This document shows, one piece after another, positions 1 through 64,000 of a DNA stretch of 64,000 bases (its first letter is position 1; every line of letters begins with the position of its first letter). The notes beneath the pieces were generated by a model. That model had not been told where the DNA came from. It did no database searches and saw only the letters and a list, made by a program, of their open reading frames with translations. Source of the DNA: Deltaproteobacteria bacterium (lineage in GTDB: Bacteria > Desulfobacterota > Binatia > HRBIN30 > CADEER01); assembly GCA_029262455.1 (NCBI GenBank), contig JAJCZJ010000063.1, positions 1-64,000 on the forward strand. Reading direction: 5' to 3'. A program made the translations under genes and the position numbers.

Positions 1-300
1 CCGCCATACACAATCAGCAGGGTTGCCAGGGACAACGTCTGGCACTTCGTCGCCGGGCGGCGCATCTACGAGCTCGTCGCCCCCGACGGAACCCGCTACG
101 TCATGCAGTCCTTCAGCCGCATTGCCGATCCGGACCTCACACTGGAAGAGCTCGCCACCCTCGGCGAACAGCTGGAGCTCCCCGATGGCTGGCGTTTCGA
201 GAACCGGGTCCTGACCGAGACGCTGCACGTGGCAGCCATCGACGGCATGGCGGAGATCCTGCAGGACGATCTCACCAACACCTACCAGCGAGTACCCTAA
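1..300 (+). CDS. C-terminal part of an unrecognised protein (5' end outside window)
   Basis: The reading frame is open from base 1 and ends with TAA at 298-300, so about 99 residues of the C-terminus are visible. The fragment contains a W-H-F-V-A-G-R-R segment, a stretch rich in Tyr, Val and Ile that looks like beta strands, and then a charged helical tail. No catalytic motif or membrane segment is visible and I do not recognise the family. An internal ATG at 103 is not the likely start, because the upstream codons are open and continue the same composition. It lies 37 bp upstream of a dehalogenase lipoprotein on the same strand and could share its transcript. Confidence 0.6.
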   Translation, partial: PPYTISRVARDNVWHFVAGRRIYELVAPDGTRYVMQSFSRIADPDLTLEELATLGEQLELPDGWRFENRVLTETLHVAAIDGMAEILQDDLTNTYQRVP

Positions 301-337
301 AGATGACCGAGGCACACACCACGGAGGGGAAACCGTG

Positions 338-1573
338 ATGAGGAGCATGCTCTTGCTGCTGGCACTGGTTCAGTGTGTGGCTCTGGCTGGCTGCGGCGAT
401 GACGACGGTGACACGAGTGGTTCCAGCCCAGCCACTTGCCTGCCCCCGGCCTCCGAATCTTTCGTTCGCCCGTTCGAAGTGGACTCTGAAGAGTACCCGT
501 TTCGCTCGTGTGCCTTCCAAACCTCGGTTGGCCGCATCCACTACTTTGACGAGGGACCTCGCGACGCCAGCGAGACCATATTGCTCGTGCATGGCAACCC
601 GACGTGGTCGTTCCTGTATCGAAACATGGCCAAGGCGATGATCGCGGACGGTCACCGTGTCATCGCGCTCGATCATATCGGCATGGGAATGAGCGACGTT
701 CCGCCGACGTCCGATTTCGACTATCGGCCCCGCTCGCACGCCGACCACCTGGAGCAGCTGATCCTCGCGTTAGACCTCCGCAACATTACCGTCGTCGGTC
801 AGGACTGGGGTGGGCCGATCGGGCTCGGCATGGCAACGCGGCTACCCGAGCGGATCGCCCGCATGCTGATCATGAACACATGGGCGTGGTCGATCGACGC
901 CGATGATCCCGGTGTGTACCACGCTGTCGCGACCTGGTACGCCCAGGCCAAGAGCTTCCCACGACTCAGCCCGACGTTCTTCTGCGATCTCCCACTGCCC
1001 GGTCAGTCGGCGCTCAACGCCGCCGCGGCCGACCCGTCGCGCGGCGAGCTCTACGAGCGGGTTCTCGCCGCCTACACCGCTCCGGCAATCGATCCGACCA
1101 CGGGCGACTATCGAACCTCCGAGCCCTGCGCGCCGATGCAGATCTTCGCCGAATCCATCGGCGACGACGACGCCTTCCAGGGTGAGATCGAGGGGCGCAT
1201 CGGAAGTCTTCGCGGCAAGCCCTATTCCCTGCTGTTCGGTCTAAGCGACATCCTCTTCGGGGCGCTTCGCTGCGACACGGCGGCAAGCACGCCATGCCCG
1301 GGCTCCAGCACCTGCACGTGCGACACCGAGCTTCTGCCGTCGCGCCCTGGAGCGCAGTGCAGCGCCACCATCAACGAGCTCCACGTCTGCAAGGAGTCCG
1401 ACGGCTCGATCATCGATCCTTACGCCGATCGCTTCGTCGAGCTACTCGGCACCGAGTCCCTGGTCCGCAGGGAGGTCGTTCCCGACTCTGACCACATGAT
1501 TCAGGAGTACGCGCCCGAGCGAGTAATACAGGCTCTGCGTGACCTGTTGGATCACGTCCCGGATCGGGGATAG
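338..1573 (+). CDS. Haloalkane dehalogenase-family lipoprotein (alpha/beta hydrolase)
   Basis: An alpha/beta hydrolase whose active-site motifs match haloalkane dehalogenases, which cleave carbon-halogen bonds by water attack through an Asp ester intermediate. The sequence starts with a lipoprotein signal (LAGC, lipid Cys about residue 19) followed by an acidic run, so export and membrane anchoring are expected. HGNP at about 85-88 supplies the oxyanion hole and halide-binding Asn. GQDWGG places the nucleophile Asp at 156 and the halide-binding Trp at 157. Asp304 (LSDILFG) fits the acid and His386 (DSDHMIQE) the base. A Cys-rich insert at about 311-351 is unusual. An SD (ggagggg) at 323-329 favours ATG 338 over GTG 335. 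The next gene starts 10 bp downstream. Substrate unknown; an epoxide hydrolase or other hydrolase role is less likely. Confidence 0.85.
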   Translation: MRSMLLLLALVQCVALAGCGDDDGDTSGSSPATCLPPASESFVRPFEVDSEEYPFRSCAFQTSVGRIHYFDEGPRDASETILLVHGNPTWSFLYRNMAKAMIADGHRVIALDHIGMGMSDVPPTSDFDYRPRSHADHLEQLILALDLRNITVVGQDWGGPIGLGMATRLPERIARMLIMNTWAWSIDADDPGVYHAVATWYAQAKSFPRLSPTFFCDLPLPGQSALNAAAADPSRGELYERVLAAYTAPAIDPTTGDYRTSEPCAPMQIFAESIGDDDAFQGEIEGRIGSLRGKPYSLLFGLSDILFGALRCDTAASTPCPGSSTCTCDTELLPSRPGAQCSATINELHVCKESDGSIIDPYADRFVELLGTESLVRREVVPDSDHMIQEYAPERVIQALRDLLDHVPDRG

Positions 1574-1583
1574 ACGGGAGCCA

Positions 1584-2513
1584 ATGATCGAGGACGATCG
1601 TCGGACCCCGGAATGGCTCGAGCCGCTGTTCCCGTGGCAACGCAAGTCAGTCGTCGTCAACGGCCGGCGTATGGCCTACATCGCCGAAGGCGACGCTACC
1701 GCGCCCCCGGTGTTGCTGCTACACGGCAACCCGACCTGGGCCTTCCTGTATCGCGACTTCGTCGACCCGCTCGTGGCCGCGGGCTACCGCGTCGTCGCGC
1801 CCGATTGCATCGGCTCCGGCTATTCGGACAAACCGCGGCTCGATACGGCCTACACACTCGCCCATCACATCGCCGATCACGTCTCTCTGATCGACCAGCT
1901 GGATCTCGATGGATTGACGATCGTCGGTCAGGATTGGGGAGGCCCGCAAGGTGTCGGCGCGGCCCTGCAGCGGCTCGACCGAATTGCCGCACTGGTGCTG
2001 ATGAACACCTGGCTGTTTACCGACTACAAGGGCAGCTTTCACACCTCGGCGACGCCATGGACGACCTGGCACGCGCCGCTCATCGGCCAGTTCTTCATGA
2101 AGCGCCTCAAGGTGCTGTCGCACGGCGGCCCGAGCGTTCTCTCCCAGCGCGGCATGAACGAGACCGAGGCGCGCGGCTACCATCACATCTACGACGAACG
2201 GGAATCCGAGACCGTCACCCTCACCTGGCCGAGAACCATCCCGCTCGAGCCGGGTGACCGCGGCTGGGCGGACATGGCGCAGATCCAGAGCCGCCTCGGC
2301 GAGCTGCGACATCTGCCGATTCAGCTCCTGTGGGCACCGGCCGACCCGGTGTTTCCCATCGAATACTGCACGCGTCTGCAGGAGCTGCTGCCCCACGCCG
2401 AGGGCCCGGTGCGATTCGAGCGCGCGAGTCACTTTCTGCAGGATGACCGCGGCCCCGATATCGTCGCCGCAATCATTGCGTTCTTGGGCCGGCAGTTGGG
2501 AGGCAATTCATGA
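1584..2513 (+). CDS. Haloalkane dehalogenase (cytoplasmic form)
   Basis: A 309-residue alpha/beta hydrolase of normal haloalkane dehalogenase length, without a signal peptide. The motifs are complete: HGNP at 47-50 (oxyanion hole, halide Asn49), GQDWGG with nucleophile Asp117 and halide-binding Trp118, a probable acid Asp254 in APADPVF, and the base His283 in ASHFLQ. The start at 1584 follows the SD-like gacgggag closely and gives an N-terminus typical of the family (WLEPLFPW). It sits 10 bp after the lipoprotein paralogue and overlaps the next gene by 4 bp (ATGA), so all three look co-transcribed. The pair of an exported and a cytosolic dehalogenase may act on the same class of compound in two compartments (inference). 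Confidence 0.9.
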   Translation: MIEDDRRTPEWLEPLFPWQRKSVVVNGRRMAYIAEGDATAPPVLLLHGNPTWAFLYRDFVDPLVAAGYRVVAPDCIGSGYSDKPRLDTAYTLAHHIADHVSLIDQLDLDGLTIVGQDWGGPQGVGAALQRLDRIAALVLMNTWLFTDYKGSFHTSATPWTTWHAPLIGQFFMKRLKVLSHGGPSVLSQRGMNETEARGYHHIYDERESETVTLTWPRTIPLEPGDRGWADMAQIQSRLGELRHLPIQLLWAPADPVFPIEYCTRLQELLPHAEGPVRFERASHFLQDDRGPDIVAAIIAFLGRQLGGNS

Positions 2514-2890
2514 ACTGGGTGAAACCCAGCGCAGAAGAGCTCGCAACCCTTCGTGCCGACCCGCTGCTGTTCGAGCAGGAGCTGGATGTTCGCCCCGAAG
2601 TCGCCAGGGCGCTGGAGCGAAGCCTGGGCTTCCGCGCCGGCCGCGCCTATTGGCGAACCTCGGCAGGTACCCTGTACGCCATCGAGCTCGGCGATTTCGG
2701 CCGCGGCATGCCGGCGATGGCGATCGTCTACGGCTTCTGGCCCCGCTTCGAGCCGCGCCCGCTCAACGACACTGAAATCGACGAGGACCTCGCCGATTTC
2801 TGCCTGTGGATGGCCGGCGCATGCGACGGGCTCGATGTCGCAGATGTCCGCCAGACGCTGCAGTTTGCCATGCCGTCGAGGCAGATCTGA
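2510..2890 (+). CDS. Conserved-looking small protein of unknown function
   Basis: A 126-residue soluble protein beginning with the ATGA overlap to the dehalogenase gene, which implies translational coupling. It has no signal peptide, membrane segment, Cys pair or recognisable catalytic motif. The sequence alternates acidic helices (for example around residues 12-36 and 87-103) with a hydrophobic beta-like core (GTLYAIELGDFG, PAMAIVYGFW). I do not recognise the family. Coupling to a dehalogenase suggests an accessory role, but this is context only. Confidence 0.6.
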   Translation: MNWVKPSAEELATLRADPLLFEQELDVRPEVARALERSLGFRAGRAYWRTSAGTLYAIELGDFGRGMPAMAIVYGFWPRFEPRPLNDTEIDEDLADFCLWMAGACDGLDVADVRQTLQFAMPSRQI

Positions 2891-2940
2891 CCATTTTAGA
2901 GTTCTAGCCCGGATCTCGGGATGCCCTCCTCCGCCACCCT

Positions 2941-3285
2941 TGCACGAATAACGACAGTTCGTACCAACAGCGTAAGCACAGGACCGATCCGGTCGGCTAT
3001 CGAGCATCTCTTTGTGAGACCCATTCGTGGGCGGAAAGCCGCCTCGTGAATCGATCCCGTGGGACACTTTTGGGACAGTTGCCCCCAACAATCTTCAGTT
3101 CCGCTCAAGCCTGAACCCCAAGCGCTCGAGCACCAAAGTGCCGCTACGCAAAGATCATCTGTTGTCGCGAGCTGCGGTGAGTTGGCAAAGCCGTGATTAC
3201 GAATCAGCTGCTCTACCAACTGAGCTACGTCAGCATCCCTTGGTGATTCGGAGACTTAGACGATGACGCGGGGGAAGCCAAGACC
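2941..3285. repeat. Attachment-site-like direct repeat, copy 1
   Basis: About 345 bp that recur imperfectly at 13726-14069. Shared blocks in the same order are: an acgacagttcg block, a ggctatcgag block, gcctcgtgaat, a strongly conserved gtgggacac..ttgggacagtt..cccccaacaa block (3059-3091), a 41-nt tRNA half (3194-3234), and gaagccaagacc at the right end. No gene is convincing inside either copy. The arrangement, a conserved tail abutting a tRNA fragment, resembles the end of a tRNA-targeting genomic island with the last part of its integrase gene. The integrase identity is inference. Confidence 0.65.
3194..3234 (-). repeat. 5' half of tRNA-Thr(CGT), copy 1
   Basis: Read on the minus strand, this begins with the acceptor strand GCTGACG, then a D arm (GCTC AGTTGGTA GAGC), then the anticodon arm GCTGA-TTCGTAA-TCA with anticodon CGT. 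The 3' anticodon strand should be TCAGC but reads TCACG, and there is no variable loop, T arm or 3' acceptor strand. This is therefore a half gene cut just after the anticodon loop, not a functional tRNA. The same 41 nt occur at 13978-14018. Tyrosine-recombinase islands are known to cross over in anticodon loops. Confidence 0.8.
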
Positions 3286-3491
3286 CCCCAACCTGACCGA
3301 TCAGGAGCCACCCCGATTCTCGATCGCCGCTCGCGGATACCGTCGGCCGCAGGGTAATGCCAACGACGGCGTTTGTCCGAAACACACTCGTCGAGTGAAG
3401 AGCCCTGCGTCACCCCAGGATCTTGCGAGGATCGGCCGGAGTTCGCGGTTCCGGCGCCGGCCTCGTCGCCTTTTCACGTGATCGGATTCTT

Positions 3492-4343
3492 ATGATACGA
3501 CCCGTCGTCGTGGACCGGCTCCCGACAAAGCAGCTGGCGAGCTCCCGCCTCGACCGTATCGAAGAGTGGGCCGCACTCTGGGGCGTTCCCGGCCTGCAGA
3601 GCCGTACTCGGGTCGAGCTGTCGACACGACTCCGATCGTCGCTCGGCCGCGCTTGGCCGGCGAAAAAGCTGATCCGAATCCATGCCGGGCTGATCGATCA
3701 TCCACGCGAGGTGATCGAGGAGGTCCTTTGTCACGAGGCCGCGCACGTGGCCGTCGCCGAGCTCCACGGAGGATACCGACGACCGCACGGCGCGGAATGG
3801 CGCCGGCTGATGAAGCAAGCGGGATTCGAGCCCCGCGTCCGACTGAGGCTGGCAACGCCGCTCGCCGACTACGCCATGCCGAACCTCATTTTCGACGTGA
3901 CGGGTACCGCGGATGCGCTCGGTTGGGAGCGTTTCCACCTGGTCGGACACGATTGGGGCGCGGCGGTCGCCTGGACCGTCGGTGTGTTCGCCCCCGACCG
4001 CCTGCTCACATTGAACCCGATCTCCGTTCCTCACCCCGACGGCTTCAACGCCGAGCGGATGAACCCGGACTCGTGCCAGTTTTCGGCGTCCGGGTACATC
4101 AACGACTTCGTCCAACCGGGCTTCGAGAACGTCTTTCTCGCCAACAATAACGCGCTCTTTCGAAGCATCTTCGAAGGCGTCCCGCCTGATGCGGTCGATC
4201 GACACATCGAGCTTCTCGGCACCGCGCCACTCGTTCGTAGGGAGGTCGTTCCCGATGCGGACCGCATGATTCAGGAGTGGGCTCCCGACCGTGTGATCGA
4301 GGCACTACGTGCCTTGCTGGATCACACACCAAATCAAGAATAG
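3492..4343 (+). CDS. Mosaic ORF: SprT-like protease head + epoxide-hydrolase-like middle + dehalogenase tail
   Basis: An open 283-codon frame assembled from three unrelated pieces. Residues 1 to about 128 look like a SprT-type zinc metalloprotease (HEAAH at 81-85, then RPHGAEW) but lack the usual C-terminal part. Residues about 129-245 resemble the middle of an epoxide hydrolase/dehalogenase (GHDWGAA, nucleophile Asp154) without the preceding HGxP oxyanion-hole strand. Residues about 238-283 closely match, at DNA level too, the C-terminus of the lipoprotein dehalogenase at 1437-1577, except that the catalytic His is Arg258 (DADRMIQE). A hydrolase activity is therefore unlikely. I infer fusion by deletion/recombination; it may be expressed or may be a scar. 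An upstream in-frame start at 3423 is possible. Confidence 0.65.
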   Translation: MIRPVVVDRLPTKQLASSRLDRIEEWAALWGVPGLQSRTRVELSTRLRSSLGRAWPAKKLIRIHAGLIDHPREVIEEVLCHEAAHVAVAELHGGYRRPHGAEWRRLMKQAGFEPRVRLRLATPLADYAMPNLIFDVTGTADALGWERFHLVGHDWGAAVAWTVGVFAPDRLLTLNPISVPHPDGFNAERMNPDSCQFSASGYINDFVQPGFENVFLANNNALFRSIFEGVPPDAVDRHIELLGTAPLVRREVVPDADRMIQEWAPDRVIEALRALLDHTPNQE

Positions 4344-4907
4344 ACGGGGCTACTCACAGAGATTGGCGACGCGAGTCGCCTCTTTCAACACAAAGGCACG
4401 ACGACACAAAGCCACCAAGGGGATATCAGGGCCGCTACTCGCTCGATTCGATCTATCGCGAGTATCCCGCCGAGCTCGAGTATCCGCCGGCCCTCTTAGT
4501 GTCTTCGTGCCTTTGTGTTGAAAAAGAGATGGAGCCGCAGTCGGCGTTTTGCGCACAAGCACACCCGCCCCTCGCAGCCCGTCGAAAAAAAAGCCGGGCT
4601 GCAAATGTTGCTTGGGCGCTCTGGCTGCGTTGCGAAATCCTCAACAAAAGTCCCGACTTTGCTTCCCCCCTTCGCTAAGGCTTCGGGGGACATGCCGGTT
4701 TCGCGCCTTGCCAGATCGCCCAAGCCCTCATTTTCGCTTCCGCCCTACTCTTTCAACGGACTGCTAGGGGTCCCAAGGGCCGATCTCAGACCCAAACCTG
4801 ACCATGCTTGACACTGGGGCGGAGTCTTTCGTATTGTCACCCATGATGTCAATAGAAAGTAGGCAGTCGAGCTCGACCAGCGTCGCCTAATTGGCATTGT
4901 CCCGCCA
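4344..4907. other. Intergenic stretch with an inverted repeat; no gene seen
   Basis: No convincing coding region. The only structure I see is the inverted repeat listed separately (4383-4528), followed by an AT-richer tract with runs of A (around 4586-4593). The tail of the mosaic ORF and this stretch share the TAGACGGG sequence also present just after the first dehalogenase, marking the limit of the duplicated DNA. Confidence 0.4.
4383..4528. repeat. Inverted repeat (TTCAACACAAAGGCACGA arms)
   Basis: The left arm at about 4383-4411 reads ttcaacacaaaggcacga followed by cgacac; the right arm at about 4500-4528 is the reverse complement with aagacac. About 90 bp separate the arms. Such short intergenic inverted repeats can be MITE-like elements or transcript hairpins. 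No transposase is nearby. Confidence 0.55.
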
Positions 4908-5834
4908 ATGACGAATCTCTATCTCCACCACTATCCCGCGTCCCCGTTCAGTGAGAAGATCCGTGCCCTGCTCGGGTACCTCGGCCTCGAGTGGCACTCG
5001 GTCGAGACCTCGGTAATCATGCCGCGCCCGCTGCTCATGCCTCTTTCCGGGGGCTACCGCAGGGTTCCGGTCGCTCAGATCGGCGCCGATGTCTACTGCG
5101 ACACCAAGATCATCGCCCGCGCGCTCGCCGAGCACGCAGGCGACGACAGCTTGTACGCCCCCGGCTTCGCGGCGACCCGGGTCGCCGATGCCGCCGACAC
5201 CCAATTGTTTAGCATCATGGCGGCGCTCTCGTTTCGGCCCGAGGCGATCGGAGGACTGTTCCAGGGCGGCGGGGGTGGCTCGGGCGGCGCGAGCTTGCAG
5301 GACTTCATCAAGGACCGTGCGGATCTCGCCGGCGGGACCGATGTCATCGGCATGACGCCCGAGGTTGCCGAGAGCGACCTCCTACACTGGCTGACGGAGC
5401 TCGACAGCTCGGTCGGGTCGGGGTTCCTCTTTGGCGAGAAGCCGTCGATCGCGGACTTCTCCGTCTACCACCCGCTCTGGTTCCTGCGGAACAACCCCTA
5501 CAACGCGCCGATGGTCGAGGGATACGCCAACGTGATGCGTTGGTTCGATCGAATGCAGGCGTTTGGCCACGGTCGCGTCATCGAGTCCGACGGCGAGGCA
5601 GCGCTCGCGGAGGCGGAAGCGGCAGAACCGCGCCCGCTCGAGCCCGCGGCCATCGGAGTCGGCGCGAAGCCGGACGACACCGTGCGCGTCACACCGACCG
5701 ATTACGGCCGCGTCCCCGTCGAAGGAGAGCTCGTCCGAGCGGACGCGCACGAATTCGCCGTGCGCAGAACGACCGACGAGACCGGTGACGTCTTGACCCA
5801 CTTCCCGCGCATCGGCTTCGCGTTGGAATCGTGA
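4908..5834 (+). CDS. Glutathione S-transferase-family protein with C-terminal extension
   Basis: A 308-residue protein with an N-terminal thioredoxin-fold GST domain (residues about 1-78: YLHHYPASPFSEKIRALLGYLGL, then a VPVAQIG cis-Pro strand and a D-T-K glutathione-site turn). A helical GST C-domain follows to about 225 (GEKPSIADFSVYHPLWFL is the N-capping-box type motif). After this comes about 80 residues of unfamiliar beta-rich sequence, longer than a normal 200-230 residue GST. A glycine-rich linker lies near residues 119-128. The active-site residue would be Ser rather than Cys. It is followed by a second GST after 50 bp on the same strand. Likely conjugates or binds electrophiles; the substrate is unknown. 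Confidence 0.75.
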   Translation: MTNLYLHHYPASPFSEKIRALLGYLGLEWHSVETSVIMPRPLLMPLSGGYRRVPVAQIGADVYCDTKIIARALAEHAGDDSLYAPGFAATRVADAADTQLFSIMAALSFRPEAIGGLFQGGGGGSGGASLQDFIKDRADLAGGTDVIGMTPEVAESDLLHWLTELDSSVGSGFLFGEKPSIADFSVYHPLWFLRNNPYNAPMVEGYANVMRWFDRMQAFGHGRVIESDGEAALAEAEAAEPRPLEPAAIGVGAKPDDTVRVTPTDYGRVPVEGELVRADAHEFAVRRTTDETGDVLTHFPRIGFALES

Positions 5835-5884
5835 GCGCAGCGGCCAGCAGTCCGTCGAAACAGCAAGTACGAGAGGAAATTCTG

Positions 5885-6523
5885 ATGATCACCCTCTACG
5901 GTGCAAACGCCTCACCCTTTGTCCGCAAGGTCATGGCCGTCCTAGCCATAAAGGAATTGCCCTACGAGCACATTCCCTCGATGCCGTTCTCCGGCGATCA
6001 GGAGCTCGCGCGCGTCAGCCCCCTCCAGAAGGTGCCCGCCCTGGTCGACGGCGACCTCAACATTGCCGACTCCAAGGTCATCTGCCGCTATCTCGAGAGC
6101 GCCTACCCGGACGTCCCGGTCTACCCGAGCGATTTGAAGGATCGCGCCCGCGCCGATTGGTTCGAGGAGTACGGTGGCACCGTCTTGACCGAGGCGGCGG
6201 CCGGGGTCTTCTTCCACCGCTTCATGGTGCCCAACGTGTTCAAGCAGCCCGTCGACGAAGACGCCGTGAACAAAATCATCAACGACAAGCTGCCGCCGAT
6301 GCTGGACTACCTCGAGGGACAGGTTCCTGCGGAGGGATTTCTCTTCGGTGACCTCAGCGTGGCCGACCTCGCCCTGGCCTCCCCTTTCGTCAATGCCGGC
6401 TACGCGCAGTACACCATCGACGCGGGGAAGTGGCCAAAAGTAGCCGCTTTGGTCGATCGCGTGAAGGCGCACGGCGCCGTGGCTCCTCTACTAAAGGCAG
6501 AAGCCGCCGCGTTTGGCGGCTAG
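5885..6523 (+). CDS. Glutathione S-transferase
   Basis: A 212-residue canonical GST. The N-domain begins MITLYGANASPFVRKV (Ser in the catalytic position), with the cis-Pro strand VPALVDGD at about 54-61 and the glutathione-binding ADSK turn. The all-helical C-domain contains the SVADLALASPF capping motif near residue 160. The start at 5885 follows gaggaaatt, a good SD, and removes an 18-residue non-homologous N-terminus. With the larger GST upstream and a peroxiredoxin-like selenoprotein downstream it forms a thiol/electrophile detoxification group. Confidence 0.85.
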   Translation: MITLYGANASPFVRKVMAVLAIKELPYEHIPSMPFSGDQELARVSPLQKVPALVDGDLNIADSKVICRYLESAYPDVPVYPSDLKDRARADWFEEYGGTVLTEAAAGVFFHRFMVPNVFKQPVDEDAVNKIINDKLPPMLDYLEGQVPAEGFLFGDLSVADLALASPFVNAGYAQYTIDAGKWPKVAALVDRVKAHGAVAPLLKAEAAAFGG

Positions 6524-6608
6524 CCAGCTCCTGCTGGAGGCCGAGGGCGATCGGTGTGACACTGAGTTTTGCTGAGCCTCGAACCGAAATGAGGGGAGAA
6601 TCGACGAC

Positions 6609-7370
6609 ATGAGAGAAAGACGCGGGACGAAGCTCGGCCTCGCCGCGCTCGCAACCGCCATCGTGTTCGCCGTTGCCTGGTTCGCAGTCAATCGGCAAGT
6701 CGGTATCCCGGATGACCGAACCTTCTTCGTCGTCGGCTTCCTCGTCGCTGCTGCCCTCGGCATCGCCTCATTCGTGCGCGGCACCAGATGGTACGGCGGC
6801 CTGGCGGCGGTGTTCGCCATCTTGATCGGCATCTCCCTACCCTTCACGATGTCCATCAGTCGACAAGACGTTGCCGCGAGTGCCATTCAGGTGGGCGATA
6901 CGATTCCGCGTTTCGCGGCAGTCGACGCGTTCAGTAACAGTTTCGACTCCGAGAGCCTCCACGGGCACCTGGTCCTGATCAAGTTCTTCCGGGCACACTG
7001 GTGACCCTACTGTGTCGCCGAGTTGCGGCGATGGGAAAAAGAGCTTCGGCCCGAGCTGGACAAGCGCGATATTAGGATAGTCACGGTCAGCACCGACTCG
7101 GTCCAAGAGCTGCAGAACGGGCGCGGCGCGCACGGCCTGCAGGCAGTCATGCTGTCCGACTACGGCCTGAAGGTCACCGATGCCTTCGGCCTGCGCAACA
7201 CACTCTTCCATTCGGCGCCGCCCGGAGACGAGCAGGAGGCCCTTCCCGTACCCGCCACGCTACTGGTCGACCGGAACGGAAAGGTACTCTGGATGGATCT
7301 CGCCGAGAACTACCAGAAGCGCACCAGCACCGATGTGGTTCTTGCTGCAGTTCAGAAGCACCTCGACTAG
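6609..7370 (+). CDS. Membrane-anchored peroxiredoxin-like selenoprotein (Sec at TGA 7002-7004)
   Basis: Read with TGA 7002-7004 as selenocysteine, one frame runs 6609-7370 and gives 253 residues. Three hydrophobic segments (about 9-27, 38-57, 62-81) anchor a C-terminal AhpC/TSA-type thioredoxin-fold domain. The redox motif is H-W-U132-P-Y-C135, exactly where homologues carry C-P-Y-C. The fold continues across the TGA without a frame change (VAELRRWEKEL, then VPATLLVDRNGKVLW). A SECIS-like hairpin starts 10 nt after the TGA. Expected role: reduction of peroxides or protein disulfides at the membrane using a UxxC site. No SelA/B/C/D genes are in the window. The alternative, a Cys codon mutated to stop, is less likely given the hairpin. 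Ordinary gene callers would split it at 7004/7023. Confidence 0.85.
7005..7033 (+). promoter_or_regulatory. Bacterial SECIS element candidate
   Basis: Immediately after the in-frame TGA, bases 7015-7020 (TCGCCG) pair perfectly with 7026-7031 (CGGCGA) around a 5-nt loop AGTTG. Sixteen nucleotides separate the TGA from the loop and the loop has G at its second position. Both agree with the known bacterial SECIS consensus. G-U pairs can extend the stem by one or two steps (7013-7014 with 7032-7033). Confidence 0.75.
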
Positions 7371-7408
7371 GGAGCGCCAATGCGATTGCCAATGAGCGAG
7401 GAAAGCCG

Positions 7409-8638
7409 ATGCTGGTGATGTCTCGTTCGCGGAGGGCTGCCCTTGCCGCATTGACGCTGCTCGTGATTGCTGCAGGATGCGGCGACGATGACGATGGCGG
7501 CTCCGCCCACCTCATCGCCGAGCTCGAGGCGACAGGTTTGGGCAAGTATCTCTCGCGTCCCGTCCCTGTGCCGACCGAGGATGAAGATGGCTGGGAGCGC
7601 TACGACTACGCGCCCAGCGACGACGGTCCGGTGTGCCTGCGTGGAACGCCCTACAAGCTCTATATCCGGCCGGGAACGATCAACAAAGTACTGTTCTACC
7701 TCGAGGGCGGCGGCGCTTGCTCGAACGAAGAAACCTGCCTGATCATGCCGACGGCCAAGGACCGATCGGATCCTATTCTTCCGCTGACGTTTCTCGACGA
7801 CGCCGGAGTGCTCGAAAGCGGTGACGACCGTAATCCCTACGACGGATGGCATACTCTCTTCGTGCCTTACTGCGACGGCGGATCGTTCTCGAGCGACAAC
7901 ATCGTCGACTACCCGAGCGGACGCGTCTACCATCGAGGGCTGGCCAATCTCTCAGCCGCGGTCGACGTGATGCGGGATCGTTTTCCCACTCCGACGGAGA
8001 TCACCGTGACCGGCAGCAGCGCAGGCGGGTTCGGGACGTTCCCCGGCTACGGAGTGATACGGCTTGCCTATCCTGACACGCCGATGTTGGTGCTCAACGA
8101 TTCCGGCCCCGGTCTGGGCAACGACGACGAGCAGACCCGGACAGAGCGTCAGGAGAACACGCGCTCTCGCGACATCGTGCCCTCGAGCTGTGTCGATTGT
8201 GCCGATCAGCTCGCTTTCCTCATCGACTGGTGGCTGCAACGAGACGATCGGCTTCGAGTCGGGCTGTTCAGCTACCTCGGGGACTTCGTCATCGCCGACG
8301 CGCTGGCGCTGAGCAGCGAGGAGTACGGTGAGCTGATGCGCGAAGTCACCGATGAGATCCACATGCGCCATCCCAATCGCTTCAAGCGTTTTCTGGTGAC
8401 CGGTCGAGCGCACACCATCTTGCTCGGCGCCGGACGGGGCCCCGAGGGCTTCGGGACCGAGGGAACCCTGTACACGCTGGCAATCGACGGTACCCAACTG
8501 ACCGACTGGATCTCCGACTTCATCGTCGACGGGCCGAGCTGGGCAGATCTAGTCGACTCCGATGCACAGTCCGAACCGGCTATCGGAGGGTCCTCGGAGG
8601 AGGGTGCCGACCTGCTGGGAAACGCCGGTGCCCCGTAG
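7409..8638 (+). CDS. Pectinacetylesterase/Notum-like lipoprotein esterase
   Basis: A 409-residue exported serine esterase. A lipobox (VIAAGC, Cys about 24) precedes an acidic GDDDDGG run. The body carries the family signatures FYLEGGGACSNEETC (oxyanion-hole region) and VTGSSAGGFGTF (nucleophile Ser), a Cys pair CVDCAD, and a late RAHTIL with the probable catalytic His. These match the pectinacetylesterase family, whose bacterial members have varied or unknown ester substrates. The start at 7409 follows gaggaaag with 6-nt spacing; ATG 7418 is an alternative. It lies 38 bp behind the selenoprotein gene. Confidence 0.8.
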   Translation: MLVMSRSRRAALAALTLLVIAAGCGDDDDGGSAHLIAELEATGLGKYLSRPVPVPTEDEDGWERYDYAPSDDGPVCLRGTPYKLYIRPGTINKVLFYLEGGGACSNEETCLIMPTAKDRSDPILPLTFLDDAGVLESGDDRNPYDGWHTLFVPYCDGGSFSSDNIVDYPSGRVYHRGLANLSAAVDVMRDRFPTPTEITVTGSSAGGFGTFPGYGVIRLAYPDTPMLVLNDSGPGLGNDDEQTRTERQENTRSRDIVPSSCVDCADQLAFLIDWWLQRDDRLRVGLFSYLGDFVIADALALSSEEYGELMREVTDEIHMRHPNRFKRFLVTGRAHTILLGAGRGPEGFGTEGTLYTLAIDGTQLTDWISDFIVDGPSWADLVDSDAQSEPAIGGSSEEGADLLGNAGAP

Positions 8639-8691
8639 TGTCGATTCGACGCGGGTTCGGAAGCTAGAGCCCCAGCAGAAGGAACTCTGTT

Positions 8692-9081
8692 ATGAAGAAA
8701 GCCTTGCGCGTCATTTCCATCGCGATCGGTGTGCTGTCGTTTGCCACCGCAATGCAATTCGTCTTCGTGCCGGCCCGCGTCGCGGAGAGGCTGGGCATGC
8801 CGGTACTCGAGGGGGTCGGCGCGAGCACTCAGCTCGGTGACATCGGGGCGCTCTTCCTTGCCGTGGCGGTATTCGTCGGGCTGGCCCAGCGGCCGGGGCA
8901 GGCGCGACTCTTGCTCGTCCCGGCAATCCTGGTGGGATGCGCCGCCGTCATGCGAACACTCGTCTTCGTCGCTGGTCATGCGCCCTTCGCGCCCCAATTC
9001 ATCCTGCCCGAAGTGGTGATGCCGTTACTGCTCGTCGCGGCAGCGCGGGCACGCGCTGACGAGACCGGCGAGACACCGTAG
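8692..9081 (+). CDS. Small integral membrane protein of unknown function
   Basis: 129 residues with about four hydrophobic segments (roughly 6-26, 48-66, 72-92, 100-118) and short polar loops. The pattern resembles small DUF4345/DoxX-like membrane proteins, but I see no diagnostic motif. The start follows gaaggaactctgtt. It lies 53 bp after the esterase lipoprotein and 11 bp before a decayed dehydrogenase gene. Confidence 0.6.
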   Translation: MKKALRVISIAIGVLSFATAMQFVFVPARVAERLGMPVLEGVGASTQLGDIGALFLAVAVFVGLAQRPGQARLLLVPAILVGCAAVMRTLVFVAGHAPFAPQFILPEVVMPLLLVAAARARADETGETP

Positions 9082-9092
9082 GTAGGAAGACC

Positions 9093-9354
9093 ATGAAGAG
9101 CGTTCTCATCACGGGAGCTTCGACGGGCAGCGGGCGCCGCATTCGATGCTCTCAGGGAGGGCGCGACGATGATGGAGCGCCGTGCGGTATCCGTCGCCAA
9201 GGTTGTCGAGGAGGCACTCTCGACGGCGAAGCCACGCCCCCGCTATTTGGTCGGTATCGACGCCAAGTTTCAGGCTCTGATGACGCGATTTCTACCCGAT
9301 CGGGTGCGCGACGCGCTGATCCTGCGTATCATGCGGTATCCGCGCGGCGCATAG
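9093..9354 (+). pseudogene. Short-chain dehydrogenase remnant with internal deletion
   Basis: The first codons give MKSVLITGASTGSG, the N-terminal strand and cofactor glycine motif of a short-chain dehydrogenase, preceded by an SD (taggaag). After about 15 residues the frame shifts, and from 9169 another frame encodes a typical C-terminus (MMERRAVSVAKVVEEALS, PRYLVGIDAK). The catalytic Tyr-x3-Lys core of about 180 residues is absent. An internal deletion has fused the two ends out of frame. Confidence 0.7.
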
Positions 9355-9444
9355 CGAGACCCGATGGAGTGATGCAGCTTCGGGCAGGTTGACCGAGAGG
9401 ATCCGGGTCACAACGCCGAAGCGTAGGACTCCAGGTCTACGCAG

Positions 9445-9921
9445 TTGGGGGAAAGCACGCATGTTGCCGGTGTGGACCCGGCTTCGACTTACGTCGGGGT
9501 CTGGCTGCTCGATCGGGACGCTTCCGAACCGATTGAACCTCTACTGAAGTTGATGGAGGTATCGTAGTTCGTACGCAAGATGGCAGCCGTCGCAACTCCG
9601 ACCCTCACGATCAGTGCACGCGGCGACGGCAAGCTGCGCATGATCAATCAGAATGCGATCCGAACGACCGACCGCACCATCGTCGCCGACGGTAGCGAGC
9701 GAGAAACGGAGGACGCCCTCGGCCGTAAAGTCATTGAGAGCGCCACCTGGGACACACTGGGGCAGCTCGTGGTCACTCAGAAAAACCACATCGAGGCCGA
9801 CCGCGTCGTCGAAGTCACTTCCACTTGGGCTCGCGTCGGGGAAACCCTCCGGCTGACCCTGCGCGCCGACTCGGAGGAGCGGCCCTTGTCGATTCGACGC
9901 GTGTTTCGCCCGAAGCCGTGA
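9445..9921 (+). pseudogene. Lipocalin-like small protein gene interrupted by an in-frame TAG
   Basis: A downstream open frame (9580-9921, 113 residues) reads as the larger part of a beta-rich lipocalin/fatty-acid-binding-like protein (TLTISARGDGKLRMI, IRRVFRPKP at the end). In the same frame immediately upstream, codons from about 9445 to 9564 encode GVWLLDRDASEPIEPLLKLM, the kind of N-terminus such proteins have. The two parts are separated only by TAG at 9565-9567. This looks like one gene with a single nonsense codon. Function unknown; the family assignment is tentative. Confidence 0.5.
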
Positions 9922-9933
9922 GCCAGCGACGGA

Positions 9934-10581
9934 CTACGAGACCGCGTCGGCCCTGCGATTGCCGGCTCTCGAGCGCTTGCCGGTGGGGGCCTGCAACACG
10001 GCGTGCGTCGCTCCGCGCAGCACCCGCGTCGCCGCAGCGACGGAGAGGTTCTCGTGGCGGCGCAGCTCTTCCCAATAACTGAAGGACAGTAAGACTCGCA
10101 GCGCCGCGACGCGGCTGCTGCGCTCGGCCTCCGTCAGCGCGTCGAGCTCTTTGGCGAAGACGCGCCGGACGCCGCGGCGAACCTTCGAGCGTAGCAAAGC
10201 ATGGCGCTCCCGGATTACCTCTGAGTACGGTTCGGACAGCGCTGCGGCACGTCGTACGGGCGCGATCAACTCGTTGCGTCGGGCCGCGTTGGCAACCATC
10301 CCATCGAGGCGCTCGTCCAAAGTCCCCTCGGTGACGATCGGCGGTAGCTCTTTGAGAATTCGCTTGGTGTGGAGCTCGGCGACCTCGTTCTGCAGCGCTT
10401 CGAGGTTGTCAAAATGTCGAAAGACGGCACGCGTCGACACGTTGGCCCGTTTCGAAATCACCTCAGCCGACGGACGCAGGATCCCATCCTCGAGACAATC
10501 CAGCATCGCCTCCGCTACCGCCGCCCGCGTCCGCTCGGAGCGGGCGAATCGTCCGTCGGTCGCCTTCCTCGCTGCATCCAT
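9934..10581 (-). CDS. TetR-family transcriptional regulator
   Basis: 215 residues with an N-terminal TetR helix-turn-helix: helices near 14-33, then SAEVISKRANVSTRAVFRHFDN at about 38-59, followed by a variable all-helical ligand domain. It lies 107 bp beyond the 3' end of the sulfatase gene on the same strand, so it may be read from that transcript. A candidate inverted repeat at 12400-12426 between the sulfatase and metallo-beta-lactamase genes could be its operator (inference). Confidence 0.85.
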   Translation of the reverse strand: MDAARKATDGRFARSERTRAAVAEAMLDCLEDGILRPSAEVISKRANVSTRAVFRHFDNLEALQNEVAELHTKRILKELPPIVTEGTLDERLDGMVANAARRNELIAPVRRAAALSEPYSEVIRERHALLRSKVRRGVRRVFAKELDALTEAERSSRVAALRVLLSFSYWEELRRHENLSVAAATRVLRGATHAVLQAPTGKRSRAGNRRADAVS

Positions 10582-10688
10582 CCTCGACTTCTACCTCTCC
10601 GAGCGCGACCCATTTTTGGCGCGCGTCGACTCGCTGGTGTGTTCGTAGACTCTCATCATCTAGCGCCGAGAAACTTCTCGTCAAGGCG

Positions 10689-12344
10689 CTAGTTCGACCA
10701 AAAGATGTACTCGTCGTCAGGAGCGTCCGCTTGGCTCAGGTCCTTGTCGAGGTTGATCGCCGTCGAGATCTGCGCCGGCCAGGCCGGTGGCGCCTGCTCT
10801 GCGTTGTGCGCCGCCAGCGCCGCTTCCAGTTCGGCGAGCTTGTCGGGACGCTCCGCCGACAGATCGTTGCGCTCGTAGGGGTCGCTCTTCAGGTCGAATA
10901 ACCAACGTCGCCCGGGCGGGTCGCTGAGGTCGAGCTTCCAGCCGTCGACGAGCGCACTCTGCGAGGCACCGCTTCGCCAGAACAGGGATCGGTGGGGAAC
11001 GCCATCGGCCGCGCTGGTGACGAAGGGAACCAGATCGACGCCGTCCATCTTTCGATCGGTAGGCAGCTGCGCTCCGGCGGCGGCCGCGGCGGTGGCGTAC
11101 ATGTCGAAATGGTGCACCGGGGGATCGAAGGTACGACCGGCCGGAATTCGCGCCGGCCACTTGGCGAAGAACGGGACGTGGATGCCGCCTTCGAACAACG
11201 TGATCTTCCAGCCGCGAAACGGCTGGTTGACGTTCGGCAAGCCGATGTAGCCGGCACCGCCGTTGTCCGAGGTGAAAAGGACGAGCGTGTTCTCCTCGAG
11301 GCCGTTGCGCTCGAGAGCGTCGAGAACTCGTCCGACGCCGCGATCGAGGCTGCGAATCATCGCCGCGTAGACGCGCTCGCGATGGAGCTCGATGTGGGAC
11401 AAGGCATCGTAGTCCTCACGCGTCGCCTGTAACGGCGTATGCGGCGCCCAGTGTGCCAAGTAGAGGAAGAAGGGGCGATCCTTGTTGGCTTCGATCACTT
11501 CGACGGCGTGCTCGGTGAAGTAGTCGGTTAGGTAGGCGTTCGGCGCGAACGCCTCGCCACCGTTGAAGGACACGGCGAAGCGCATCGCTGCCCATAGAAA
11601 GCGGTCGATCGGGTCGAAGTCTTGTTTCGAATTGACGACGTCGGCGCTGTCTTCTGGTAAATACAGGCCGCTCGCCATCAGCAGGCTCTCGTCGAACCCC
11701 TGATCCTGTGGCGCCATGCCGTTCGTTCGGCCGAGATGCCATTTGCCGATGTGAGCCGTGTAGTAGCCGCGTCTCGCGAGCAACTCCGCCAGGGTGATTT
11801 CGGACGCCGGCATCCCCATCTCTTCGAAGGGCACCGAGTCCGCGTCGTGCAATATTGTGTCACGCAGTCGGCCGGGCGGAGGTTGGAAGAGCGAAGCCAG
11901 CTGCATCATGCCGGGCGGCGTCGGGGTGAACTCGAAGCCGAAGCGGGTGCCGTAGCGGCCCGACATGAGAGCCGCCCGTGAAGGCGCACAAGTGCCGTTG
12001 GCGGCGTAACCGTTGACGAAGCTCACTCCGTCAGCAGCGATCGAGTCGATGTGCGGCGTCGGCACCGTTCCGTCGGCGACACCACCGCCGTTGAAGGTCA
12101 GGTCGTTCCAGCCGAGATCATCGGCAAGGATCAAGATGATGTTGGGCGGCCGTTCGCTTGGCGCCCTACCCTGCGGGTCGACCCCGGAAGCCCACGAGAT
12201 ATCTCGGTATGGCCCCACCGGGACCCGGCGCTTCACCATCACCCCGACCAGCTTGAGCGCAATCTCCTGGCGATTCGCGTATACCAGGCTACCGATCGCC
12301 GCGACTACCCCGAGGGCGATCGCCCACTTCCTGCCTCGTGTCAT
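10689..12344 (-). CDS. Arylsulfatase-family sulfatase
   Basis: 551 residues with an N-terminal hydrophobic segment (about 6-22) that exports or anchors the enzyme. The metal site ILADDLGWND (Asp75, Asp76) and the sulfatase signature C119-A-P-S-R123 are present. Cys119 would be matured to formylglycine by a sulfatase-modifying enzyme not seen here. Further family blocks are IGKWHLG near 200 and FTSDNGG near 360. The protein should hydrolyse sulfate esters in the periplasm; the substrate is unknown. It is divergently transcribed from the metallo-beta-lactamase lipoprotein with a 143-bp shared control region. Confidence 0.9.
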   Translation of the reverse strand: MTRGRKWAIALGVVAAIGSLVYANRQEIALKLVGVMVKRRVPVGPYRDISWASGVDPQGRAPSERPPNIILILADDLGWNDLTFNGGGVADGTVPTPHIDSIAADGVSFVNGYAANGTCAPSRAALMSGRYGTRFGFEFTPTPPGMMQLASLFQPPPGRLRDTILHDADSVPFEEMGMPASEITLAELLARRGYYTAHIGKWHLGRTNGMAPQDQGFDESLLMASGLYLPEDSADVVNSKQDFDPIDRFLWAAMRFAVSFNGGEAFAPNAYLTDYFTEHAVEVIEANKDRPFFLYLAHWAPHTPLQATREDYDALSHIELHRERVYAAMIRSLDRGVGRVLDALERNGLEENTLVLFTSDNGGAGYIGLPNVNQPFRGWKITLFEGGIHVPFFAKWPARIPAGRTFDPPVHHFDMYATAAAAAGAQLPTDRKMDGVDLVPFVTSAADGVPHRSLFWRSGASQSALVDGWKLDLSDPPGRRWLFDLKSDPYERNDLSAERPDKLAELEAALAAHNAEQAPPAWPAQISTAINLDKDLSQADAPDDEYIFWSN

Positions 12345-12399
12345 TTCCGACCTCGCCTTCTATTCAGTTCCGAACCCTTACCCTATTGGCACCGGAGCT

Positions 12400-12426
12400 G
12401 ACAATACGTCTTCATCAAGTATTGAC
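12400..12426. promoter_or_regulatory. Candidate operator, inverted repeat
   Basis: Arms GACAATAC (12400-12407) and GTATTGAC (12419-12426) match as an inverted repeat at 7 of 8 positions with an 11-bp spacer, in the divergent control region between sulfatase and metallo-beta-lactamase genes. TTGACA at 12422-12427 could also be a -35 box. The TetR protein at 9934-10581 is the nearest candidate ligand. Confidence 0.4.
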
Positions 12427-12487
12427 ACTGGCGGTGACGACACTTAGGGCATGCGGAGTCGAAAGGATACGAAAAGGGGTTCCACTC

Positions 12488-13666
12488 ATGACCAAAGTCC
12501 ACCGCCTGGTTGCCTCGCCGGCCCGCCCGGGCCTGTTCGCAAAGCAGCTCTGCCTGCTCATGGCGCTCTCTGTCGTCGCGGCGGCGGTCGGTTGCGGGTC
12601 CGACTCGGACGCGATGGCGTCGTCGGCGATGTGCTTCGACACCGCCCCCTTGCCGATCGGCGAGAGCATCCCCTCCATCGACGCCGAATGCGCGCCGACG
12701 TCCAGAGCAGCCGGGGCGGCATTCGCCGGCCTCTCGCAGGAGGGGGCCACCACCGCAGGCTTGCCGGGCGAGGAAGCCATCACCATCGTCACTTGCGGGA
12801 CCGGGACACCCATTCCATCCGACCGCGCTCAGTCGTGCACGGCGGTCTTGGTCAACGACCTATTCCTGCTCTTCGACGCCGGCGACGGCGCCGTACGCTC
12901 GATCGAGCAGCACCCGTTGCCGATCCAGGACATCGACGCCGTCTTCCTCACTCATTACCACTCCGACCACATCGCCGATCTCGGTGAGGTGATCAGTCGA
13001 AGCTGGATCCTCGGACGCAGCCAAAACCTACCAGTCTACGGAGGGCCCGGAGTCTCGCGGGTGGTCCGCGGGTTCAACGCGATCTACGCCCTCGACGACA
13101 ACTACCGGACTACGCACCACGGTGAGGACCTGCTGCCGCCGGAGTTCGCCGGCGCCCTCCCCGAGCTGATTGAGGACCCAGACGGCAACGCCCGCATCGT
13201 CTACGAGCGCGACGGTGTCACCGTCTCGGCGTTCCGGGTCAATCACCCGCCGATCGAGCCGGCGCTCGGATTCCGCATCGAGTATGGAGGTCGATCGATC
13301 GTCATCAGCGGAGACACCACCGAAACCGAGAGCTTGCTGGAGGCGAGCCGCAACGCCGACGTGCTGGTCGCGGAAGTGCTGAGCGAGGAGCTGACGGAAA
13401 CCCTCGAATGCGGGCTGAAGAATGCCGGCAATTCGCGCACCGCGACACTCGTCCGCGATGTCCGCACTTACCACATCGGTACGACCGAGTTAGCTCAACT
13501 CGCCGAAAATGCGGGCGTCCAGACGCTCGTGCTGACTCACATCGTACCTGGCTTCGACAACGGCTCCCCTCAAGTCGAAACCTTCTTCACGACACCGATG
13601 TCGAGAATTTTCACGGGCGAGCTGATCGCCGCGAACGACGGTACGACTTTGGAGATCGGACTCTAG
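12488..13666 (+). CDS. Metallo-beta-lactamase-fold lipoprotein
   Basis: 392 residues from ATG 12488 (SD aaggggt). A signal peptide ends in a lipobox (AAAVGC) followed by Ser/Asp residues. The zinc motif THYHSDH lies in LTHYHSDHIADLGE, and later strands carry the second-shell Asp (ISGDTTET) and a His in LTHIVPG, as in RNase Z/arylsulfatase-type metallo-hydrolases. Because it is exported, a role on RNA is unlikely; ester or sulfate-ester hydrolysis would fit the divergent sulfatase neighbour (inference). Confidence 0.85.
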   Translation: MTKVHRLVASPARPGLFAKQLCLLMALSVVAAAVGCGSDSDAMASSAMCFDTAPLPIGESIPSIDAECAPTSRAAGAAFAGLSQEGATTAGLPGEEAITIVTCGTGTPIPSDRAQSCTAVLVNDLFLLFDAGDGAVRSIEQHPLPIQDIDAVFLTHYHSDHIADLGEVISRSWILGRSQNLPVYGGPGVSRVVRGFNAIYALDDNYRTTHHGEDLLPPEFAGALPELIEDPDGNARIVYERDGVTVSAFRVNHPPIEPALGFRIEYGGRSIVISGDTTETESLLEASRNADVLVAEVLSEELTETLECGLKNAGNSRTATLVRDVRTYHIGTTELAQLAENAGVQTLVLTHIVPGFDNGSPQVETFFTTPMSRIFTGELIAANDGTTLEIGL

Positions 13667-13725
13667 AAGTCCAATGGTGAACGGGTCTCATTTCGTGCCG
13701 ACCTCCGACATCCTGCTGCCCTTCT

Positions 13726-14069
13726 GCGCGAATGACGACAGTTCGACCAATCGGGCAAACACAGCGCCAATTCGGTAGGCTATCGAGGATCTCCTTGTTG
13801 GGCGATACTGTGGGTCGGAAGGTGCCTCGTGAATTCGATCCCATGGGACACTCTTGGGACAGTTGCCCCCAACAACCGCCAGTGACTAACGCAAACCGGC
13901 AACAGTCGCGATCGCGCAAATCCGTTGGAGCGGAACGGTTTGCAGTCGACGAAAGCTGTCGTGAGTTGCGCCGCTCCTGATTACGAATCAGCTGCTCTAC
14001 CAACTGAGCTACGTCAGCATACCGAAGCTTTTCAAAGCCTTAGATGACGCCGGTTCCGAAGCCAAGACC
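13726..14069. repeat. Attachment-site-like direct repeat, copy 2
   Basis: The second imperfect copy of the 2941-3285 unit, in the same orientation, 10.8 kb away. The gtgggacac..ttgggacagtt..cccccaacaa block is at 13843-13875, the tRNA half at 13978-14018 and gaagccaagacc at 14058-14069. The stretch between copies of the block and the tRNA half has diverged most. From 14070 to 14255 I see no gene. Confidence 0.65.
13978..14018 (-). repeat. 5' half of tRNA-Thr(CGT), copy 2
   Basis: Identical over 41 nt to 3194-3234: acceptor strand GCTGACG, D arm, and anticodon loop TTCGTAA. The following bases read TCAGG, again not completing the stem, and no 3' half follows. It is a fragment, not a functional tRNA. 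Confidence 0.8.
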
Positions 14070-14255
14070 ACTGCGGGACATTTTTGGTGGCGCACCTGGA
14101 ATCAACGGGCACCAGCCGAAGATCCGGGGGTACCGCTTTCACCGAGCCCGGCTTATATCCGACGCCTCCGAGGGAGGGAAGCACCCGGACACGTCAACGG
14201 TCCGTGAGTCGGTTGACCGAAGCACTTCGACGAGCGGGTATTCCCCGACGACAAT

Positions 14256-14522
14256 TCACGCGGCGCGGCGTCTTTGCTCGGCGACATGCAGATCCCAAGT
14301 CGCCTGCAGGTTCATCCACAGCTTTGCCGTGGTACCAAGGGCGTCCGCCAGATCCAACGCTGCATCGGCCGTGATCCCACGCTTCCCGCGGACTAGCTCA
14401 TTGAGCCGCGTCCTGGTCCACCCCAAGTTCCCCGCCAGGGCTGTTTGGGTCATGCCAGCGGGCTCGAGGAACTCCTCCCGGAGAATCTCGCCGGGATGGA
14501 AGGGATTGCGCGGCTGTTTCAT
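14256..14522 (-). CDS. higA: HigA-type antitoxin
   Basis: 88 residues. The N-terminus NPFHPGEILREEFLEP is the hallmark of HigA/VapI-type antitoxins, and a helix-turn-helix follows (MTQTALAGNLGWTRTRLNELVRGKR, about 24-48). It binds and neutralises the upstream HigB toxin and represses their operon. It starts 25 bp downstream of higB on the same strand, the toxin-first order typical of HigBA. Confidence 0.9.
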   Translation of the reverse strand: MKQPRNPFHPGEILREEFLEPAGMTQTALAGNLGWTRTRLNELVRGKRGITADAALDLADALGTTAKLWMNLQATWDLHVAEQRRRAA

Positions 14523-14547
14523 CTATCTCGCTCCTGCTCCATTTCTC

Positions 14548-14838
14548 TCAATGGTAATCGATCACTCGCACTCCCAGGGCGTTGCCGTTCTTCCACTGAA
14601 ATATGACTCGCCATTGGTCGTTGATCCGAATCGAATGATACCCCTTGAATTCTCCCTTGAGCGAGCCGAGCCGATTTCCAGGCGGTACTCGCAGGTCTCG
14701 CAATTCAGCCGCGTCGTGCAGGTAGAGTAGTTTACGGCGCGCGCTCCGCCGAATCTCCGGCGGGAAGGCGCGCACTGCTTTGCTTTGTCGGTCATCGAAA
14801 AGATCCTCAGCCAGTCGATTGCCGAAGCTGATGATCAT
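14548..14838 (-). CDS. higB: HigB-type toxin (RelE-fold mRNase)
   Basis: 96 residues, the normal length for HigB. It contains the family blocks KLLYLHDAAELRDLRVPPGNRLG, LKGEFKGYHSIRINDQWRVIF and the ending VIDYH. HigB cleaves mRNA on the ribosome. Its own start is at 14838, with higA immediately downstream. The position next to a tRNA-half repeat fits a mobile or stabilising module. Confidence 0.9.
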   Translation of the reverse strand: MIISFGNRLAEDLFDDRQSKAVRAFPPEIRRSARRKLLYLHDAAELRDLRVPPGNRLGSLKGEFKGYHSIRINDQWRVIFQWKNGNALGVRVIDYH

Positions 14839-14934
14839 ATTGCGAGGTTACGGTAACTCGATAACCGATGCAAACCAGTTCTCGCGAGGGCTCGAGCCGA
14901 CTCCCAGACCAGCACGACTGCTGAAGTAGACGCC

Positions 14935-15504
14935 TCATCTCTCATCCTTCAGCCTGCGTGCCTCTTCCAGGGCCTTTTCCCAGCGGTCGGCGAAGCCGAA
15001 TTGGCTTAGCCACCCTTCGATGTAGGCATCGTCCAGGTCGGCGATGGCGTCGATGATCGCGGCGACGGCCTCGTAGTCGTGTGGTCGCCCGGCGATTAGC
15101 TTGTAGACGATGAGGTCTTCCGGAGTAACGATCAAGATCTCGTTCTTCTCGAGCGTAAGCGTCGCCGCTCGCTTGATCGCCGACTCCTCGAACGGTGTAG
15201 CGGCGATCAGAATGTCGATGCGCGGTAGTTCAGGATGCGCCAGGCGAAGCGATTCTGATCGGTTGCTGCGCACTTGGGGTTCCCAACCTGCTTCCCTAAA
15301 CGCTTCAATGACGGCAACAGTTTCCACCGCTGACGCCTTCATCGCAAAATCGACATCCTGCGTCGCGCGCGCCTCTTTGCGATAGAGGTTCGCCGCCATT
15401 CCGCCCAACAGTGCATGCGCGATCCCGACCGAAGACAGGACCTGGTGCGCAATCAGAATCGCGTCTACCAGTCGGTTGCCCGACCGTCTCTGACTCTCTA
15501 CCAC
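14935..15504 (-). CDS. AbiEii/MNT-like nucleotidyltransferase (probable toxin of a TA pair)
   Basis: 189 residues from a GTG start at 15504. An N-terminal nucleotidyltransferase fold is visible: the LLGGMAANLYRKEARATQDVDFAM segment holds the G-G and D-V-D metal motif (D50-V-D52), with a further Asp in RIDILIA. It ends with a charged helical tail. Proteins of this type transfer nucleotides to RNA or proteins and often act as toxins with a regulatory partner. The XRE gene ends 8 bp upstream on the same strand, which supports a two-gene unit. Confidence 0.7.
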   Translation of the reverse strand: MVESQRRSGNRLVDAILIAHQVLSSVGIAHALLGGMAANLYRKEARATQDVDFAMKASAVETVAVIEAFREAGWEPQVRSNRSESLRLAHPELPRIDILIAATPFEESAIKRAATLTLEKNEILIVTPEDLIVYKLIAGRPHDYEAVAAIIDAIADLDDAYIEGWLSQFGFADRWEKALEEARRLKDER

Positions 15505-15512
15505 CGGGCGAC

Positions 15513-15944
15513 TCAGGTAATCGTCGATCGCTCGATCACTTGGGTCTGTTCGCGCAGCGCTCGATCCACTTCCTCCAAGCGCACAGCCGGATCTACCGGG
15601 AATCGCGTAGCCGTCGGCGGACGATCGAGCAACGCGCGCTCGCGCAGAACGCGCAGAGAAACGTCGGTACCGACGATTCTCACCAACTCGGCAATCGCTG
15701 GATACAATCCAGCGTCGGTATCAGGTCGGCGGCGCTCGCTAAGCGAGACCTTCGAGGCAACATTCCTTCGGCCACCTTCCAACAACCAATGTAGCCGCTT
15801 AGCCGTACCCGGACCCGGTGCAGTCGCTCCGCGCTCCCAACGCGACACCGACATCGGATCCACACCCAAATGTTCGGCCAGCATTTTCTGCGTCCAACCC
15901 AATTCAAGCCGCTTTCGCGCAATCGACTGCGCCAATTTCTCCAT
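15513..15944 (-). CDS. XRE-family helix-turn-helix regulator (probable antitoxin)
   Basis: 143 residues. An N-terminal XRE helix-turn-helix (IARKRLELGWTQKMLAEHLG, then DPMSVSRWERG, about 8-39) is followed by a helical partner-binding region. It precedes the nucleotidyltransferase by 8 bp, so it likely represses the operon and may antagonise the toxin. Confidence 0.75.
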   Translation of the reverse strand: MEKLAQSIARKRLELGWTQKMLAEHLGVDPMSVSRWERGATAPGPGTAKRLHWLLEGGRRNVASKVSLSERRRPDTDAGLYPAIAELVRIVGTDVSLRVLRERALLDRPPTATRFPVDPAVRLEEVDRALREQTQVIERSTIT

Positions 15945-16157
15945 CCGCTGATCATAGGCGCTGCCTAGGCAGATGTCTAGACACTATATTTCGCAACTTT
16001 CACAAGCCCGCGCTGTGGCGGGCGAGAGTCGCCCGACCTTGAAGCCGCCGACGTCGCGCGGTCTAGCATCGATGATCGTCGCGATCGAAGGAATCGTCAG
16101 ACCGGTCGAGCAGGATGGATCGGTTGCGGGCACGATGCTCATCGCGGCCTCCTCACG

Positions 16158-16607
16158 TCACACGAGTTGCGTCCTGATGTTGATCTCGGATGTGAGCGTT
16201 CGGTGAACGGGACACTTGTTCGCGATCTCGATGAGCCGCGTCCGTTGTTCCTCGGTCAGCGTTCCGTGCAGCTCGACGTCGAGCTCGATGCGATCGAGCA
16301 TCCCGTCCTTCTTCTCGCAGTCCTCGCAATCTGCCGCGTGGATCCTCGAGTGGCGCAGCCTCACGGTCACGCCCTCGAGCGGCCACTGCTTGCGGCGGGC
16401 GTAGAGCGACACCGTCATCGAGGTGCACGCGCCGAGGCCGGAGAGCAGGAAATCGTAAGGGCCCGGCCCGGTGTCGGTCCCTCCCAATGCTGCCGGCTCG
16501 TCCGCGAGGAGCTGATGGCCGCCCATCGTGATCTGCTGGGCGAAGCCCGTTGCACTACCGTGGACGACAACCTCGTGAGGCTTTCCAACCTTTGCCTGCT
16601 CATTCAA
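16158..16607 (-). CDS. OsmC-family peroxidase-like protein
   Basis: An OsmC/Ohr-fold protein of about 149 residues. The two redox cysteines are in GLGACTSMT and NKCPVHRTL, and the substrate-side signature DEPAALGGTDTGPGPYDFLL is present. An internal CEDCEKK pair is common in the OsmC-with-CxxC branch. Such proteins reduce organic hydroperoxides with thiol cofactors. I chose TTG 16607, downstream of an aggagg on the minus strand, though the spacing (15 nt) is long. A GTG at 16646 would add 13 residues. Confidence 0.8.
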   Translation of the reverse strand: MNEQAKVGKPHEVVVHGSATGFAQQITMGGHQLLADEPAALGGTDTGPGPYDFLLSGLGACTSMTVSLYARRKQWPLEGVTVRLRHSRIHAADCEDCEKKDGMLDRIELDVELHGTLTEEQRTRLIEIANKCPVHRTLTSEINIRTQLV

Positions 16608-16726
16608 TCGAGCCGTGACGGCCCTCCTTTCACTGAATACTCTCACACAGCGGTCATGAGATGACGTGTTCCATTCCCGTGATGAGCGACGACTCGATCG
16701 TCGGATTTCTTCGACACGGGGGGCAG

Positions 16727-17341
16727 CTACACTGGGTCCGCAACGACGTGGAACGATATTGTCGCTTCGTCTCCGGTTTTCATCATGCCCATCATCTTCG
16801 ACGGACGTTTGACGCCGTATTCCTCGAACTTGAAAGTGTACTCCCCCTCAACCGTGAGACGTCCACTGGCGTCGATCGCCGTTGTCAGCGGCACGACGAT
16901 CGCCTTTGTCACTCCGTGCAGTGTCAGCTTGCCCGATAGCTCCACTTCACTCCGACCCTTGTCGTCCGTGCGCACACTGGAAGCCCGGTCTCCGCGGAAG
17001 CTTATCGTCGGAAACGTTTGCACCTCGAGACTGTTTCTCTTGACGTCTTCGTCCCGCGATCCGTCCCCGCTGTCGTAACTGGCAGCGTCGATCGTCAGTT
17101 CCACCTGTCCAGTGCTTGCGATCGAGCTCGGGTTCCCTTGCACCTCGCCTCCCAGGACTTTGAACTTGCCGACAGCCTCACCGCGAATCATTGCCATCGG
17201 CTCGGCGACAGCCGCCGTGATGGTGCTTTCGGCCGTGTTGATCGTGAAGTGCAAAACTCCATCCGTGCTCTTAGCCAGCGTTGGTTCGCCGAATCCTGTC
17301 AGGGCGAAAAGTACGATCGCGATGCGTCCAAGTCGTGTCAT
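16727..17341 (-). CDS. YceI-family periplasmic protein
   Basis: 204 residues with a signal peptide (about 1-23, cut after TLA). The body is the YceI lipocalin-like barrel: FTINTAESTITAAV, LEVQTFPTISFRGD, LSGKLTLHGVTKAIVVPL. Members bind isoprenoid-type lipids in the periplasm. The start at 17341 has a strong SD (aaaggag) and excludes 36 residues of unrelated frame. It is preceded by a relic of a DUF3179 gene. Confidence 0.85.
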   Translation of the reverse strand: MTRLGRIAIVLFALTGFGEPTLAKSTDGVLHFTINTAESTITAAVAEPMAMIRGEAVGKFKVLGGEVQGNPSSIASTGQVELTIDAASYDSGDGSRDEDVKRNSLEVQTFPTISFRGDRASSVRTDDKGRSEVELSGKLTLHGVTKAIVVPLTTAIDASGRLTVEGEYTFKFEEYGVKRPSKMMGMMKTGDEATISFHVVADPV

Positions 17342-17445
17342 GTGTTTCTCCTTTGTGGTCTGTTTGACAAGTATGATGCGCTGAGGAGAAGAACGTGGCA
17401 TCGGTTTCCGATCGGTCGCCGAGTTCGGCGCCAACCTGCGTTCCA

Positions 17446-17691
17446 TCAATCACGTGATCGACCCGATGGCCGATAGGAATCATGCGAAAAGGAATTGACG
17501 GAACCGCCGGCCAGCGGTTCGATCGAAGGATTGTCGTCGACAGCCGGCCCGGCAGGACTGTCGACGGAGCGCACCTCTTCGGCGCGGTGATTGTAGCCCG
17601 TCTGGGCAAGCACGACGCCGGAGTTCAGGCGCGCCAACCTGGAAAATTCAGAAGATTTGCGGAAGCGTCCTCGAACCCATGTATTCTGCAA
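17446..17691 (-). pseudogene. Relic of the C-terminal domain of a DUF3179-type protein
   Basis: The minus-strand frame contains VVLAQTGYNHRAEEVRSVDS and IEPLAGGSVNSFS. This matches, residue by residue, the C-terminal FxLYD-like domain of the intact DUF3179 protein at 36212-37612 (VVLAEPGYNRRAEALRPIDS, IEPLAGGSVDSFR). Nothing of the rest of that protein is present and the ends run into unrelated sequence. It is a degraded fragment of a paralogue. The remaining 17342-17445 and 17692-17797 show no gene. Confidence 0.65.
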
Positions 17692-17797
17692 GCACTGCGC
17701 CCCGGGCCGACGAGTGTGATCTTACACAGTGTCGATTCTGCAGCGACATCGAACGACACCGCGAACACTTGCGGTGCAACGCCTTCAGGCTGGACAG

Positions 17798-18118
17798 CTA
17801 ACTCTCCAGCTTATCCGGGCCATCCGTATCGATGCTCACCCGCGATTGGGCGTCGATGTGGTCGCGGAGCGCCGCGCGAACACGGCTGCGCACTTCGTCC
17901 GGAATGTCATCGGCCGCGAGCTCGCCGGTGATACGAATCGTCTCTTCGTAGGTCTTCGAGAACGCCCGACAATCGGGACAATCGCGGAAATGAAGCTCGA
18001 TCGCTTCTGCAACCTTTGGATCGAGGGTCCCGTCAAAGTAGTCCTGCAGCACGGCCACGACATCCTCACAGGTGCGTCGTCCCATGAGCCGCATTACGAA
18101 TGCCATCACGCGTCTCAT
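17798..18118 (-). CDS. Zinc-finger anti-sigma factor
   Basis: 106 residues with the ZAS motif: Cys17, then His43-x3-Cys47-x2-Cys50 (ELHFRDCPDC). There is no membrane segment, so this is a soluble, probably redox-sensing anti-sigma factor like RsrA/ChrR. It overlaps the ECF sigma gene by 4 bp (ATGA), which ensures matched synthesis. Oxidation of the Cys cluster would release the sigma factor (inference from the family). Confidence 0.85.
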   Translation of the reverse strand: MRRVMAFVMRLMGRRTCEDVVAVLQDYFDGTLDPKVAEAIELHFRDCPDCRAFSKTYEETIRITGELAADDIPDEVRSRVRAALRDHIDAQSRVSIDTDGPDKLES

Positions 18119-18702
18119 CGCTCACCCCCGAAGCGCTGGGCCAGCCGTTCGCGCAGTCGTAGGTGCGCACGATGCAGCCGGCTTCGCACAGCCAAAACGG
18201 TGGAACCCGTCGCGGCGGCGATTTCTTCGTGACTGAGCCCGAGCACATCTTTCAGCCAGACAACAGTCCGGTCGATGTCCGGCAGCGCATCGAGCGCATC
18301 GCGCAGACTGCCGCGCAGTTGCGAGCGCTGGGCCTGGTCTTCTGCCGATTCGCTCCAATCCTCCACGGGTCGCGCGTAGCCGCCCATCCAGTTGAAACGC
18401 GGTAGATCCTCTTCTGAGACAATTGGACTGCGTTTGGATGATCGCAAGTGCATCAGCGCGGCATTTACGGCGATCTGATAGAGCCATGTGCCAAACGCGG
18501 CGTCGCCACGAAATGCGTCGAGCTTCTCGAACGCTCTCATGACTGCGTTCTGATATACGTCGGCGGCGTCGGCCTCGTTGCGGACAATGCGAAGCACCGC
18601 CTGGTAGACGCGGCCCTCGTATGGGCGGATGAGCTCTTCGAAAGCCGAGCCCTCGCCGGACCGAACGGCGACAATGAGCGATGCTTCGTCACGTTCCTCC
18701 AT
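18115..18702 (-). CDS. ECF RNA polymerase sigma factor
   Basis: 195 residues. Region 2 (FEELIRPYEGRVYQAVLRIV, DAADVYQNAVMRAFEKLDAF, GTWLYQIAVNAALMHLR) and region 4 (LPDIDRTVVWLKDVLGLSHEEIAAATGS, VLAVRSRLHRAHLRLRERL) of group 4 sigma factors are clear. The linker is longer than minimal. It is coupled to its zinc-finger anti-sigma factor downstream. Targets are unknown; nearby OsmC and YceI genes fit an oxidative or envelope stress regulon. Confidence 0.9.
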   Translation of the reverse strand: MEERDEASLIVAVRSGEGSAFEELIRPYEGRVYQAVLRIVRNEADAADVYQNAVMRAFEKLDAFRGDAAFGTWLYQIAVNAALMHLRSSKRSPIVSEEDLPRFNWMGGYARPVEDWSESAEDQAQRSQLRGSLRDALDALPDIDRTVVWLKDVLGLSHEEIAAATGSTVLAVRSRLHRAHLRLRERLAQRFGGER

Positions 18703-19234
18703 AAGCTTTGGGCAACCCTATCCGATAAGACCCTTCGTCTCCAGACTGACGGCGCCGGGGCGCTCCGGTTTCGTCGCCACCCACCCCGGTGATCTCGACT
18801 TGAGAACGGGCCTTTATCCATTCTACGTGCCGGCGCAGTACCCTGACTCACCGGCCGGGTACTGGGGAGCCCGTCGGTCGATCGCACACACTTTTCCTTG
18901 CGACGCGTCGATGTTCCGCGCCGCCGCCCCCCTTTTCGAATCCTCCGCCTGGGCGTTCAGAGTCCATTCATACTCCAGAAACTCGACCTGGCCCGTTCCC
19001 TTTCAACGCGTTTGCGTTTCACCACCGTCGAATCCTCCGTGTTTTCTGTTCTCGATCATGAGATGCGCGACGCCGGAGAGGTGTTGCACGAGTCATCAGA
19101 CAAGACCCTCCCCGGTCCAGCTCAAACGGGCAACTTCGGCTGTCTGCCACGGCCCCCGTTGCGAGGCATCTAAGGAGGTGGTGAGCAACGCCGGTTGGTG
19201 CATCATTCCGGCCAGACGAAAGGAAAGACGAAAA
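18703..19234. other. Intergenic stretch; nothing recognised
   Basis: 532 bp upstream of both the leftward sigma-factor operon and the rightward lipoprotein pair. I see no coding region with a convincing start or family, no repeat and no terminator hairpin. It must carry the promoters of both units. An SD-like aaggaaag sits at 19220-19227. Confidence 0.3.
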
Positions 19235-19381
19235 ATGCTCAGACGTTTCGCATGCCTCATTGCGGCCCTCAGCGCGCTGGGATTCGTTCGCCCCGTCTGC
19301 GCGCGCCGCGGTACTGGTCGTGTCCGAGGAGACCGGGGTGGTTTCTCTCGCATGACCCGTGAGAACGCAGCGAGCCGATGA
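19235..19381 (+). CDS. Small signal-peptide protein coupled to the PLA2-like gene
   Basis: A 48-codon frame beginning with a good SD (aaggaaagacg) and a signal-peptide-like N-terminus (MLRRFACLIAALSALGFVRP, then VCARRG), ending in an ATGA overlap with the next gene. The mature part would be only about 25 basic residues. It may be a leader peptide that couples translation of the lipoprotein. A truncated former gene is also possible. Function unknown. Confidence 0.4.
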   Translation: MLRRFACLIAALSALGFVRPVCARRGTGRVRGDRGGFSRMTRENAASR

Positions 19382-19830
19382 GGCGTGGTCCGATAGTCGT
19401 GATTCTGGCGGGACTCAGCCTTTCCGCCTGCGCTCCCATGCGCCACCGGGTGGCGCCGTATGGGGACGACCCGGTAAGCGCGGATGCCATCGAGCGCCAT
19501 GCGGCGGCCAGCTGTAGGACGAAACCGTTGCGCCCGTTCGTGACCGACGGATGCTCCTTTTGGCCCGACGGTTGGCCCGACGGTTCGTGGGCGGAGTGTT
19601 GCGTCACACATGACATTGCCTACTGGTGCGGTGGATCGAGAAAAGCGCGCCGCGCCGCCGACAACGCATTGCACGACTGCGTCGTGGCCCGGTTCGACGA
19701 CTGGCGAGGACCTGTTCTTGGCACATTCATGGAAGCGGGCGTCTGGATCGCCGGTGTGCCTTGGCTGCCCACCTATTGGCGCTGGGGTTACGGCCACGCG
19801 TACCCACACAGCTATGAGCCCGCCCCCTAA
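19378..19830 (+). CDS. Phospholipase A2-like lipoprotein
   Basis: 150 residues. A lipoprotein signal ends at Cys18 (LSLSAC). The mature part contains DGCSFWPDG (calcium-loop-like) and ECCVTHDIAYWCGG, with the catalytic dyad His78-Asp79 and a conserved Cys framework, as in secreted phospholipase A2. ADNALHDCV carries a further conserved Cys. It probably hydrolyses ester bonds of phospholipids at the envelope. It overlaps the 48-residue ORF by 4 bp. The convergent DUF4056 gene ends 3 bp beyond its stop. Confidence 0.75.
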   Translation: MRRGPIVVILAGLSLSACAPMRHRVAPYGDDPVSADAIERHAAASCRTKPLRPFVTDGCSFWPDGWPDGSWAECCVTHDIAYWCGGSRKARRAADNALHDCVVARFDDWRGPVLGTFMEAGVWIAGVPWLPTYWRWGYGHAYPHSYEPAP

Positions 19831-19833
19831 ACC

Positions 19834-21153
19834 TCAATCAGGTCGATCGGTGTCGATGCCGAACTCGATCCGATTCTGCGCGCGGATCGCCGCGATGATG
19901 GCTGGAAAATCGTCTTGAGTGATTCGGCGTCCGAGCGACCGGAATGGCTCTCGAGCGGCGAGCGCGTCGTCCACATCGATGGTCAACGTCGCGGCATCGG
20001 AGAATCTGCGGCCGCCAATTCCATCGGGATTCGCGAGCACCAGTGGTTGTGTGTCGGCACCGCACGCCGCACGCAGCGCTGGACCCGCAAGCCGCGCCGG
20101 AACGAGCCACGGTCGGATCTCCGGTCCCACATCCATGTTGCGGCGCAGCACCAAGTGTGGATCGGGCAACCGCCGGCCCGAATCCCACCACAGCTTGTCC
20201 ACGGAGGCCATCGCTTCCTCCCCGGCACCCTCGGGGACCGCGCCCAGGTAACCGAGAATCTGCTTCATCCACCCATCGACGCTGCGGTTGAACAAGAATT
20301 CCGTGCGTGCTGCCCGTTGCGCCGCCACCGCGGCGGCGATCTTTGTACCGATGGCGTTGGAATACAGGTCCTCCGGGGAAAATGCAGATACCCGCTCCGG
20401 AAAGGCGTCGACCGACGCCCAGCCGAACCATGTGGCAATCTCGTGCCAAATCGAGAGCTGAAACGCGAGCCATTGAGACAGCGGAATCGCAAGGCGACGA
20501 GGGCCGAGCTGATCAACGAGCGTCGGGGCCGCCGGGCGGACGAGGATCTGCCGCGTACCGCCCTCGTTCGGGAGGTTGATGAGCGTACCCGTCTCGAGGT
20601 TCCGCGCGATGGTGGTTCCAAGGAAGATCGCCCAGTCGGCGTAGTCCCGGACGTGTGCGGTGTCGATGAACCCACCACGGCACGTGTAGACGAGCCCATT
20701 GTGCTCGCTGTGGACGAGACCACTGTCGTCGCCTTTCACGCCGACTTGCAAGAGACCGCTGTCGTAGTAGTGGCGTCCGACGTCGTCGGGCCCGAGAACA
20801 TTGCCGATGCAGTAACCGGGAATCGGAATCGGGCCCACACTCACGCCGAGCTGCGCGCCGAAGGCGCAGCAGGGGCGGAGGTGCTGCCGCAGCGGAATCG
20901 CCGGGATCTCCGTTGCGTGCATCTCTCGGAACAAAGGGCCAGGATCGGTGGCACACAACAGCGTGGTGACGTCGACCCGGGTCGGCTGATCGTCTGCGCG
21001 CCAGCGTGGAGCAGCCCCGCAGCCGGAGACCATCAATGCGGTCGCGAGGATACACACCACGTACCAGATTCCTGGCAGGGCAGCTGACGCCCCGACAACC
21101 GCGCGACTCGTCGGCTGCCTTCCTCGCCACCATGCGGTCAGACCGTATCTCAT
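19834..21153 (-). CDS. DUF4056 lipoprotein
   Basis: 439 residues from ATG 21153. A lipobox (LMVSGC) closes a long basic N-terminus. The body contains the DUF4056 signatures RPCCAFGAQLGV, the HYYDSG segment and YTCRGGFIDTAHVRDYADWA. It has conserved Cys and His residues but no proven activity. The convergent phospholipase-like gene suggests an envelope lipid context. A longer frame extends upstream to 21600 but lacks family sequence. Confidence 0.8.
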   Translation of the reverse strand: MRYGLTAWWRGRQPTSRAVVGASAALPGIWYVVCILATALMVSGCGAAPRWRADDQPTRVDVTTLLCATDPGPLFREMHATEIPAIPLRQHLRPCCAFGAQLGVSVGPIPIPGYCIGNVLGPDDVGRHYYDSGLLQVGVKGDDSGLVHSEHNGLVYTCRGGFIDTAHVRDYADWAIFLGTTIARNLETGTLINLPNEGGTRQILVRPAAPTLVDQLGPRRLAIPLSQWLAFQLSIWHEIATWFGWASVDAFPERVSAFSPEDLYSNAIGTKIAAAVAAQRAARTEFLFNRSVDGWMKQILGYLGAVPEGAGEEAMASVDKLWWDSGRRLPDPHLVLRRNMDVGPEIRPWLVPARLAGPALRAACGADTQPLVLANPDGIGGRRFSDAATLTIDVDDALAAREPFRSLGRRITQDDFPAIIAAIRAQNRIEFGIDTDRPD

Positions 21154-21404
21154 TTCTTTTGCTCGGCAGAAGCGCACAAACCAGCGACGCCACGTCACCG
21201 TGACCAAGGGAAACCTACTAGGGGAACCTATGATGGATGCCACACCGTTGAAAGGCGGCTGTTCCTCCGAGTCGATGGTCTCGTGAATCTCAGGCAGCAC
21301 AGTCGTCGCGTCGAGCTGAGCGCCCACGCGGCGCTCCTGGCGTGGGCGAGAGACGGTGCCGGCGGTGGCCGACCAGTCGCGCCTTGTAGGCCCAACAACC
21401 TTGC

Positions 21405-22025
21405 TCAAGAGGACTCCGCACCCGCACCCGCCGTAGCAGTGCTCGCTGTGGAATAGGACGAGACCAGATACGGAACAAGGAAGTTGAGCGCGAGATGACG
21501 GAGAACTACGAGGCTCAAAGGCGCCTCCAGCAGCAGATCGCCGTGGTTGACCACGAGCAGGACAGGCGCGACGAAGGCAGCGACCCTGAACGCCCGCCAC
21601 CGTGTATATGGGCTAAAGAATGCGCGCGCGAAGCGACGCGATTTCTCGCGCCTGACGCGCCGGGTGTTCGGGAAAACGAGGAAGTCGGGCGAGCGGCTGT
21701 CGCGGAGCAGCGTTCGCATCCATTCTCGAATGGACGGAAGCGACCAGACGCCAACGTGAGAATCAAGCCGCCTGCCGGCGTCGAAGAGTGTCAGGTTCGG
21801 CACCGTCGTTACCCGGTGTTCTCTCGCCGCCCGGGGAGCGTCTTCGATCGAGCAGCTGAAGACATCAATCGTGCCGTCCACTTCCTTCGCCAGTGACCGA
21901 AGGCACTGGGCCTGCAATTTGCAAGGCTGACAGCTTGGCGTGGTGAAGAGCACCAGCACCGGCTGGGAGCTCTTGATCACCCGCTCAGCAAAGGACCGGT
22001 CATCAATCGCGTCCAAAGTGCCCAT
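21405..22025 (-). CDS. Thioredoxin domain fused to an NrtS-like membrane domain
   Basis: 206 residues. Residues 1-108 form a thioredoxin fold with the active site C32-Q-P-C35 (LFTTPSCQPCK) and the cis-Pro strand VTTVPNLTLFD. Residues about 138-192 contain two hydrophobic segments with AFRVAAFVAPVLLVVNHGDL and LNFLVPYLVSSYS, the signature of NrtS, a two-helix nitrate/nitrite transporter-like family. The N-terminal thioredoxin part has no signal, so it should face the cytoplasm. The fusion suggests redox control of, or electron supply to, a nitrogen-oxide transport function (inference). Confidence 0.75.
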   Translation of the reverse strand: MGTLDAIDDRSFAERVIKSSQPVLVLFTTPSCQPCKLQAQCLRSLAKEVDGTIDVFSCSIEDAPRAAREHRVTTVPNLTLFDAGRRLDSHVGVWSLPSIREWMRTLLRDSRSPDFLVFPNTRRVRREKSRRFARAFFSPYTRWRAFRVAAFVAPVLLVVNHGDLLLEAPLSLVVLRHLALNFLVPYLVSSYSTASTATAGAGAESS

Positions 22026-22122
22026 TGCCGTGCTCTTCACCGCACAACCGACCGAAGGCGCTGCGGGCGAGATCCGGAGCCCATGCCCCGAGAGGTTCTT
22101 TCCGCATCCCAATTCATGCCGA

Positions 22123-22212
22123 CTTGGATGCCGGCGCAGGAGAAACGTTGCAGACCTCGAGGGCCCCGGTCGACGTACCGGTGCAACACTTCCTCCGGCA
22201 CGGGCATCCAAG
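22123..22212. repeat. Inverted pair of a dispersed TGCAAC...GCATCCAAG repeat
   Basis: The left arm at 22123-22152 is the reverse complement, at about 80 percent, of the right arm at 22182-22212: both begin TGCAAC, contain TCC and GC-rich positions, and end GGCATCCAAG. A 29-bp GC-rich spacer separates them. RNA from either strand would fold into a long hairpin. Confidence 0.55.
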
Positions 22213-22292
22213 CTCCCAACACGCCACGCGACATCCAAGACGGAGGAAACCCCATGAGAACGTGCACGATCGAGAGCGCTCGCTGTCCTTCG

Positions 22293-22322
22293 TGCAACAC
22301 TTTTCTCCTGCCCGCATCTGAA
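22293..22322 (+). repeat. Single copy of the TGCAAC...GCATC repeat
   Basis: Begins TGCAACACTTTTCTCCTG and ends GCATCTGAA, matching the right arm at 22182-22212 in order and spacing. Other copies are at 30018-30047 and 34471-34499. Confidence 0.45.
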
Positions 22323-22404
22323 CGTAGGGGCGAACGGGAAAAGACGAGGCAGAGCGTAAATCTCGGCCAGACCATGTTGAAAGCCGAGGCAAGCGGAGGA
22401 TCCC

Positions 22405-22908
22405 ATGCAAGAGCGTTCTCTCCCGCGGGAAGGACATCACCAGGCAGCCGCCGCCGCGGCCCCGGATGTAGGAAATGGGCCTTGCTCCACGCTCAATGTC
22501 GGGGATGTGTCCCTCGCGTACACGTTGCTCCGCATGGCATTTGGCGTGAACATTCTGATGCACGGCGCGGCGCGGTTCGGCTCGATCCCAGGCTTCGTGG
22601 AGGGTGTGCAGACCAGCTTCGCCCAGACGATCGCCCCCCAAGCCCTGGTGCGCGGATTCGCCTGGATCATCGTCCCGGCCGAATTCTTTATCGGTCTCCT
22701 CCTCATCATCGGCTTCCTCACGCGCTCGGCACTCATCGCGGGGTGGGCGTTGATGGTGTGTCTGACCATCGGCGTCACGCTACAGCAACGTTGGGACGTG
22801 GCCGGCCTCCAGCTTGGCTACTTCATGGCCTATGCGCTACTGGTCGCGGGTCTGAAGCTCAACACACAATCGGTTGACGGCTGGTCCGAGCGGAGGAACC
22901 GGCCGTAG
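22405..22908 (+). CDS. DoxX-family membrane protein
   Basis: 167 residues with four hydrophobic segments (about 38-56, 82-104, 108-124, 132-150) and the DoxX-like features LLRMAFGVNILMHGAARFG and GLLLIIGFLTRSALIAGW. DoxX proteins are small quinone-linked or redox-associated membrane proteins. The start at 22405 precedes a polar N-terminus; a later start is possible. A second DoxX-like gene follows after 71 bp. Confidence 0.75.
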   Translation: MQERSLPREGHHQAAAAAAPDVGNGPCSTLNVGDVSLAYTLLRMAFGVNILMHGAARFGSIPGFVEGVQTSFAQTIAPQALVRGFAWIIVPAEFFIGLLLIIGFLTRSALIAGWALMVCLTIGVTLQQRWDVAGLQLGYFMAYALLVAGLKLNTQSVDGWSERRNRP

Positions 22909-22979
22909 CGAACTGCGCCGACGACGGCATTTTAGCGCAACGCTTTTCGTCACTCCGCATCAGAAAATGCAGGGAGACG

Positions 22980-23426
22980 ATGGACAGAAAGGCACAAGGA
23001 CGAGACATGCAGAACACTACGCACGAGAACCGGATCCCCGCGGCGCTCTTGGGCCTACGGCTGAGCGTCTTTTTCGTGATGCTGATGTGGACGCTGGACA
23101 AGCTGGTAAATCCCAATCATGCCGCTGCCATTTATCAGAAATTCTATTTCATCCCGGGCGTCGGCAATTCTTTCCTGGCGGTCCTCGCCGTCTCGGAGCT
23201 GGCGCTCCTTCTCGGGTTCGTTGCCGGATATCGAAAGCGATTCACGTACGGTGTCGTGCTCGTGCTACACGCGATCTCGACGTTGTCGTCCTATCGCCAA
23301 TACCTCGCACCATTTGATCACCTGCTGTTCTTCGCCGCTTGGCCCATGTTGGCGGCATGCTTCGCGCTGTATGGACTACGCGATCTCGATACGCTGTGGA
23401 CATTCGAAAAGCACACGACCTCATAG
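22980..23426 (+). CDS. DoxX-like membrane protein
   Basis: 148 residues with four hydrophobic segments (AALLGLRLSVFFVMLMWTLD, LAVLAVSELALLLGFVAG, TYGVVLVLHAIST, LLFFAAWPMLAACFALYGL). The topology and the KLVNPNHAAAIYQKFY loop resemble DoxX/DUF-type relatives of the gene upstream. The start at 22980 has a gggaga SD; ATG 23007 is an alternative. Likely co-transcribed with its neighbour. Confidence 0.7.
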   Translation: MDRKAQGRDMQNTTHENRIPAALLGLRLSVFFVMLMWTLDKLVNPNHAAAIYQKFYFIPGVGNSFLAVLAVSELALLLGFVAGYRKRFTYGVVLVLHAISTLSSYRQYLAPFDHLLFFAAWPMLAACFALYGLRDLDTLWTFEKHTTS

Positions 23427-23552
23427 CCCAAACAATGGGAGAATCCCGGTGACCTGCAAAATACATTAGACCGCGCCGGAAGCGGCGAAGGAGGTACTTT
23501 CGGGGGCTCAATAAAGGCGTCCGGTTCCGTCGACGCGAGGAGAGAGTAGACC

Positions 23553-25163
23553 ATGAATCACCCGAAAGGCTTCGACGTCCTTCACAACCCACGATTGAAC
23601 AAGTCGACGGCTTTCACCGATGAGGAGATCGAGCGCTACGAGCTGCGCGGATTGATCCCCCCGGTGAGATGTAGCCAAGAAACGCAGATGCAGCGAGTTC
23701 TGGAAAATTTGCGACGCAAAGGCTCCGACATTGAGCGCTTCGTCTTCCTGCTGGCCCTCCTTGGCCGTAACGAGCGGCTCTTTTACCGCACGGTCTTGGA
23801 GCACATCGAAGAGATCATGCCGTTGATCTACACTCCGACGGTTGGTCAGGCGTGCAAGGAGTACGCTCACATCTTCCGCCAACCCAGGGGACTCTACGTC
23901 TCTTGCCAGGACCGCGGGAGAGTGCGGGAGATTCTGGGTCACTGGCCCGACAAGGACATCCGCGTCATTGTCGTCACCGACGGCGAGCGGATTCTGGGTC
24001 TGGGTGACCTGGGAACCAATGGGATGGGAATTCCCGTCGGCAAGCTCTCGCTGTACGTCGCGTGTGCGGGCATCCATCCCGACCAAGGCTTGCCGGTCAC
24101 ACTCGACGTGGGAACCGACAACCAGGAACTACTGGACGACCCTTTGTATCTAGGCACGAAGAGCCGGAGGCTTCGCGGACAAGAGTATGACGACTTGGTC
24201 GAGGAGTTCGTAGTCGCCGTGCGAGACGCCTTTCCCGAAGCGGTCCTGCAGTTCGAGGACTTTCTGACGCCGAACGCATACAGGCTGCTCAACCGGTACC
24301 GCGATCGGATCCTGTGCTTCAACGACGACATCCAGGGAACCGCGGCGGTGGCGCTCGCCGGGGTCTATGCGTCGACGCGTCTCTCCCGCCTCGACTTCGC
24401 CGAGCTCCGGGTGATGTTTCTGGGCGCCGGCTCCGCGGCGACCGGGATCGCCGACCTCCTGGTGAAGGCCTTCGTGCAAGCCGGTTTGACCGAGCAACAG
24501 GCGCGCGAACGCTTGTGGTTTGTCGACGTCAACGGCCTGGTGGTCAAGGGGCGCGACGATTTGATGGACCACAACCTGCCCTACGCCCACGATCACGCCG
24601 ATACAGACTTCGTCGGGGCGATCCGTGCGATCCGTCCGCACGTGCTCATCGGTGCTACGGGTCACTCTGGGACCTTTACGCGCGAAGTCATCGAGTTGAT
24701 GTCCGAGATCAATCCGCGACCCACCATCTTCGCTCTATCCAACCCCACATCCCACGCCGAGTGCACGCCCACGCAAGCATACGAGTGGAGTCACGGCCGC
24801 GCCATCTTCGCCAGCGGCAGTCCCTTCGCTCCGGTGGAGTTCGAGGGCCAGCAGTTCCGACCGGGCCAGGGCAACAATGTCTACATCTTCCCGGGTGTGG
24901 GCCTTGGGGCAGTGGCCTGCAGGGCCACACGGATCACGGAAGAGATGTTCCTAACCGCTGCCCGGACGCTGGCTGGGTTCGTCGGCGACGACGACCTCGC
25001 GGCGGGTGCCGTCTATCCGCCGTTGTCGAACATTCGAGAGATCTCGCTGCGAGTGGCGACGGCGGTTGCAGAACGCGCCTACGAGCAAGGTCTGGCCCGG
25101 CTATCCAAGCCGGGCGACCTGGAACGGACCATCGCCGACACGATGTACGACCCAAAATACTGA
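23553..25163 (+). CDS. Malic enzyme (oxaloacetate-decarboxylating)
   Basis: 536 residues, the full length of the large bacterial/eukaryal type malic enzymes. Catalytic blocks are visible: PLIYTPTVGQACKEY, TDGERILGLGDLGTNGMGI, FEDFLTPNAYRLL, ILCFNDDIQGTAAV, and the dinucleotide site FLGAGSAATGIADLLV at about 288-303. It converts malate to pyruvate and CO2 with reduction of NAD(P). The next gene is a pyruvate:quinone oxidoreductase on the same strand, so malate carbon can pass via pyruvate to acetate (inference). The start follows gaggagagagta. Confidence 0.92.
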   Translation: MNHPKGFDVLHNPRLNKSTAFTDEEIERYELRGLIPPVRCSQETQMQRVLENLRRKGSDIERFVFLLALLGRNERLFYRTVLEHIEEIMPLIYTPTVGQACKEYAHIFRQPRGLYVSCQDRGRVREILGHWPDKDIRVIVVTDGERILGLGDLGTNGMGIPVGKLSLYVACAGIHPDQGLPVTLDVGTDNQELLDDPLYLGTKSRRLRGQEYDDLVEEFVVAVRDAFPEAVLQFEDFLTPNAYRLLNRYRDRILCFNDDIQGTAAVALAGVYASTRLSRLDFAELRVMFLGAGSAATGIADLLVKAFVQAGLTEQQARERLWFVDVNGLVVKGRDDLMDHNLPYAHDHADTDFVGAIRAIRPHVLIGATGHSGTFTREVIELMSEINPRPTIFALSNPTSHAECTPTQAYEWSHGRAIFASGSPFAPVEFEGQQFRPGQGNNVYIFPGVGLGAVACRATRITEEMFLTAARTLAGFVGDDDLAAGAVYPPLSNIREISLRVATAVAERAYEQGLARLSKPGDLERTIADTMYDPKY

Positions 25164-25270
25164 TCGACGCCTACGATGGCAGACTGAACTGCACAGAGAA
25201 CTGCGAGGCGCTGGCGTGGCCGGCGATCTGGTTCCGTGGCCCACGAAATCGTTTCAGTTTGCGCAGGAGC

Positions 25271-25292
25271 ATTGTCAGATCGCGATGACAAT
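25271..25292. promoter_or_regulatory. Candidate operator palindrome upstream of poxB
   Basis: Perfect 7-bp arms ATTGTCA (25271-25277) and TGACAAT (25286-25292) flank an 8-bp centre that is itself nearly symmetric. It lies about 100 bp before the poxB start, in the gap after the malic enzyme gene. The binding protein is unknown. Confidence 0.4.
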
Positions 25293-25394
25293 TGAAGCGC
25301 CTCGAAACAACAACGCGATTCGCCGTTGGCACACACAGTCCAGCCCAATGAGAAACACTGGTCGATTGCAGGATCGAATGAAGAAGGAGCCGCA

Positions 25395-27119
25395 ATGGGG
25401 AAGCCAAGCGTAGCGAGTCATCTGGTCGATGCCCTAGCCGAGGCTGGTGTCCGGCACATCTACGGGGTGGTCGGGGACTCCCTGAACAGTGTGACGGAGG
25501 CGGTCCGCAAGCATCCGGAGATAAGTTGGATCCGTGTCAGGCACGAGGAGACGGGAGCATTCGCGGCGGGAGCAGAAGCGCAGCTTACCGGCCGGCTAGC
25601 GGTCTGCGCGGGCAGCTCGGGTCCCGGCTGCATTCATCTGATCAATGGTCTGTACGATGCGCATCGGAGCATGGCTCCAGTTTTGGCAATCGCCGCGCAC
25701 ATCCCCAGCAGTGAGATTGGAACGGGCTTTTTCCAGGAGTCACACCCGGAAAGGCTCTTTGTCGACTGCAGTCACTACTGCGAGCTGATCTCGTCTCCCA
25801 AACAGATGCCGCGGACGCTGCAGATCGCCATGCAGAACGCCATCGCACAACGCGGCGTTTCTGTCGTCGTGTTGCCCGGCGATATCGCCCAGCAAAGGAT
25901 GGAGGACACGCACCTGGCGCATCCGGTGGCCCAGACCTGCCCGTCCATCCGTCCCTGCGACGGCGATCTCGAACGTATGGTGGAGTTACTCAACGGCGTT
26001 GAGAAGGTCTCGATCCTGGCCGGAGCGGGGTGCGCCGGCGCACACGGCGAGCTGATCCGTCTCGCCGAAAAGCTCAAGGCGCCGATCACGCACGCTCTGC
26101 GAGGCAAGGAATTCGTTGAGCACGACAACCCCTATGACGTGGGCATGACGGGGCTGATCGGATTGGCTTCTGGTCACAGGGCGCTTCAGGACTGCGACCT
26201 GTTGTTGATGCTCGGGACCGACTTCCCGTACACCGACTGGTACCCGCAAGGGAAAGCGATCATTCAGGTGGACATCCGCGCTCATCATCTCGGGCGCCGC
26301 TGCGGGCTCGCTCTGGGTGTGCAGGGCGACGTGCGCGAGACACTCGCGGCCCTTCTGCCACGTCTCGAAGAGAAAACGGATCGCGGCCACCTGGACTCAG
26401 CACTGCAGAACTACACCCGGTCTCGCAAGGGGCTCGACAAGCACGTCCAGGGGGTTGCGGGAAAACGGCCCATCCACCCAGAATTCCTGACGGCTACCGT
26501 AAACGAAGTGGCTTCCGACAGCGCGATCTTCACGGCGGATGTGGGCATGTGCACAGTCTGGGCGGCCCGTTATCTGCGGATGACGCGAGAGCGGCGTTTG
26601 CTCGGCTCCTTCACACACGGATCGATGGCCAACGCGTTGCCCCAGGCCATCGGCGCCGCGGTACGTTTCCCGGACCGGCAAGTCGTTTCCCTCTCGGGTG
26701 ACGGCGGCTTCACCATGATGATGGGCGACTTCCTCACGCTCATACAGGAAGGCCTCAACGTGAAGGTCATCATCTACAACAACGGATCGCTAGGGATGGT
26801 CAAGCTCGAGCAGAACGTCGCGGGCCTCAGAGACTTCGGAACGGATCTCGAGAACCCGAATTTCGCCCTCGTGGCCGAGGCGATGGGGGCGACGGGCATT
26901 CGCGTCAACGATCCCAGTGAGGTGCGTCCTGCAATCGGCCGCGCTTTCGCAGAAGACGGGCCGGTGCTCGTCGATGTTGTCACAAACGCGAGCGAGCTAG
27001 CCCTGCCGCCGGCGGCCACATTAGACCAAGCCAGGGGTTACAGTCTGTATCTGTTGAAAGAGATCTTGGAAGGCGGTGCAGGCGATGTGGTCGAGTCGCT
27101 GAAGAGCAACCTGCCGTAG
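25395..27119 (+). CDS. poxB: Pyruvate dehydrogenase (quinone), PoxB type
   Basis: 574 residues, the length of PoxB. Thiamine-diphosphate motifs: the N-terminal activating Glu region (RVRHEETGAFAAGAEAQLTG) and the C-terminal GDGGFTMMMGDF..YNNGSLGM site at about 435-464. The FAD/middle domain and a C-terminal tail (ATLDQARGYSLYLLKEI) match PoxB, whose tail binds membrane lipid. It oxidises pyruvate to acetate and CO2, passing electrons to quinone. ATG 25395 has SD gaaggag. The malic enzyme upstream supplies pyruvate. Confidence 0.92.
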   Translation: MGKPSVASHLVDALAEAGVRHIYGVVGDSLNSVTEAVRKHPEISWIRVRHEETGAFAAGAEAQLTGRLAVCAGSSGPGCIHLINGLYDAHRSMAPVLAIAAHIPSSEIGTGFFQESHPERLFVDCSHYCELISSPKQMPRTLQIAMQNAIAQRGVSVVVLPGDIAQQRMEDTHLAHPVAQTCPSIRPCDGDLERMVELLNGVEKVSILAGAGCAGAHGELIRLAEKLKAPITHALRGKEFVEHDNPYDVGMTGLIGLASGHRALQDCDLLLMLGTDFPYTDWYPQGKAIIQVDIRAHHLGRRCGLALGVQGDVRETLAALLPRLEEKTDRGHLDSALQNYTRSRKGLDKHVQGVAGKRPIHPEFLTATVNEVASDSAIFTADVGMCTVWAARYLRMTRERRLLGSFTHGSMANALPQAIGAAVRFPDRQVVSLSGDGGFTMMMGDFLTLIQEGLNVKVIIYNNGSLGMVKLEQNVAGLRDFGTDLENPNFALVAEAMGATGIRVNDPSEVRPAIGRAFAEDGPVLVDVVTNASELALPPAATLDQARGYSLYLLKEILEGGAGDVVESLKSNLP

Positions 27120-27257
27120 TGCCGTAGAATCTGGATCCACCTTCGGTATCGCGCGGCAAGCAGGCGCAGGCCAGCTGAAAAGGAGGCAAGGCACGCCGCA
27201 GCGGCGACTTCCCAGTGCACGCAGGGCGCCGTCAGGTCGAATCAGCGAATCAGCAGA

Positions 27258-28166
27258 TCAGCGATGGGAATGGGCGCGCATGTGCGGCGGGATCTCCGTC
27301 CGACCGAGCCCGCCACCGTCCAGCCACTGCCGCGTCGATTCGGCTGCGTGCTCGATCAAGTGACCACTTCTCGAAAAGTCGGAGGGCAGCGTATCCACCG
27401 GGCAAAGTGGCGGAACGATGTGCAGCTTTACAGTGTTCTGGAAGTGCTCGACATCGACGACCAATTGGCGAGAGATCAAGAGTCCGAGCCCGTGCAAGGC
27501 CATGCTCATCGCGTTGCTCGGAGGGGCGGTGAGACTGCACGAAAAGCCGGTGGGAAGCACGACGACGCGATCCGCTCCCAGCTCGATTGCGGCCGAGATG
27601 GGCGTATTGCTCGCCACGCCGCCATCGGACAGGTACTGCCCACCCAGCTCGACCGGCGGAAACACCGCCGGAATCGCGGCGCTCGCCAGAACCGCGTCGG
27701 CAGCCGGCCCCGACGACACGATCACCTCCTGACCGCTCAGGATGTCGGCCGCGACGACGTGCATCGGAATCACCGCGTCCTCGAGGTTACGGTACGGTAG
27801 GCTGGTCTCGATCAGGCGCCTGAGCCGCTTAGGGTCGACCAGGTGGTTGCGCTGCCAAAGCAGACCCAGCATCCCGCCGAGCGGTGAGATCGGAAACACA
27901 TCCGACCGGCGCAGACCACGCCAGATCTCGGCCAGGCCCTCGACACCCCGCGGCGTTGGGTCACCCGAAAAATGGGCTCCGTTGATCGCCCCCACCGACG
28001 AGCCGACGACCAGGTCGGGGATCGTTCCGTGCGCGACCAACGCTTCGAGCATGCCCACTTCGACCGCACCAAGGCTGCCACCGCCGGCCAGGACGAACGC
28101 GGTCTTCTTGCCGGCAGGCTTTGTCTTCAGCGGCATGGCAATTTTCGGTTTCGTCTTCTTCGACAT
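27258..28166 (-). CDS. Patatin-like phospholipase
   Basis: 302 residues. The oxyanion-hole glycines (LAGGGSLG, 27-33), the nucleophile elbow G55-S-S57-V-G59 and the catalytic D181-G-G of the patatin Ser-Asp dyad are all present. A basic Lys-rich N-terminus precedes them and no signal peptide is seen. It should hydrolyse phospholipid or other acyl esters. Convergent to poxB. The next gene on the same strand begins 44 bp downstream. Confidence 0.85.
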   Translation of the reverse strand: MSKKTKPKIAMPLKTKPAGKKTAFVLAGGGSLGAVEVGMLEALVAHGTIPDLVVGSSVGAINGAHFSGDPTPRGVEGLAEIWRGLRRSDVFPISPLGGMLGLLWQRNHLVDPKRLRRLIETSLPYRNLEDAVIPMHVVAADILSGQEVIVSSGPAADAVLASAAIPAVFPPVELGGQYLSDGGVASNTPISAAIELGADRVVVLPTGFSCSLTAPPSNAMSMALHGLGLLISRQLVVDVEHFQNTVKLHIVPPLCPVDTLPSDFSRSGHLIEHAAESTRQWLDGGGLGRTEIPPHMRAHSHR

Positions 28167-28210
28167 GATTCACTCGCTTTCGACTTACTTAGTGCGCGTC
28201 CGGCCACATC

Positions 28211-29794
28211 TCATGACGCGAAACGTTCGGACCGCGCGGCCTCCCAGTCGGCTTTCCAGTCAGCTGGGACCGTATCCTCGAGCAGGAAGCCCTCAGGGGG
28301 AAACGAGTAGAGTTCGCCCAGGTTTTCGAACTGAAGGGCGGCAACCTGGCGGAAAATGTGTTTGGGCTGAATCTCTCTTGGACTGCTCAATCCCGCTGTT
28401 CCCACCAACTCGCAAAACGCCCGCATGGTGGCGCCGTGGTAGTTCGCAACCCGTTGCGATTTGTCGGTCACATCCACAGCGACACTGCGGGCCGGATCTT
28501 GGGTTGCCACACCAACGGGGCACGAATTGTCGTTGCAGCGTCGCGCCTGGATGCACCCCACTGCGAACATCATGGCGCGCGCAGCGTTGCAAAGGTCGGC
28601 ACCGAGCGCCAGATTTCGGAAGATGTGGAACCCAGTTGTGACCTTGCCGGCCGCGATCACCCGCACCTGCGACCTGACTCCAATGCCCCGCAGGGCGTTG
28701 TGCACGAACAACAGGCCGTGCCGGAGCGGCGTTCCTACCGAGTTCGACAGCTCGATCGGGGCGGCGCCAGTGCCTCCTTCAGCACCATCGACCGTGATGA
28801 AATCTGGTGCGATCCCCGTCTCCAGAATCGCCTTGCAAATTCCGAGGAACTCCGCCCGATACCCGATGCACAGCTTGAAGCCGACTGGCTTGCCGCCGGA
28901 AAGCTCCCGCAGGAGCGCGACGAACTCCAGCAATCCGCGCGGGTCGTCGAAAGCACTGTGGGTCGGTGGGGACACCACGTCGGCGCCCAACGGCACGCTA
29001 CGGATAGCAGCAATCTCCGGGCTGACCTTCGCAGCAGGCAAGATGCCACCGTGACTGGGTTTTGCTCCCTGGGAGAGTTTGATCTCGATCATCTTGACCG
29101 CGTCCGTCTGCGCGATCTCCTGGAACTGTTGGCGGTTGAAGTTGCCGTCGGAGGTGCGGCAGCCGAAATAGCCGGTTCCAATCTGCCAGATCAGATCTCC
29201 GCCGGGTTCGAGGTGGTACGGACTGACGCCGCCCTCGCCGGTGTTGTGCGCGAACCCGCCGATCCGCGCGCCGTGATTCAATGCAAGGATCGCGTTGCCG
29301 CTGAGCGCCCCGAAACTCATCGCCGAAATGTTCAGGTGGGAAGCGACATAGGGTTTCGTGCAGGCAGGACCGCCAACCTCGATTCGACAGGCCTCCGGCC
29401 CGAGCTGCCGTGGCGCCAGCGAGTGATTGAGCCACTCGTAGCCGACTTGCTGGACATCTCGTTGCGTGCCGAACGGTAGGGTGTCGAGCGTTCCTTTCGC
29501 ACGCTGGTATACGATCGATCGAAACTCACGGCTCAGCGGAGTGCCATCGATGTTGGACTCGACGAAATACTGCTGGATCTCCGGCCGAAAGGCCTCCATC
29601 AAGTATCGCCCGTGGCCGATGATCGGGTAGACCCGCAGCAGCGAATGCTGTCGCTGCAGGACATCGTACAGCCCGAGTAGAATCAGGGGGCCGATCACAA
29701 GAAACGCCCAAGCCACAGGGGGCCACCGCAGCGCGGCTGCAAGGACGGCGGCCGATATCAGCGGTGCACCTACGAAAAACGCCTTCCGGAACAT
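28211..29794 (-). CDS. FMN-binding glutamate synthase-family membrane protein
   Basis: 527 residues. Two N-terminal hydrophobic segments (about 5-22 and 28-46) are followed by a GltB central/FMN domain: ISAMSFGALSGNAILALNHGA, EIKLSQGAKPSHGG, ITVDGAEGGTGAAP and CIQARRCNDNSCPVGVATQDP with the Cys residues of a 3Fe-4S cluster. The glutaminase domain is missing, as in archaeal-type and YerD-like proteins, so electron-transfer or non-canonical ammonia-dependent roles are possible. It lies 44 bp beyond the patatin gene, in the same direction and upstream of it in transcription. Confidence 0.85.
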   Translation of the reverse strand: MFRKAFFVGAPLISAAVLAAALRWPPVAWAFLVIGPLILLGLYDVLQRQHSLLRVYPIIGHGRYLMEAFRPEIQQYFVESNIDGTPLSREFRSIVYQRAKGTLDTLPFGTQRDVQQVGYEWLNHSLAPRQLGPEACRIEVGGPACTKPYVASHLNISAMSFGALSGNAILALNHGARIGGFAHNTGEGGVSPYHLEPGGDLIWQIGTGYFGCRTSDGNFNRQQFQEIAQTDAVKMIEIKLSQGAKPSHGGILPAAKVSPEIAAIRSVPLGADVVSPPTHSAFDDPRGLLEFVALLRELSGGKPVGFKLCIGYRAEFLGICKAILETGIAPDFITVDGAEGGTGAAPIELSNSVGTPLRHGLLFVHNALRGIGVRSQVRVIAAGKVTTGFHIFRNLALGADLCNAARAMMFAVGCIQARRCNDNSCPVGVATQDPARSVAVDVTDKSQRVANYHGATMRAFCELVGTAGLSSPREIQPKHIFRQVAALQFENLGELYSFPPEGFLLEDTVPADWKADWEAARSERFAS

Positions 29795-30166
29795 TCACTC
29801 TCCTTTTTCCCAACGATTGTCGCGACGCCTCGGCCTCGCAGGCCGAGTTCGCGTTGCCGGAACAAACGATTGGATGATCGGCAAACCGATATGTTGCAGG
29901 CACGGCGCAAGCATCCGCATATCCGCCACCCGCACGGGCGAAGAATCCGCGCAGGGCAGGCACGGACTCCATCAAGGATGTCGAGAGCCTAGGTGAAACA
30001 GTTCCTAGCTCCGCGTCTGCAACATCTCGAACCATGTCGGCATCCAACGCAGCGGGAAGCCACCAACAAATGGGTTGCGCCACGACGCAATATTCCACGC
30101 CTTTGGCAGCATCAGAAGGAAGGTCCCGTGCAAGGAACCGTGACGACCTAAAAGAAGGATCCGGAC
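29795..30166. other. Intergenic stretch with one dispersed repeat copy; no gene seen
   Basis: 372 bp upstream of the glutamate-synthase-like gene and of the transporter relic. At 30018-30047 lies a copy of the TGCAAC...GCATCCAA repeat also found near 22.1-22.3 kb and 34.4 kb. No other structure is recognised. Confidence 0.35.
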
Positions 30167-30600
30167 ATGACCTTCGTATTCACGGCGGCCTTCGCCGCCG
30201 GCTACGTCGTATATGCGTTCGCCCTGGCAAACCCCGGAGCCTTCGTCGTATGAACCTTCTACTTGTATGGGTGACTTGTTCAGCACACTGATGGTCGCGA
30301 CCTTCTTCACCTTCCTCAACGACAGCGTCACCTCGGACGCCGCCAGGAGAAGGTACGGTTTCGTCGGCCTGGGCGGCGTCTTCGGCGGGGTGGTTGGGTC
30401 GACCGTCGTGCGGCGCTTCATCGGCGACGTCAGCCCACCGGGGTGGTTGTGGATCTGCAGCGCGATAGCACTCACGCTCACTGGTCACGCTGGCGATCCT
30501 GGCCACATGGTCAATGGCAGCGACCTACGCGGACCGGCGATTTCGCCAGCTGACCGATGTCGGGGCGCCGTTCCGACCCGATCTCGTACGCACGGCATAG
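30167..30600 (+). pseudogene. Remnant of an NTT/MFS-type nucleotide transporter gene
   Basis: Three consecutive frame pieces reconstruct one transporter segment: VFTAAFAAGYVVYAFALANP (30167 on), then FYLYGDLFSTLMVATFFTFLND and GFVGLGGVFGGVVGSTVVRRF, then LVTLAILATWSMAATYADRR to a TAG at 30598-30600. They are interrupted by TGA at 30251-30253 (where homologues have Trp), an extra G near 30270-30275, and a further frameshift near 30478. It represents only part of a 12-helix carrier. The intact paralogue follows immediately. An ATG with SD-like aagaagga still precedes the relic. Confidence 0.7.
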
Positions 30601-30608
30601 AGGAATGA

Positions 30609-33377
30609 ATGCCAAGAGCAATGCGCCCACCCTTTAGCAGAATTCGTCCCGAGGAATGGCGGGACACCATGGGAGCGGCGCTGACCGTCCTCGTCGTGCT
30701 CCTTGCGCATGCCCTCCTCGAGACGGCGCGTGACGCACTTTTCCTGGCAAGACTACCGGTGACCCGGTTGCCATGGATGTACTTGGTGCTCGCGGTCGTC
30801 GGGGTTGGCCTCGCGGAGGCGTCTTCGCGCGGATCCGCCCGCTTTGACGCGCGCAAATCCGTCATTGCGGCGCAGGTCTTTGCGGCGGTGGGGACAGTAA
30901 TCTTGTGGGGAATGACGCGATTCTCGAGCACGTACGTGTACTACGCTTTGTACATCTGGTCGGGAGTCGCATCGATGTCGATCCTGGTGCAGTTCTGGCT
31001 CTATCTGGGCGAGCGCTTCACGGCAACGCAGGCGAAGCGTCTATTCCCGATCATCGGTTCGGGTAGTGCCGTCGGTGCCTTGATCGGCTACGCAGCTGCC
31101 GGCGCTATCGCGCGACGAGCGGGCGCCGAGACATTGCTGTGGGCGAGCGGCGGCATATTTCTGCTGAGTGCAGCCGGGCCGCTCCTATTCGAACGGTCGC
31201 GCACGCACGGCCGGAACGTTGCCGAAAAACCCGTCGCTCCGCCGAGACCCGGGGTGCGGGACAGTGTATCGACCGCCGTCTACCACCCCTACGTTCGTCG
31301 AGTCGCTCTGATTCTGCTGCTGAGTAGCGTGACCGTGACCCTCGTGGACTTCGCTTTCAAGAGTACTGTGGCGCGAACAATTCCGGCCGACGACCTGGTA
31401 CTGTTCTTCGCCCGATTCCACCTCGTGTTCAACGCTGTTTCACTGATGGCGCTGCTCACCGTGGCTACACCGCTCGTTCGCCGAGTCGGCGTGACTGGCA
31501 CTCTGGCCATCCTACCCGTCGCGATCATGGCGGGCGGCGTGGGAATGACAATCGTTGGCGGCATCCTTGCGGCCTCGTGCTTGAAGGGTGCCGACAGCGC
31601 CTTTCGGTGGTCGACACACAAGACAGCCGCGGAGCTTCTCTACGTGCCACTGTCGAGCGAGCTACGCAACACGGTCAAAAGCGTGATCGACTTAGTCACT
31701 CACCGGGGCGGCCAAGCGATCGGTTCCTTTCTGATTCTAGGCGGGTTGGCCGTGACAGATGACGAGCGGGTGTTTGGACCGCTCATCGTCGCTGGTGCTG
31801 GCCTCTGGTGTTATTTCGCCATCACTTCACGCGAGGCGTACCTCGACTTGTTCCGCGACTCTTTGAGCCAGGGGGCGGTCGAGACGCACCTGGATTTCCC
31901 GGACCTGGACGTCGGATCCCTGGAGTCGCTGATGGCTGCTCTCAACGCGAGTGACGACAAGAAGGTCGTGGCCGCAATCGACATCCTCGAGCGGAAATGC
32001 AAGGCACACCTGGTTCCGGCCCTCATCCTCTACCACCCTTCCCCGACCGTCGTCGTGCGCGCGCTCGATCTGTTCGCGCAAGCGAAGCGTACCGATTTCC
32101 TCGCGATCGCGCCGCGTATCGCCGACCACGAGTACGCCGAAGTCCGGGCCGCAGCACTGCGAGCGATGACCGCCGTGCGGCCCGACCCGGACGTTCTGCG
32201 TCGGGCCCTGAAACACCACTGCCCGGTCGTGAACGTGACCGCCATGGTCGGCCTGACCGCGGGGGGGTGGTCACCGCCGGAAGATGCGCTGGCCGAACTG
32301 CTTCGCCACGCTGAACAAGACTCGGCCCTGGCACGCCCGATGATCGCCCGCGCCCTCCGGTATCGACCGATACCCGGGCTCGCGCCGGTGTTGTTGCGTC
32401 TCGCCCATGCGCCGGAGCTGGAGACGCGACGCGAAGCGGTGCTGGCGATGCGGGCAGCACGCGACGAATGCTTTATTCCCACTCTCATCGAGCTGCTGCG
32501 GGAACGCTCCCTGCGCGAGGATGTGCGCGTTGCTCTTCTGGAGCTTGGCGATCCGGCGCTGGCCGCACTGGAGGCCGCCCTCGCCGACCTCTCCATTCGC
32601 TTTCGCGTACGAGTTCACCTACCCCGCACGATCTCGCGCTTTCAGGGCCAACGCGCCGCCGAGATCCTTGCACGGCATCTATTGATTGAGCGCCGTGGGA
32701 TGGTCCGCTACAAGACGCTACGCGGGCTCGGCCGGCTGATCGCAAACGATCCCTCACTACCCCTCGACAGGGGCACCCTCGACGAAGTAACCCACCGCAC
32801 CGCTACATCGTGCTTCCGTGCCGTTCACTGGCGCTCCGTGTTGGAGCAAGGGGCGAAACAAGATCCGGAACGCCGAACCTCCGGGCATGAGCTCCTGATG
32901 CAACTGTTGTGGGACAAGGAGCGGCATTCCATCGAGCGACTCTTTCGCACCCTCAGTCTGCGATTCCGCAGCGAGGATGTTGCACGAATCTACGATGGGC
33001 TGACCAGCAGCAGCCCATCGCTGCGATCGAGTAGCCGCGAGCTTCTCGAAAGCACTCTCCCCCTCCGACTGGGTACCGCCGTGCTCGGCCTGACCGACGA
33101 TGTGCCAGCGAACATACGGCTCGACGCCGGGCTCGCGTACTACGAGCCCGACAGGCTCGACTACGTTGAGCTATTGGCGCTGCTGGCAGTCGAACCGAGC
33201 CCGACACTGCGATCGATCGCGACCTACCACGCGGCCGAGATCGGCTTGAGCGTCGAAGCTCCGGCCGATCTTGCCGAAGCCGAACAGGACGAGCCGCTGG
33301 CAGGCCTCCGTGTCGAAGCGGTCGAGATGCTACGCGACGGATCTGCATTGCCTGGAGGGACCCAGCGTGAAACCTGA
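30609..33377 (+). CDS. NTT/MFS-type transporter fused to HEAT-like repeats
   Basis: 922 residues. About residues 18-410 form a 12-helix carrier resembling ADP/ATP translocases (NTT) and MFS proteins: LETARDALFLARLPVTRLPW, and ELLYVPLSSELRNTVKSVID followed by HRGGQAIGS, a characteristic NTT block. From about 440 to 890 the protein is soluble and made of HEAT-like helical repeats (for example EVRAAALRAM, ETRREAVLAM, EDVRVALLEL). The HEAT part is likely a cytoplasmic scaffold or sensor. The downstream cyclic-nucleotide-domain protein overlaps it by 11 bp, so the two are translationally coupled. Substrate unknown. Confidence 0.8.
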   Translation: MPRAMRPPFSRIRPEEWRDTMGAALTVLVVLLAHALLETARDALFLARLPVTRLPWMYLVLAVVGVGLAEASSRGSARFDARKSVIAAQVFAAVGTVILWGMTRFSSTYVYYALYIWSGVASMSILVQFWLYLGERFTATQAKRLFPIIGSGSAVGALIGYAAAGAIARRAGAETLLWASGGIFLLSAAGPLLFERSRTHGRNVAEKPVAPPRPGVRDSVSTAVYHPYVRRVALILLLSSVTVTLVDFAFKSTVARTIPADDLVLFFARFHLVFNAVSLMALLTVATPLVRRVGVTGTLAILPVAIMAGGVGMTIVGGILAASCLKGADSAFRWSTHKTAAELLYVPLSSELRNTVKSVIDLVTHRGGQAIGSFLILGGLAVTDDERVFGPLIVAGAGLWCYFAITSREAYLDLFRDSLSQGAVETHLDFPDLDVGSLESLMAALNASDDKKVVAAIDILERKCKAHLVPALILYHPSPTVVVRALDLFAQAKRTDFLAIAPRIADHEYAEVRAAALRAMTAVRPDPDVLRRALKHHCPVVNVTAMVGLTAGGWSPPEDALAELLRHAEQDSALARPMIARALRYRPIPGLAPVLLRLAHAPELETRREAVLAMRAARDECFIPTLIELLRERSLREDVRVALLELGDPALAALEAALADLSIRFRVRVHLPRTISRFQGQRAAEILARHLLIERRGMVRYKTLRGLGRLIANDPSLPLDRGTLDEVTHRTATSCFRAVHWRSVLEQGAKQDPERRTSGHELLMQLLWDKERHSIERLFRTLSLRFRSEDVARIYDGLTSSSPSLRSSSRELLESTLPLRLGTAVLGLTDDVPANIRLDAGLAYYEPDRLDYVELLALLAVEPSPTLRSIATYHAAEIGLSVEAPADLAEAEQDEPLAGLRVEAVEMLRDGSALPGGTQRET

Positions 33378-34377
33378 CTTGCCCCTTGTCGGGCCACTGG
33401 AAAGGACGCTGTACCTGCAATCGCTGCCGATCTTCGACGACTTGCGCTCAGCGGATGTGGCGATCATCGCCCAGCTCATGCGAGAGGAGTACGTCCCCCA
33501 GGGGACCGTGCTCTACGAACAAGGAGAGCTGCCAAGCAAGCTTCATGTGGTCGTCAGCGGAACAGTTCGGAACGAACATAACGCAAGACCGATCTATGTG
33601 CACGACGCTCCCGCAGCGGCCGGGATTCACGGGTTACTCGGAGGACCGGGAGCCGGCTTCCGTGGTGTTGCCGAGACCGATCTGACCGTCCTGGCCATCG
33701 ACAGCAGTGCTTTTCTCGACGTGCTCGAGGATCATTTCGATATTCTTCTCCACTTCCGCCGGCACTACGCGCTACGCGTGGTCGGGCTGCAGCGTGAGCT
33801 GGGGGCTTTTTTGGTTTCACGACCGGGGCCACGGTCGAAGCTTCCGAGCTGGGACTGCCCTCTCGGTACCGTCGAACGCCTGCTCTGTCTACGCCGAACC
33901 AGGCTCTTTGCCGAAATGCCCATCAACGCCTTGGCACAGATCATTCGTGGGGGGGACGTTCTCCGGCGCGACGCGGGCGAAACATTGTGGCGGACCGGCG
34001 ACCCGGGTGACGTTCTCGTGGTCCTTACGAGCGGTGAGGTTCTCGGGGCGCCCGGCGACCCGAAGGCCGCATTCCGGGCCGGGCCTGGTTACCTGATAGG
34101 CGCAGACGCGGCATTGGGAGGCATCCCCTACGCCTACGATGCCGTGACGGCATCACCGATCGTCGGCATGCGGATCTATGCGGCCATTCTGACCGACGTC
34201 GTCGAGGACCATTTCGAAGTCGGATTTCGCACATTGGCCCACTTCGTCCAGGAGGAGGCCCGGCTCCTGATACGCAAAGCGGTACTGGCCGGATCGAGCC
34301 GCGCAATCGGCGACCGCGCCGATCGAGAACAGCCCCCTTCGTCAATCGGAGGTGTGGGTCAGGGACCGGAGGCTTGA
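33367..34377 (+). CDS. Protein with two cyclic-nucleotide-binding-like domains
   Basis: 336 residues from GTG 33367 (SD ggaggga, 7-nt spacing) inside the end of the transporter gene. Domain 1 (about 16-130) and domain 2 (about 185-300) each show the CAP-family jelly roll: FDDLRSADVAIIAQLM..GTVLYEQGELPSKLHVVVSG and FAEMPINALAQIIRGG..GETLWRTGDPGDVLVVLTSG. The phosphate-binding cassette is poorly conserved, so nucleotide binding is uncertain. There is no DNA-binding domain; the C-terminus is a short helix. It probably regulates the coupled transporter-HEAT protein (inference). Confidence 0.75.
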   Translation: MKPDLPLVGPLERTLYLQSLPIFDDLRSADVAIIAQLMREEYVPQGTVLYEQGELPSKLHVVVSGTVRNEHNARPIYVHDAPAAAGIHGLLGGPGAGFRGVAETDLTVLAIDSSAFLDVLEDHFDILLHFRRHYALRVVGLQRELGAFLVSRPGPRSKLPSWDCPLGTVERLLCLRRTRLFAEMPINALAQIIRGGDVLRRDAGETLWRTGDPGDVLVVLTSGEVLGAPGDPKAAFRAGPGYLIGADAALGGIPYAYDAVTASPIVGMRIYAAILTDVVEDHFEVGFRTLAHFVQEEARLLIRKAVLAGSSRAIGDRADREQPPSSIGGVGQGPEA

Positions 34378-34411
34378 TCGCATCCGTTTGCCGAGGAAAT
34401 CCCTGACACGC

Positions 34412-34499
34412 TGCAACGCCGGAGGCCCGCCGTGCTTTGCAACGTTGGAGCACTGGTAGGTTCGGTGCGCTGCAACACTCTACCGCCCGACGCATCTAA
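34412..34499. repeat. TGCAAC repeats, two to three copies
   Basis: TGCAAC occurs at 34412, 34438 and 34471. The last one (34471-34499) has the spacing of the dispersed repeat, running to GCATCTAA. The gap 34378-34652 otherwise holds only the promoter region of the flavoprotein operon. Confidence 0.4.
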
Positions 34500-34652
34500 C
34501 CCGGGAAGACAATGAACAAGGCGCAATGACGAAACCCGGCAAGCGCCCGTCTCGGCACACGATCGGAGGTTTCATGAAAACACCAGGCGCGATCTGGCAT
34601 CGCTCAAAGACAAGCAGCAGCACCTCGACCTTCACTCCTATGAGGAAAACCT

Positions 34653-36215
34653 ATGGATGAGCACCGCCCCCCAACCCTCGAACCTCTCGACCAGCACAAT
34701 GCCCGCCTCCAGGCGAACGTGCGTCCCGCTGATTGGGTCAATCCGAAACCGAATGGGCGCTACAACCTGGTCGCCATCGGCGCCGGGGCTGCCGGGTTGG
34801 TGTCGGCAGCCGGTGCCGCGGGTCTCGGCGCCCGCGTCGCGATCATCGAGCGCGGGATGATGGGCGGCGACTGCCTGAACGTCGGCTGCGTTCCGTCCAA
34901 GGGTATCATCAGTGCGGCGCGCGTTGCCGCCACAGTACGGAACGGCAGCGACTTCGGCTTGGTCGGCGCCGAACGCGTGACGGCGGACTTCGGCCTCGGC
35001 ATGGAGCGGATGCGCCGCCTGCGAGCGGATATCAGCGAGGTCGATGCCGCGGCGCGCTTTCGCGACCTCGGCATCGATGTCTTCCTCGGTGAAGCAACCT
35101 TCACCGGACCTGACCGCCTCCGAGTCGGCGATCGGGAGCTGCACTTCAGCCGGGCGGTTATCGCCACCGGAGCACGCGCCGCAGCACCGCCCATTCCGGG
35201 GCTCGATCAGGTCCCGTACCTGACCAACGAGACCGTCTTTTCGCTCACCGAGCTGCCAAGGCGGCTCGGCATCATCGGCGCCGGACCAATCGGCTGTGAG
35301 ATGGCGCAGTCCTTCGCGCGCTTCGGCAGCGATGTGCACCTGGTCGAAGCCATGCACGGCGTGCTGCCCCGCGAAGAACCGGACGCCGGCGAGATCGTTC
35401 GCGAGGCGCTCGATCGCGATGGCGTGAAGCTTCGCTGCTGCGGCAAGGACCTTCGCATCGAGAAGCGCGACGACGGGATTCACATGATCGTCGAATCGCA
35501 CGGCGAAAAGTACGACATCGTCGTCGACCAGCTCTTGGTCTCGGTCGGGCGCGCTCCCAACGTCGACGGCCTCGGCCTCGAGGCAGCCGGCGTCAACTAC
35601 GACGCGAAAAAGGGCGTTACTGTCGACGACCGACTGCGAACCTCAAACAAACGAATCTTTGCCGCCGGCGATATCTGCTCGCGTTACCAGTTCACACACG
35701 CGGCGGACTTCATGGCGCGGATCGTGATTCAGAACGCGCTGTTCTTTGGGCGCAAGAAGGTAAGCGCTCTGACAATTCCATGGTGCACTTACACCTCGCC
35801 TGAGCTGGCACACGTCGGACTCTACCCCGAGGCCGCCGAGCAGGGAGTCGAGATCGACACCTTCACGCAGAAGCTCGAGGAGGTCGACCGGGCGATCCTC
35901 GAAGGAGAGACCGAGGGTTTCGTCCGCGTGCACGTCGCCAAGGGCAGCGATCGGATCGTCGGCGCGACGATCGTTGCCGCAAACGCCGGTGACCTGATCG
36001 GGACGTTGTCGCTCGCGATGACTCGCAAGATCGGTCTCGGCGCAATTGCATCGACGATTCTTCCCTACCCGACGCAGGGCGAGGCGATCCGCAAGGTCGG
36101 CGATCAGTACAATCGCACCAAGCTCACCCCAACGGTCAAGCGCCTATTCGATCACTGGCTCGCGTGGAACCGAGGAGCCCGACGACGACAACAAGGAATC
36201 GAGGAGAGACGATGA
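34653..36215 (+). CDS. MerA-like pyridine nucleotide-disulfide oxidoreductase
   Basis: 520 residues of the glutathione reductase/mercuric reductase family. The FAD site VAIGAGAAGLVSAAGAAGLG is at 40-59, the redox pair G-D-C74-L-N-V-G-C79 follows, the NAD(P) site is GIIGAGPIGCEMAQSF, and FAAGDI closes FAD binding. The C-terminal dimer domain lacks the Cys pair that mercuric reductases use to bind Hg(II), and there is no N-terminal metal-binding domain, so true mercuric reductase activity is doubtful. It overlaps the DUF3179 gene by 4 bp and is followed by a TVP38 membrane protein, the common partner of this subgroup. Confidence 0.85.
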   Translation: MDEHRPPTLEPLDQHNARLQANVRPADWVNPKPNGRYNLVAIGAGAAGLVSAAGAAGLGARVAIIERGMMGGDCLNVGCVPSKGIISAARVAATVRNGSDFGLVGAERVTADFGLGMERMRRLRADISEVDAAARFRDLGIDVFLGEATFTGPDRLRVGDRELHFSRAVIATGARAAAPPIPGLDQVPYLTNETVFSLTELPRRLGIIGAGPIGCEMAQSFARFGSDVHLVEAMHGVLPREEPDAGEIVREALDRDGVKLRCCGKDLRIEKRDDGIHMIVESHGEKYDIVVDQLLVSVGRAPNVDGLGLEAAGVNYDAKKGVTVDDRLRTSNKRIFAAGDICSRYQFTHAADFMARIVIQNALFFGRKKVSALTIPWCTYTSPELAHVGLYPEAAEQGVEIDTFTQKLEEVDRAILEGETEGFVRVHVAKGSDRIVGATIVAANAGDLIGTLSLAMTRKIGLGAIASTILPYPTQGEAIRKVGDQYNRTKLTPTVKRLFDHWLAWNRGARRRQQGIEERR

Positions 36216-37612
36216 ACGCGAGAACGCTCGTGCGGATAGGCAAGTATTTCGTTTTGGCCATCGCCTTCACCCCCGGGAGCTCCACAGCCGTAGGTTTCGA
36301 TCTGTCGGTGACGAGCATACCGAAGGAGGAGATCCGGTCCGGAGGGCCTGGGAAGGATGGTATCCCAGCACTGACCGCGCCGCGCTTCGTCGCTGCCGGC
36401 GAGGCCACATTTCTCCGCGACGACGACACCGTCGTCGGATTCGCGGTAGGCACGGAAGCCCGAGCCTACCCAATTCCGATTCTCAATTGGCACGAGATCG
36501 TCAACGATACCGTCGCTGGGCAGGCCGTCGTACTCACCTACTGTCCGTTGACAGGCAGCGCAGTCGCCTTCGATCGCAAGGTCGGCGACCGCACACTCAC
36601 CTTCGGGGTCTCCGGCAGGCTCTTCCAGAGCAATGTGCTGATGTACGATCACCAGAGCGAGAGCCTGTGGTCGCAACTCGCGCAACGGGCGGTCTCCGGC
36701 ACGATGAACCGCAGGACGTTGCGGCCGCTGCCGATCGAGGTCACCACCTGGCACGACTGGCGAGCCCGCCGTCCCCAAACGTTGGTGCTCTCGGCCGACA
36801 CGGGTCACTCCCGCGACTATCGACGCGATCCCTATGCGGACTACCGGCTATCGCCCGAGATCATGTTTCCAATAGGCGAGATCGACCCTCGTCTGGCGCC
36901 CAAGGACATCGTCGTGGGAGTCCGAATCGGCGAGACCGCCAAGGCGTACCCGCTCGCGACCCTGCTGGGAGGAAGTTTCCGTGACGAGGTGGGGGGGCAC
37001 AGCCTACTCGTCGACTGGGACCCGGTGGCGCGCAGGGCCACGATCTCGGAAGCCGACAGCGGCGAAGTATTGCCGTCGGTGGTTGCCTACTGGTTCGCAT
37101 GGGACGCCTTTCATCCCGACGCGGAGCTCTGGGGCGGACCTGTCGCCGCTACCCCCGTACGCTCACAGATCCGCGGGGAGGTCGTCACAATCGACAACGT
37201 GTCGATCGAAGAGCACTCTGCCAATTGGACCAATCTCCTCGGAGTTGCCGTTGCGCTGATGGGGGCGGACGTGGCCGGAGACAATCCCCCCCTCCTCGTC
37301 GTCGGCGGCGTCGTGAAAAACTCGTCTGCCCAGGCGCTGCATCACGTGCGCCTCGTATTCGAGCTTCTCGATCGCGATGGCCGCGTCGTACTTGCGGAGC
37401 CAGGATACAATCGCCGCGCCGAAGCGCTACGCCCCATCGACAGCCCGGTCCCCTTGGGCGAGGATAACAATCCCTTGATCGAGCCACTGGCGGGCGGTTC
37501 CGTCGACAGCTTTCGCATGATTTTTCTCGGCCGTGATATTCCGAAATTCGACGCGTATCGCGTACGAGTACTCGAAGCCCCAACGGTGGTGCGCAGCGCC
37601 ACAGCCCGATAA
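36212..37612 (+). CDS. DUF3179 exported protein with C-terminal FxLYD-like domain
   Basis: 466 residues from ATG 36212 (SD gaggagag), overlapping the flavoprotein by ATGA. A signal peptide covers about 1-27. The DUF3179 core shows VGFAVGTEARAYPIPILNWHE, LTYCPLTGSAVAFDR and TWHDWRARRP. From about 345 an FxLYD-like domain follows (VVGGVVKNSSAQALHHVRLV, IEPLAGGSVDSFRMIF). DUF3179 has no established activity; the conserved Cys in YCPLTG suggests redox or metal chemistry. A relic of a paralogue's C-terminus lies at 17446-17691. Confidence 0.85.
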   Translation: MNARTLVRIGKYFVLAIAFTPGSSTAVGFDLSVTSIPKEEIRSGGPGKDGIPALTAPRFVAAGEATFLRDDDTVVGFAVGTEARAYPIPILNWHEIVNDTVAGQAVVLTYCPLTGSAVAFDRKVGDRTLTFGVSGRLFQSNVLMYDHQSESLWSQLAQRAVSGTMNRRTLRPLPIEVTTWHDWRARRPQTLVLSADTGHSRDYRRDPYADYRLSPEIMFPIGEIDPRLAPKDIVVGVRIGETAKAYPLATLLGGSFRDEVGGHSLLVDWDPVARRATISEADSGEVLPSVVAYWFAWDAFHPDAELWGGPVAATPVRSQIRGEVVTIDNVSIEEHSANWTNLLGVAVALMGADVAGDNPPLLVVGGVVKNSSAQALHHVRLVFELLDRDGRVVLAEPGYNRRAEALRPIDSPVPLGEDNNPLIEPLAGGSVDSFRMIFLGRDIPKFDAYRVRVLEAPTVVRSATAR

Positions 37613-37708
37613 AGGAGGCGGCTCCAAGTATCTCATACTGGTCACGCCTGTCATCGATTGCGCTGCCGTCTTCATGTCGTTGACACAGACCCAAGCGCGG
37701 AGAGAGCA

Positions 37709-38407
37709 ATGTTGATTCTAGTTCAAAGGCTCGTTGTTCTCGGCATCTTCGGGCTGGGAGCGCTACTCCTCTTGGACGCCGACCTGGCACACTATCTGAA
37801 CCCGGCGCTCGTCGAGGAACTTCTGGTGACCAGCGGACCCATCGCGCCCCTTCTACTCATCCTACTCATGGCTGTGGTTGTCATCAGCCCGATTCCCAGC
37901 TTTCCTGTCGATGTCGCCGCGGGCGCCTACTTTGGGCCGGGCCTGGGGACTCTCTACGCGGCGACCGGTGCGACCCTTGGCGCGGTTGCGGCCTTTCTGA
38001 TTGCTCGCTGGCTTGGTCGCGACCTTATCGAGCGGTTCATGAAGGGGCACATCAGTTTCTGTACCGCGTGCTCAGATCGACTGCTCACGCGTCTGGTGCT
38101 TGTCGCCCGCCTGATTCCCCTCGTTTCGTTCAAGGTCGTGAGCTACGGCGCGGGCTTGACGAAGATGTCGGTTGGCCGTTTCGCGGCCGCGACCTTCCTT
38201 GGAATGTTGCCGTTGACCTTCACCTACGTTTCCGCCGGTCCCCTACTCATCTCACAGGGATGGCCGACGGTCGTTCTGGGGGGTGCTCTCATCGCAACCT
38301 TTTTGACCCTGCCGATCTTCATCGAAAGGTACAATATCCTCGGGTTGCGCGATGTCTTTCGGCACGAAGGAATGACGAGCGTCACCAACGACGATCGAGA
38401 CCGTTGA
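37709..38407 (+). CDS. TVP38/TMEM64 (VTT-domain) membrane protein
   Basis: 232 residues from ATG 37709 (SD ggagagag). About six hydrophobic segments and the VTT core: PIPSFPVDVAAGAYFGPGLGTLYA, GATLGAVAAFLIARWLGRDL, VARLIPLVSFKVVSYGAGLT. VTT/DedA relatives act in lipid scrambling or transport at membranes. It is the third gene of the flavoprotein-DUF3179-TVP38 group; this family and MerA-like flavoproteins are often neighbours or fused. Confidence 0.8.
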   Translation: MLILVQRLVVLGIFGLGALLLLDADLAHYLNPALVEELLVTSGPIAPLLLILLMAVVVISPIPSFPVDVAAGAYFGPGLGTLYAATGATLGAVAAFLIARWLGRDLIERFMKGHISFCTACSDRLLTRLVLVARLIPLVSFKVVSYGAGLTKMSVGRFAAATFLGMLPLTFTYVSAGPLLISQGWPTVVLGGALIATFLTLPIFIERYNILGLRDVFRHEGMTSVTNDDRDR

Positions 38408-38617
38408 ATCTGTGCCGTCCCGGTGGCCTGGGTCTGGTGGTTTTCAGACGCGTGACTTGGTCCTTTCCGGGCCACCTCGGCCCCATCTCTGTTCGCCTGC
38501 ATATCCTCGCGGAACTCAGCGCAACTCTGTGGCCCCGCCCTGCAATTGCACCTTGTGATCGCTCCTGGCGAGCTCCTAGGTCGTTGCGCGGAGAGCGGCG
38601 CTCGTGAACGGAGCGGG

Positions 38618-39997
38618 CTATGGGAGTGGCCGAAGCACCACGATCTCATTGTCGCTGGCGGCGTAGATGAAGCGCGAATCAGGCCCTGTAAGGACCAGCT
38701 TCACGCCGTCGAACGGCTCGGCGCCGACGAAAGATACCCGGGCTGTTGATCCGCCAGCTCGCGAGAACACCGCGACCGCACCATCTCGTCCGGCTGTGTA
38801 GACGTTCCGATCGTCTGCATCGATCGAAACGCCTGCTATCCCGCCGAGTCCAGCGACTTCTTCCCACCGCTGTACGACGTTCAACGTACCCGTTTCCGGG
38901 TTCCGCGACAGTGCGTACAGCGCTCCCTCGCCCTCGCTCGTAAAGTATACGAAGCGCCCGTCGCTGCTGAACGCGAACGCGCCGAACCCGCTCGCCTCCA
39001 GCGCCAACGCGGCGGTGTGAGACAAGTCTCCGCTCTCAGGTGCGCGCGTAAGGGTGACGACGAAGCCGTCGGAGGACGCGTAGACAAAACGCCCGTCGGG
39101 CGAGATCGCGATTGAGTCGGCGCCGTCGCTGAATCGCCCACTGGCTGCGGACGGTCGTGCCGATGCCGGCGGAGTGGTCGGAAATGCCGTCTGGGAGGCA
39201 ATCAGGGAACCATTGTCGGGATCGCGCAGGAATCCGTCGATCTGGAACGGCGGCAGGCCACGGTAGAGATTCGTGCCATCGGGCGCGACCACCATGGTGC
39301 CGCCGTCGGCGCGAACACCGTCCGACCCTGTTGGAGTCAGCCGGCCGTCAGTTGGGTCGCGACGTAGTATCGATAGGCGCCTCGAGCCGTGCGTGTACAC
39401 ATAAGTGTCGTCGGGGCTGAGAGTAATCGACCCGGGTTGGATGAAGGTAGCCGCAGTGTCGACCTCGATTGCTTCGATCCAGCGAAGCTCGCCGGTGTCG
39501 GCGTCGACCTCGAAGAGGTTCAGTGGGATCTCGCTGGCGCTCGCTACGTAGAGGTGCCGGCCGTCAAAGCTCATCGCCATGGCCGAGATCCGCTCCAGCG
39601 TCTCGATTCCATCGATTCCCTGTGTGATCTCCTGCACGACCGCGAGTACGTCCGGTGTGGAGGAGGGTGCGACCGAGATCGTCGCCGCCGGTGTCGGCGT
39701 CCTCGTAGGCAACACCGGTGTCGCCGTTGCCGGGCAGCCGTGCAGAGCGTTGACGACCCCACCAACGACCTCGTTGACCTCTGTCGAGCTGTCGCCGTCG
39801 ATGTCGAATGCCTCGCATGCGGCACTTTGCTCGCCCAGTGCTTGACGGACCCCGGTCATCAGCTCGTCGACGCTGACGTTGCCACTGGTGTCGCAGTCTC
39901 CGACGCACGCGATGGTTACGGCGGCTGCATCGGTCAGCGCCAACGCGACCAAGCCCCAGCCAGCGATCAGGCAGCGCGCAGATCGACTAGTTTGCAT
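38618..39997 (-). CDS. Secreted beta-propeller protein with EF-hand/dockerin-like head
   Basis: 459 residues. A signal peptide (about 1-26) is followed by VGDCDTSGNVSVDELMTGV and DIDGDSSTEVNEVVGGVV, two calcium-loop repeats of dockerin type. Next comes a Thr-Pro linker (PTRTPTPAAT), then about 330 residues of seven-bladed lactonase-like propeller with blades such as SPDGRFVYASSDG and SSDGRFVYFTSEG. No catalytic set is obvious, so a binding or scaffold role outside the cell is as likely as a lactonase. Single-gene unit, convergent with the TVP38 operon. Confidence 0.8.
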   Translation of the reverse strand: MQTSRSARCLIAGWGLVALALTDAAAVTIACVGDCDTSGNVSVDELMTGVRQALGEQSAACEAFDIDGDSSTEVNEVVGGVVNALHGCPATATPVLPTRTPTPAATISVAPSSTPDVLAVVQEITQGIDGIETLERISAMAMSFDGRHLYVASASEIPLNLFEVDADTGELRWIEAIEVDTAATFIQPGSITLSPDDTYVYTHGSRRLSILRRDPTDGRLTPTGSDGVRADGGTMVVAPDGTNLYRGLPPFQIDGFLRDPDNGSLIASQTAFPTTPPASARPSAASGRFSDGADSIAISPDGRFVYASSDGFVVTLTRAPESGDLSHTAALALEASGFGAFAFSSDGRFVYFTSEGEGALYALSRNPETGTLNVVQRWEEVAGLGGIAGVSIDADDRNVYTAGRDGAVAVFSRAGGSTARVSFVGAEPFDGVKLVLTGPDSRFIYAASDNEIVVLRPLP

Positions 39998-40057
39998 AGG
40001 TACCCCCTCCTTAGTTGAGGAACCGAAAAGGCCGCCGATTCGTTCCGGAGGGGGGGA

Positions 40058-43000
40058 CTATGGTGACTCCACCCCTACGCGGGCCTCCTCAACGGCTCGG
40101 TCCTGCACAAAAGAATCCGATTTCCGGTTGGCAAGTCTCGCCCACAGGCCGCGGGCGTCTTCGAAAACGATATACAGGCACGGCACCAGCACCAACGTGA
40201 TGAGGGTGGCGAAGAGGATGCCGTAGCCGAGCGATATCGCCATCGGTATCATGAAGCGGGCCTGTCGCGAGGTTTCGAAGATCATCGGAGCCAAGCCGCC
40301 GAAGGTGGTCAGCGTGGTCAACAGGATCGGGCGAAAGCGGCGAATTCCCGCCTCCTGAATCGCATCGTACGGCCCGACGCCTGCGTCGCGTCGTCGCCGG
40401 TTGGCGTAGTCGATCATCACCAGGGAGTCATTGACCACCACTCCCGACAGGGCGATGATACCCATCAAGCTGATGACGCTCAGGTTGTACCCCATCAGCT
40501 GGTGGCCGAGGATTGCCCCGACGACGCCGAACGGAACCGCACTCAAGACGATGAGCGGCTGCCCGTAGCTGCCAAACGGGATGGCCAGTAGTACGTAGAT
40601 TCCGAGCAACGCGTAGCCGAACCCGAGGAGCAGGCTTCGTACCGCCTCCCGCGTTTCCGCTTGCCGGCCCTCGAAGCTGAAGGCAAGTCCTGGATAGTCG
40701 CGCAGAATGCCCGGGAGTATCTCCTCTTCGACAGTTCTCAACACGCGATTGGTTTGGCCGATCGGAACGACATTGGCGGAAACCGTCACCGTGCGCCGAC
40801 CGTCGCGTCGCGTGATGGCCGTGTAGGCGCGACCGCGGGTGATGTCGGCGATCTGATGCAGCGGCAATCTGATGCAGCGGCAAGTCGCGACCGCCCGGCG
40901 CGCGAATCGTCATCTGCTCGAGGTTGTATTCGCGCGCGCGCTCGGTCTCAGGAAGATGCACGAGGACTTTCACTTCGCTGCGCCCGCGCTGTTGGCGAAG
41001 CGCCTCGGCACCGTAGAGAGAGTCGCGAATCTGCCGGGCTACCTCTGCCGACGTGAGCCCAAGGCTGCGCCCTTCGGCGCGCAGCCGGAGGTCGAGTTGC
41101 TCCTTGCCCGCGGTGAAGCCGTCGTCAATGTCATTGAGATTGGAAATCCCCGCCAGGTTGTCTGCCAGTGCCGCACTGGCACGCCCCAGAACGCCTACGT
41201 CCCGGTGACTGAGTTCGATGGTCAAGGTAGGACCGCGACCCGGTCCGCCTCGGTCGGACTCGAATTGAATCGATTCCAGTCCGGGGATGGCTCCGACCTC
41301 CTCGCGCCATAGTTTCGCAACCAGCGCCGTGGAGATGGGCCGCTGCTCGGGGTCGGTCAGGTACAAGCTGACTTCGATCTTATTGTCCTGCACCAACGCA
41401 AAAGATCCGGTCACCAAATCGTCACCACCGTGGGACGCGGCCAGGCGTTGTGCGGCAGCGGCCAGTCGATCGCGCACGGCTATCACTGTAGAATCTGGGC
41501 TACCCACTGGCAGCACCGCCGTCACTACAGCCTGGTCGGACTCCACTTTGGGCATCAGGATAAATCCCATCCTGCCACTGCTCGCGTAGGCGATGGTAAC
41601 CGCAAGGAACGATGCCGCTAGCGCGATGCTGACGTACCGGTGGCGCAGTGCGGACTCGATGAAACGGCCATAGAAGCGCGCCACGAAGTAGCTGAACCCC
41701 CGCCCGAAGGCCTGGTGCCATTTGTGCAGCTGCGCACCTACGCGACCTCGCTGCGGCCTCGCGCGCATGTGGGCAAGGTGGGCGGGAAGGATGAAGATCG
41801 ATTCGATCCAGGAAATAATGAAGACCGTCGATACGACGTAGGGGATGACCCCCCAGATCTTGCCCATGTATCCAGGCACGAAGCTCAGCGGCAGAAAAGC
41901 GATGATGTTGGTGAGGATGCTGAAACTAACCGGCAGCGCGATGTCGCGCGCCCCCTGAACCGACGCCGACACGAAGTCCATACCGCGCTGTCGATACTCG
42001 TAGATGTTCTCGCCGGCGACGATGGCATCGTCGACGACGATGCCGAGGGCGATGATGAAAGCGAACATCGAAACCATGTTGATCGAGACAGAGAGAGCGG
42101 GCAGGAAGAGCAGCGCGCCGAGAAACGACGTCGGGATCCCCATGGTGACCCAGAATGCCAGCCGAAACTCGAGAAACAGGCTCAACAGGGCCAACACGAG
42201 GAGCAGCCCGAGGAAGGCGTTCTTGACCAACAGCTGCAAGCGCTGGCGATAGATATCCGAGCGGTCTCCCTGGATCGCCAGATCGATGCCTGGCGGGAGG
42301 TCTGGCTCGACGTCCACCAAGGCGCGGCGGACGGCATCGGAGACACCGATCGGAGTCTGGTCGCCGACCCGAAACACGCTGAGGCCGATTGCCCGTCGCC
42401 CGTTGTAGGTGCCGAAGACGTCGACCTCCTGAAAGTCGTCTTCGACATTCGCGATGTCGCCAAGGCGAAGAACCGCACCATTGGCAGGAGTGATGATCGG
42501 AATTTCGGCGAAGTCACGCGCCCAGTCGCTGCGGTCGGATAGACGGAGGAGGAGGTCGCCGCCACGCGTCTCGATTCCTCCACCCGGTAGCTCCACCGAA
42601 GCGGCTTCGACACGGCGTGCGATGTCGCGCAATGTCAGCCCGTAAGCGCGCAGGACGGCGTTGGGAACTTCGACGTGGACCTCGTATTCGCGGGCCCCGA
42701 TCAGGTCCACCTGGGTGATGCCCGGCGCCTGCAACAGCGAGTCTCGGACGTGTTCGGCGAGCTCTCTCAGCGTGTTCTCGCTGGTGTCGCCGAAGAGCTG
42801 TAGGTCGACGACTTGCCTCCGCCTTGTCAGCAACGTCGCGACCGGTTCCTCTGCGTCGTTGGGCAGGGTCGTGATTCGATCGATCCCCTGGCGAATATCG
42901 TCGAAGATCTTTTGGTGATCCTGTCCCGGCTCGAGCTCGATGGTGACCGTCGCCAGGCCTTCGGCAGCAACTGCGACGACCTCCTTCACACCATCCAATC

Positions 43001-43268
43001 CGCGTACCGACTCCTCGACGGCGAGAATGATTCCCCGCTCCACTTCTTCGGGGCTGGCGCCGGGGTACGGAATCGTGACCGTAGCGAGGTCGAGATCGAA
43101 GGCCGGAAACACCTCCTGGCGCACCTGGGTCGAGAACAGCAGGCCACCGAGGAGGAAGACGAGCATGAGGATGTTCGGCGTCACCCGGTTGGCCACCATC
43201 CAGTCGATAGGCCCCTTGCCGATCTGCCGCTCGGGCGCCAGCTCAGCCAAGGTTTTCCTCCTCGGCAA
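40058..43268 (-). pseudogene. RND efflux pump inner-membrane subunit, frameshifted by a 16-bp duplication
   Basis: A hydrophobe/amphiphile-type RND pump (AcrB-like). The 5' part (43268-40868) shows the first helix NILMLVFLLGGLLFSTQV, porter domains and the proton-relay helix IIALGIVVDDAIVAGENI. The 3' part (40867-40058, another frame) supplies the second set of helices ([20 protein letters not shown]). The frames meet at two perfect tandem copies of a 16-bp sequence at 40851-40882. Removing one copy restores a continuous 1064-residue protein, exactly the usual size. It is the last gene of the stress operon with adaptor and channel. Either a recent null allele, a slippage switch or an assembly error. 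Confidence 0.85.
40851..40882. repeat. Perfect 16-bp tandem duplication causing the RND frameshift
   Basis: atctgatgcagcggca occurs twice with no gap (40851-40866 and 40867-40882), encoding the LPLHQI region on the minus strand. Sixteen is not a multiple of three, so the duplication alone explains the frame change. Confidence 0.9.
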
Positions 43269-44463
43269 TGCGCAGCGGCATTCCTGCTACCGGTGTCGCC
43301 AGCTCGCTAATTACAAGACGTTCGCCTTCCGCTAGTCCCTTCGATACCAGAACTTGGTCCGGGCCGCGGAAAACCACTGATACCTGGCGAAGCTCCAGCA
43401 GATCGTCGTCGGTCATGATCCAAACAGTACTGTCGCCGCGCAATACCTGGCGGTCGATGGCCGCGACGTTGTCGAGGGTTCTCCCCGCGATCTCAAGTCG
43501 TACGTAGGCCCCAAGGAATAGCCTCGCCTCCGACTTTTCGCCGTCGCCGATGTCTGCCAGCGGCTTCGGCACCGAGACCAGTAGCCGGGCCATGCGCCCC
43601 TCGCTTTCGAGCTCGTTGTACACGCGAATGACACGTCCAGCGCGCGATCGATCCCGACCCCAACTAGCTTCGTTGTAGATACGCACCTCGGCGCCGGGCA
43701 CCGATACCCAGTGCAGCGCATCGGTAGGTACGGCAGCTTCGATCCAGTATTCTTCACTGCCGACCAGCGAGCCCAGCACGGTGTTCGAATCTACCTGAGC
43801 ACCCACTTCGGCATTGCGCTGCTCGACGACGGCGGGAAAAGGTGCGCGAACCGTGGCTCTCTCGAGATTCAGCTGCGCTGCCCCCAGGGCAGCACGGGCG
43901 CGCGCGACCCGGGCCTTTGCCGTGCGGAGCTGGGGTTGTCGCAGGACGAGTTCATCCGAACCCGCACCGGGCGCGACCGCACCGAGAATCTCGAGTTCGC
44001 GGCGGGCGACATCCTGACTACCTTCTTCGAGAGCGAGGGCGGACTCGGCCTCGGTGAGATCACTGCTTCGCTGCTCGACCACAAGCTCAAAATCACGGGT
44101 CTCGATCTGCAGGACCTTCTCCCCCGCAGCGAAGCGGCCGCCGGGAATGAGCTCGCTGCTCATTTCGACAACCCGGCCGCTCACTTGGGGGCGAAGTTCG
44201 AGTCGGTGGGCGGCACGAACTGTCCCCATCGCTTCCACCACAGTCGCGTGTGGCCCCAGACGCGCGGTCTGTACGTTTACGAGGCGCGCTAGTCGCTCCG
44301 GGGCCCTGCGCGCTACGCGTGGGGAAGTTTGCAACAGTTGAGCGGAGACTGTGATGCCGACGACTACGATCACAGCCACGGCGAGGCCGGTGATGACCTT
44401 GGAGCGCAAGCTACGGTCGCTGCTTTCCGCGACCGGTGGGTTGGTTTCAGAGGCGTCGTTCAT
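43243..44463 (-). CDS. RND efflux periplasmic adaptor (membrane fusion protein)
   Basis: 406 residues. One N-terminal membrane segment (about 25-43) is followed by lipoyl/barrel halves (GTVRAAHRLELRPQVSGRVVE, ERATVRAPFPAVVEQRNAEVG) and a coiled-coil hairpin between them (about 130-200). This is the HlyD/AcrA-type link between pump and outer-membrane channel. Its end overlaps the pump gene by 26 bp and its start overlaps the channel gene by 4 bp. Confidence 0.88.
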   Translation of the reverse strand: MNDASETNPPVAESSDRSLRSKVITGLAVAVIVVVGITVSAQLLQTSPRVARRAPERLARLVNVQTARLGPHATVVEAMGTVRAAHRLELRPQVSGRVVEMSSELIPGGRFAAGEKVLQIETRDFELVVEQRSSDLTEAESALALEEGSQDVARRELEILGAVAPGAGSDELVLRQPQLRTAKARVARARAALGAAQLNLERATVRAPFPAVVEQRNAEVGAQVDSNTVLGSLVGSEEYWIEAAVPTDALHWVSVPGAEVRIYNEASWGRDRSRAGRVIRVYNELESEGRMARLLVSVPKPLADIGDGEKSEARLFLGAYVRLEIAGRTLDNVAAIDRQVLRGDSTVWIMTDDDLLELRQVSVVFRGPDQVLVSKGLAEGERLVISELATPVAGMPLRIAEEENLG

Positions 44464-45932
44464 GAGGATCGATCCGATCGTGTGGGTGTTCGAGCGACAA
44501 GATCCGGCTCGGGGAGAGCGAAGCTGCCACCGATGGCGCGGTACAGATCGATGCGAAATGCCAGCACCTGTCGTTGGGCGCCCGCGACGGCCCGCTCCAA
44601 CTCCTGTTTGCTAACCAGCGCTTGCAACACATCAAGGTACTCGATTGAGCCGTGTAAGTACTGGTCGCGCAAGCGGTCTACCACGGCGTCGGCGGTAGCC
44701 AACTGTGAATTCAGGCTCGCGTTGCGCTGCTGCTGTCGTTCCTCCTGTACCAACGCGTCCTCGACTTCCCGCAGCGCTACGAGGATCGCCTGGGCGTACT
44801 GATAGAGGCGCTCGGAGGCGAAAGCGCGCGTGCGATCTACCTCGGCGGAACGCCGGCCGGCGTCGATCAAGGGCGCGACCACACCGGCAGCAACCGTCGC
44901 GATCCAATTGTCGAACAGATCGCGCAGATCTTTGGCCGCCAATGCGGCTGAACCGCTGATGGTCAGGCGCGGGTAACGATCGGCCTTGGCGGAGGCGAAA
45001 CGATGGTCGGCGGCCAGCAACAACGCATAAGCCTGGCGCAGGTCCGGGCGCCGATCGACCAAGTCTACCGGCAGGCCAGTCGCCGGCAGAGGGGGCACCG
45101 CCAGCAATTCTCCACCGGGGGGAAGCGACACAGTGCGCGGCGGCTGCCCGACCAGCGTCGCCAACCGATGCTCCAGTACATCCGCGCGAGCTTGTGTGGA
45201 GTAGCGGTCGCCGCGGATGGCTTCGACCAGTTGCCGCTGGCGCAGAACGTCGGCGGCGGGGACCAAGCCACGGCGAAAGCGTAGCGTCAGGAGCTCGAGA
45301 AGTTGCTCGTTGGCCAGCACTTGATCGGCGGTGATAGCAAGCAGCTGGCGTTGCTCAACGAGCTCGTACCAGGCCTTGGCGATCTCGGCCGACACGGTGA
45401 TCGCAGCGGTGTGCACTTCGTACTCGGTCGCCGTTCGATCGGCCTCTGCCGCGTCGCGTACGCTGCGGATACGGCCCCACAGATCGAGCTCGTAACTCGC
45501 GGAGAGACCGAGACGCACGTCGTTTCGTCCCCCGGCTCCCGAGCCCTGTTGGGCAGATTGCGTCAGTTCGGTTCGATTGGTCGTCGCCTCGAGGTCGATG
45601 GAGGGGAACAGACCCGCCCCCTCGCGACGGACCACCGCTTCGGCCTGTGTCAGTCGGCTCCAGGCGCCAAGAATGTCGAAGTTGTTTGCCAGCGCGGTAT
45701 CGATCAACGTCGTCAACGCGGGATCCCCGAGTTCCGTCCACCAGCGCTCGGCTACGACTTCTTCACCGCTGCGCGAGAACGAGTCGGGCAAGCGGATCGG
45801 CGCTTGGCGTAGCGGCGGGCTACAGGCGGCCGCACTCAGGACGAGCAACAGTGGCAATATACATCGAGAGCTAGCGCTCCGCGGACGGCGACAGCACGTC
45901 CCTCGAACGGTGCGGTCGGGACTACAGTTCAT
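44460..45932 (-). CDS. TolC/NodT-family outer-membrane efflux lipoprotein
   Basis: 490 residues. A lipobox (LSAAAC) ends the signal peptide. The body has the paired OEP repeats: WWTELGDPALTTLIDTALANN, ASYELDLWGRIRS, VDRRPDLRQAYALLLAADH and AEVDRTRAFASERLYQYAQA. It forms the trimeric exit duct for the adjacent adaptor and RND pump. The start at 45932 gives a basic 24-residue n-region; a later ATG is not available in frame nearby. Confidence 0.88.
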   Translation of the reverse strand: MNCSPDRTVRGTCCRRPRSASSRCILPLLLVLSAAACSPPLRQAPIRLPDSFSRSGEEVVAERWWTELGDPALTTLIDTALANNFDILGAWSRLTQAEAVVRREGAGLFPSIDLEATTNRTELTQSAQQGSGAGGRNDVRLGLSASYELDLWGRIRSVRDAAEADRTATEYEVHTAAITVSAEIAKAWYELVEQRQLLAITADQVLANEQLLELLTLRFRRGLVPAADVLRQRQLVEAIRGDRYSTQARADVLEHRLATLVGQPPRTVSLPPGGELLAVPPLPATGLPVDLVDRRPDLRQAYALLLAADHRFASAKADRYPRLTISGSAALAAKDLRDLFDNWIATVAAGVVAPLIDAGRRSAEVDRTRAFASERLYQYAQAILVALREVEDALVQEERQQQRNASLNSQLATADAVVDRLRDQYLHGSIEYLDVLQALVSKQELERAVAGAQRQVLAFRIDLYRAIGGSFALPEPDLVARTPTRSDRSS

Positions 45933-45949
45933 TGCGAGGCGCTGCTCGA

Positions 45950-46399
45950 TCAGCGCTCGGAACGAGATTCTTCAGTCGGTCGGTCGACCGCGCAATCGCG
46001 GCGTTTCATCGACATGAGCTTTTGTCGTTGTTCCGCGCTGAGCTGCTCCCGCACGCGCAATAGCGTGCGCAACATGCTTTTGTGGGCGCGAATCTTGATG
46101 GAGCCGATCTGCTCGGCTTGTTTCATGATCGTTGCCTCATCCGGCTCGTCCCGTTCGAGGAGCGAATGCAATTTCTCGATCTCGCTGCGCTTCTGCGCGT
46201 AGAGAGCCTCTCGCTCTTGCCGGCCCGCATGCAGGGCGGCGTTGACCTCTTCTGCCTGCGACGCACTCAGGTCGAGTTCCTCTAGATGCCCTTCCAGGCG
46301 CTGATCGGGAGGTTCTCCACGGCGTTCGGCCATCGCCAGGGACGGACTGAGCATCAGCGTGCCTGTGAGCAGGATCATCCAGCCCATCTTTTGTGTCAT
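45950..46399 (-). CDS. Spy/CpxP-like periplasmic stress protein
   Basis: 149 residues from ATG 46399 (SD ggaga). A signal peptide (about 1-24) precedes an all-helical, highly charged body (LEELDLSASQAEEVNAALHA, LRVREQLSAEQRQKLMSMKR) with the two LTxxQ-like motifs in degenerate form. Such proteins act as periplasmic chaperones or metal/stress sensors. An in-frame ATG at 46411 directly follows the previous stop. Its position between an anti-sigma-like protein and the efflux genes supports envelope-stress control. Confidence 0.7.
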   Translation of the reverse strand: MTQKMGWMILLTGTLMLSPSLAMAERRGEPPDQRLEGHLEELDLSASQAEEVNAALHAGRQEREALYAQKRSEIEKLHSLLERDEPDEATIMKQAEQIGSIKIRAHKSMLRTLLRVREQLSAEQRQKLMSMKRRDCAVDRPTEESRSER

Positions 46400-46411
46400 C
46401 AAGTTCTCCAT

Positions 46412-46966
46412 TCAGTAGTCGTTCACAGGGACGTCGAAGGCGCTCGCAACAGCGAGGTATCCGTCCGGCAGGGGCGGCACCGAGCCGCTCGGGTCGCGCG
46501 TCAAATCCGGGTCGGCAAAGGCGTGCAGAAGAGCCGGGAAAGAGTCGGTGGCCGCGAGCGGTGTCGGCACTTCGCGATGCGGATCCTCGGGGAGCGCCAA
46601 CCACAACACCAACATCGCCGCGGCTGCCAGCGGGGCCGCCATGCCGAGAGCCTGTCCCCAGGGGCGACGCGAAACGATCTTCGGCCGGCCCTCGGTCGCA
46701 TGCGCCTGGCCGGCCTTGGCAGTGTTGGCGGCGCCGGCAGCGAGTGCCCGCGATTTGAGGTCGGCACTTGGTGCCGGCACATCAGCTCGATCGAGGAACG
46801 CGTCGAGAGCCGCAGCCGAGGCCTGCTGCTGGCGCGCTGGCGCAGATCGGGCCAGGAGAGCTAGGGCCGCCTCGCGCTCGGCCACGGGCCAGCGTTGTGG
46901 CTCAGCCCCATAGGCGTCCAAGATTTCGCCGAACCTAGAAACTGTAACTTCTCGCTTGGAATTCAT
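46412..46966 (-). CDS. Single-pass membrane protein, probable anti-sigma factor
   Basis: 184 residues from ATG 46966 (SD gaggagc). A soluble N-terminal part (FGEILDAYGAEPQRWPVAER is a conserved-looking head) is followed by one hydrophobic segment at about 112-126 and a roughly 60-residue outer part. No zinc-finger motif is present. Location 20 bp after an ECF sigma gene and the single-pass topology suggest a membrane anti-sigma factor (inference). Confidence 0.6.
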   Translation of the reverse strand: MNSKREVTVSRFGEILDAYGAEPQRWPVAEREAALALLARSAPARQQQASAAALDAFLDRADVPAPSADLKSRALAAGAANTAKAGQAHATEGRPKIVSRRPWGQALGMAAPLAAAAMLVLWLALPEDPHREVPTPLAATDSFPALLHAFADPDLTRDPSGSVPPLPDGYLAVASAFDVPVNDY

Positions 46967-46986
46967 TCGCAAAGCTCCTCAACTCC

Positions 46987-47757
46987 TCAACTGGGGGGCA
47001 GGAGTTGCGGCGCAATTTCCTGCAGTTGGGTTCGCATCGAGCGGCGTCCACGAGCCAGCAACGACTCGACCGCTTCGACACTCAGCTCCATCACTTCTGC
47101 GGCCTGCGAATTCTGCAAACCCTGGTAATAGCAAAGTGCGATCGCGGCGCGCTGTTGATCGGTGAGGCGATTGAGGGCACGTCGAACGTGGGTCGCAATT
47201 TCCTGTTGCTCGAGGATGTCCGCCGCCGCTGGTGCGGGGTCCTCCACTTCGATGTTGTCCGCCGGCTCCTCGCGTCGTTTGCGCAGTCGGTCGAGGCAGA
47301 GATTGAGTGCGACCCGGTGCAGCCAGGTGCTGAGTTGCCCCTTGCCGCTCTGCCAACGAGACGCGTGCGCCCACATCCGCTCGCACGTTTCTTGCGCGAC
47401 GTCTTCGGCCTCTGACACATCGCCGAGTGTTCGCGCCGCAAAGGCATGAATTCTGCGTAGATGTCGCTCGACGAGTGTCCGATAGGCAGCATCGTCACCG
47501 CCGGCTACCCCAGCCATGCAGGCGCAATCCGTGGCGAAATCCGGTGCCGCAGGTTGGCCCTCCTCGTGCCTGGCAGCTCGCACTTTGGCGTCGGGCCCTC
47601 GGCCAGCCTGCGGCGCCGAACGGAGAAGCCGCGGCGAACCAAGGTCGCTTGTCTCCAGCCCGGGTTCTGCCACACTCTGCGGACTCAAGTCTTGACCTTC
47701 TGCACCATCTCCATTGGCGGACGCGAGTGTTGCCGGATTGTTCATCCCGTAGCCCAT
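46987..47757 (-). CDS. ECF RNA polymerase sigma factor
   Basis: 256 residues from ATG 47757 (ATG 47745 is an alternative). A long polar N-terminal extension precedes sigma region 2 (YRTLVERHLRRIHAFAARTL, SEAEDVAQETCERMWAHASR, GQLSTWLHRVALNLCLDRLR) and region 4 (LNRLTDQQRAAIALCYYQGL, SQAAEVMELSVEAVESLLARG). The AVESLLARGRR ending resembles the ECF group controlled by membrane or metal stress. First gene of the operon leading to Spy-like, channel, adaptor and pump. Confidence 0.88.
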   Translation of the reverse strand: MGYGMNNPATLASANGDGAEGQDLSPQSVAEPGLETSDLGSPRLLRSAPQAGRGPDAKVRAARHEEGQPAAPDFATDCACMAGVAGGDDAAYRTLVERHLRRIHAFAARTLGDVSEAEDVAQETCERMWAHASRWQSGKGQLSTWLHRVALNLCLDRLRKRREEPADNIEVEDPAPAAADILEQQEIATHVRRALNRLTDQQRAAIALCYYQGLQNSQAAEVMELSVEAVESLLARGRRSMRTQLQEIAPQLLPPS

Positions 47758-48482
47758 CTTCGTCCGCTGCGGCCTCCGTTTTCCAAAGTACACTGCATGC
47801 CCACAACGAGCTACACGTGCGACTTGTGAAAACCTGTCGCAGAAAACGAGAAAAAGTCGTCGACCGAGCCAAACGGGGACATGACAGGGGTGAAACACTA
47901 CCAGCGTTTGCCTGGGGAGCAGAAGGAAGACTCTTCAGAACTTCAGCGCCATCGACGCGCCGGCAATCGTTTCTCGCAGTCCGGATGGAGTGTTCACCGC
48001 GGTTGCGCCGAATATGGTCGTCGGGGGTGAACGACAAGACGAACCACGCCGCCCTCGGAGGTCGGTATACCTCGCAGTTTGTCGAGCGCGAGTACCCAAG
48101 AAACTACTTCACCCTTCGGTCCCGGGGATCGACAGCATCGTGTCGAATCAATTGCGCGAAGCCCACTCCCGAGTCTGTGGCTGGTACCGCTGTGGCTGAC
48201 ACGGCTGCGGCTGACTCGGCTTGCGGCTGACTCGGTTTGCGCGGTGATTCGTTGGTGGCTACCGTGCGTCGCAACGGGAGATCTCGCCGTCCTGCCCGAA
48301 TCTCAGCTAAAGAGGTAGATGAAGGCAGCCGCCCAATCTAGATTCAAATCAACAACGTGGCGCAGCCCATCGTCGACAAGCTCCGCCGTGCGACGCTCCC
48401 AAGTCATGTAGGATCCACCAAACCGGGTTCGACTCCAGGCGAAGGAACGGTTCGAAAGAAGGTCGGCGGTGGAGGAGTCTAG
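47758..48482. other. Intergenic control region with short tandem repeats; no gene seen
   Basis: 725 bp between the leftward sigma operon and the rightward NO reductase gene. Apart from the tandem repeat at 48191-48252 I see no coding region or clear operator. A ggaggag SD at 48471-48477 precedes the NO reductase start. Confidence 0.35.
48191..48252. repeat. Four imperfect 15-16 bp tandem repeats
   Basis: Units tgtggctgacacggc, tgcggctgactcggc, ttgcggctgactcggt and a degenerate fourth (ttgcgcggtgattcgt) follow one another. They lie about 230 bp upstream of the NO reductase start. Purpose unknown; a multi-site operator or simple slippage product. Confidence 0.5.
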
Positions 48483-50801
48483 ATGAACGACGAGCAAGCG
48501 AATCACGACCATGCACGGCGCCTGGTGGGGCTGCTGATTTTTGTGTTGGTTACGTCCTTCGCCGTCCTCCTGTACTTCGGGAGGGAGATCTATCAGCAGG
48601 CGCCGCCCATCCCCGAGAGGGTGGTCACAACCGACGGTGACGTCGTCTACACTGGCGACGACATCCGTACGGGAATGGATGTCTGGCGTTCGATCGGCGG
48701 CCAAGAGTTGGGGTCCATCTGGGGTCACGGAGCCTACACGGCGCCCGATTGGACCGCCGACTGGCTCCACCGCGAAGCCGTGTGGATCCTCGAGGCGTGG
48801 GCGCGTGGTGGAGAGGGTGCACCCGATTTCGAGACGCTTTCGCCCGAACGCAAGGCCGCGCTCACAGCGCGCCTGGGGGGCGAGCTTCGAACCAACACGT
48901 ACGACCCGGCAACCGGCGACATCCTCATTTCCCCACTCCGCCGACAGGCGATCCAGGCGGTCGCCGAACACTACCAGGGTCTCTTCGGGAACGATGCCAC
49001 GCTCGGCGATTTACGTGAGAGCTACGCGATGCCCGTCGACACGGTTTCGACACACGAGCGCGCACAGCACTTGACGGCCTTCTTCTTCTGGGCGACCTGG
49101 GCGTGCGTCACGGAGCGACCAGGCAGCGCGGTCACCTACACAAACAACTGGCCCCCCGACGATCTCGTCGGGAACCGACCGACCGGCCAGATGATCGTCG
49201 TTTCGGTGGCGAGCTTCGTGCTGCTCCTCGGCGGCATCGGGGCGCTCGTGTGGTACTACGCGGCGACGCGGCGTCGGTGGGAGGACGAGAACGCCCCGCC
49301 ACTCAAGGACCCGCTGCTCGATATCACCGTGACGGCCTCGATGCGGGCCACCCACAAGTACTTCTGGCTCGTCGGCGCGCTCCTCATCGTCCAGATGATC
49401 ACGGGTATCGTCGCCGCCCACTACGGCGTCGAGGGCACGGCGTTTTACGGCTTCCCGCTGTCCGAGTGGGTGCCGTATAGTCTGGCGCGCACCTGGCACA
49501 CCCAGCTGGGAATCTTCTGGATCGCGACGTCGTGGCTGGCCACCGGCCTCTTCTTGGCACCCGTGGTCTCGGGGCACGAACCAGCGTTCCAACGTGCCGG
49601 CGTGAATTTTCTGTTCATCGCACTGATCGCAATCGTGGCCGGCTCGATGGCCGGTCAAGCGCTGGCGATCCACCAAAAACTCGGCCACGAAGTGAACTTC
49701 TGGTTCGGTCACCAGGGCTTCGAGTACGTCGACCTTGGACGCTTCTGGCAGGGCTTCCTGCTGGTAGGTCTTTTTCTCTGGCTGGGCCTCATGGTCCGTT
49801 GCATCTGGCCGGCGTTCAAGAAGGCTGAGGGATCGGAGCGCTGGTTGCTCGGAATCTTTGCGCTCTCCGCAGCTGCGATCGCGCTGTTCTACACCCCGGG
49901 CCTGTTCTGGGGTCGCCACACGAACCTCGCCGTCGCCGAGTATTGGCGCTGGTGGGTCGTGCACCTCTGGGTCGAGGCCTTCTTCGAAGTCTTTGCGCTA
50001 GTAGTGATTGCCTTTCTATTCACGCGCATGGGGCTCATCCGCAAAGATCTCGCCCTCAGGGCCGTTCTCTTCACGACGATTCTCTACCTCGCCGGCGGAA
50101 TCCTCGGAATGTTTCATCACTTGTATTTTTCGGGCACAACACCAGTGATCATCGCGCTAGGGGGAATGTTCAGCGCACTAGAACTCATGCCACTGGTGTT
50201 GATCGGTCACGAAGCGTACGAGAACCTGACAATCGTGCGCCGAACGCCTTGGATGCAAGCCTACCGGTGGCCGGTTTACTGGTTCATCGCGGTGGCTTTC
50301 TGGAATCTTGTCGGCGCCGGACTCTTCGGTTTCCTGATCAACCCACCGATCGCGCTCTACTACATGCAGGGGCTCAACACGACACCGGTCCACGCGCACA
50401 CTGCGTTGTTTGGAGTCTACGGAATGCTGGGAATCGGCTTGACGTTGTTCAGCCTCCGGGGCCTGACGATTCATCTGGAATGGAGCACCCGAGCCCTGAG
50501 TTTCTCCTTCTGGGCCATGAATGTCGGCCTGGCGCTGATGGTTCTCCTGAGCCTACTGCCCGTCGGTCTGGCGCAGACCTGGGCGAGTGTGGAGCACGGT
50601 ATGTGGTACGCCCGATCTGTCGAGTTCCTACAAGATCCGACGCTCGAGACCTTGCGCTGGTTTCGCGTCTTCGGCGACACCATCTTCGCCGCCGGCATCT
50701 TGGGCGTCGGATGGTTCGTCGTCGGTCTCACCACGGGCTGGTCCGTCCTCGGGACGCGCGCGGATGTGGGTCGTGAAGTGGCGGCGGGCGAGGCCAAGTA
50801 G
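48483..50801 (+). CDS. norB: Quinol-dependent nitric oxide reductase (qNOR)
   Basis: 772 residues, the size of single-subunit quinol NO reductases. The N-terminal helix and an outer soluble domain (about 35-220, VWRSIGGQELGSIWGHGAYTAPDW) replace the cytochrome c subunit. The heme-copper oxidase-like core follows, with RATHKYFWLVGALL, TWHTQLGIFWIATSWLATG, VVHLWVEAFFEVF (about 490-502, metal ligands and the buried Glu) and GMFHHLYFSG (about 538-547). It reduces two NO to N2O with quinol electrons. No accessory gene is adjacent. The secreted protoglobin unit lies just downstream, convergent. Confidence 0.92.
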   Translation: MNDEQANHDHARRLVGLLIFVLVTSFAVLLYFGREIYQQAPPIPERVVTTDGDVVYTGDDIRTGMDVWRSIGGQELGSIWGHGAYTAPDWTADWLHREAVWILEAWARGGEGAPDFETLSPERKAALTARLGGELRTNTYDPATGDILISPLRRQAIQAVAEHYQGLFGNDATLGDLRESYAMPVDTVSTHERAQHLTAFFFWATWACVTERPGSAVTYTNNWPPDDLVGNRPTGQMIVVSVASFVLLLGGIGALVWYYAATRRRWEDENAPPLKDPLLDITVTASMRATHKYFWLVGALLIVQMITGIVAAHYGVEGTAFYGFPLSEWVPYSLARTWHTQLGIFWIATSWLATGLFLAPVVSGHEPAFQRAGVNFLFIALIAIVAGSMAGQALAIHQKLGHEVNFWFGHQGFEYVDLGRFWQGFLLVGLFLWLGLMVRCIWPAFKKAEGSERWLLGIFALSAAAIALFYTPGLFWGRHTNLAVAEYWRWWVVHLWVEAFFEVFALVVIAFLFTRMGLIRKDLALRAVLFTTILYLAGGILGMFHHLYFSGTTPVIIALGGMFSALELMPLVLIGHEAYENLTIVRRTPWMQAYRWPVYWFIAVAFWNLVGAGLFGFLINPPIALYYMQGLNTTPVHAHTALFGVYGMLGIGLTLFSLRGLTIHLEWSTRALSFSFWAMNVGLALMVLLSLLPVGLAQTWASVEHGMWYARSVEFLQDPTLETLRWFRVFGDTIFAAGILGVGWFVVGLTTGWSVLGTRADVGREVAAGEAK

Positions 50802-50990
50802 CCGCGGCCACACATAAGTCACAACAGCGAGACCATCTGGCGCGGGTCGCGTGCCCGCCGCGCGCTTCCCAACTTCGCCAAGGCTCCCCCTCCGCGGCGG
50901 CGTAAATGCTCGGAGCAGTCTCAAGGCGACACTCCTCCGCGTCGGTTCCGCAATCCTTCCAAATTTCCGCCTCCGATAATGGGCGTTACG

Positions 50991-51563
50991 TCAATTGCCT
51001 ACCTTGTACGAGCGACCCGCGTCTATCCTGGCTAGCCCAACGGGCTCTGGAGTGAGCTCGTCCGAGATCGTTTCTGTCGCATCGGTACGCTGCTCCGTTT
51101 CAAGCAGTAAAGTGCCGATCTCTGCTCCGAGGAGCAGGTCGTCATGGACGCCAAACACCTGCCGGCGCAACTGCCCGCGGGCGTCAAACAGTAGCGTGGT
51201 CGGAGTCCCCTGCATCGCGTAAGCACGCATCGTGCGAGGCATCGGATCGCCGTCCGGACCTGCCGCGTCGATGCCGACCGGGAACCGCACGCGGTATTCG
51301 TGCAGGAAGGCGCGCAGGGACGCCGGCCCCATCGCCTCGTGGTGCTCGAAGACCGTGTGTAGCCCGACGACCGTCAAGGGTGCGCTCTTGAAGAGATCGG
51401 CTACGCGCTGGGCCTGGGGAATGCCGTGCGCCACGCAGCCGGGGCACAACATCTGGAAGGCGTGCAGCACGACGACCCTCCCCTGAAGGCCCTCGAGGGT
51501 GAGGGGCTCCGGGGTGTTCAGCCAGGTCGTCGTTTGCCACTCGGGGGCAGGTCGCAGCTTCAT
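50991..51563 (-). CDS. TlpA/AhpC-like thioredoxin-fold protein
   Basis: 190 residues from ATG 51563, which shares its A with the TGA of the protoglobin gene (TGATG coupling). It shows the redoxin layout: RVVVLHAFQMLCPGCVAHGIP with C40-P-G-C43, FPVGIDAAG, and GTPTTLLFDARGQL with cis-Pro. No signal peptide is visible, though its partner globin has one. It may reduce disulfides or peroxides, or serve the globin (inference). Confidence 0.75.
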   Translation of the reverse strand: MKLRPAPEWQTTTWLNTPEPLTLEGLQGRVVVLHAFQMLCPGCVAHGIPQAQRVADLFKSAPLTVVGLHTVFEHHEAMGPASLRAFLHEYRVRFPVGIDAAGPDGDPMPRTMRAYAMQGTPTTLLFDARGQLRRQVFGVHDDLLLGAEIGTLLLETEQRTDATETISDELTPEPVGLARIDAGRSYKVGN

Positions 51564-52231
51564 CAGAAGTCGCCTTCCTTCACGTACGGATAAGACCATA
51601 GAATCACCTGGAGTAGCACGGACTTGCGCCACGCATCGTGCATCTTCTCGACGTCTTCAGCGCTGTGGCCCTTCTTCGCAAGAAAAGGCTTCAGGGTCGC
51701 TGTCACCGGGAAGTGCAGCGCAGGGACGTATCGGTAGTGGATGATCGGTACACTCTTGGCTCCGTCCGTCCGGTTCTTCGCTACGCTGTGATGACGACGA
51801 CCGATTTCGAACTGGTAGTTGAGCCATTCCTGATCGTACTCGGCGGCGGCGGTGTCGAGAATCCACTGCGCGAAGCGCTTCCGGACGGCGCCCAGGTAGT
51901 CCCCATCCGGCTGTCCCGTCTCCGTGTTCTCGAAGTACTTGACCAGTTGTGGTGTGGAGGCCACGAACCCGTACCAGACGTCGAGTACATCCTCGACTTG
52001 GTCCTGCAGTACCTCGCGCGACATTTGCAGGTACCGCACGTCCTCGTCGCCGAACAGCAAGGCCCCTTTGAGGAGATCAAGCTCTTGAAGCGATATCGGA
52101 GCCGCCGGCAGCTCCTCGGAGCCGTACGTGTAGCCCGGAATCTCGTCGCCGCTCGGCCTTCCTCCTGCATATCCCGTTGCTGAGGTGAGTGTCATGAAAA
52201 GCCCTCCTATCAGTAGAATTCGTACGCGCAT
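51563..52231 (-). CDS. Protoglobin with an export signal
   Basis: 222 residues from ATG 52231, with an ideal SD (aggagg, 8-nt spacing). Residues about 1-22 form a signal peptide (ILLIGGLFMTLTSATGYAGG). The rest is a complete protoglobin: VLDVWYGFVASTPQLVKYF, RFAQWILDTAAAEYDQEWLN, FEIGRRHH (His147/148, proximal heme ligand region), HFPVTATLKPFLAKKGHS and the end WSYPYVKEGDF. Protoglobins bind O2, CO and NO on heme; nearly all known ones are cytoplasmic, so periplasmic location is unusual. Coupled to a redoxin and divergent from a MarR regulator; the NO reductase is next door. Confidence 0.85.
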   Translation of the reverse strand: MRVRILLIGGLFMTLTSATGYAGGRPSGDEIPGYTYGSEELPAAPISLQELDLLKGALLFGDEDVRYLQMSREVLQDQVEDVLDVWYGFVASTPQLVKYFENTETGQPDGDYLGAVRKRFAQWILDTAAAEYDQEWLNYQFEIGRRHHSVAKNRTDGAKSVPIIHYRYVPALHFPVTATLKPFLAKKGHSAEDVEKMHDAWRKSVLLQVILWSYPYVKEGDF

Positions 52232-52245
52232 CGGTTGCACCTCCT

Positions 52246-52330
52246 ATTAGTATCGACTCGATACCACTTAGCCGTCATCGCCTCGGTCGTCAATCCCCTT
52301 GGTGGAAAATTAGTATGGAGTCGCTATGAT
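52246..52330. promoter_or_regulatory. Paired operator-like palindromes between protoglobin and marR genes
   Basis: Site 1 is a perfect palindrome GTATCGA-C-TCGATAC at 52250-52264, just upstream of the protoglobin SD. Site 2 at 52309-52330 begins with the same ATTAGTAT and reads GTATGGAGTCGCTAT, a degenerate copy, just before the regulator's start at 52337. The layout fits an autoregulating MarR dimer controlling both directions. Confidence 0.6.
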
Positions 52331-52336
52331 CGAACC

Positions 52337-52903
52337 ATGGATGTCGTCCGCGAAGTCGAGCTTTTGGAGCGCCTCGCAAACTTGCTGCGCAGCGAGGCCC
52401 GCACCATTGCGCAAAGGGAGGACATCCAGCCTGTCCAGCTCGACATCCTCCGGTACCTCCAGCGGGCGAATCGCTACAGCGACACCCCGGCGGCCGTTGC
52501 CGAGTACTTGAACTTGACCAAGGGAACGGTCTCCCAGTCCATTCTCCGCCTGGAAGAACGCAAGTGTCTTCGCAGAGCGTCCGACGCCGAGGACGGTCGT
52601 GTCGTGCGACTTCGGCTCACACCCGTGGGGAGACGAATCGCCGGCTCGAGCTGGCAGGAGACGTTGGAGATCGCCGTCCGAGAGAGCCGCCATTCCGGCA
52701 CCCTGGCAGATGCTCTCGGAAATATTCTCCGAGAACTTCAAAGGGCCAACGGGCTGCGCTCCTTCGGCGTCTGCCACACATGTCGGCATTTCGAGCGTGA
52801 GCCGAGGGGGCGCTTTCGGTGCGGGCTCACCTCAGAACCGCTCTCGAAGACCGACAAGCTGCTCATCTGTCGAGAGCACGAGAACCGCGAAATTCCTCGC
52901 TGA
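52337..52903 (+). CDS. MarR-family regulator with C-terminal Cys cluster
   Basis: 188 residues from ATG 52337. The winged helix (YSDTPAAVAEYLNLTKGTVSQSILRLEERKCL, about 47-78, then the wing DAEDGRVVRLRLTPVG) is followed by a C-terminal cluster C146-x2-C149-x12-C162-x15-C178-x2-H181 (GVCHTCRHF, RCGLTSEPLS, ICREHE). This could bind Fe-S or zinc and sense NO or redox state. It is divergent from the protoglobin-redoxin pair across two palindromes. Confidence 0.82.
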   Translation: MDVVREVELLERLANLLRSEARTIAQREDIQPVQLDILRYLQRANRYSDTPAAVAEYLNLTKGTVSQSILRLEERKCLRRASDAEDGRVVRLRLTPVGRRIAGSSWQETLEIAVRESRHSGTLADALGNILRELQRANGLRSFGVCHTCRHFEREPRGRFRCGLTSEPLSKTDKLLICREHENREIPR

Positions 52904-53100
52904 GGCGCGCCCATGTACTCGCTTCTCACGAAACGAAACCGATCTCGAAAAACCAATTCCGCCGGCACGAATGGAATTGGGGGTCGAGATGGTCGTAGGC
53001 TGGCGACCACCCCCACAGAGGAAGCCAGCGTGAAGATCACAGCTGAGCAACCTGCACTTCTTACTATTTGATCTCGCATAGAACTTCGGAAGAACAACTC

Positions 53101-53643
53101 ATGAAAAAATCGATACTCGGAATCAGCGGAAGCCTCAGAGCCTCCTCCTTCAACAGCGCTCTTCTACGAGCCGCATTCGAGAGCGTCGGTCGTGACGCCG
53201 ATGTGGTCATCGCAGAAATTGGCGACTTGCCACACTACAACGCGGAACTCGACGGCGATGACAAGCCGGCGGGTGTGTCTCGCTTGATCGAGCAAGTGCG
53301 AGCCGCCAGCGCGCTGCTTATCGTGACACCGGAGTACAACTACAGCATTCCCGGCGTCCTGAAGAACGCAATCGACTGGCTATCGCGTCCTGCGTATCAA
53401 TCACCGCTTGCCCAAAAGCCTACGGGGATCCTCGGCGCTTCGATGAGCCCGGTCGGCTCAGCTCGTGCCCAATCGCATCTTCGCCAGATTCTGAGCGGCA
53501 CTGTCACGCCCGTGTTTCCGTATCCGGACTTCCTGGCCGGTGCTGCTCATACGAAGTTTGATGCCGAAGGTACACTCACTGATGAGGCGACACGCGAGCA
53601 CCTGGCCAAATATGTCAGCGCCTTCTTGAAATGGATTGGGTAG
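53101..53643 (+). CDS. NAD(P)H-dependent FMN reductase
   Basis: 180 residues, a flavodoxin-like FMN reductase of the ChrR/YieF type: GISGSLRASSFNSALLRAA binds FMN phosphate, TPEYNYSIPGVLKNAIDWLSR is the family signature and PTGILGASMSPVGSARAQ completes the flavin site. It reduces quinones, chromate or free flavin. ATG 53101 is preceded by ggaagaac. It stands alone between the MarR gene and a pirin relic. Confidence 0.88.
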   Translation: MKKSILGISGSLRASSFNSALLRAAFESVGRDADVVIAEIGDLPHYNAELDGDDKPAGVSRLIEQVRAASALLIVTPEYNYSIPGVLKNAIDWLSRPAYQSPLAQKPTGILGASMSPVGSARAQSHLRQILSGTVTPVFPYPDFLAGAAHTKFDAEGTLTDEATREHLAKYVSAFLKWIG

Positions 53644-53674
53644 TCCGAGGCATTTACGGATAAGAGGAACACCA

Positions 53675-53870
53675 ATGAGTCACAACCAAGCACGAGCACC
53701 AGAATGTAGCGAGCGAGAGTCAGACCTCACGATGGTGATCGAAAGCAGGGACGCGGGACATAGGCGACTTTGCGTTTATGCGCCTCTTGCCGGCGCCCAA
53801 GAGGAGACGTGTAGGTCCGTACACGTTCTTTGACCATTTCGGTCCAGTCACCCTCGGTGCCAGCAAGGTC
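53675..53870 (+). pseudogene. Pirin-family gene remnant
   Basis: The ATG at 53675 opens a frame with SDLTMVIESRD. After a frameshift near 53760 a second frame reads GDFAFMRLLPAPKRRRVGPY then FFDHFGPVTLG. These are consecutive N-terminal blocks of pirins, but the iron-site histidines and the rest of the cupin domains are missing. The fragment ends near 53870. From there to 53995 I recognise nothing. Confidence 0.65.
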
Positions 53871-53995
53871 ATGGCGGTCCGGTCATCAGAAGCGGTAGAT
53901 TGCGACGGTGCCGGAGTCTGCCGACATCCGGTCACTGGCGACGACGATGACTTCGCCAAGTTTCTTCAGTGCTCCTACTCCACACGTTCGGGTGA

Positions 53996-54640
53996 CTACG
54001 AGTCTTTGCTCGTGACGACTCGATAAGCCTCGTCGATTTCGGCTTGATTCGTCGTCGTGACGTCAAGATCCTTGATCAGGCCGTCTTGGATTGAATAGAT
54101 CCATCCGTGCACCGACAACTCTTGACCCCGTGCCCATGCCTCTTGCACGACTGTCGTATGACACACGTTGCGCACTTGCTCGATAACATTGAGTTCGCAG
54201 AGCCGGTCCGCGCGGTCACTCTCGTCCGCGATGCTGGATAGGGTCGCGTTGTGCTTTTGTCTTACGTCACGGATGTGCCTCAGCCAATTGTCGATCAGTC
54301 CGAGGTGGTGGTCCTCTCCGGCTGCTCTGACCCCACCGCAGCCATAGTGTCCGCACACGATCACGTGTTTCACTTTCAACACTTCAGCAGCGAACTCGAG
54401 GACACTCAGGCAATTGAAGTCGCTGTGGACGACAACATTGGCGATGTTGCGATGAACGAAGACTTCTCCTGGGTCAAGCCCCACGATCTGATTTGCGGGG
54501 ACGCGGCTGTCCGAGCAACCGATCCAGAGGAATTCGGGCTTCTGGTGATCCGCTAGCCGCGCGAAGTAGCCAGCATCGCGCGTCACCATGTCCTGCGCCC
54601 AGCGGCGGTTGTTCTCAATCAGCTCCGGCAGAATTTTCAT
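53996..54640 (-). CDS. Beta-class carbonic anhydrase
   Basis: 214 residues from ATG 54640. The zinc ligands and dyad are clear: C42-S-D44-S-R46 (IGCSDSRVPA) and H98-Y-G-C101 (CGHYGCGG). The start MKILPELIENNRRWA is that of the Can-type enzyme. It interconverts CO2 and bicarbonate in the cytoplasm. An in-frame start at 54739 would add 33 residues without similarity. Confidence 0.93.
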   Translation of the reverse strand: MKILPELIENNRRWAQDMVTRDAGYFARLADHQKPEFLWIGCSDSRVPANQIVGLDPGEVFVHRNIANVVVHSDFNCLSVLEFAAEVLKVKHVIVCGHYGCGGVRAAGEDHHLGLIDNWLRHIRDVRQKHNATLSSIADESDRADRLCELNVIEQVRNVCHTTVVQEAWARGQELSVHGWIYSIQDGLIKDLDVTTTNQAEIDEAYRVVTSKDS

Positions 54641-54805
54641 TGTAGTCGCGACCCCCAGCGCCGAAAGAATGACATCCGCACTCAGGCTGCATGGCGCGAG
54701 TTCTGGTGCGACAGTAAGGCACGTGGGCGCGAATTGCACACCAGCGCTTGTGAAATGGCCCCCAAAAGTGTTTTGCGTGAGTCATCCTGGTCTGCTCGGC
54801 TGTTC

Positions 54806-55657
54806 TCAGCTCCACAGCGCATCAGCATGATGCGCAATGTGATCGACGATGAAGGTCGCGATGAAGAAGTAGCTGTGGTCGTAGCCGGCGTGCAGGCGCA
54901 GGGTCAGCGGATGTTTCGCTTCAAGGCAGGCTGCCTGCAGCAGTTCCGGCTTCAGCTGGTTCACCAAGAAATTGTCGTCCTGGCCCTGGTCTACCAGGAT
55001 GTGCAACCTTTCTTCCGCGCCGGGAATGAGCGCGCAGGTATCGTACTGTTCCCACTTCGCCTTGTCGGCACCGAGATAGTTGCCTAGAGCCTTTTCTCCC
55101 CAGGGGCTATTCTGTGGTGAACAGATCGGGGAGAAGGCGGAAACCGCCTTGTAGACACCGGGGTTCTTCAGCGCGATGGTCAGGGCACCATGGCCACCCA
55201 TGGAATGTCCCATGATCGAGCAGTTGCCGGCGTCCAGGGGCAGCTCGCTGCCTTCGAGTACGGCCGGCAGTTCCTTCGTCACGTAGTCGTACATGTGGTA
55301 ATGGGTGGACCAGGGTGCTTCCGTGGCATTCACGTAAAAGCCTGCACCCAGACCGAAGTCGTAGGCCTTCTCGGCATCATCAGGCACAGTATCGCCACGC
55401 GGACTGGTATCAGGACACACAATGGCAACGCCCGTTTCGGCCGCATACTGCTGCGCACCGGCCTTCTCGACAAAGTTGTCATCCGTGCAGGTCAGTCCCG
55501 ACAACCAATAGATCACTGGAACGTCCTCGCCGGCTAGGGCATTGGGCGGCAGGAAGACGGAGAAGGTCATGTCGCAGTGCAGCACCTCAGAGGTGTGCTT
55601 GAGTTTGATCTGCGTGCCGCCGAACGTCTTTTTGGCGCTGACTTGCTCAAGGTTCAT
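54806..55657 (-). CDS. fghA: S-formylglutathione hydrolase
   Basis: 283 residues, the normal esterase D length. Family motifs: YWLSGLTCTDDNF, PDTSPRGD, and GHSMGG (150-155) with nucleophile Ser152, then the His in GYDHSYFF. It hydrolyses S-formylglutathione to formate and glutathione in formaldehyde detoxification. The partner dehydrogenase (frmA/adhC) is reduced to a scar 15 bp upstream, so the pathway is incomplete here unless a copy exists elsewhere. High similarity in style to proteobacterial frmB suggests acquisition as an frmAB block (inference). Confidence 0.92.
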   Translation of the reverse strand: MNLEQVSAKKTFGGTQIKLKHTSEVLHCDMTFSVFLPPNALAGEDVPVIYWLSGLTCTDDNFVEKAGAQQYAAETGVAIVCPDTSPRGDTVPDDAEKAYDFGLGAGFYVNATEAPWSTHYHMYDYVTKELPAVLEGSELPLDAGNCSIMGHSMGGHGALTIALKNPGVYKAVSAFSPICSPQNSPWGEKALGNYLGADKAKWEQYDTCALIPGAEERLHILVDQGQDDNFLVNQLKPELLQAACLEAKHPLTLRLHAGYDHSYFFIATFIVDHIAHHADALWS

Positions 55658-55672
55658 CGTGGCCGGTGCCGA

Positions 55673-55791
55673 TCAAGCGGATGGACGAAGTCGGTCATAC
55701 CGAATTGCGTGCTCAGGGTTGCGCTCCAGGTCCACTTCACAAACTTCCAATGCTTTTCTGCGCCAAAAGCGACGGCTGCTCGTGCTTTCAT
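55673..55791 (-). pseudogene. frmA/adhC (formaldehyde dehydrogenase) N-terminal scar
   Basis: ATG 55791 opens MKARAAVAFGAEK. A one-base shift at about 55753 then gives ALEVCEVDLE, the continuous N-terminus of S-(hydroxymethyl)glutathione/S-nitrosoglutathione dehydrogenase. After this the sequence is unrelated and a TGA occurs at 55675-55673. Only about 23 of some 370 residues remain. It sits directly before fghA on the same strand, the usual frmA-frmB order. Confidence 0.65.
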
Positions 55792-55897
55792 GGATAGGTT
55801 TCCCCCTCGTTCTCGCAAATAGGTGTTATCCCACCCTGCGTCGCCAAAGAACACCCGACGGTAGGCCGCCACAGCACCTACCGTCGAGTCGCCTGGC

Positions 55898-56407
55898 TCA
55901 CGCGCTTGCGCGTACCGCGCTCCCGCGAACATCGCGGGCCCAGCGCAGGAGGTCGAGGCCCTCGGCCAGGGACTTCTCGCGCGCATCGAAGATTGCCTGG
56001 ATGTCACTCTCCGGGATGCGTTCGACCATCAGCGACAGGCCATCGCAGTCACTGACGTGCGGCAAAATGTCGCGACAGAGAGTCGCGGCCTCGTCCACAT
56101 CGGCGTCGGACCAGGTGTCCTGGGAGGCCAGGTCGACGAGACGTTCGGCAAAACGAATGACATCGTCGTGCTCGCGAAAGAGACGGTCGATGTACCTCTG
56201 TCCGAAGATCTGTACGAGCCCCGGATACATCACCTCCTCTTCGTAGCGAAAATGCGGACCAGAAAGCGCCGCGACCCGGTCCAACAACGCCCGTGCCGTC
56301 TCCGGCTCGCGATTCCGAAACGCCTCGATCAGCTCCAAAATTCCGTCTCTAACGCTGCGGTGTTCGTCGCGAAAGATCGCGCTGAATCGATCGGCCGATT
56401 CACTCAT
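55898..56407 (-). CDS. Hemerythrin-like HHE-domain protein
   Basis: 169 residues, all helical. Metal ligands of the HHE four-helix bundle are His16 (DEHRSV), His52 with Glu56-58 (PHFRYEEEVM) and His80 (FREHDDV). A further His occurs in LPHVSDCD. Such proteins bind O2 or NO at a di-iron centre, or repair iron sites. It overlaps the PAS gene upstream by 8 bp, so the two are coupled, and both are divergent from the siroheme reductase. Confidence 0.82.
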   Translation of the reverse strand: MSESADRFSAIFRDEHRSVRDGILELIEAFRNREPETARALLDRVAALSGPHFRYEEEVMYPGLVQIFGQRYIDRLFREHDDVIRFAERLVDLASQDTWSDADVDEAATLCRDILPHVSDCDGLSLMVERIPESDIQAIFDAREKSLAEGLDLLRWARDVRGSAVRASA

Positions 56408-56930
56408 GCGTAACTTCCTTTCCCGGCGCTCCCTTCGACTCGAGAAGAGATAGCCGCTTTTTCAGCGCCTGTTGTTCCTTCCAGGCAGTGGTGACATCGC
56501 GCACGTATGCCGCGACGCCGAGAATCGCACCCCGCTCGTCGCGGAGAACCGTCAGCTTGAACTCGATGGAGAGCCGATGCCCGTCACGGTGTACAGCGGG
56601 AACCGCCAAAAGGGCGTCCCCAGCGTAGCGAGTTGCCGCCCCGCCCATCACCGCATCATACCCCAACCAGTGGCGCTCGCGGAGCGCAGCGGGAATGATG
56701 AGGTCCAGCGACTGGCCGAGCACCTGGTCGACCTCGAACCCGAACAATCTCGTTGCAGAACGGTTCCAGTAGCGCACGACACCTTCGCGATCCGCAACGA
56801 GAATCGCGTCCGGACAATCTTCGACGAGCGAACGGCACAGCCGCGAAAAATCGTCGCGGATGATGGCGGCGAGTGGCGAGGCGTCCCCCTTGTTCGAGGG
56901 CGACGCGGCTGGAGGTCGTTGGATTGGCAT
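56400..56930 (-). CDS. PAS-domain protein
   Basis: 176 residues from ATG 56930. One PAS fold spans about 35-150: CPDAILVADREGVVRYWNRS, FGFEVDQVLGQSLDLIIP, and AVHRDGHRLSIEFKLTVLRD, followed by a short coiled-coil tail (WKEQQALKKRLSLLES). There is no output domain, so it must act through another protein; the coupled hemerythrin is the obvious partner. A longer in-frame start at 56966 exists. Confidence 0.82.
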   Translation of the reverse strand: MPIQRPPAASPSNKGDASPLAAIIRDDFSRLCRSLVEDCPDAILVADREGVVRYWNRSATRLFGFEVDQVLGQSLDLIIPAALRERHWLGYDAVMGGAATRYAGDALLAVPAVHRDGHRLSIEFKLTVLRDERGAILGVAAYVRDVTTAWKEQQALKKRLSLLESKGAPGKEVTHE

Positions 56931-56956
56931 GCGATGGGACTCGTGTGTCTTAAAGT

Positions 56957-56971
56957 GGTATGTCAAATACC
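56957..56971. promoter_or_regulatory. Candidate operator GGTAT-N5-ATACC
   Basis: Perfect 5-bp inverted arms with a 5-bp AT-rich centre, midway in the 93-bp divergent gap between the PAS-hemerythrin pair and the siroheme reductase. The NsrR-type regulator encoded at 58906 is the likeliest binder (inference). Confidence 0.45.
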
Positions 56972-57023
56972 TCTACTACTGTCAAGCGGGCTCGATCGCT
57001 TCGCGCCCCGGAGGTATTCGCCC

Positions 57024-58811
57024 ATGGGACGAGATGCAATCGACGACACCAAGCCGCTTCCACGCAAGGCCAAGCCTTCCCGCGTCGAGGAGGCGAAAGC
57101 CGCAAGTCGGCTTCTCCGCGGGACCCTAGCCGAGGCGTTGAACGACGACGCGACCGGCGTTTCAGAGGCCGATTCGCAGATTCTCAAGTTTCACGGGGCG
57201 TACCAACAGGAAGATCGCGATCACCGCAGCGCAACACGCCGGAGCGGTGCGCCGCGCCGACACACCTTCATGATGAGGGTGAAGATTCCCGGCGGCGTTC
57301 TCACTCCGGATCAGTACCTGGCACTCGACCGACTCGCTGAGAACGTCGTTTACAACCGCTCGATGCGGCTGACGACCCGACAGAACGTACAGCTACACGG
57401 CGTCCTGAAAGGCGACCTGAAGGAAGCGATCCGACGCATCGACGAAGTGCTGCTGACGACCCTCTCCGGTTGCGGCGACGTCGAGAGAAACATCGTCGCT
57501 CCGCCGGCACCGTTCGCCGCGAAGCCCTACCGAGAGCTGCGCGCCCTCACGCGGGCTCTGACCGAGGCGATGACCCCGATGACCAACGCCTACAGAGAGA
57601 TCTGGCTCGACGGCGAGCTCGTCACTTCGAGCGCAGAGAGCGAGCCGCTCTACGGCGACCGCTATCTGCCCCGCAAGTTCAAGACCGGGCTGGCGCTACC
57701 GGACGATGACTCGGTGTCCGTGCGCGATCAGGACGTCGGGCTGGTCGCGCTCGTCGAAGACGGAAGCATCCGGCGTTTCAATGTGCTCCTCGGTGGCGGC
57801 GGCGGGCTCACCCACCGCAAAGCGTCAACCTACGCTCGCCTGGCAACGCCGATGGGATCCATTGCGGCTGAGCACGCAGTGCCCTTGACCCAAGCGGTGT
57901 TGCGCGTGTTTCGCGACCACGGCGATCTTTCCGACCGGAGGCACGCGCGCTTCAAGTATCTGGTGGAAGAATGGGGGATCGACCGGGTACGCACCGTTGT
58001 CTCTCGTGCCGTCGATTTCCCGATCGAGCCCTGGCAGGAGACGCCGCCCCTCCAAACGCGCCATTGGCTCGGAGCCCACCCACAGGGCGACGGCCGAGTC
58101 TTCTACGGGCTGCCCATCGCCAGCGGTCGAGTGGTCGATGGGACCTTCACCCGAACGAAGAGCGCTCTTCGAGTCCTCGTCGAAATGTTGCAACCCGAGG
58201 TGATCATCACTCCCCAACAAAGTCTCATCTTCGGCAACTTGCGCCCGGCAGACGTCGACGTAATCGAGGAGGTCTTGCGCAGCTTCCGTGTGCCCCTACC
58301 CTCTTCTCTATCCCCGCTTCGCCGGTCCAGCCTGTCCTGCCCGGCCTTGCCGACCTGCGGTCTTGCGCTGGCCGAAGCCGAACGGGTCGCACCGGAGATC
58401 CTCGGCGAGGTGGAGAGAGCACTGGCGGCCGTCGGTGGCGAGGCGGCGGAACTCGACGTTCGTATCACAGGCTGCCCCAACGGTTGTGCTAGACCCTACA
58501 ACGCCGAGCTTGGATTTGTCGGCCGCAAACCGGATCACTACGACGTGTTCATCGGAGGTACGGGCGAGCGTTTGGCCGTGCTCTACGCCGAGCAGGTGAA
58601 GACGCGCGATGTGGCGCCAACGCTACAGCCGCTGCTCGACCTCTGGATGGAGCGCCGCCGACCGGGCGAGAGGCTCGGCGACTTCTTCATTCGCTCCTTT
58701 GATCGGCGTGAGCGCAAAGATCTTCTGACCGGCGAGAAGCTCGAGCCCGCCCACCTCCGCGTCGAAGAGAGCGCCGGCAGAGAGAAAAACACACGCCGGC
58801 AGGTAGCCTGA
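57024..58811 (+). CDS. Siroheme/4Fe-4S sulfite or nitrite reductase (CysI-like)
   Basis: 595 residues from ATG 57024 (SD ggaggt). Two ferredoxin-like/siroheme half-repeats are seen: VYNRSMRLTTRQNVQLHGVL early and PQQSLIFGNLRP later. The cluster ligands are C439-x5-C445 (CPALPTCGLA) and C484-x3-C488 (TGCPNGCARP). This is the assimilatory sulfite reductase hemoprotein type, catalysing six-electron reduction of sulfite, or of nitrite in relatives. No flavoprotein CysJ is adjacent. Neighbours (NsrR regulator, hemerythrin, NO genes) make a role in nitrite/NO metabolism worth testing. Confidence 0.88.
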   Translation: MGRDAIDDTKPLPRKAKPSRVEEAKAASRLLRGTLAEALNDDATGVSEADSQILKFHGAYQQEDRDHRSATRRSGAPRRHTFMMRVKIPGGVLTPDQYLALDRLAENVVYNRSMRLTTRQNVQLHGVLKGDLKEAIRRIDEVLLTTLSGCGDVERNIVAPPAPFAAKPYRELRALTRALTEAMTPMTNAYREIWLDGELVTSSAESEPLYGDRYLPRKFKTGLALPDDDSVSVRDQDVGLVALVEDGSIRRFNVLLGGGGGLTHRKASTYARLATPMGSIAAEHAVPLTQAVLRVFRDHGDLSDRRHARFKYLVEEWGIDRVRTVVSRAVDFPIEPWQETPPLQTRHWLGAHPQGDGRVFYGLPIASGRVVDGTFTRTKSALRVLVEMLQPEVIITPQQSLIFGNLRPADVDVIEEVLRSFRVPLPSSLSPLRRSSLSCPALPTCGLALAEAERVAPEILGEVERALAAVGGEAAELDVRITGCPNGCARPYNAELGFVGRKPDHYDVFIGGTGERLAVLYAEQVKTRDVAPTLQPLLDLWMERRRPGERLGDFFIRSFDRRERKDLLTGEKLEPAHLRVEESAGREKNTRRQVA

Positions 58812-58905
58812 ACTCGGGCAGCGAGGCGAGCAACCCGCAGAGCCCTTCCGGCGGGGGCAGGACTCCTATAGAGAGAAAGCTGCCAATTGGACTTTTGAGC
58901 TCTCG

Positions 58906-59343
58906 ATGCGGTTGACCAGATTTACGGACTACGCCCTGCGCGTTTTGATTCTGCTCGGTCTCTCCGACGACCGCCTAGTCACAATCGGCGAGATCAGCAC
59001 ACGCTACGACATCTCGTCGAACCACTTGACGAAGGTGGTGCAGAAGTTGGCGCAGTGCGGGTATATCGAAACCGTACGGGGAAAGGGTGGCGGGATTCGA
59101 TTGATCCGCGAGCCCGCGGAGATCCGGTTGGGGGATGTCGTCCGCAATCTCGAGGAGGACATGACGGTCGTCGAATGCTTCGACCGGGCGCGCAACACAT
59201 GCGCGATCGAACCGGACTGTCGACTTCAATCTGTCTTGCGCGACTCACTCAGCGCATTTCTGGGCGAGCTCGACCGACATACCCTCGCCGACCTGACGAA
59301 ACCTCGTCGGAAGTTGAAATTTCTACTCGATCTGAGCAGCTGA
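58906..59343 (+). CDS. nsrR: Rrf2-family regulator, NsrR type
   Basis: 145 residues, the length of NsrR. The winged helix MRLTRFTDYALRVLILLGL..ISTRYDISSNHLTKVVQKLA is followed by the wing GKGGGIRL and the cluster Cys91, Cys99, Cys105 (VVECFDRARNTCAIEPDCRLQ). NsrR binds an Fe-S cluster that NO destroys, relieving repression of NO-detoxification genes. It lies 94 bp after the siroheme reductase gene on the same strand. Likely targets in the window are that gene, the PAS-hemerythrin pair and norB. Confidence 0.88.
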   Translation: MRLTRFTDYALRVLILLGLSDDRLVTIGEISTRYDISSNHLTKVVQKLAQCGYIETVRGKGGGIRLIREPAEIRLGDVVRNLEEDMTVVECFDRARNTCAIEPDCRLQSVLRDSLSAFLGELDRHTLADLTKPRRKLKFLLDLSS

Positions 59344-59365
59344 GCGCGGTTGCGGCTATGCGTTG

Positions 59366-62300
59366 CTATCCAACCCGGTCTGAGCTTCGCGGCGGAGCGA
59401 GACTTCGCCCTTTCCAGAGCGAGTAAAGCACCGGGTAAACCAGGAGCTCCAGTGCGAAGGAAGTGACGAGACCACCGACCATCGGAGCGGCGACGCGCTT
59501 CATCATGTCGGCCCCCGTGCCGGCTGACCACATCAGAGGCAACAGCCCCGTGAACGAAGCCAGGACGGTCATCATCTTGGGACGGACTCTCTTTACCGCT
59601 CCTTCGACGATCCCATCGTGGAGCTCGGCGCGGTTGCGAAGGCGGCCGTTGCGTCGCCGCTCTTCGTGGGCGAGGTCGAGGAACAGCAGCATGAACACGC
59701 CGGTTTCGGCGTCGAGCCCCATGAGCGCCACCATGCCGACCCAGACAGCGACCGACATGTTGTAGTCGAGAGCGTACAGCAACCACACCGCGCCGATGAG
59801 AGAGAACGGCACGGCGAGCATGACGATCCCGACTTTCACCACGGACTTCATGTTGAGGTAGAGCAACACGCCGATGAGGAACAGCGTCAAAGGCACGACG
59901 GCGCGCAGACGCTCGTCGACGCGTTTCATGTTCTCGTATTGACCGCTCCACACCAGGCTGTAGCCGGGCGGCAAACGCAGCGCGTCGTTCACGACCTGTC
60001 GAGCTTCTTGCAGGTAGCCTCCGGGGTCTCCTGATTCCAGGTCGACGAAGACGAACCCAGCCAGCTGTCCGTTCTCGTTGCGGATCATGCTGGGACCCTC
60101 CGACTTCCAGACATCGGCGAGGTCGGCAAGGGGCACGTGTCCGCCGGATGGAACCGGCACGAGAATGCGCTCGAGGTCGCTTACGCTGTCGCGCAGATCG
60201 CGAGCGTATCGGACCCGTACCGAGTAACGCTCGCGCCCTTCGATGGTCGTCGTGACCGGCGCTCCACCGATGGCACTGGCGATGATGACGTTCACGTCGT
60301 CGACGCTCACACCGTAGCGGGCGAGCGCGTCCCGGTTCACTTCGAAGTCGAGGTAGTATCCGCCAGCGGAGCGCTCGGCGACGACGCTGCGGGTGCCAGG
60401 GAGATCTCGCAAGAGGACCTCCAATTGCTCACCAATTGTCTGAATCTGTCGCAGGTCCGGCCCTATGACCTTGATACCAATGGGCGTACGCACTCCGGTC
60501 GAGAGCATGTCGATTCGATTCCTGATCGGCATCGTCCAGATGTTCGGAATGCCCGGGAACCGCAACCTCGCGTCCATCTCGGAGCGCAGCTCGTCAAACG
60601 AAATTCGCTCCGGCCAGAGCAGCCGAAGCGGATAGCGGAGGAATTCCGGAGCCGCAGAATACCAGCGCTCGCGCTGGCGCCATTCGGACTCGGGTTTCAG
60701 GAGAATGGTGGTTTCGATCATCGACAGGGGCGCGGGGTCGGTCGATGAGTCGACGCGACCGGCCTTGCCGAACACCGTGGCGACCTCAGGAAACGTCATC
60801 AGGATACGGTCCTGCACATTGAGAATTCGTTGGGCTTCGGTAACCGACATTCCGGGCAAGGCCGTCGGCATGTACAGAAAGGCGCCTTCGTTGAGGGGTG
60901 GCATGAACTCAGACCCGAGCCGCGAATAGATCGGGATGGTCGACAGAACCAACCCGAAGGCGGCGATCAGTGTCGTCTTCGGGTGGCGCAAGACCCAACG
61001 GCAGATCGGTTCGTAAATACGGAAGAGGCGCCGGCTGATAGGGTGCTGCTCCTCGGGGTAGTAGTGTCCGACCGTGATGGTGTTGACGACCGCCGACACC
61101 CAGCGCGGTCGAAAGCGGATCGGCTCGGTACGGGTGAAGAACATGCGTAGCGCGGGGTCGAGGGTAATCGCCAGCAGCGCCGCTAGAGCCATGGTCAGTG
61201 TCTTCGAATAGGCGAGCGGTTTGAACATCCGCCCCTCCCGGTCGACCAGCGTAAAGACCGGCAGAAACGCGACCGCGATCACCAGTAGAGAGAAGAAAAC
61301 GGATGGGCCCACTTCTTTGAGGGCAGCGAGACGCACGGCGTTGACATCGCCCCGCCGCCCACCAGTCGACCATTCCTGCAACCGCTTGTAGGCGTTCTCC
61401 ACCTCGACGATCGCGCCGTCGACGAGGACGCCGACCGAGATCGCGATGCCCGCCAGGGACATGATGTTGACCGTGATGCCCATCAAATAGATCGGAATGA
61501 AGGCGAGCAGGACGGACACTGGGATGGTCAGGATCGGCACGATTGCCGACGGCAGGTGCCAAAGGAACAAGAGGATCACCGCGCTGACGATGATCATTTC
61601 CTGGGTGAGGGCGCTGCGCAGGGTACCAATGGCGCTGCGGATCAGCGGCGAGCGATCGTAGGTCGTGACAATCTCAACGCCCTCGGGAAGGGACAGAGCG
61701 ACCTCCGCAAGTCTGACCTTCACACGGTCGATCACCGCCAAAGCATTCTCGCCCTGGCGCATGACGACTACGCCGCCCACGGTGTCGCCGAGGCCGTCGA
61801 GGTCGGCAACGCCGCGACGGATCTCCGGGCCCAGGGTAACGCGGGCGATGTCGCGCACCAGAATCGGTGTGGCATCGTCGGGGTCGAGGCCGACGACGAT
61901 CTTTTCGATGTCCTGTTTGGAGCGGAGATAGCCGCGACCTCGCACCATGTACTCGGTCCCCGCGAGCTCCAGTAAGCGGCCGCCGGTTTCTTGATTGCCC
62001 CGGCGCACGGCGTCGAGCACGCCGACCAGCGGAACGTCGTAGGCAAGCAGTAGGTCCGGATCGACATCCACCTGGTATTGCTTGACGAAGCCGCCGATCG
62101 CTGCGACCTCGGCAACCCCCGGCACCGACTGCAGTCGATAGCGCAGGTGCCAGTCCTGGAGACTGCGCAGCTCGGCGAGATCGTGTCGCCCCGAGGTGTC
62201 CTTCAGGGCGTACTGATACACCCAACCAACACTGGTGGCGTCCGGTCCCATCACCGTTTCAACACCCTCGGGAAGCCGCGCCAGCACCTTGCTGAGGTAC

Positions 62301-62632
62301 TCGTTGACGCGTGCGCGTGCCCAGTAGAGATCCGTACCATCCTCGAAAATGACGTAGACGTAGGAGTAGCCGAAGTCGGAAAAACCGCGGACGGCCTTCA
62401 CTCTGGGGGCGCCGAGAAGAGCGCTGACAATTGGGTAGGTGACCTGGTCCTCGAGCACGTCGGGTGTGCGATCCCAACGGGAATAGACGATGACCTGGGT
62501 GTCGGACAGATCGGGGATCGCGTCGACCGGAAGCTTGTCGAGGGTCCAGAGCGCTACGAGGCAAGCGCAGGCGGTGACCAGGAGGACCGCGACCCTGTTC
62601 CGCGCGCTGAAGTCGATGATCCTCTCGATCAT
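59366..62632 (-). CDS. CusA/CzcA-family heavy-metal RND pump
   Basis: 1088 residues, complete. It has the HME-RND N-terminus (IIDFSARNRVAVLLVTACAC), porter motifs (MGPDATSVGWVYQYAL is typical of CusA), the relay helix SVGVLVDGAIVEVENAYKRL, and the end MVGGLVTSFALELLVYPVLY. The pattern favours the monovalent Cu/Ag branch. It overlaps the adaptor by 4 bp. No outer-membrane channel gene is seen within the window on this operon; it may lie upstream beyond 64000. Confidence 0.9.
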   Translation of the reverse strand: MIERIIDFSARNRVAVLLVTACACLVALWTLDKLPVDAIPDLSDTQVIVYSRWDRTPDVLEDQVTYPIVSALLGAPRVKAVRGFSDFGYSYVYVIFEDGTDLYWARARVNEYLSKVLARLPEGVETVMGPDATSVGWVYQYALKDTSGRHDLAELRSLQDWHLRYRLQSVPGVAEVAAIGGFVKQYQVDVDPDLLLAYDVPLVGVLDAVRRGNQETGGRLLELAGTEYMVRGRGYLRSKQDIEKIVVGLDPDDATPILVRDIARVTLGPEIRRGVADLDGLGDTVGGVVVMRQGENALAVIDRVKVRLAEVALSLPEGVEIVTTYDRSPLIRSAIGTLRSALTQEMIIVSAVILLFLWHLPSAIVPILTIPVSVLLAFIPIYLMGITVNIMSLAGIAISVGVLVDGAIVEVENAYKRLQEWSTGGRRGDVNAVRLAALKEVGPSVFFSLLVIAVAFLPVFTLVDREGRMFKPLAYSKTLTMALAALLAITLDPALRMFFTRTEPIRFRPRWVSAVVNTITVGHYYPEEQHPISRRLFRIYEPICRWVLRHPKTTLIAAFGLVLSTIPIYSRLGSEFMPPLNEGAFLYMPTALPGMSVTEAQRILNVQDRILMTFPEVATVFGKAGRVDSSTDPAPLSMIETTILLKPESEWRQRERWYSAAPEFLRYPLRLLWPERISFDELRSEMDARLRFPGIPNIWTMPIRNRIDMLSTGVRTPIGIKVIGPDLRQIQTIGEQLEVLLRDLPGTRSVVAERSAGGYYLDFEVNRDALARYGVSVDDVNVIIASAIGGAPVTTTIEGRERYSVRVRYARDLRDSVSDLERILVPVPSGGHVPLADLADVWKSEGPSMIRNENGQLAGFVFVDLESGDPGGYLQEARQVVNDALRLPPGYSLVWSGQYENMKRVDERLRAVVPLTLFLIGVLLYLNMKSVVKVGIVMLAVPFSLIGAVWLLYALDYNMSVAVWVGMVALMGLDAETGVFMLLFLDLAHEERRRNGRLRNRAELHDGIVEGAVKRVRPKMMTVLASFTGLLPLMWSAGTGADMMKRVAAPMVGGLVTSFALELLVYPVLYSLWKGRSLAPPRSSDRVG

Positions 62633-63780
62633 CTGGGGGTGCTTGGCGAGGTGTCTGCTGGCTCGGGAGCCCGCTCAGGGCGCGGCGCGGCAAATGCCGC
62701 CAGCGCCGCACGGAATCGGGATTCGGAGTCGATCAAAAAGTTTGCCGAAGTGACGATCTGCTCACCCGCCGCCAGACCGGTGAGGATCTGGTAGTAGTCG
62801 TCCGCCTCGATCCCAGCTACGACTGCGCGCGGCTCGAAGTGGCCTCCGTCGTCGCGTACGAAAACGATCTGCCGCGTGCCGGTGTCCAGCAGAGCTTCTA
62901 CGGGAAGCGCCAGATGCCGCCCGAGCGGGACTTCGATCTCGACGTGCACGCGCATTCCCGGGCGTAGACCGCCACCCGGCGTGGCGACGAGGACACGGAC
63001 ATCCACACCGCGCGCAACCGGATCGCTGGTCGCGTCGACCGTCACGACACGTCCCCGAAAACTCCGTCCGGGCGATGCCGGCGAGGTAACGGTGACGGCG
63101 TATTCAACGCGTGGGTGATCGATCTCTTGTGCGTAAACCCGACTGTAGACCCATGCGCTTTGTCCAGGCAGCAACAACGTGACGGGGTCGTTGCCAGCCC
63201 GGAACAAGGCGTCGAGCTGAGCGCGGGAGATACCAAGTTGGCGGAGGTTCAGAGCCAACGATCGGCTTCGGCCATCGGCGGCCACCCGACGCTCCTCGCT
63301 CGTCTGGCCGCCAGGACCTTCCGCGACCCGCAAGAGAGCCCGGTATTCACTCAGAAGACCGTAGAGCTCGGGATCGTAGGCCACGGTTCCGGCGGTGCGG
63401 ACTCGGCGGCTCAACTCGCGGTAACCGATCGTCGAGGTCTTGACGCCGATCAACTGTTCGCGCGTCGCCGAAAGCACGATCGGCGCGTGCACGGACGAAT
63501 GGTCCGACCCCCCCGGCGCACTCGTCGTTTCGGGCTCGACGCTCGAAAGGTTCATTCCGCAGATAGGACATTGCCCCGGACCATCGGCGATCACCTGGGG
63601 ATGCATCGAGCACTGGTAAGTGAGGTCGACCGCAGCCCTGGCCGACGGTACCTCACCCGTATCGAGTGCCTGCCACGACCACGTCGCCAAGATCGCAACG
63701 ATCACAACGGTCGCCAAGGTCGCAATAAGAAAAGACGCACCGGCCACGAGTTTCCGTGGCCGCCGCGTCCCTGTTGCCAT
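62629..63780 (-). CDS. CusB-family adaptor with N-terminal metal-binding motif
   Basis: 383 residues from ATG 63780. A membrane/signal segment (about 10-36) is followed by YQCSMHPQVIADGPGQCPIC, a heavy-metal-binding domain with Cys57, Cys71 and Cys74, then adaptor lipoyl and barrel domains (HPRVEYAVTVTSPASPGRSF, RPGMRVHVEIEVPLGRHLA). It couples CusA to the outer-membrane channel and delivers metal. The start is 2 nt beyond the stop of the upstream copper-protein gene, consistent with one operon. Confidence 0.88.
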   Translation of the reverse strand: MATGTRRPRKLVAGASFLIATLATVVIVAILATWSWQALDTGEVPSARAAVDLTYQCSMHPQVIADGPGQCPICGMNLSSVEPETTSAPGGSDHSSVHAPIVLSATREQLIGVKTSTIGYRELSRRVRTAGTVAYDPELYGLLSEYRALLRVAEGPGGQTSEERRVAADGRSRSLALNLRQLGISRAQLDALFRAGNDPVTLLLPGQSAWVYSRVYAQEIDHPRVEYAVTVTSPASPGRSFRGRVVTVDATSDPVARGVDVRVLVATPGGGLRPGMRVHVEIEVPLGRHLALPVEALLDTGTRQIVFVRDDGGHFEPRAVVAGIEADDYYQILTGLAAGEQIVTSANFLIDSESRFRAALAAFAAPRPERAPEPADTSPSTPR

Positions 63781-63782
63781 TT

Positions 63783-64000
63783 TCAACGCAAGATCAGCTT
63801 GTCAGCACGACCGAGGGTTGGATCGGCTTCGTCGTTGGTCATCAACACCGAGATGGCACCACGTAGCGCGCGGCGCATGGCGTGGTCGACAATCGCGTTG
63901 TTGGTCGGTCGATTCGCTGGAGGGACCAGGTCGAAGATGGCACCCGATGCGGGGGGGATGGTGAAGGTCTGAACGCCCTCCGAAACGTTGCGCGGATTGC
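63783..64000 (-). CDS. C-terminus of a probable multicopper oxidase/nitrite-reductase-like cupredoxin (5' end outside window)
   Basis: Seventy-one codons of open frame up to TGA at 63785-63783. The segment NVSEGVQTFTIPPASGAIFD followed by IVDHAMRRALRGAISVLM resembles the last cupredoxin domain of NirK-type and two-domain copper oxidases, where the VDHA His is a copper ligand. A copper enzyme in front of a CusBA pump fits copper handling, or denitrification given the NO genes. Family choice is tentative because most of the gene is missing. Confidence 0.55.
   Translation of the reverse strand, partial: NPRNVSEGVQTFTIPPASGAIFDLVPPANRPTNNAIVDHAMRRALRGAISVLMTNDEADPTLGRADKLILR

Follow-up and report, generated by a model that had tools for sequence, protein, structure and literature searches.

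A predicted membrane-anchored UxxC selenoprotein with a thioredoxin fold in the Binatia

The gene described here lies on the forward strand of a 64,000-nucleotide stretch of DNA (the window) from a bacterium of the class Binatia. Positions 6609–7370 very probably form one gene for one selenoprotein of 253 residues, in which TGA at 7002–7004 would be read as selenocysteine (Sec132). The protein combines a predicted three-helix membrane anchor with a thioredoxin-fold domain and delineates a family of membrane-anchored Sec redox proteins that went unrecognised by the curated models searched. Selenoprotein genes in little-studied lineages are thus still liable to be split by conventional gene calling.

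One frame across the TGA

The frame that opens with ATG at 6609 contains a single in-frame TGA, at 7002–7004, and its following stop is TAG at 7368–7370. With TGA read as Sec, the 253 residues carry a single U, at 132, within the motif FFRAHWUPYC, and they match the AhpC-TSA profile at 5.1e-20. The initial annotation had placed the TGA at the first Cys of a CPYC-type motif and had the frame continuing in the same fold; both points hold, with UPYC at a position where the homologues have only Cys or Sec and 121 residues between U132 and the TAG. Close homologues share an aligned Met start and keep the TGA. Conventional ORF calling returns two pieces of 131 and 115 residues, of which the first ends at 7004 and the second restarts at 7023, as would be expected if the TGA were a true stop, the mark of a pseudogene or a sequencing error, and the downstream frame a remnant. 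We consider this exceedingly improbable, as the same TGA recurs in other assemblies at 60–84% protein identity, which excludes a sequencing error, and selection has continued past the codon. Nei-Gojobori dN/dS for 28 pairs from eight sequences had a median of 0.227 before the TGA and 0.158 after it; the ratios are rough because median dS exceeds 1, and they indicate that the region 3′ of the TGA is under purifying selection. A TGA-recoding scan of the window returned 262 TGAs that have a redox-like motif and lie between open flanks. The motif filter was self-defined and the scan is a weak chance control. Third-position G+C clearly exceeded second-position G+C on both sides of 22 of the 262, among which the TGA at 7002 ranked first downstream, narrowly (a difference of 0.39, with the next at 0.38).

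Homologues vary little at the Sec position. Ten of 15 genomes in the taxonomic order match at E ≤ 0.001. One scan of an 84,980-species collection found four loci at 60–84% identity, three of them full length and one ending at a contig edge, and all had TGA; homologues of 84, 71, 69, 66 and 60% identity carry it at the same codon. The source genome itself encodes four more TGA-bearing paralogues, each with WUPxC, for a total of five family members. Across the class, 70 of 148 genomes match at E ≤ 1e-30 and contribute 90 matches. At the Sec position, 74 of these have TGA, all as UxxC, 16 have Cys (six CxxC, ten CxxA or CxxS) and none has anything else, so that the proposed check of homologues for Cys came out at 90/90 Sec or Cys. 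This restriction also speaks against a true stop. Decoding of the TGA as another residue, such as Trp, or by near-cognate read-through, is very improbable on the same pattern: Cys, the usual counterpart of Sec, occupies the position in 16 of the 90 matches and no third residue does, several homologues use TGA as their terminal stop, and the genome encodes tRNA-Sec, SelA, SelB and SelD. In a phylum sample, the family matched at E ≤ 1e-15 in 130 of 297 genomes. Because selA was found in 269 of the 297, Sec use is common in the phylum.

Two kinds of relatives differ in form. A TGA paralogue in the source genome (L012, contig C20, 393980–394441) has the motif WUPPC and a 464-residue frame that stays open well past the redox domain, which suggests a fused C-terminal domain. 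A Cys-containing membrane subfamily (L053, L056 and L114–L121) has YRGD[FY]C followed by PF[AS] or AFA, with Ala or Ser for the second Cys of CxxC. The energy, stem, tree and hydropathy counts given below exclude the rows missed by a regular expression for the motif, namely L012, L033, L039, L041, L053, L056, L059 and L060, as well as L065, L067, L071, L073, L074, L093, L097 and L099.

A predicted SECIS-type hairpin and the Sec machinery

A SECIS-type hairpin is predicted at 7015–7031 of the forward strand, where TCGCCG (7015–7020) pairs with CGGCGA (7026–7031) around the loop AGTTG (7021–7025). The geometry first claimed for it was correct to the base: a 6-bp stem with a 5-nt loop begins 10 nt past the TGA, 16 nt separate the TGA from the loop, and the second loop base is G. 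The element agrees with the bacterial SECIS consensus, which sets numeric limits, as a stem-loop directly after UGA, with a small apical loop and G within the first two loop bases. A search against Rfam gave no match within 5500–9500.

Conservation of this segment is visible at synonymous sites. Among eight distinct close homologues, codons 4–13 after the TGA had the highest synonymous conservation of 229 ten-codon windows. The share of same-residue pairs with the same codon was 0.87 there, compared with 0.52 before the TGA and 0.55 past the element. Codons 4, 5, 6, 8 and 9 (V, A, E, R, R) do not vary among the eight, and Leu codon 7 alternates between TTG and TTA at a third base that falls within the loop. 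Over the wider subfamily (17 sequences), standard pairs fill 102 of 102 stem cells, seven of them through double changes, and sliding the stem by 1–3 columns leaves 21–77% paired; the paired percentage is biased towards the window structure, which served as the template for rows picked for Sec and an ungapped motif. Compensatory changes fall at two stem pairs, one present as UA, GC or CG and another as CG or UA. The stem covariation score was reached by none of 500 shuffles, and the count of pairs changed on both sides (two) by 118 of 500.

Folding energy alone was not exceptional. The value for the 42 nt after the TGA falls within the spread of 300 synonymous recodings (z −1.0, p 0.16), and we rejected hairpin stability as proof. 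The median z of 42 distinct Sec sequences was −1.23, with 13 at p < 0.05; six Cys sequences had a median of −0.33, with one at p < 0.05 (Mann-Whitney p 0.028). G within the first two loop bases was also rejected as a discriminator of Sec, being present in 37/42 Sec rows and 4/6 Cys rows. It is therefore conservation and covariation, rather than stability, that argue for the putative hairpin. In the same subclade, three Cys members (L050, L089 and L095) have lost the stem and keep three, four and two of the six Watson-Crick pairs, respectively. A stem alone is no marker of Sec, because two Cys rows can form 7-bp stems (L028, and L089 in a shifted register). Most of the Sec members that are more distant, though not L063 and L096, have a different hairpin whose loop lies 19–24 nt past the TGA and often reads GGT or GGC.

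The source genome (7.34 Mb in 127 contigs, 100% complete by tool estimate) encodes the whole selABCD set that had been proposed as a check. A single tRNA-Sec match exceeded the family cut-off (74.9 bits), and ARAGORN agreed on it, with anticodon TCA. Genes for SelA (561.8 bits) and SelB (375 bits) are neighbours on contig C88. The selD match (271.6 bits) lies inside a 720-residue ORF (L022, 346–2508 of contig C11) whose first half looks NADH dehydrogenase-like by eye, an Ndh-SelD-type fusion with SelD as the C-terminal half. SelD would carry Cys rather than Sec, because the fusion frame has no in-frame stop (the motif is TPCGGCAAK by eye). Ndh-SelD fusions are mentioned in excerpts of PMC2398784. 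Together with the 74 Sec and 16 Cys rows, this gene content supports the selenoprotein reading that was originally drawn from Cys/Sec exchange.

Across the class, the machinery tends to accompany the TGA. We found selA in 54 of 59 TGA-bearing genomes and in 7 of 11 Cys-only genomes (Fisher p 0.029). Adding the tRNA-Sec of G360, G390 and G424 gives 57/59 versus 7/11 (p 0.0045), and counting only the six CxxC-only genomes gives 57/59 versus 3/6 (p 0.0043); all of these p-values are optimistic because the genomes are related. The CxxA form accounts for five of the 11 Cys-only genomes (G162, G234, G328, G339 and G340). Searches used strict E-value limits and covered 12 chosen genomes plus the source genome for tRNA-Sec, and 10 plus the source genome for selB. 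Strict co-occurrence of TGA and machinery was only partly clean, with exceptions in both directions. Since 7 of 11 Cys-only genomes carry selA, possession of the machinery does not impose Sec. Among the Cys-only genomes, G105 and G234 matched none of selA, tRNA-Sec and selB, and G391 matched neither selA nor tRNA-Sec and gave a partial selB match below the cut-off. On the other side, TGA-bearing G211 (listed as 100% complete) and G363 (80%) had no match to selA, tRNA-Sec or selB; TGA-bearing G390 (87% complete) and G424 (96%) have tRNA-Sec and matched neither selA nor selB; and TGA-bearing G002, in 1200 contigs, has selA and selB, with no tRNA-Sec match. The TGA-bearing family member of G211 (L051) lies at 1507–2073 of its contig C192.

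The Sec/Cys label requires five changes on a 49-row tree, four of them forced by well-supported branches, and the label does not cluster (101 of 500 shuffles were as low). One exchange falls within the genus of the source genome. A family member in G004 (L028) reads CPFC and pairs on the tree with a source-genome paralogue (L011); it is not an orthologue of the window gene. No selA, tRNA-Sec or selB match was found in G004. L028 has a 7-bp hairpin with loop GAT, 24 nt past the Cys codon, where L011 has its Sec hairpin, and this may be a fossil SECIS. The two genes, one with Sec and the machinery and the other with Cys and no detectable machinery, offer a within-genus natural experiment on Sec-to-Cys replacement.

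Predicted membrane anchor, fold and active site

Hydropathy peaks and an AlphaFold2 model (pLDDT 84.2, pTM 0.75) agree on three N-terminal membrane helices at residues 5–31 (6621–6701), 38–56 (6720–6776) and 61–83 (6789–6857), followed by a thioredoxin fold. The latter, an AhpC/TSA domain at residues 95–253 (6891–7367), matches PF00578 at 72.1 bits (cut-off 26). Its closest structures by VIA-align were Bcp4 (3hjp; Z 23.2, rmsd 1.8, 156 aligned) and AhpE (1xxu; Z 21.3, rmsd 1.9, 150 aligned), and Foldseek ranked the thiol-disulfide oxidoreductase ResA (4nmu) fourth. The three helices had been called unusual for such a domain. They are present, but they are not unusual in the class, where 22 of 33 rows show three hydropathy peaks before the Sec/Cys, four show two and seven show one; 14 of 15 rows outside the class have none and one has a single peak. 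These 48 rows include L045, which was assigned to the class via its near-identical partner L079. Other classes may have the anchor as well, because the N-terminus of L059, a member from outside the class that the motif filter missed, is hydrophobic.

The thioredoxin-fold domain is most likely on the periplasmic side, a placement suggested by an Arg/Lys-rich N-terminus and second loop and by the odd number of helices. A transmembrane thiol relay of the DsbD or VKOR type is not favoured for the window protein, whose membrane part has no Cys; some family members do carry Cys upstream.

Cys135 (7011–7013), the only Cys in the protein, is the partner of Sec132 in UPYC; it is invariant in alignment A1, and all 74 of 74 Sec rows are UxxC. 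In profile alignments, Sec132 lies opposite the Ser/Thr of peroxiredoxins and the first Cys of ResA, and Cys135 opposite the peroxiredoxin Cys and the second ResA Cys. Pro215 (7251–7253), at least 90% conserved in alignment A1, is the Pro of a VPAT motif and lies opposite a Pro in ResA and an Arg in peroxiredoxins, which we take to be the cis-Pro and the catalytic Arg, respectively. Catalytic peroxiredoxins combine the signature PxxxTxxC with a conserved Arg. The window protein has Sec at the Thr/Ser position and Pro at the Arg position, and its active site is therefore thioredoxin/ResA-like. The label peroxiredoxin-like, given in the initial annotation, is apt for the fold and does not fit the active site.

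With moderate confidence, these alignments favour ResA-like thiol-disulfide chemistry over classical peroxiredoxin catalysis. The protein could instead be a selenoprotein that acts as a true peroxidase, a peroxiredoxin with Sec; the best folds and profiles are those of peroxiredoxins (Bcp4 at Z 23.2; AhpC-TSA), and the thiol peroxidase model PRK09437 matches below its cut-off. We consider this rather unlikely, since Sec stands where TxxC has Thr/Ser, Pro stands where Arg is expected, and WUPxC together with the Pro matches ResA. Conservation and gene content suggest that SelB and Sec-tRNA read the UGA at 7002 as Sec, guided by the hairpin at 7015–7031. The product would be held in the membrane by its three helices with the redox domain towards the periplasm. 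Sec132 and Cys135 would act as the redox pair, in a thioredoxin/ResA-type active site upon a peroxiredoxin-like scaffold. Sec132 would most likely attack a disulfide, a peroxide or another oxidised substrate; a selenenylsulfide would then close with Cys135, to be re-reduced by an external thiol system.

Genomic setting and known relatives

Two overlapping glutathione S-transferase (GST)-like genes (4908–5834 and 5831–6523) lie directly upstream of the selenoprotein gene, and a pectin acetylesterase (PAE) family gene (PF03283; 7409–8638), with a lipoprotein-like start by eye, lies directly downstream. When 11 window genes were compared with 16 loci by tblastn (E 1e-8), neither GST-like gene turned up next to an orthologue. 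The nearest genome, G002 (L042/L108), shares pieces of the PAE gene and of the window gene at 8692 as neighbours. L101, L042 and L108 have hydrolase-like matches at a distance of several kb, and in L103 a sulfatase adjoins the gene. Ten neighbours at six loci gave Pfam matches to GST, hydrolase, P450, sulfatase, TonB receptor, FG-GAP repeats and alginate export, with three unmatched. A GST-fold gene adjoins the orthologue in G003 (L101); at E 1e-8 it shows no similarity to the window GSTs. Elsewhere in the window, an ORF at 3423–4343 runs by eye from a metalloprotease-like start (HEAAH) into an alpha/beta-hydrolase-like end and is perhaps a fusion or a pair of decayed genes; a short ORF at 9093–9392 has a short-chain dehydrogenase-like start (KSVLITGASTGSG) and a truncated look by eye; and a HigA/HigB-type antitoxin-toxin-like pair, also called by eye, lies on the minus strand at 14256–14522 and 14548–14838.

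None of the NCBIfam models searched reached its cut-off: the SelL-related redox protein model (NF040769) scored 19.1 bits against a curated 120, and WAxxUGC_long (NF041054) 23.9 against 300. Recognition by these models is therefore unlikely. Our search of the available literature found no paper on selenoproteins of Binatota or on selenocysteine in Binatia. Several families of the class have forms with the three-helix anchor. It is possible, if on balance doubtful, that the class built a multi-copy, membrane-tethered periplasmic Sec redox system in which Sec/Cys switching follows loss of the machinery, even within a genus.

Among structurally characterised proteins, ResA (4nmu, 3c71) shares the WCxxC-type site, the Pro at the aligned position and the thioredoxin fold. 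ResA has a single membrane anchor. The window protein differs in having Sec for the first Cys and three helices rather than one anchor, and structural alignment ranks the Bcp and AhpE peroxiredoxins first. Bcp/PrxQ and AhpE (3hjp, 1xxu) share the overall fold; however, the Thr/Ser of TxxC and the Arg, judged on 2cx3 and 2ywn, are not kept in the window protein, which is also membrane-anchored. In the PRX_like2 group (cd02970), the second Cys of CxxC occupies the peroxidatic position and the other residues of the catalytic triad are missing, an arrangement that in general description resembles ours. The group differs through the UxxS motif that the available part of Table 1 in PMC13188914 gives for a 'Peroxiredoxin-like family protein', whereas the motif here is UxxC.

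The nearest counterparts are the Prx-like UxxC selenoproteins. Those with PF00578 are 'predicted with high confidence' in the accessible sections of PMC13188914, whose Table 1 lists Prx-like thiol:disulfide oxidoreductases with PF00578 and UxxC/UxxU; UPYC has this UxxC form. Excerpts of PMC9312934, PMC2398784 and PMC1088965 also list or describe such proteins. The same sections of PMC13188914 include a 'Redoxin family protein' with UxxC, a name under which the present family could already be known. Compared by the features listed in these excerpts rather than by representative sequences, the Prx-like UxxC selenoproteins and the window protein share the AhpC/TSA domain, Sec as the first residue of a CxxC-type site and a bacterial SECIS-type hairpin after the UGA, and differ in the three-helix anchor of the window protein. 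UxxC Prx-like selenoproteins are thus known already; what is new is the three-helix anchor, which is common in the class.
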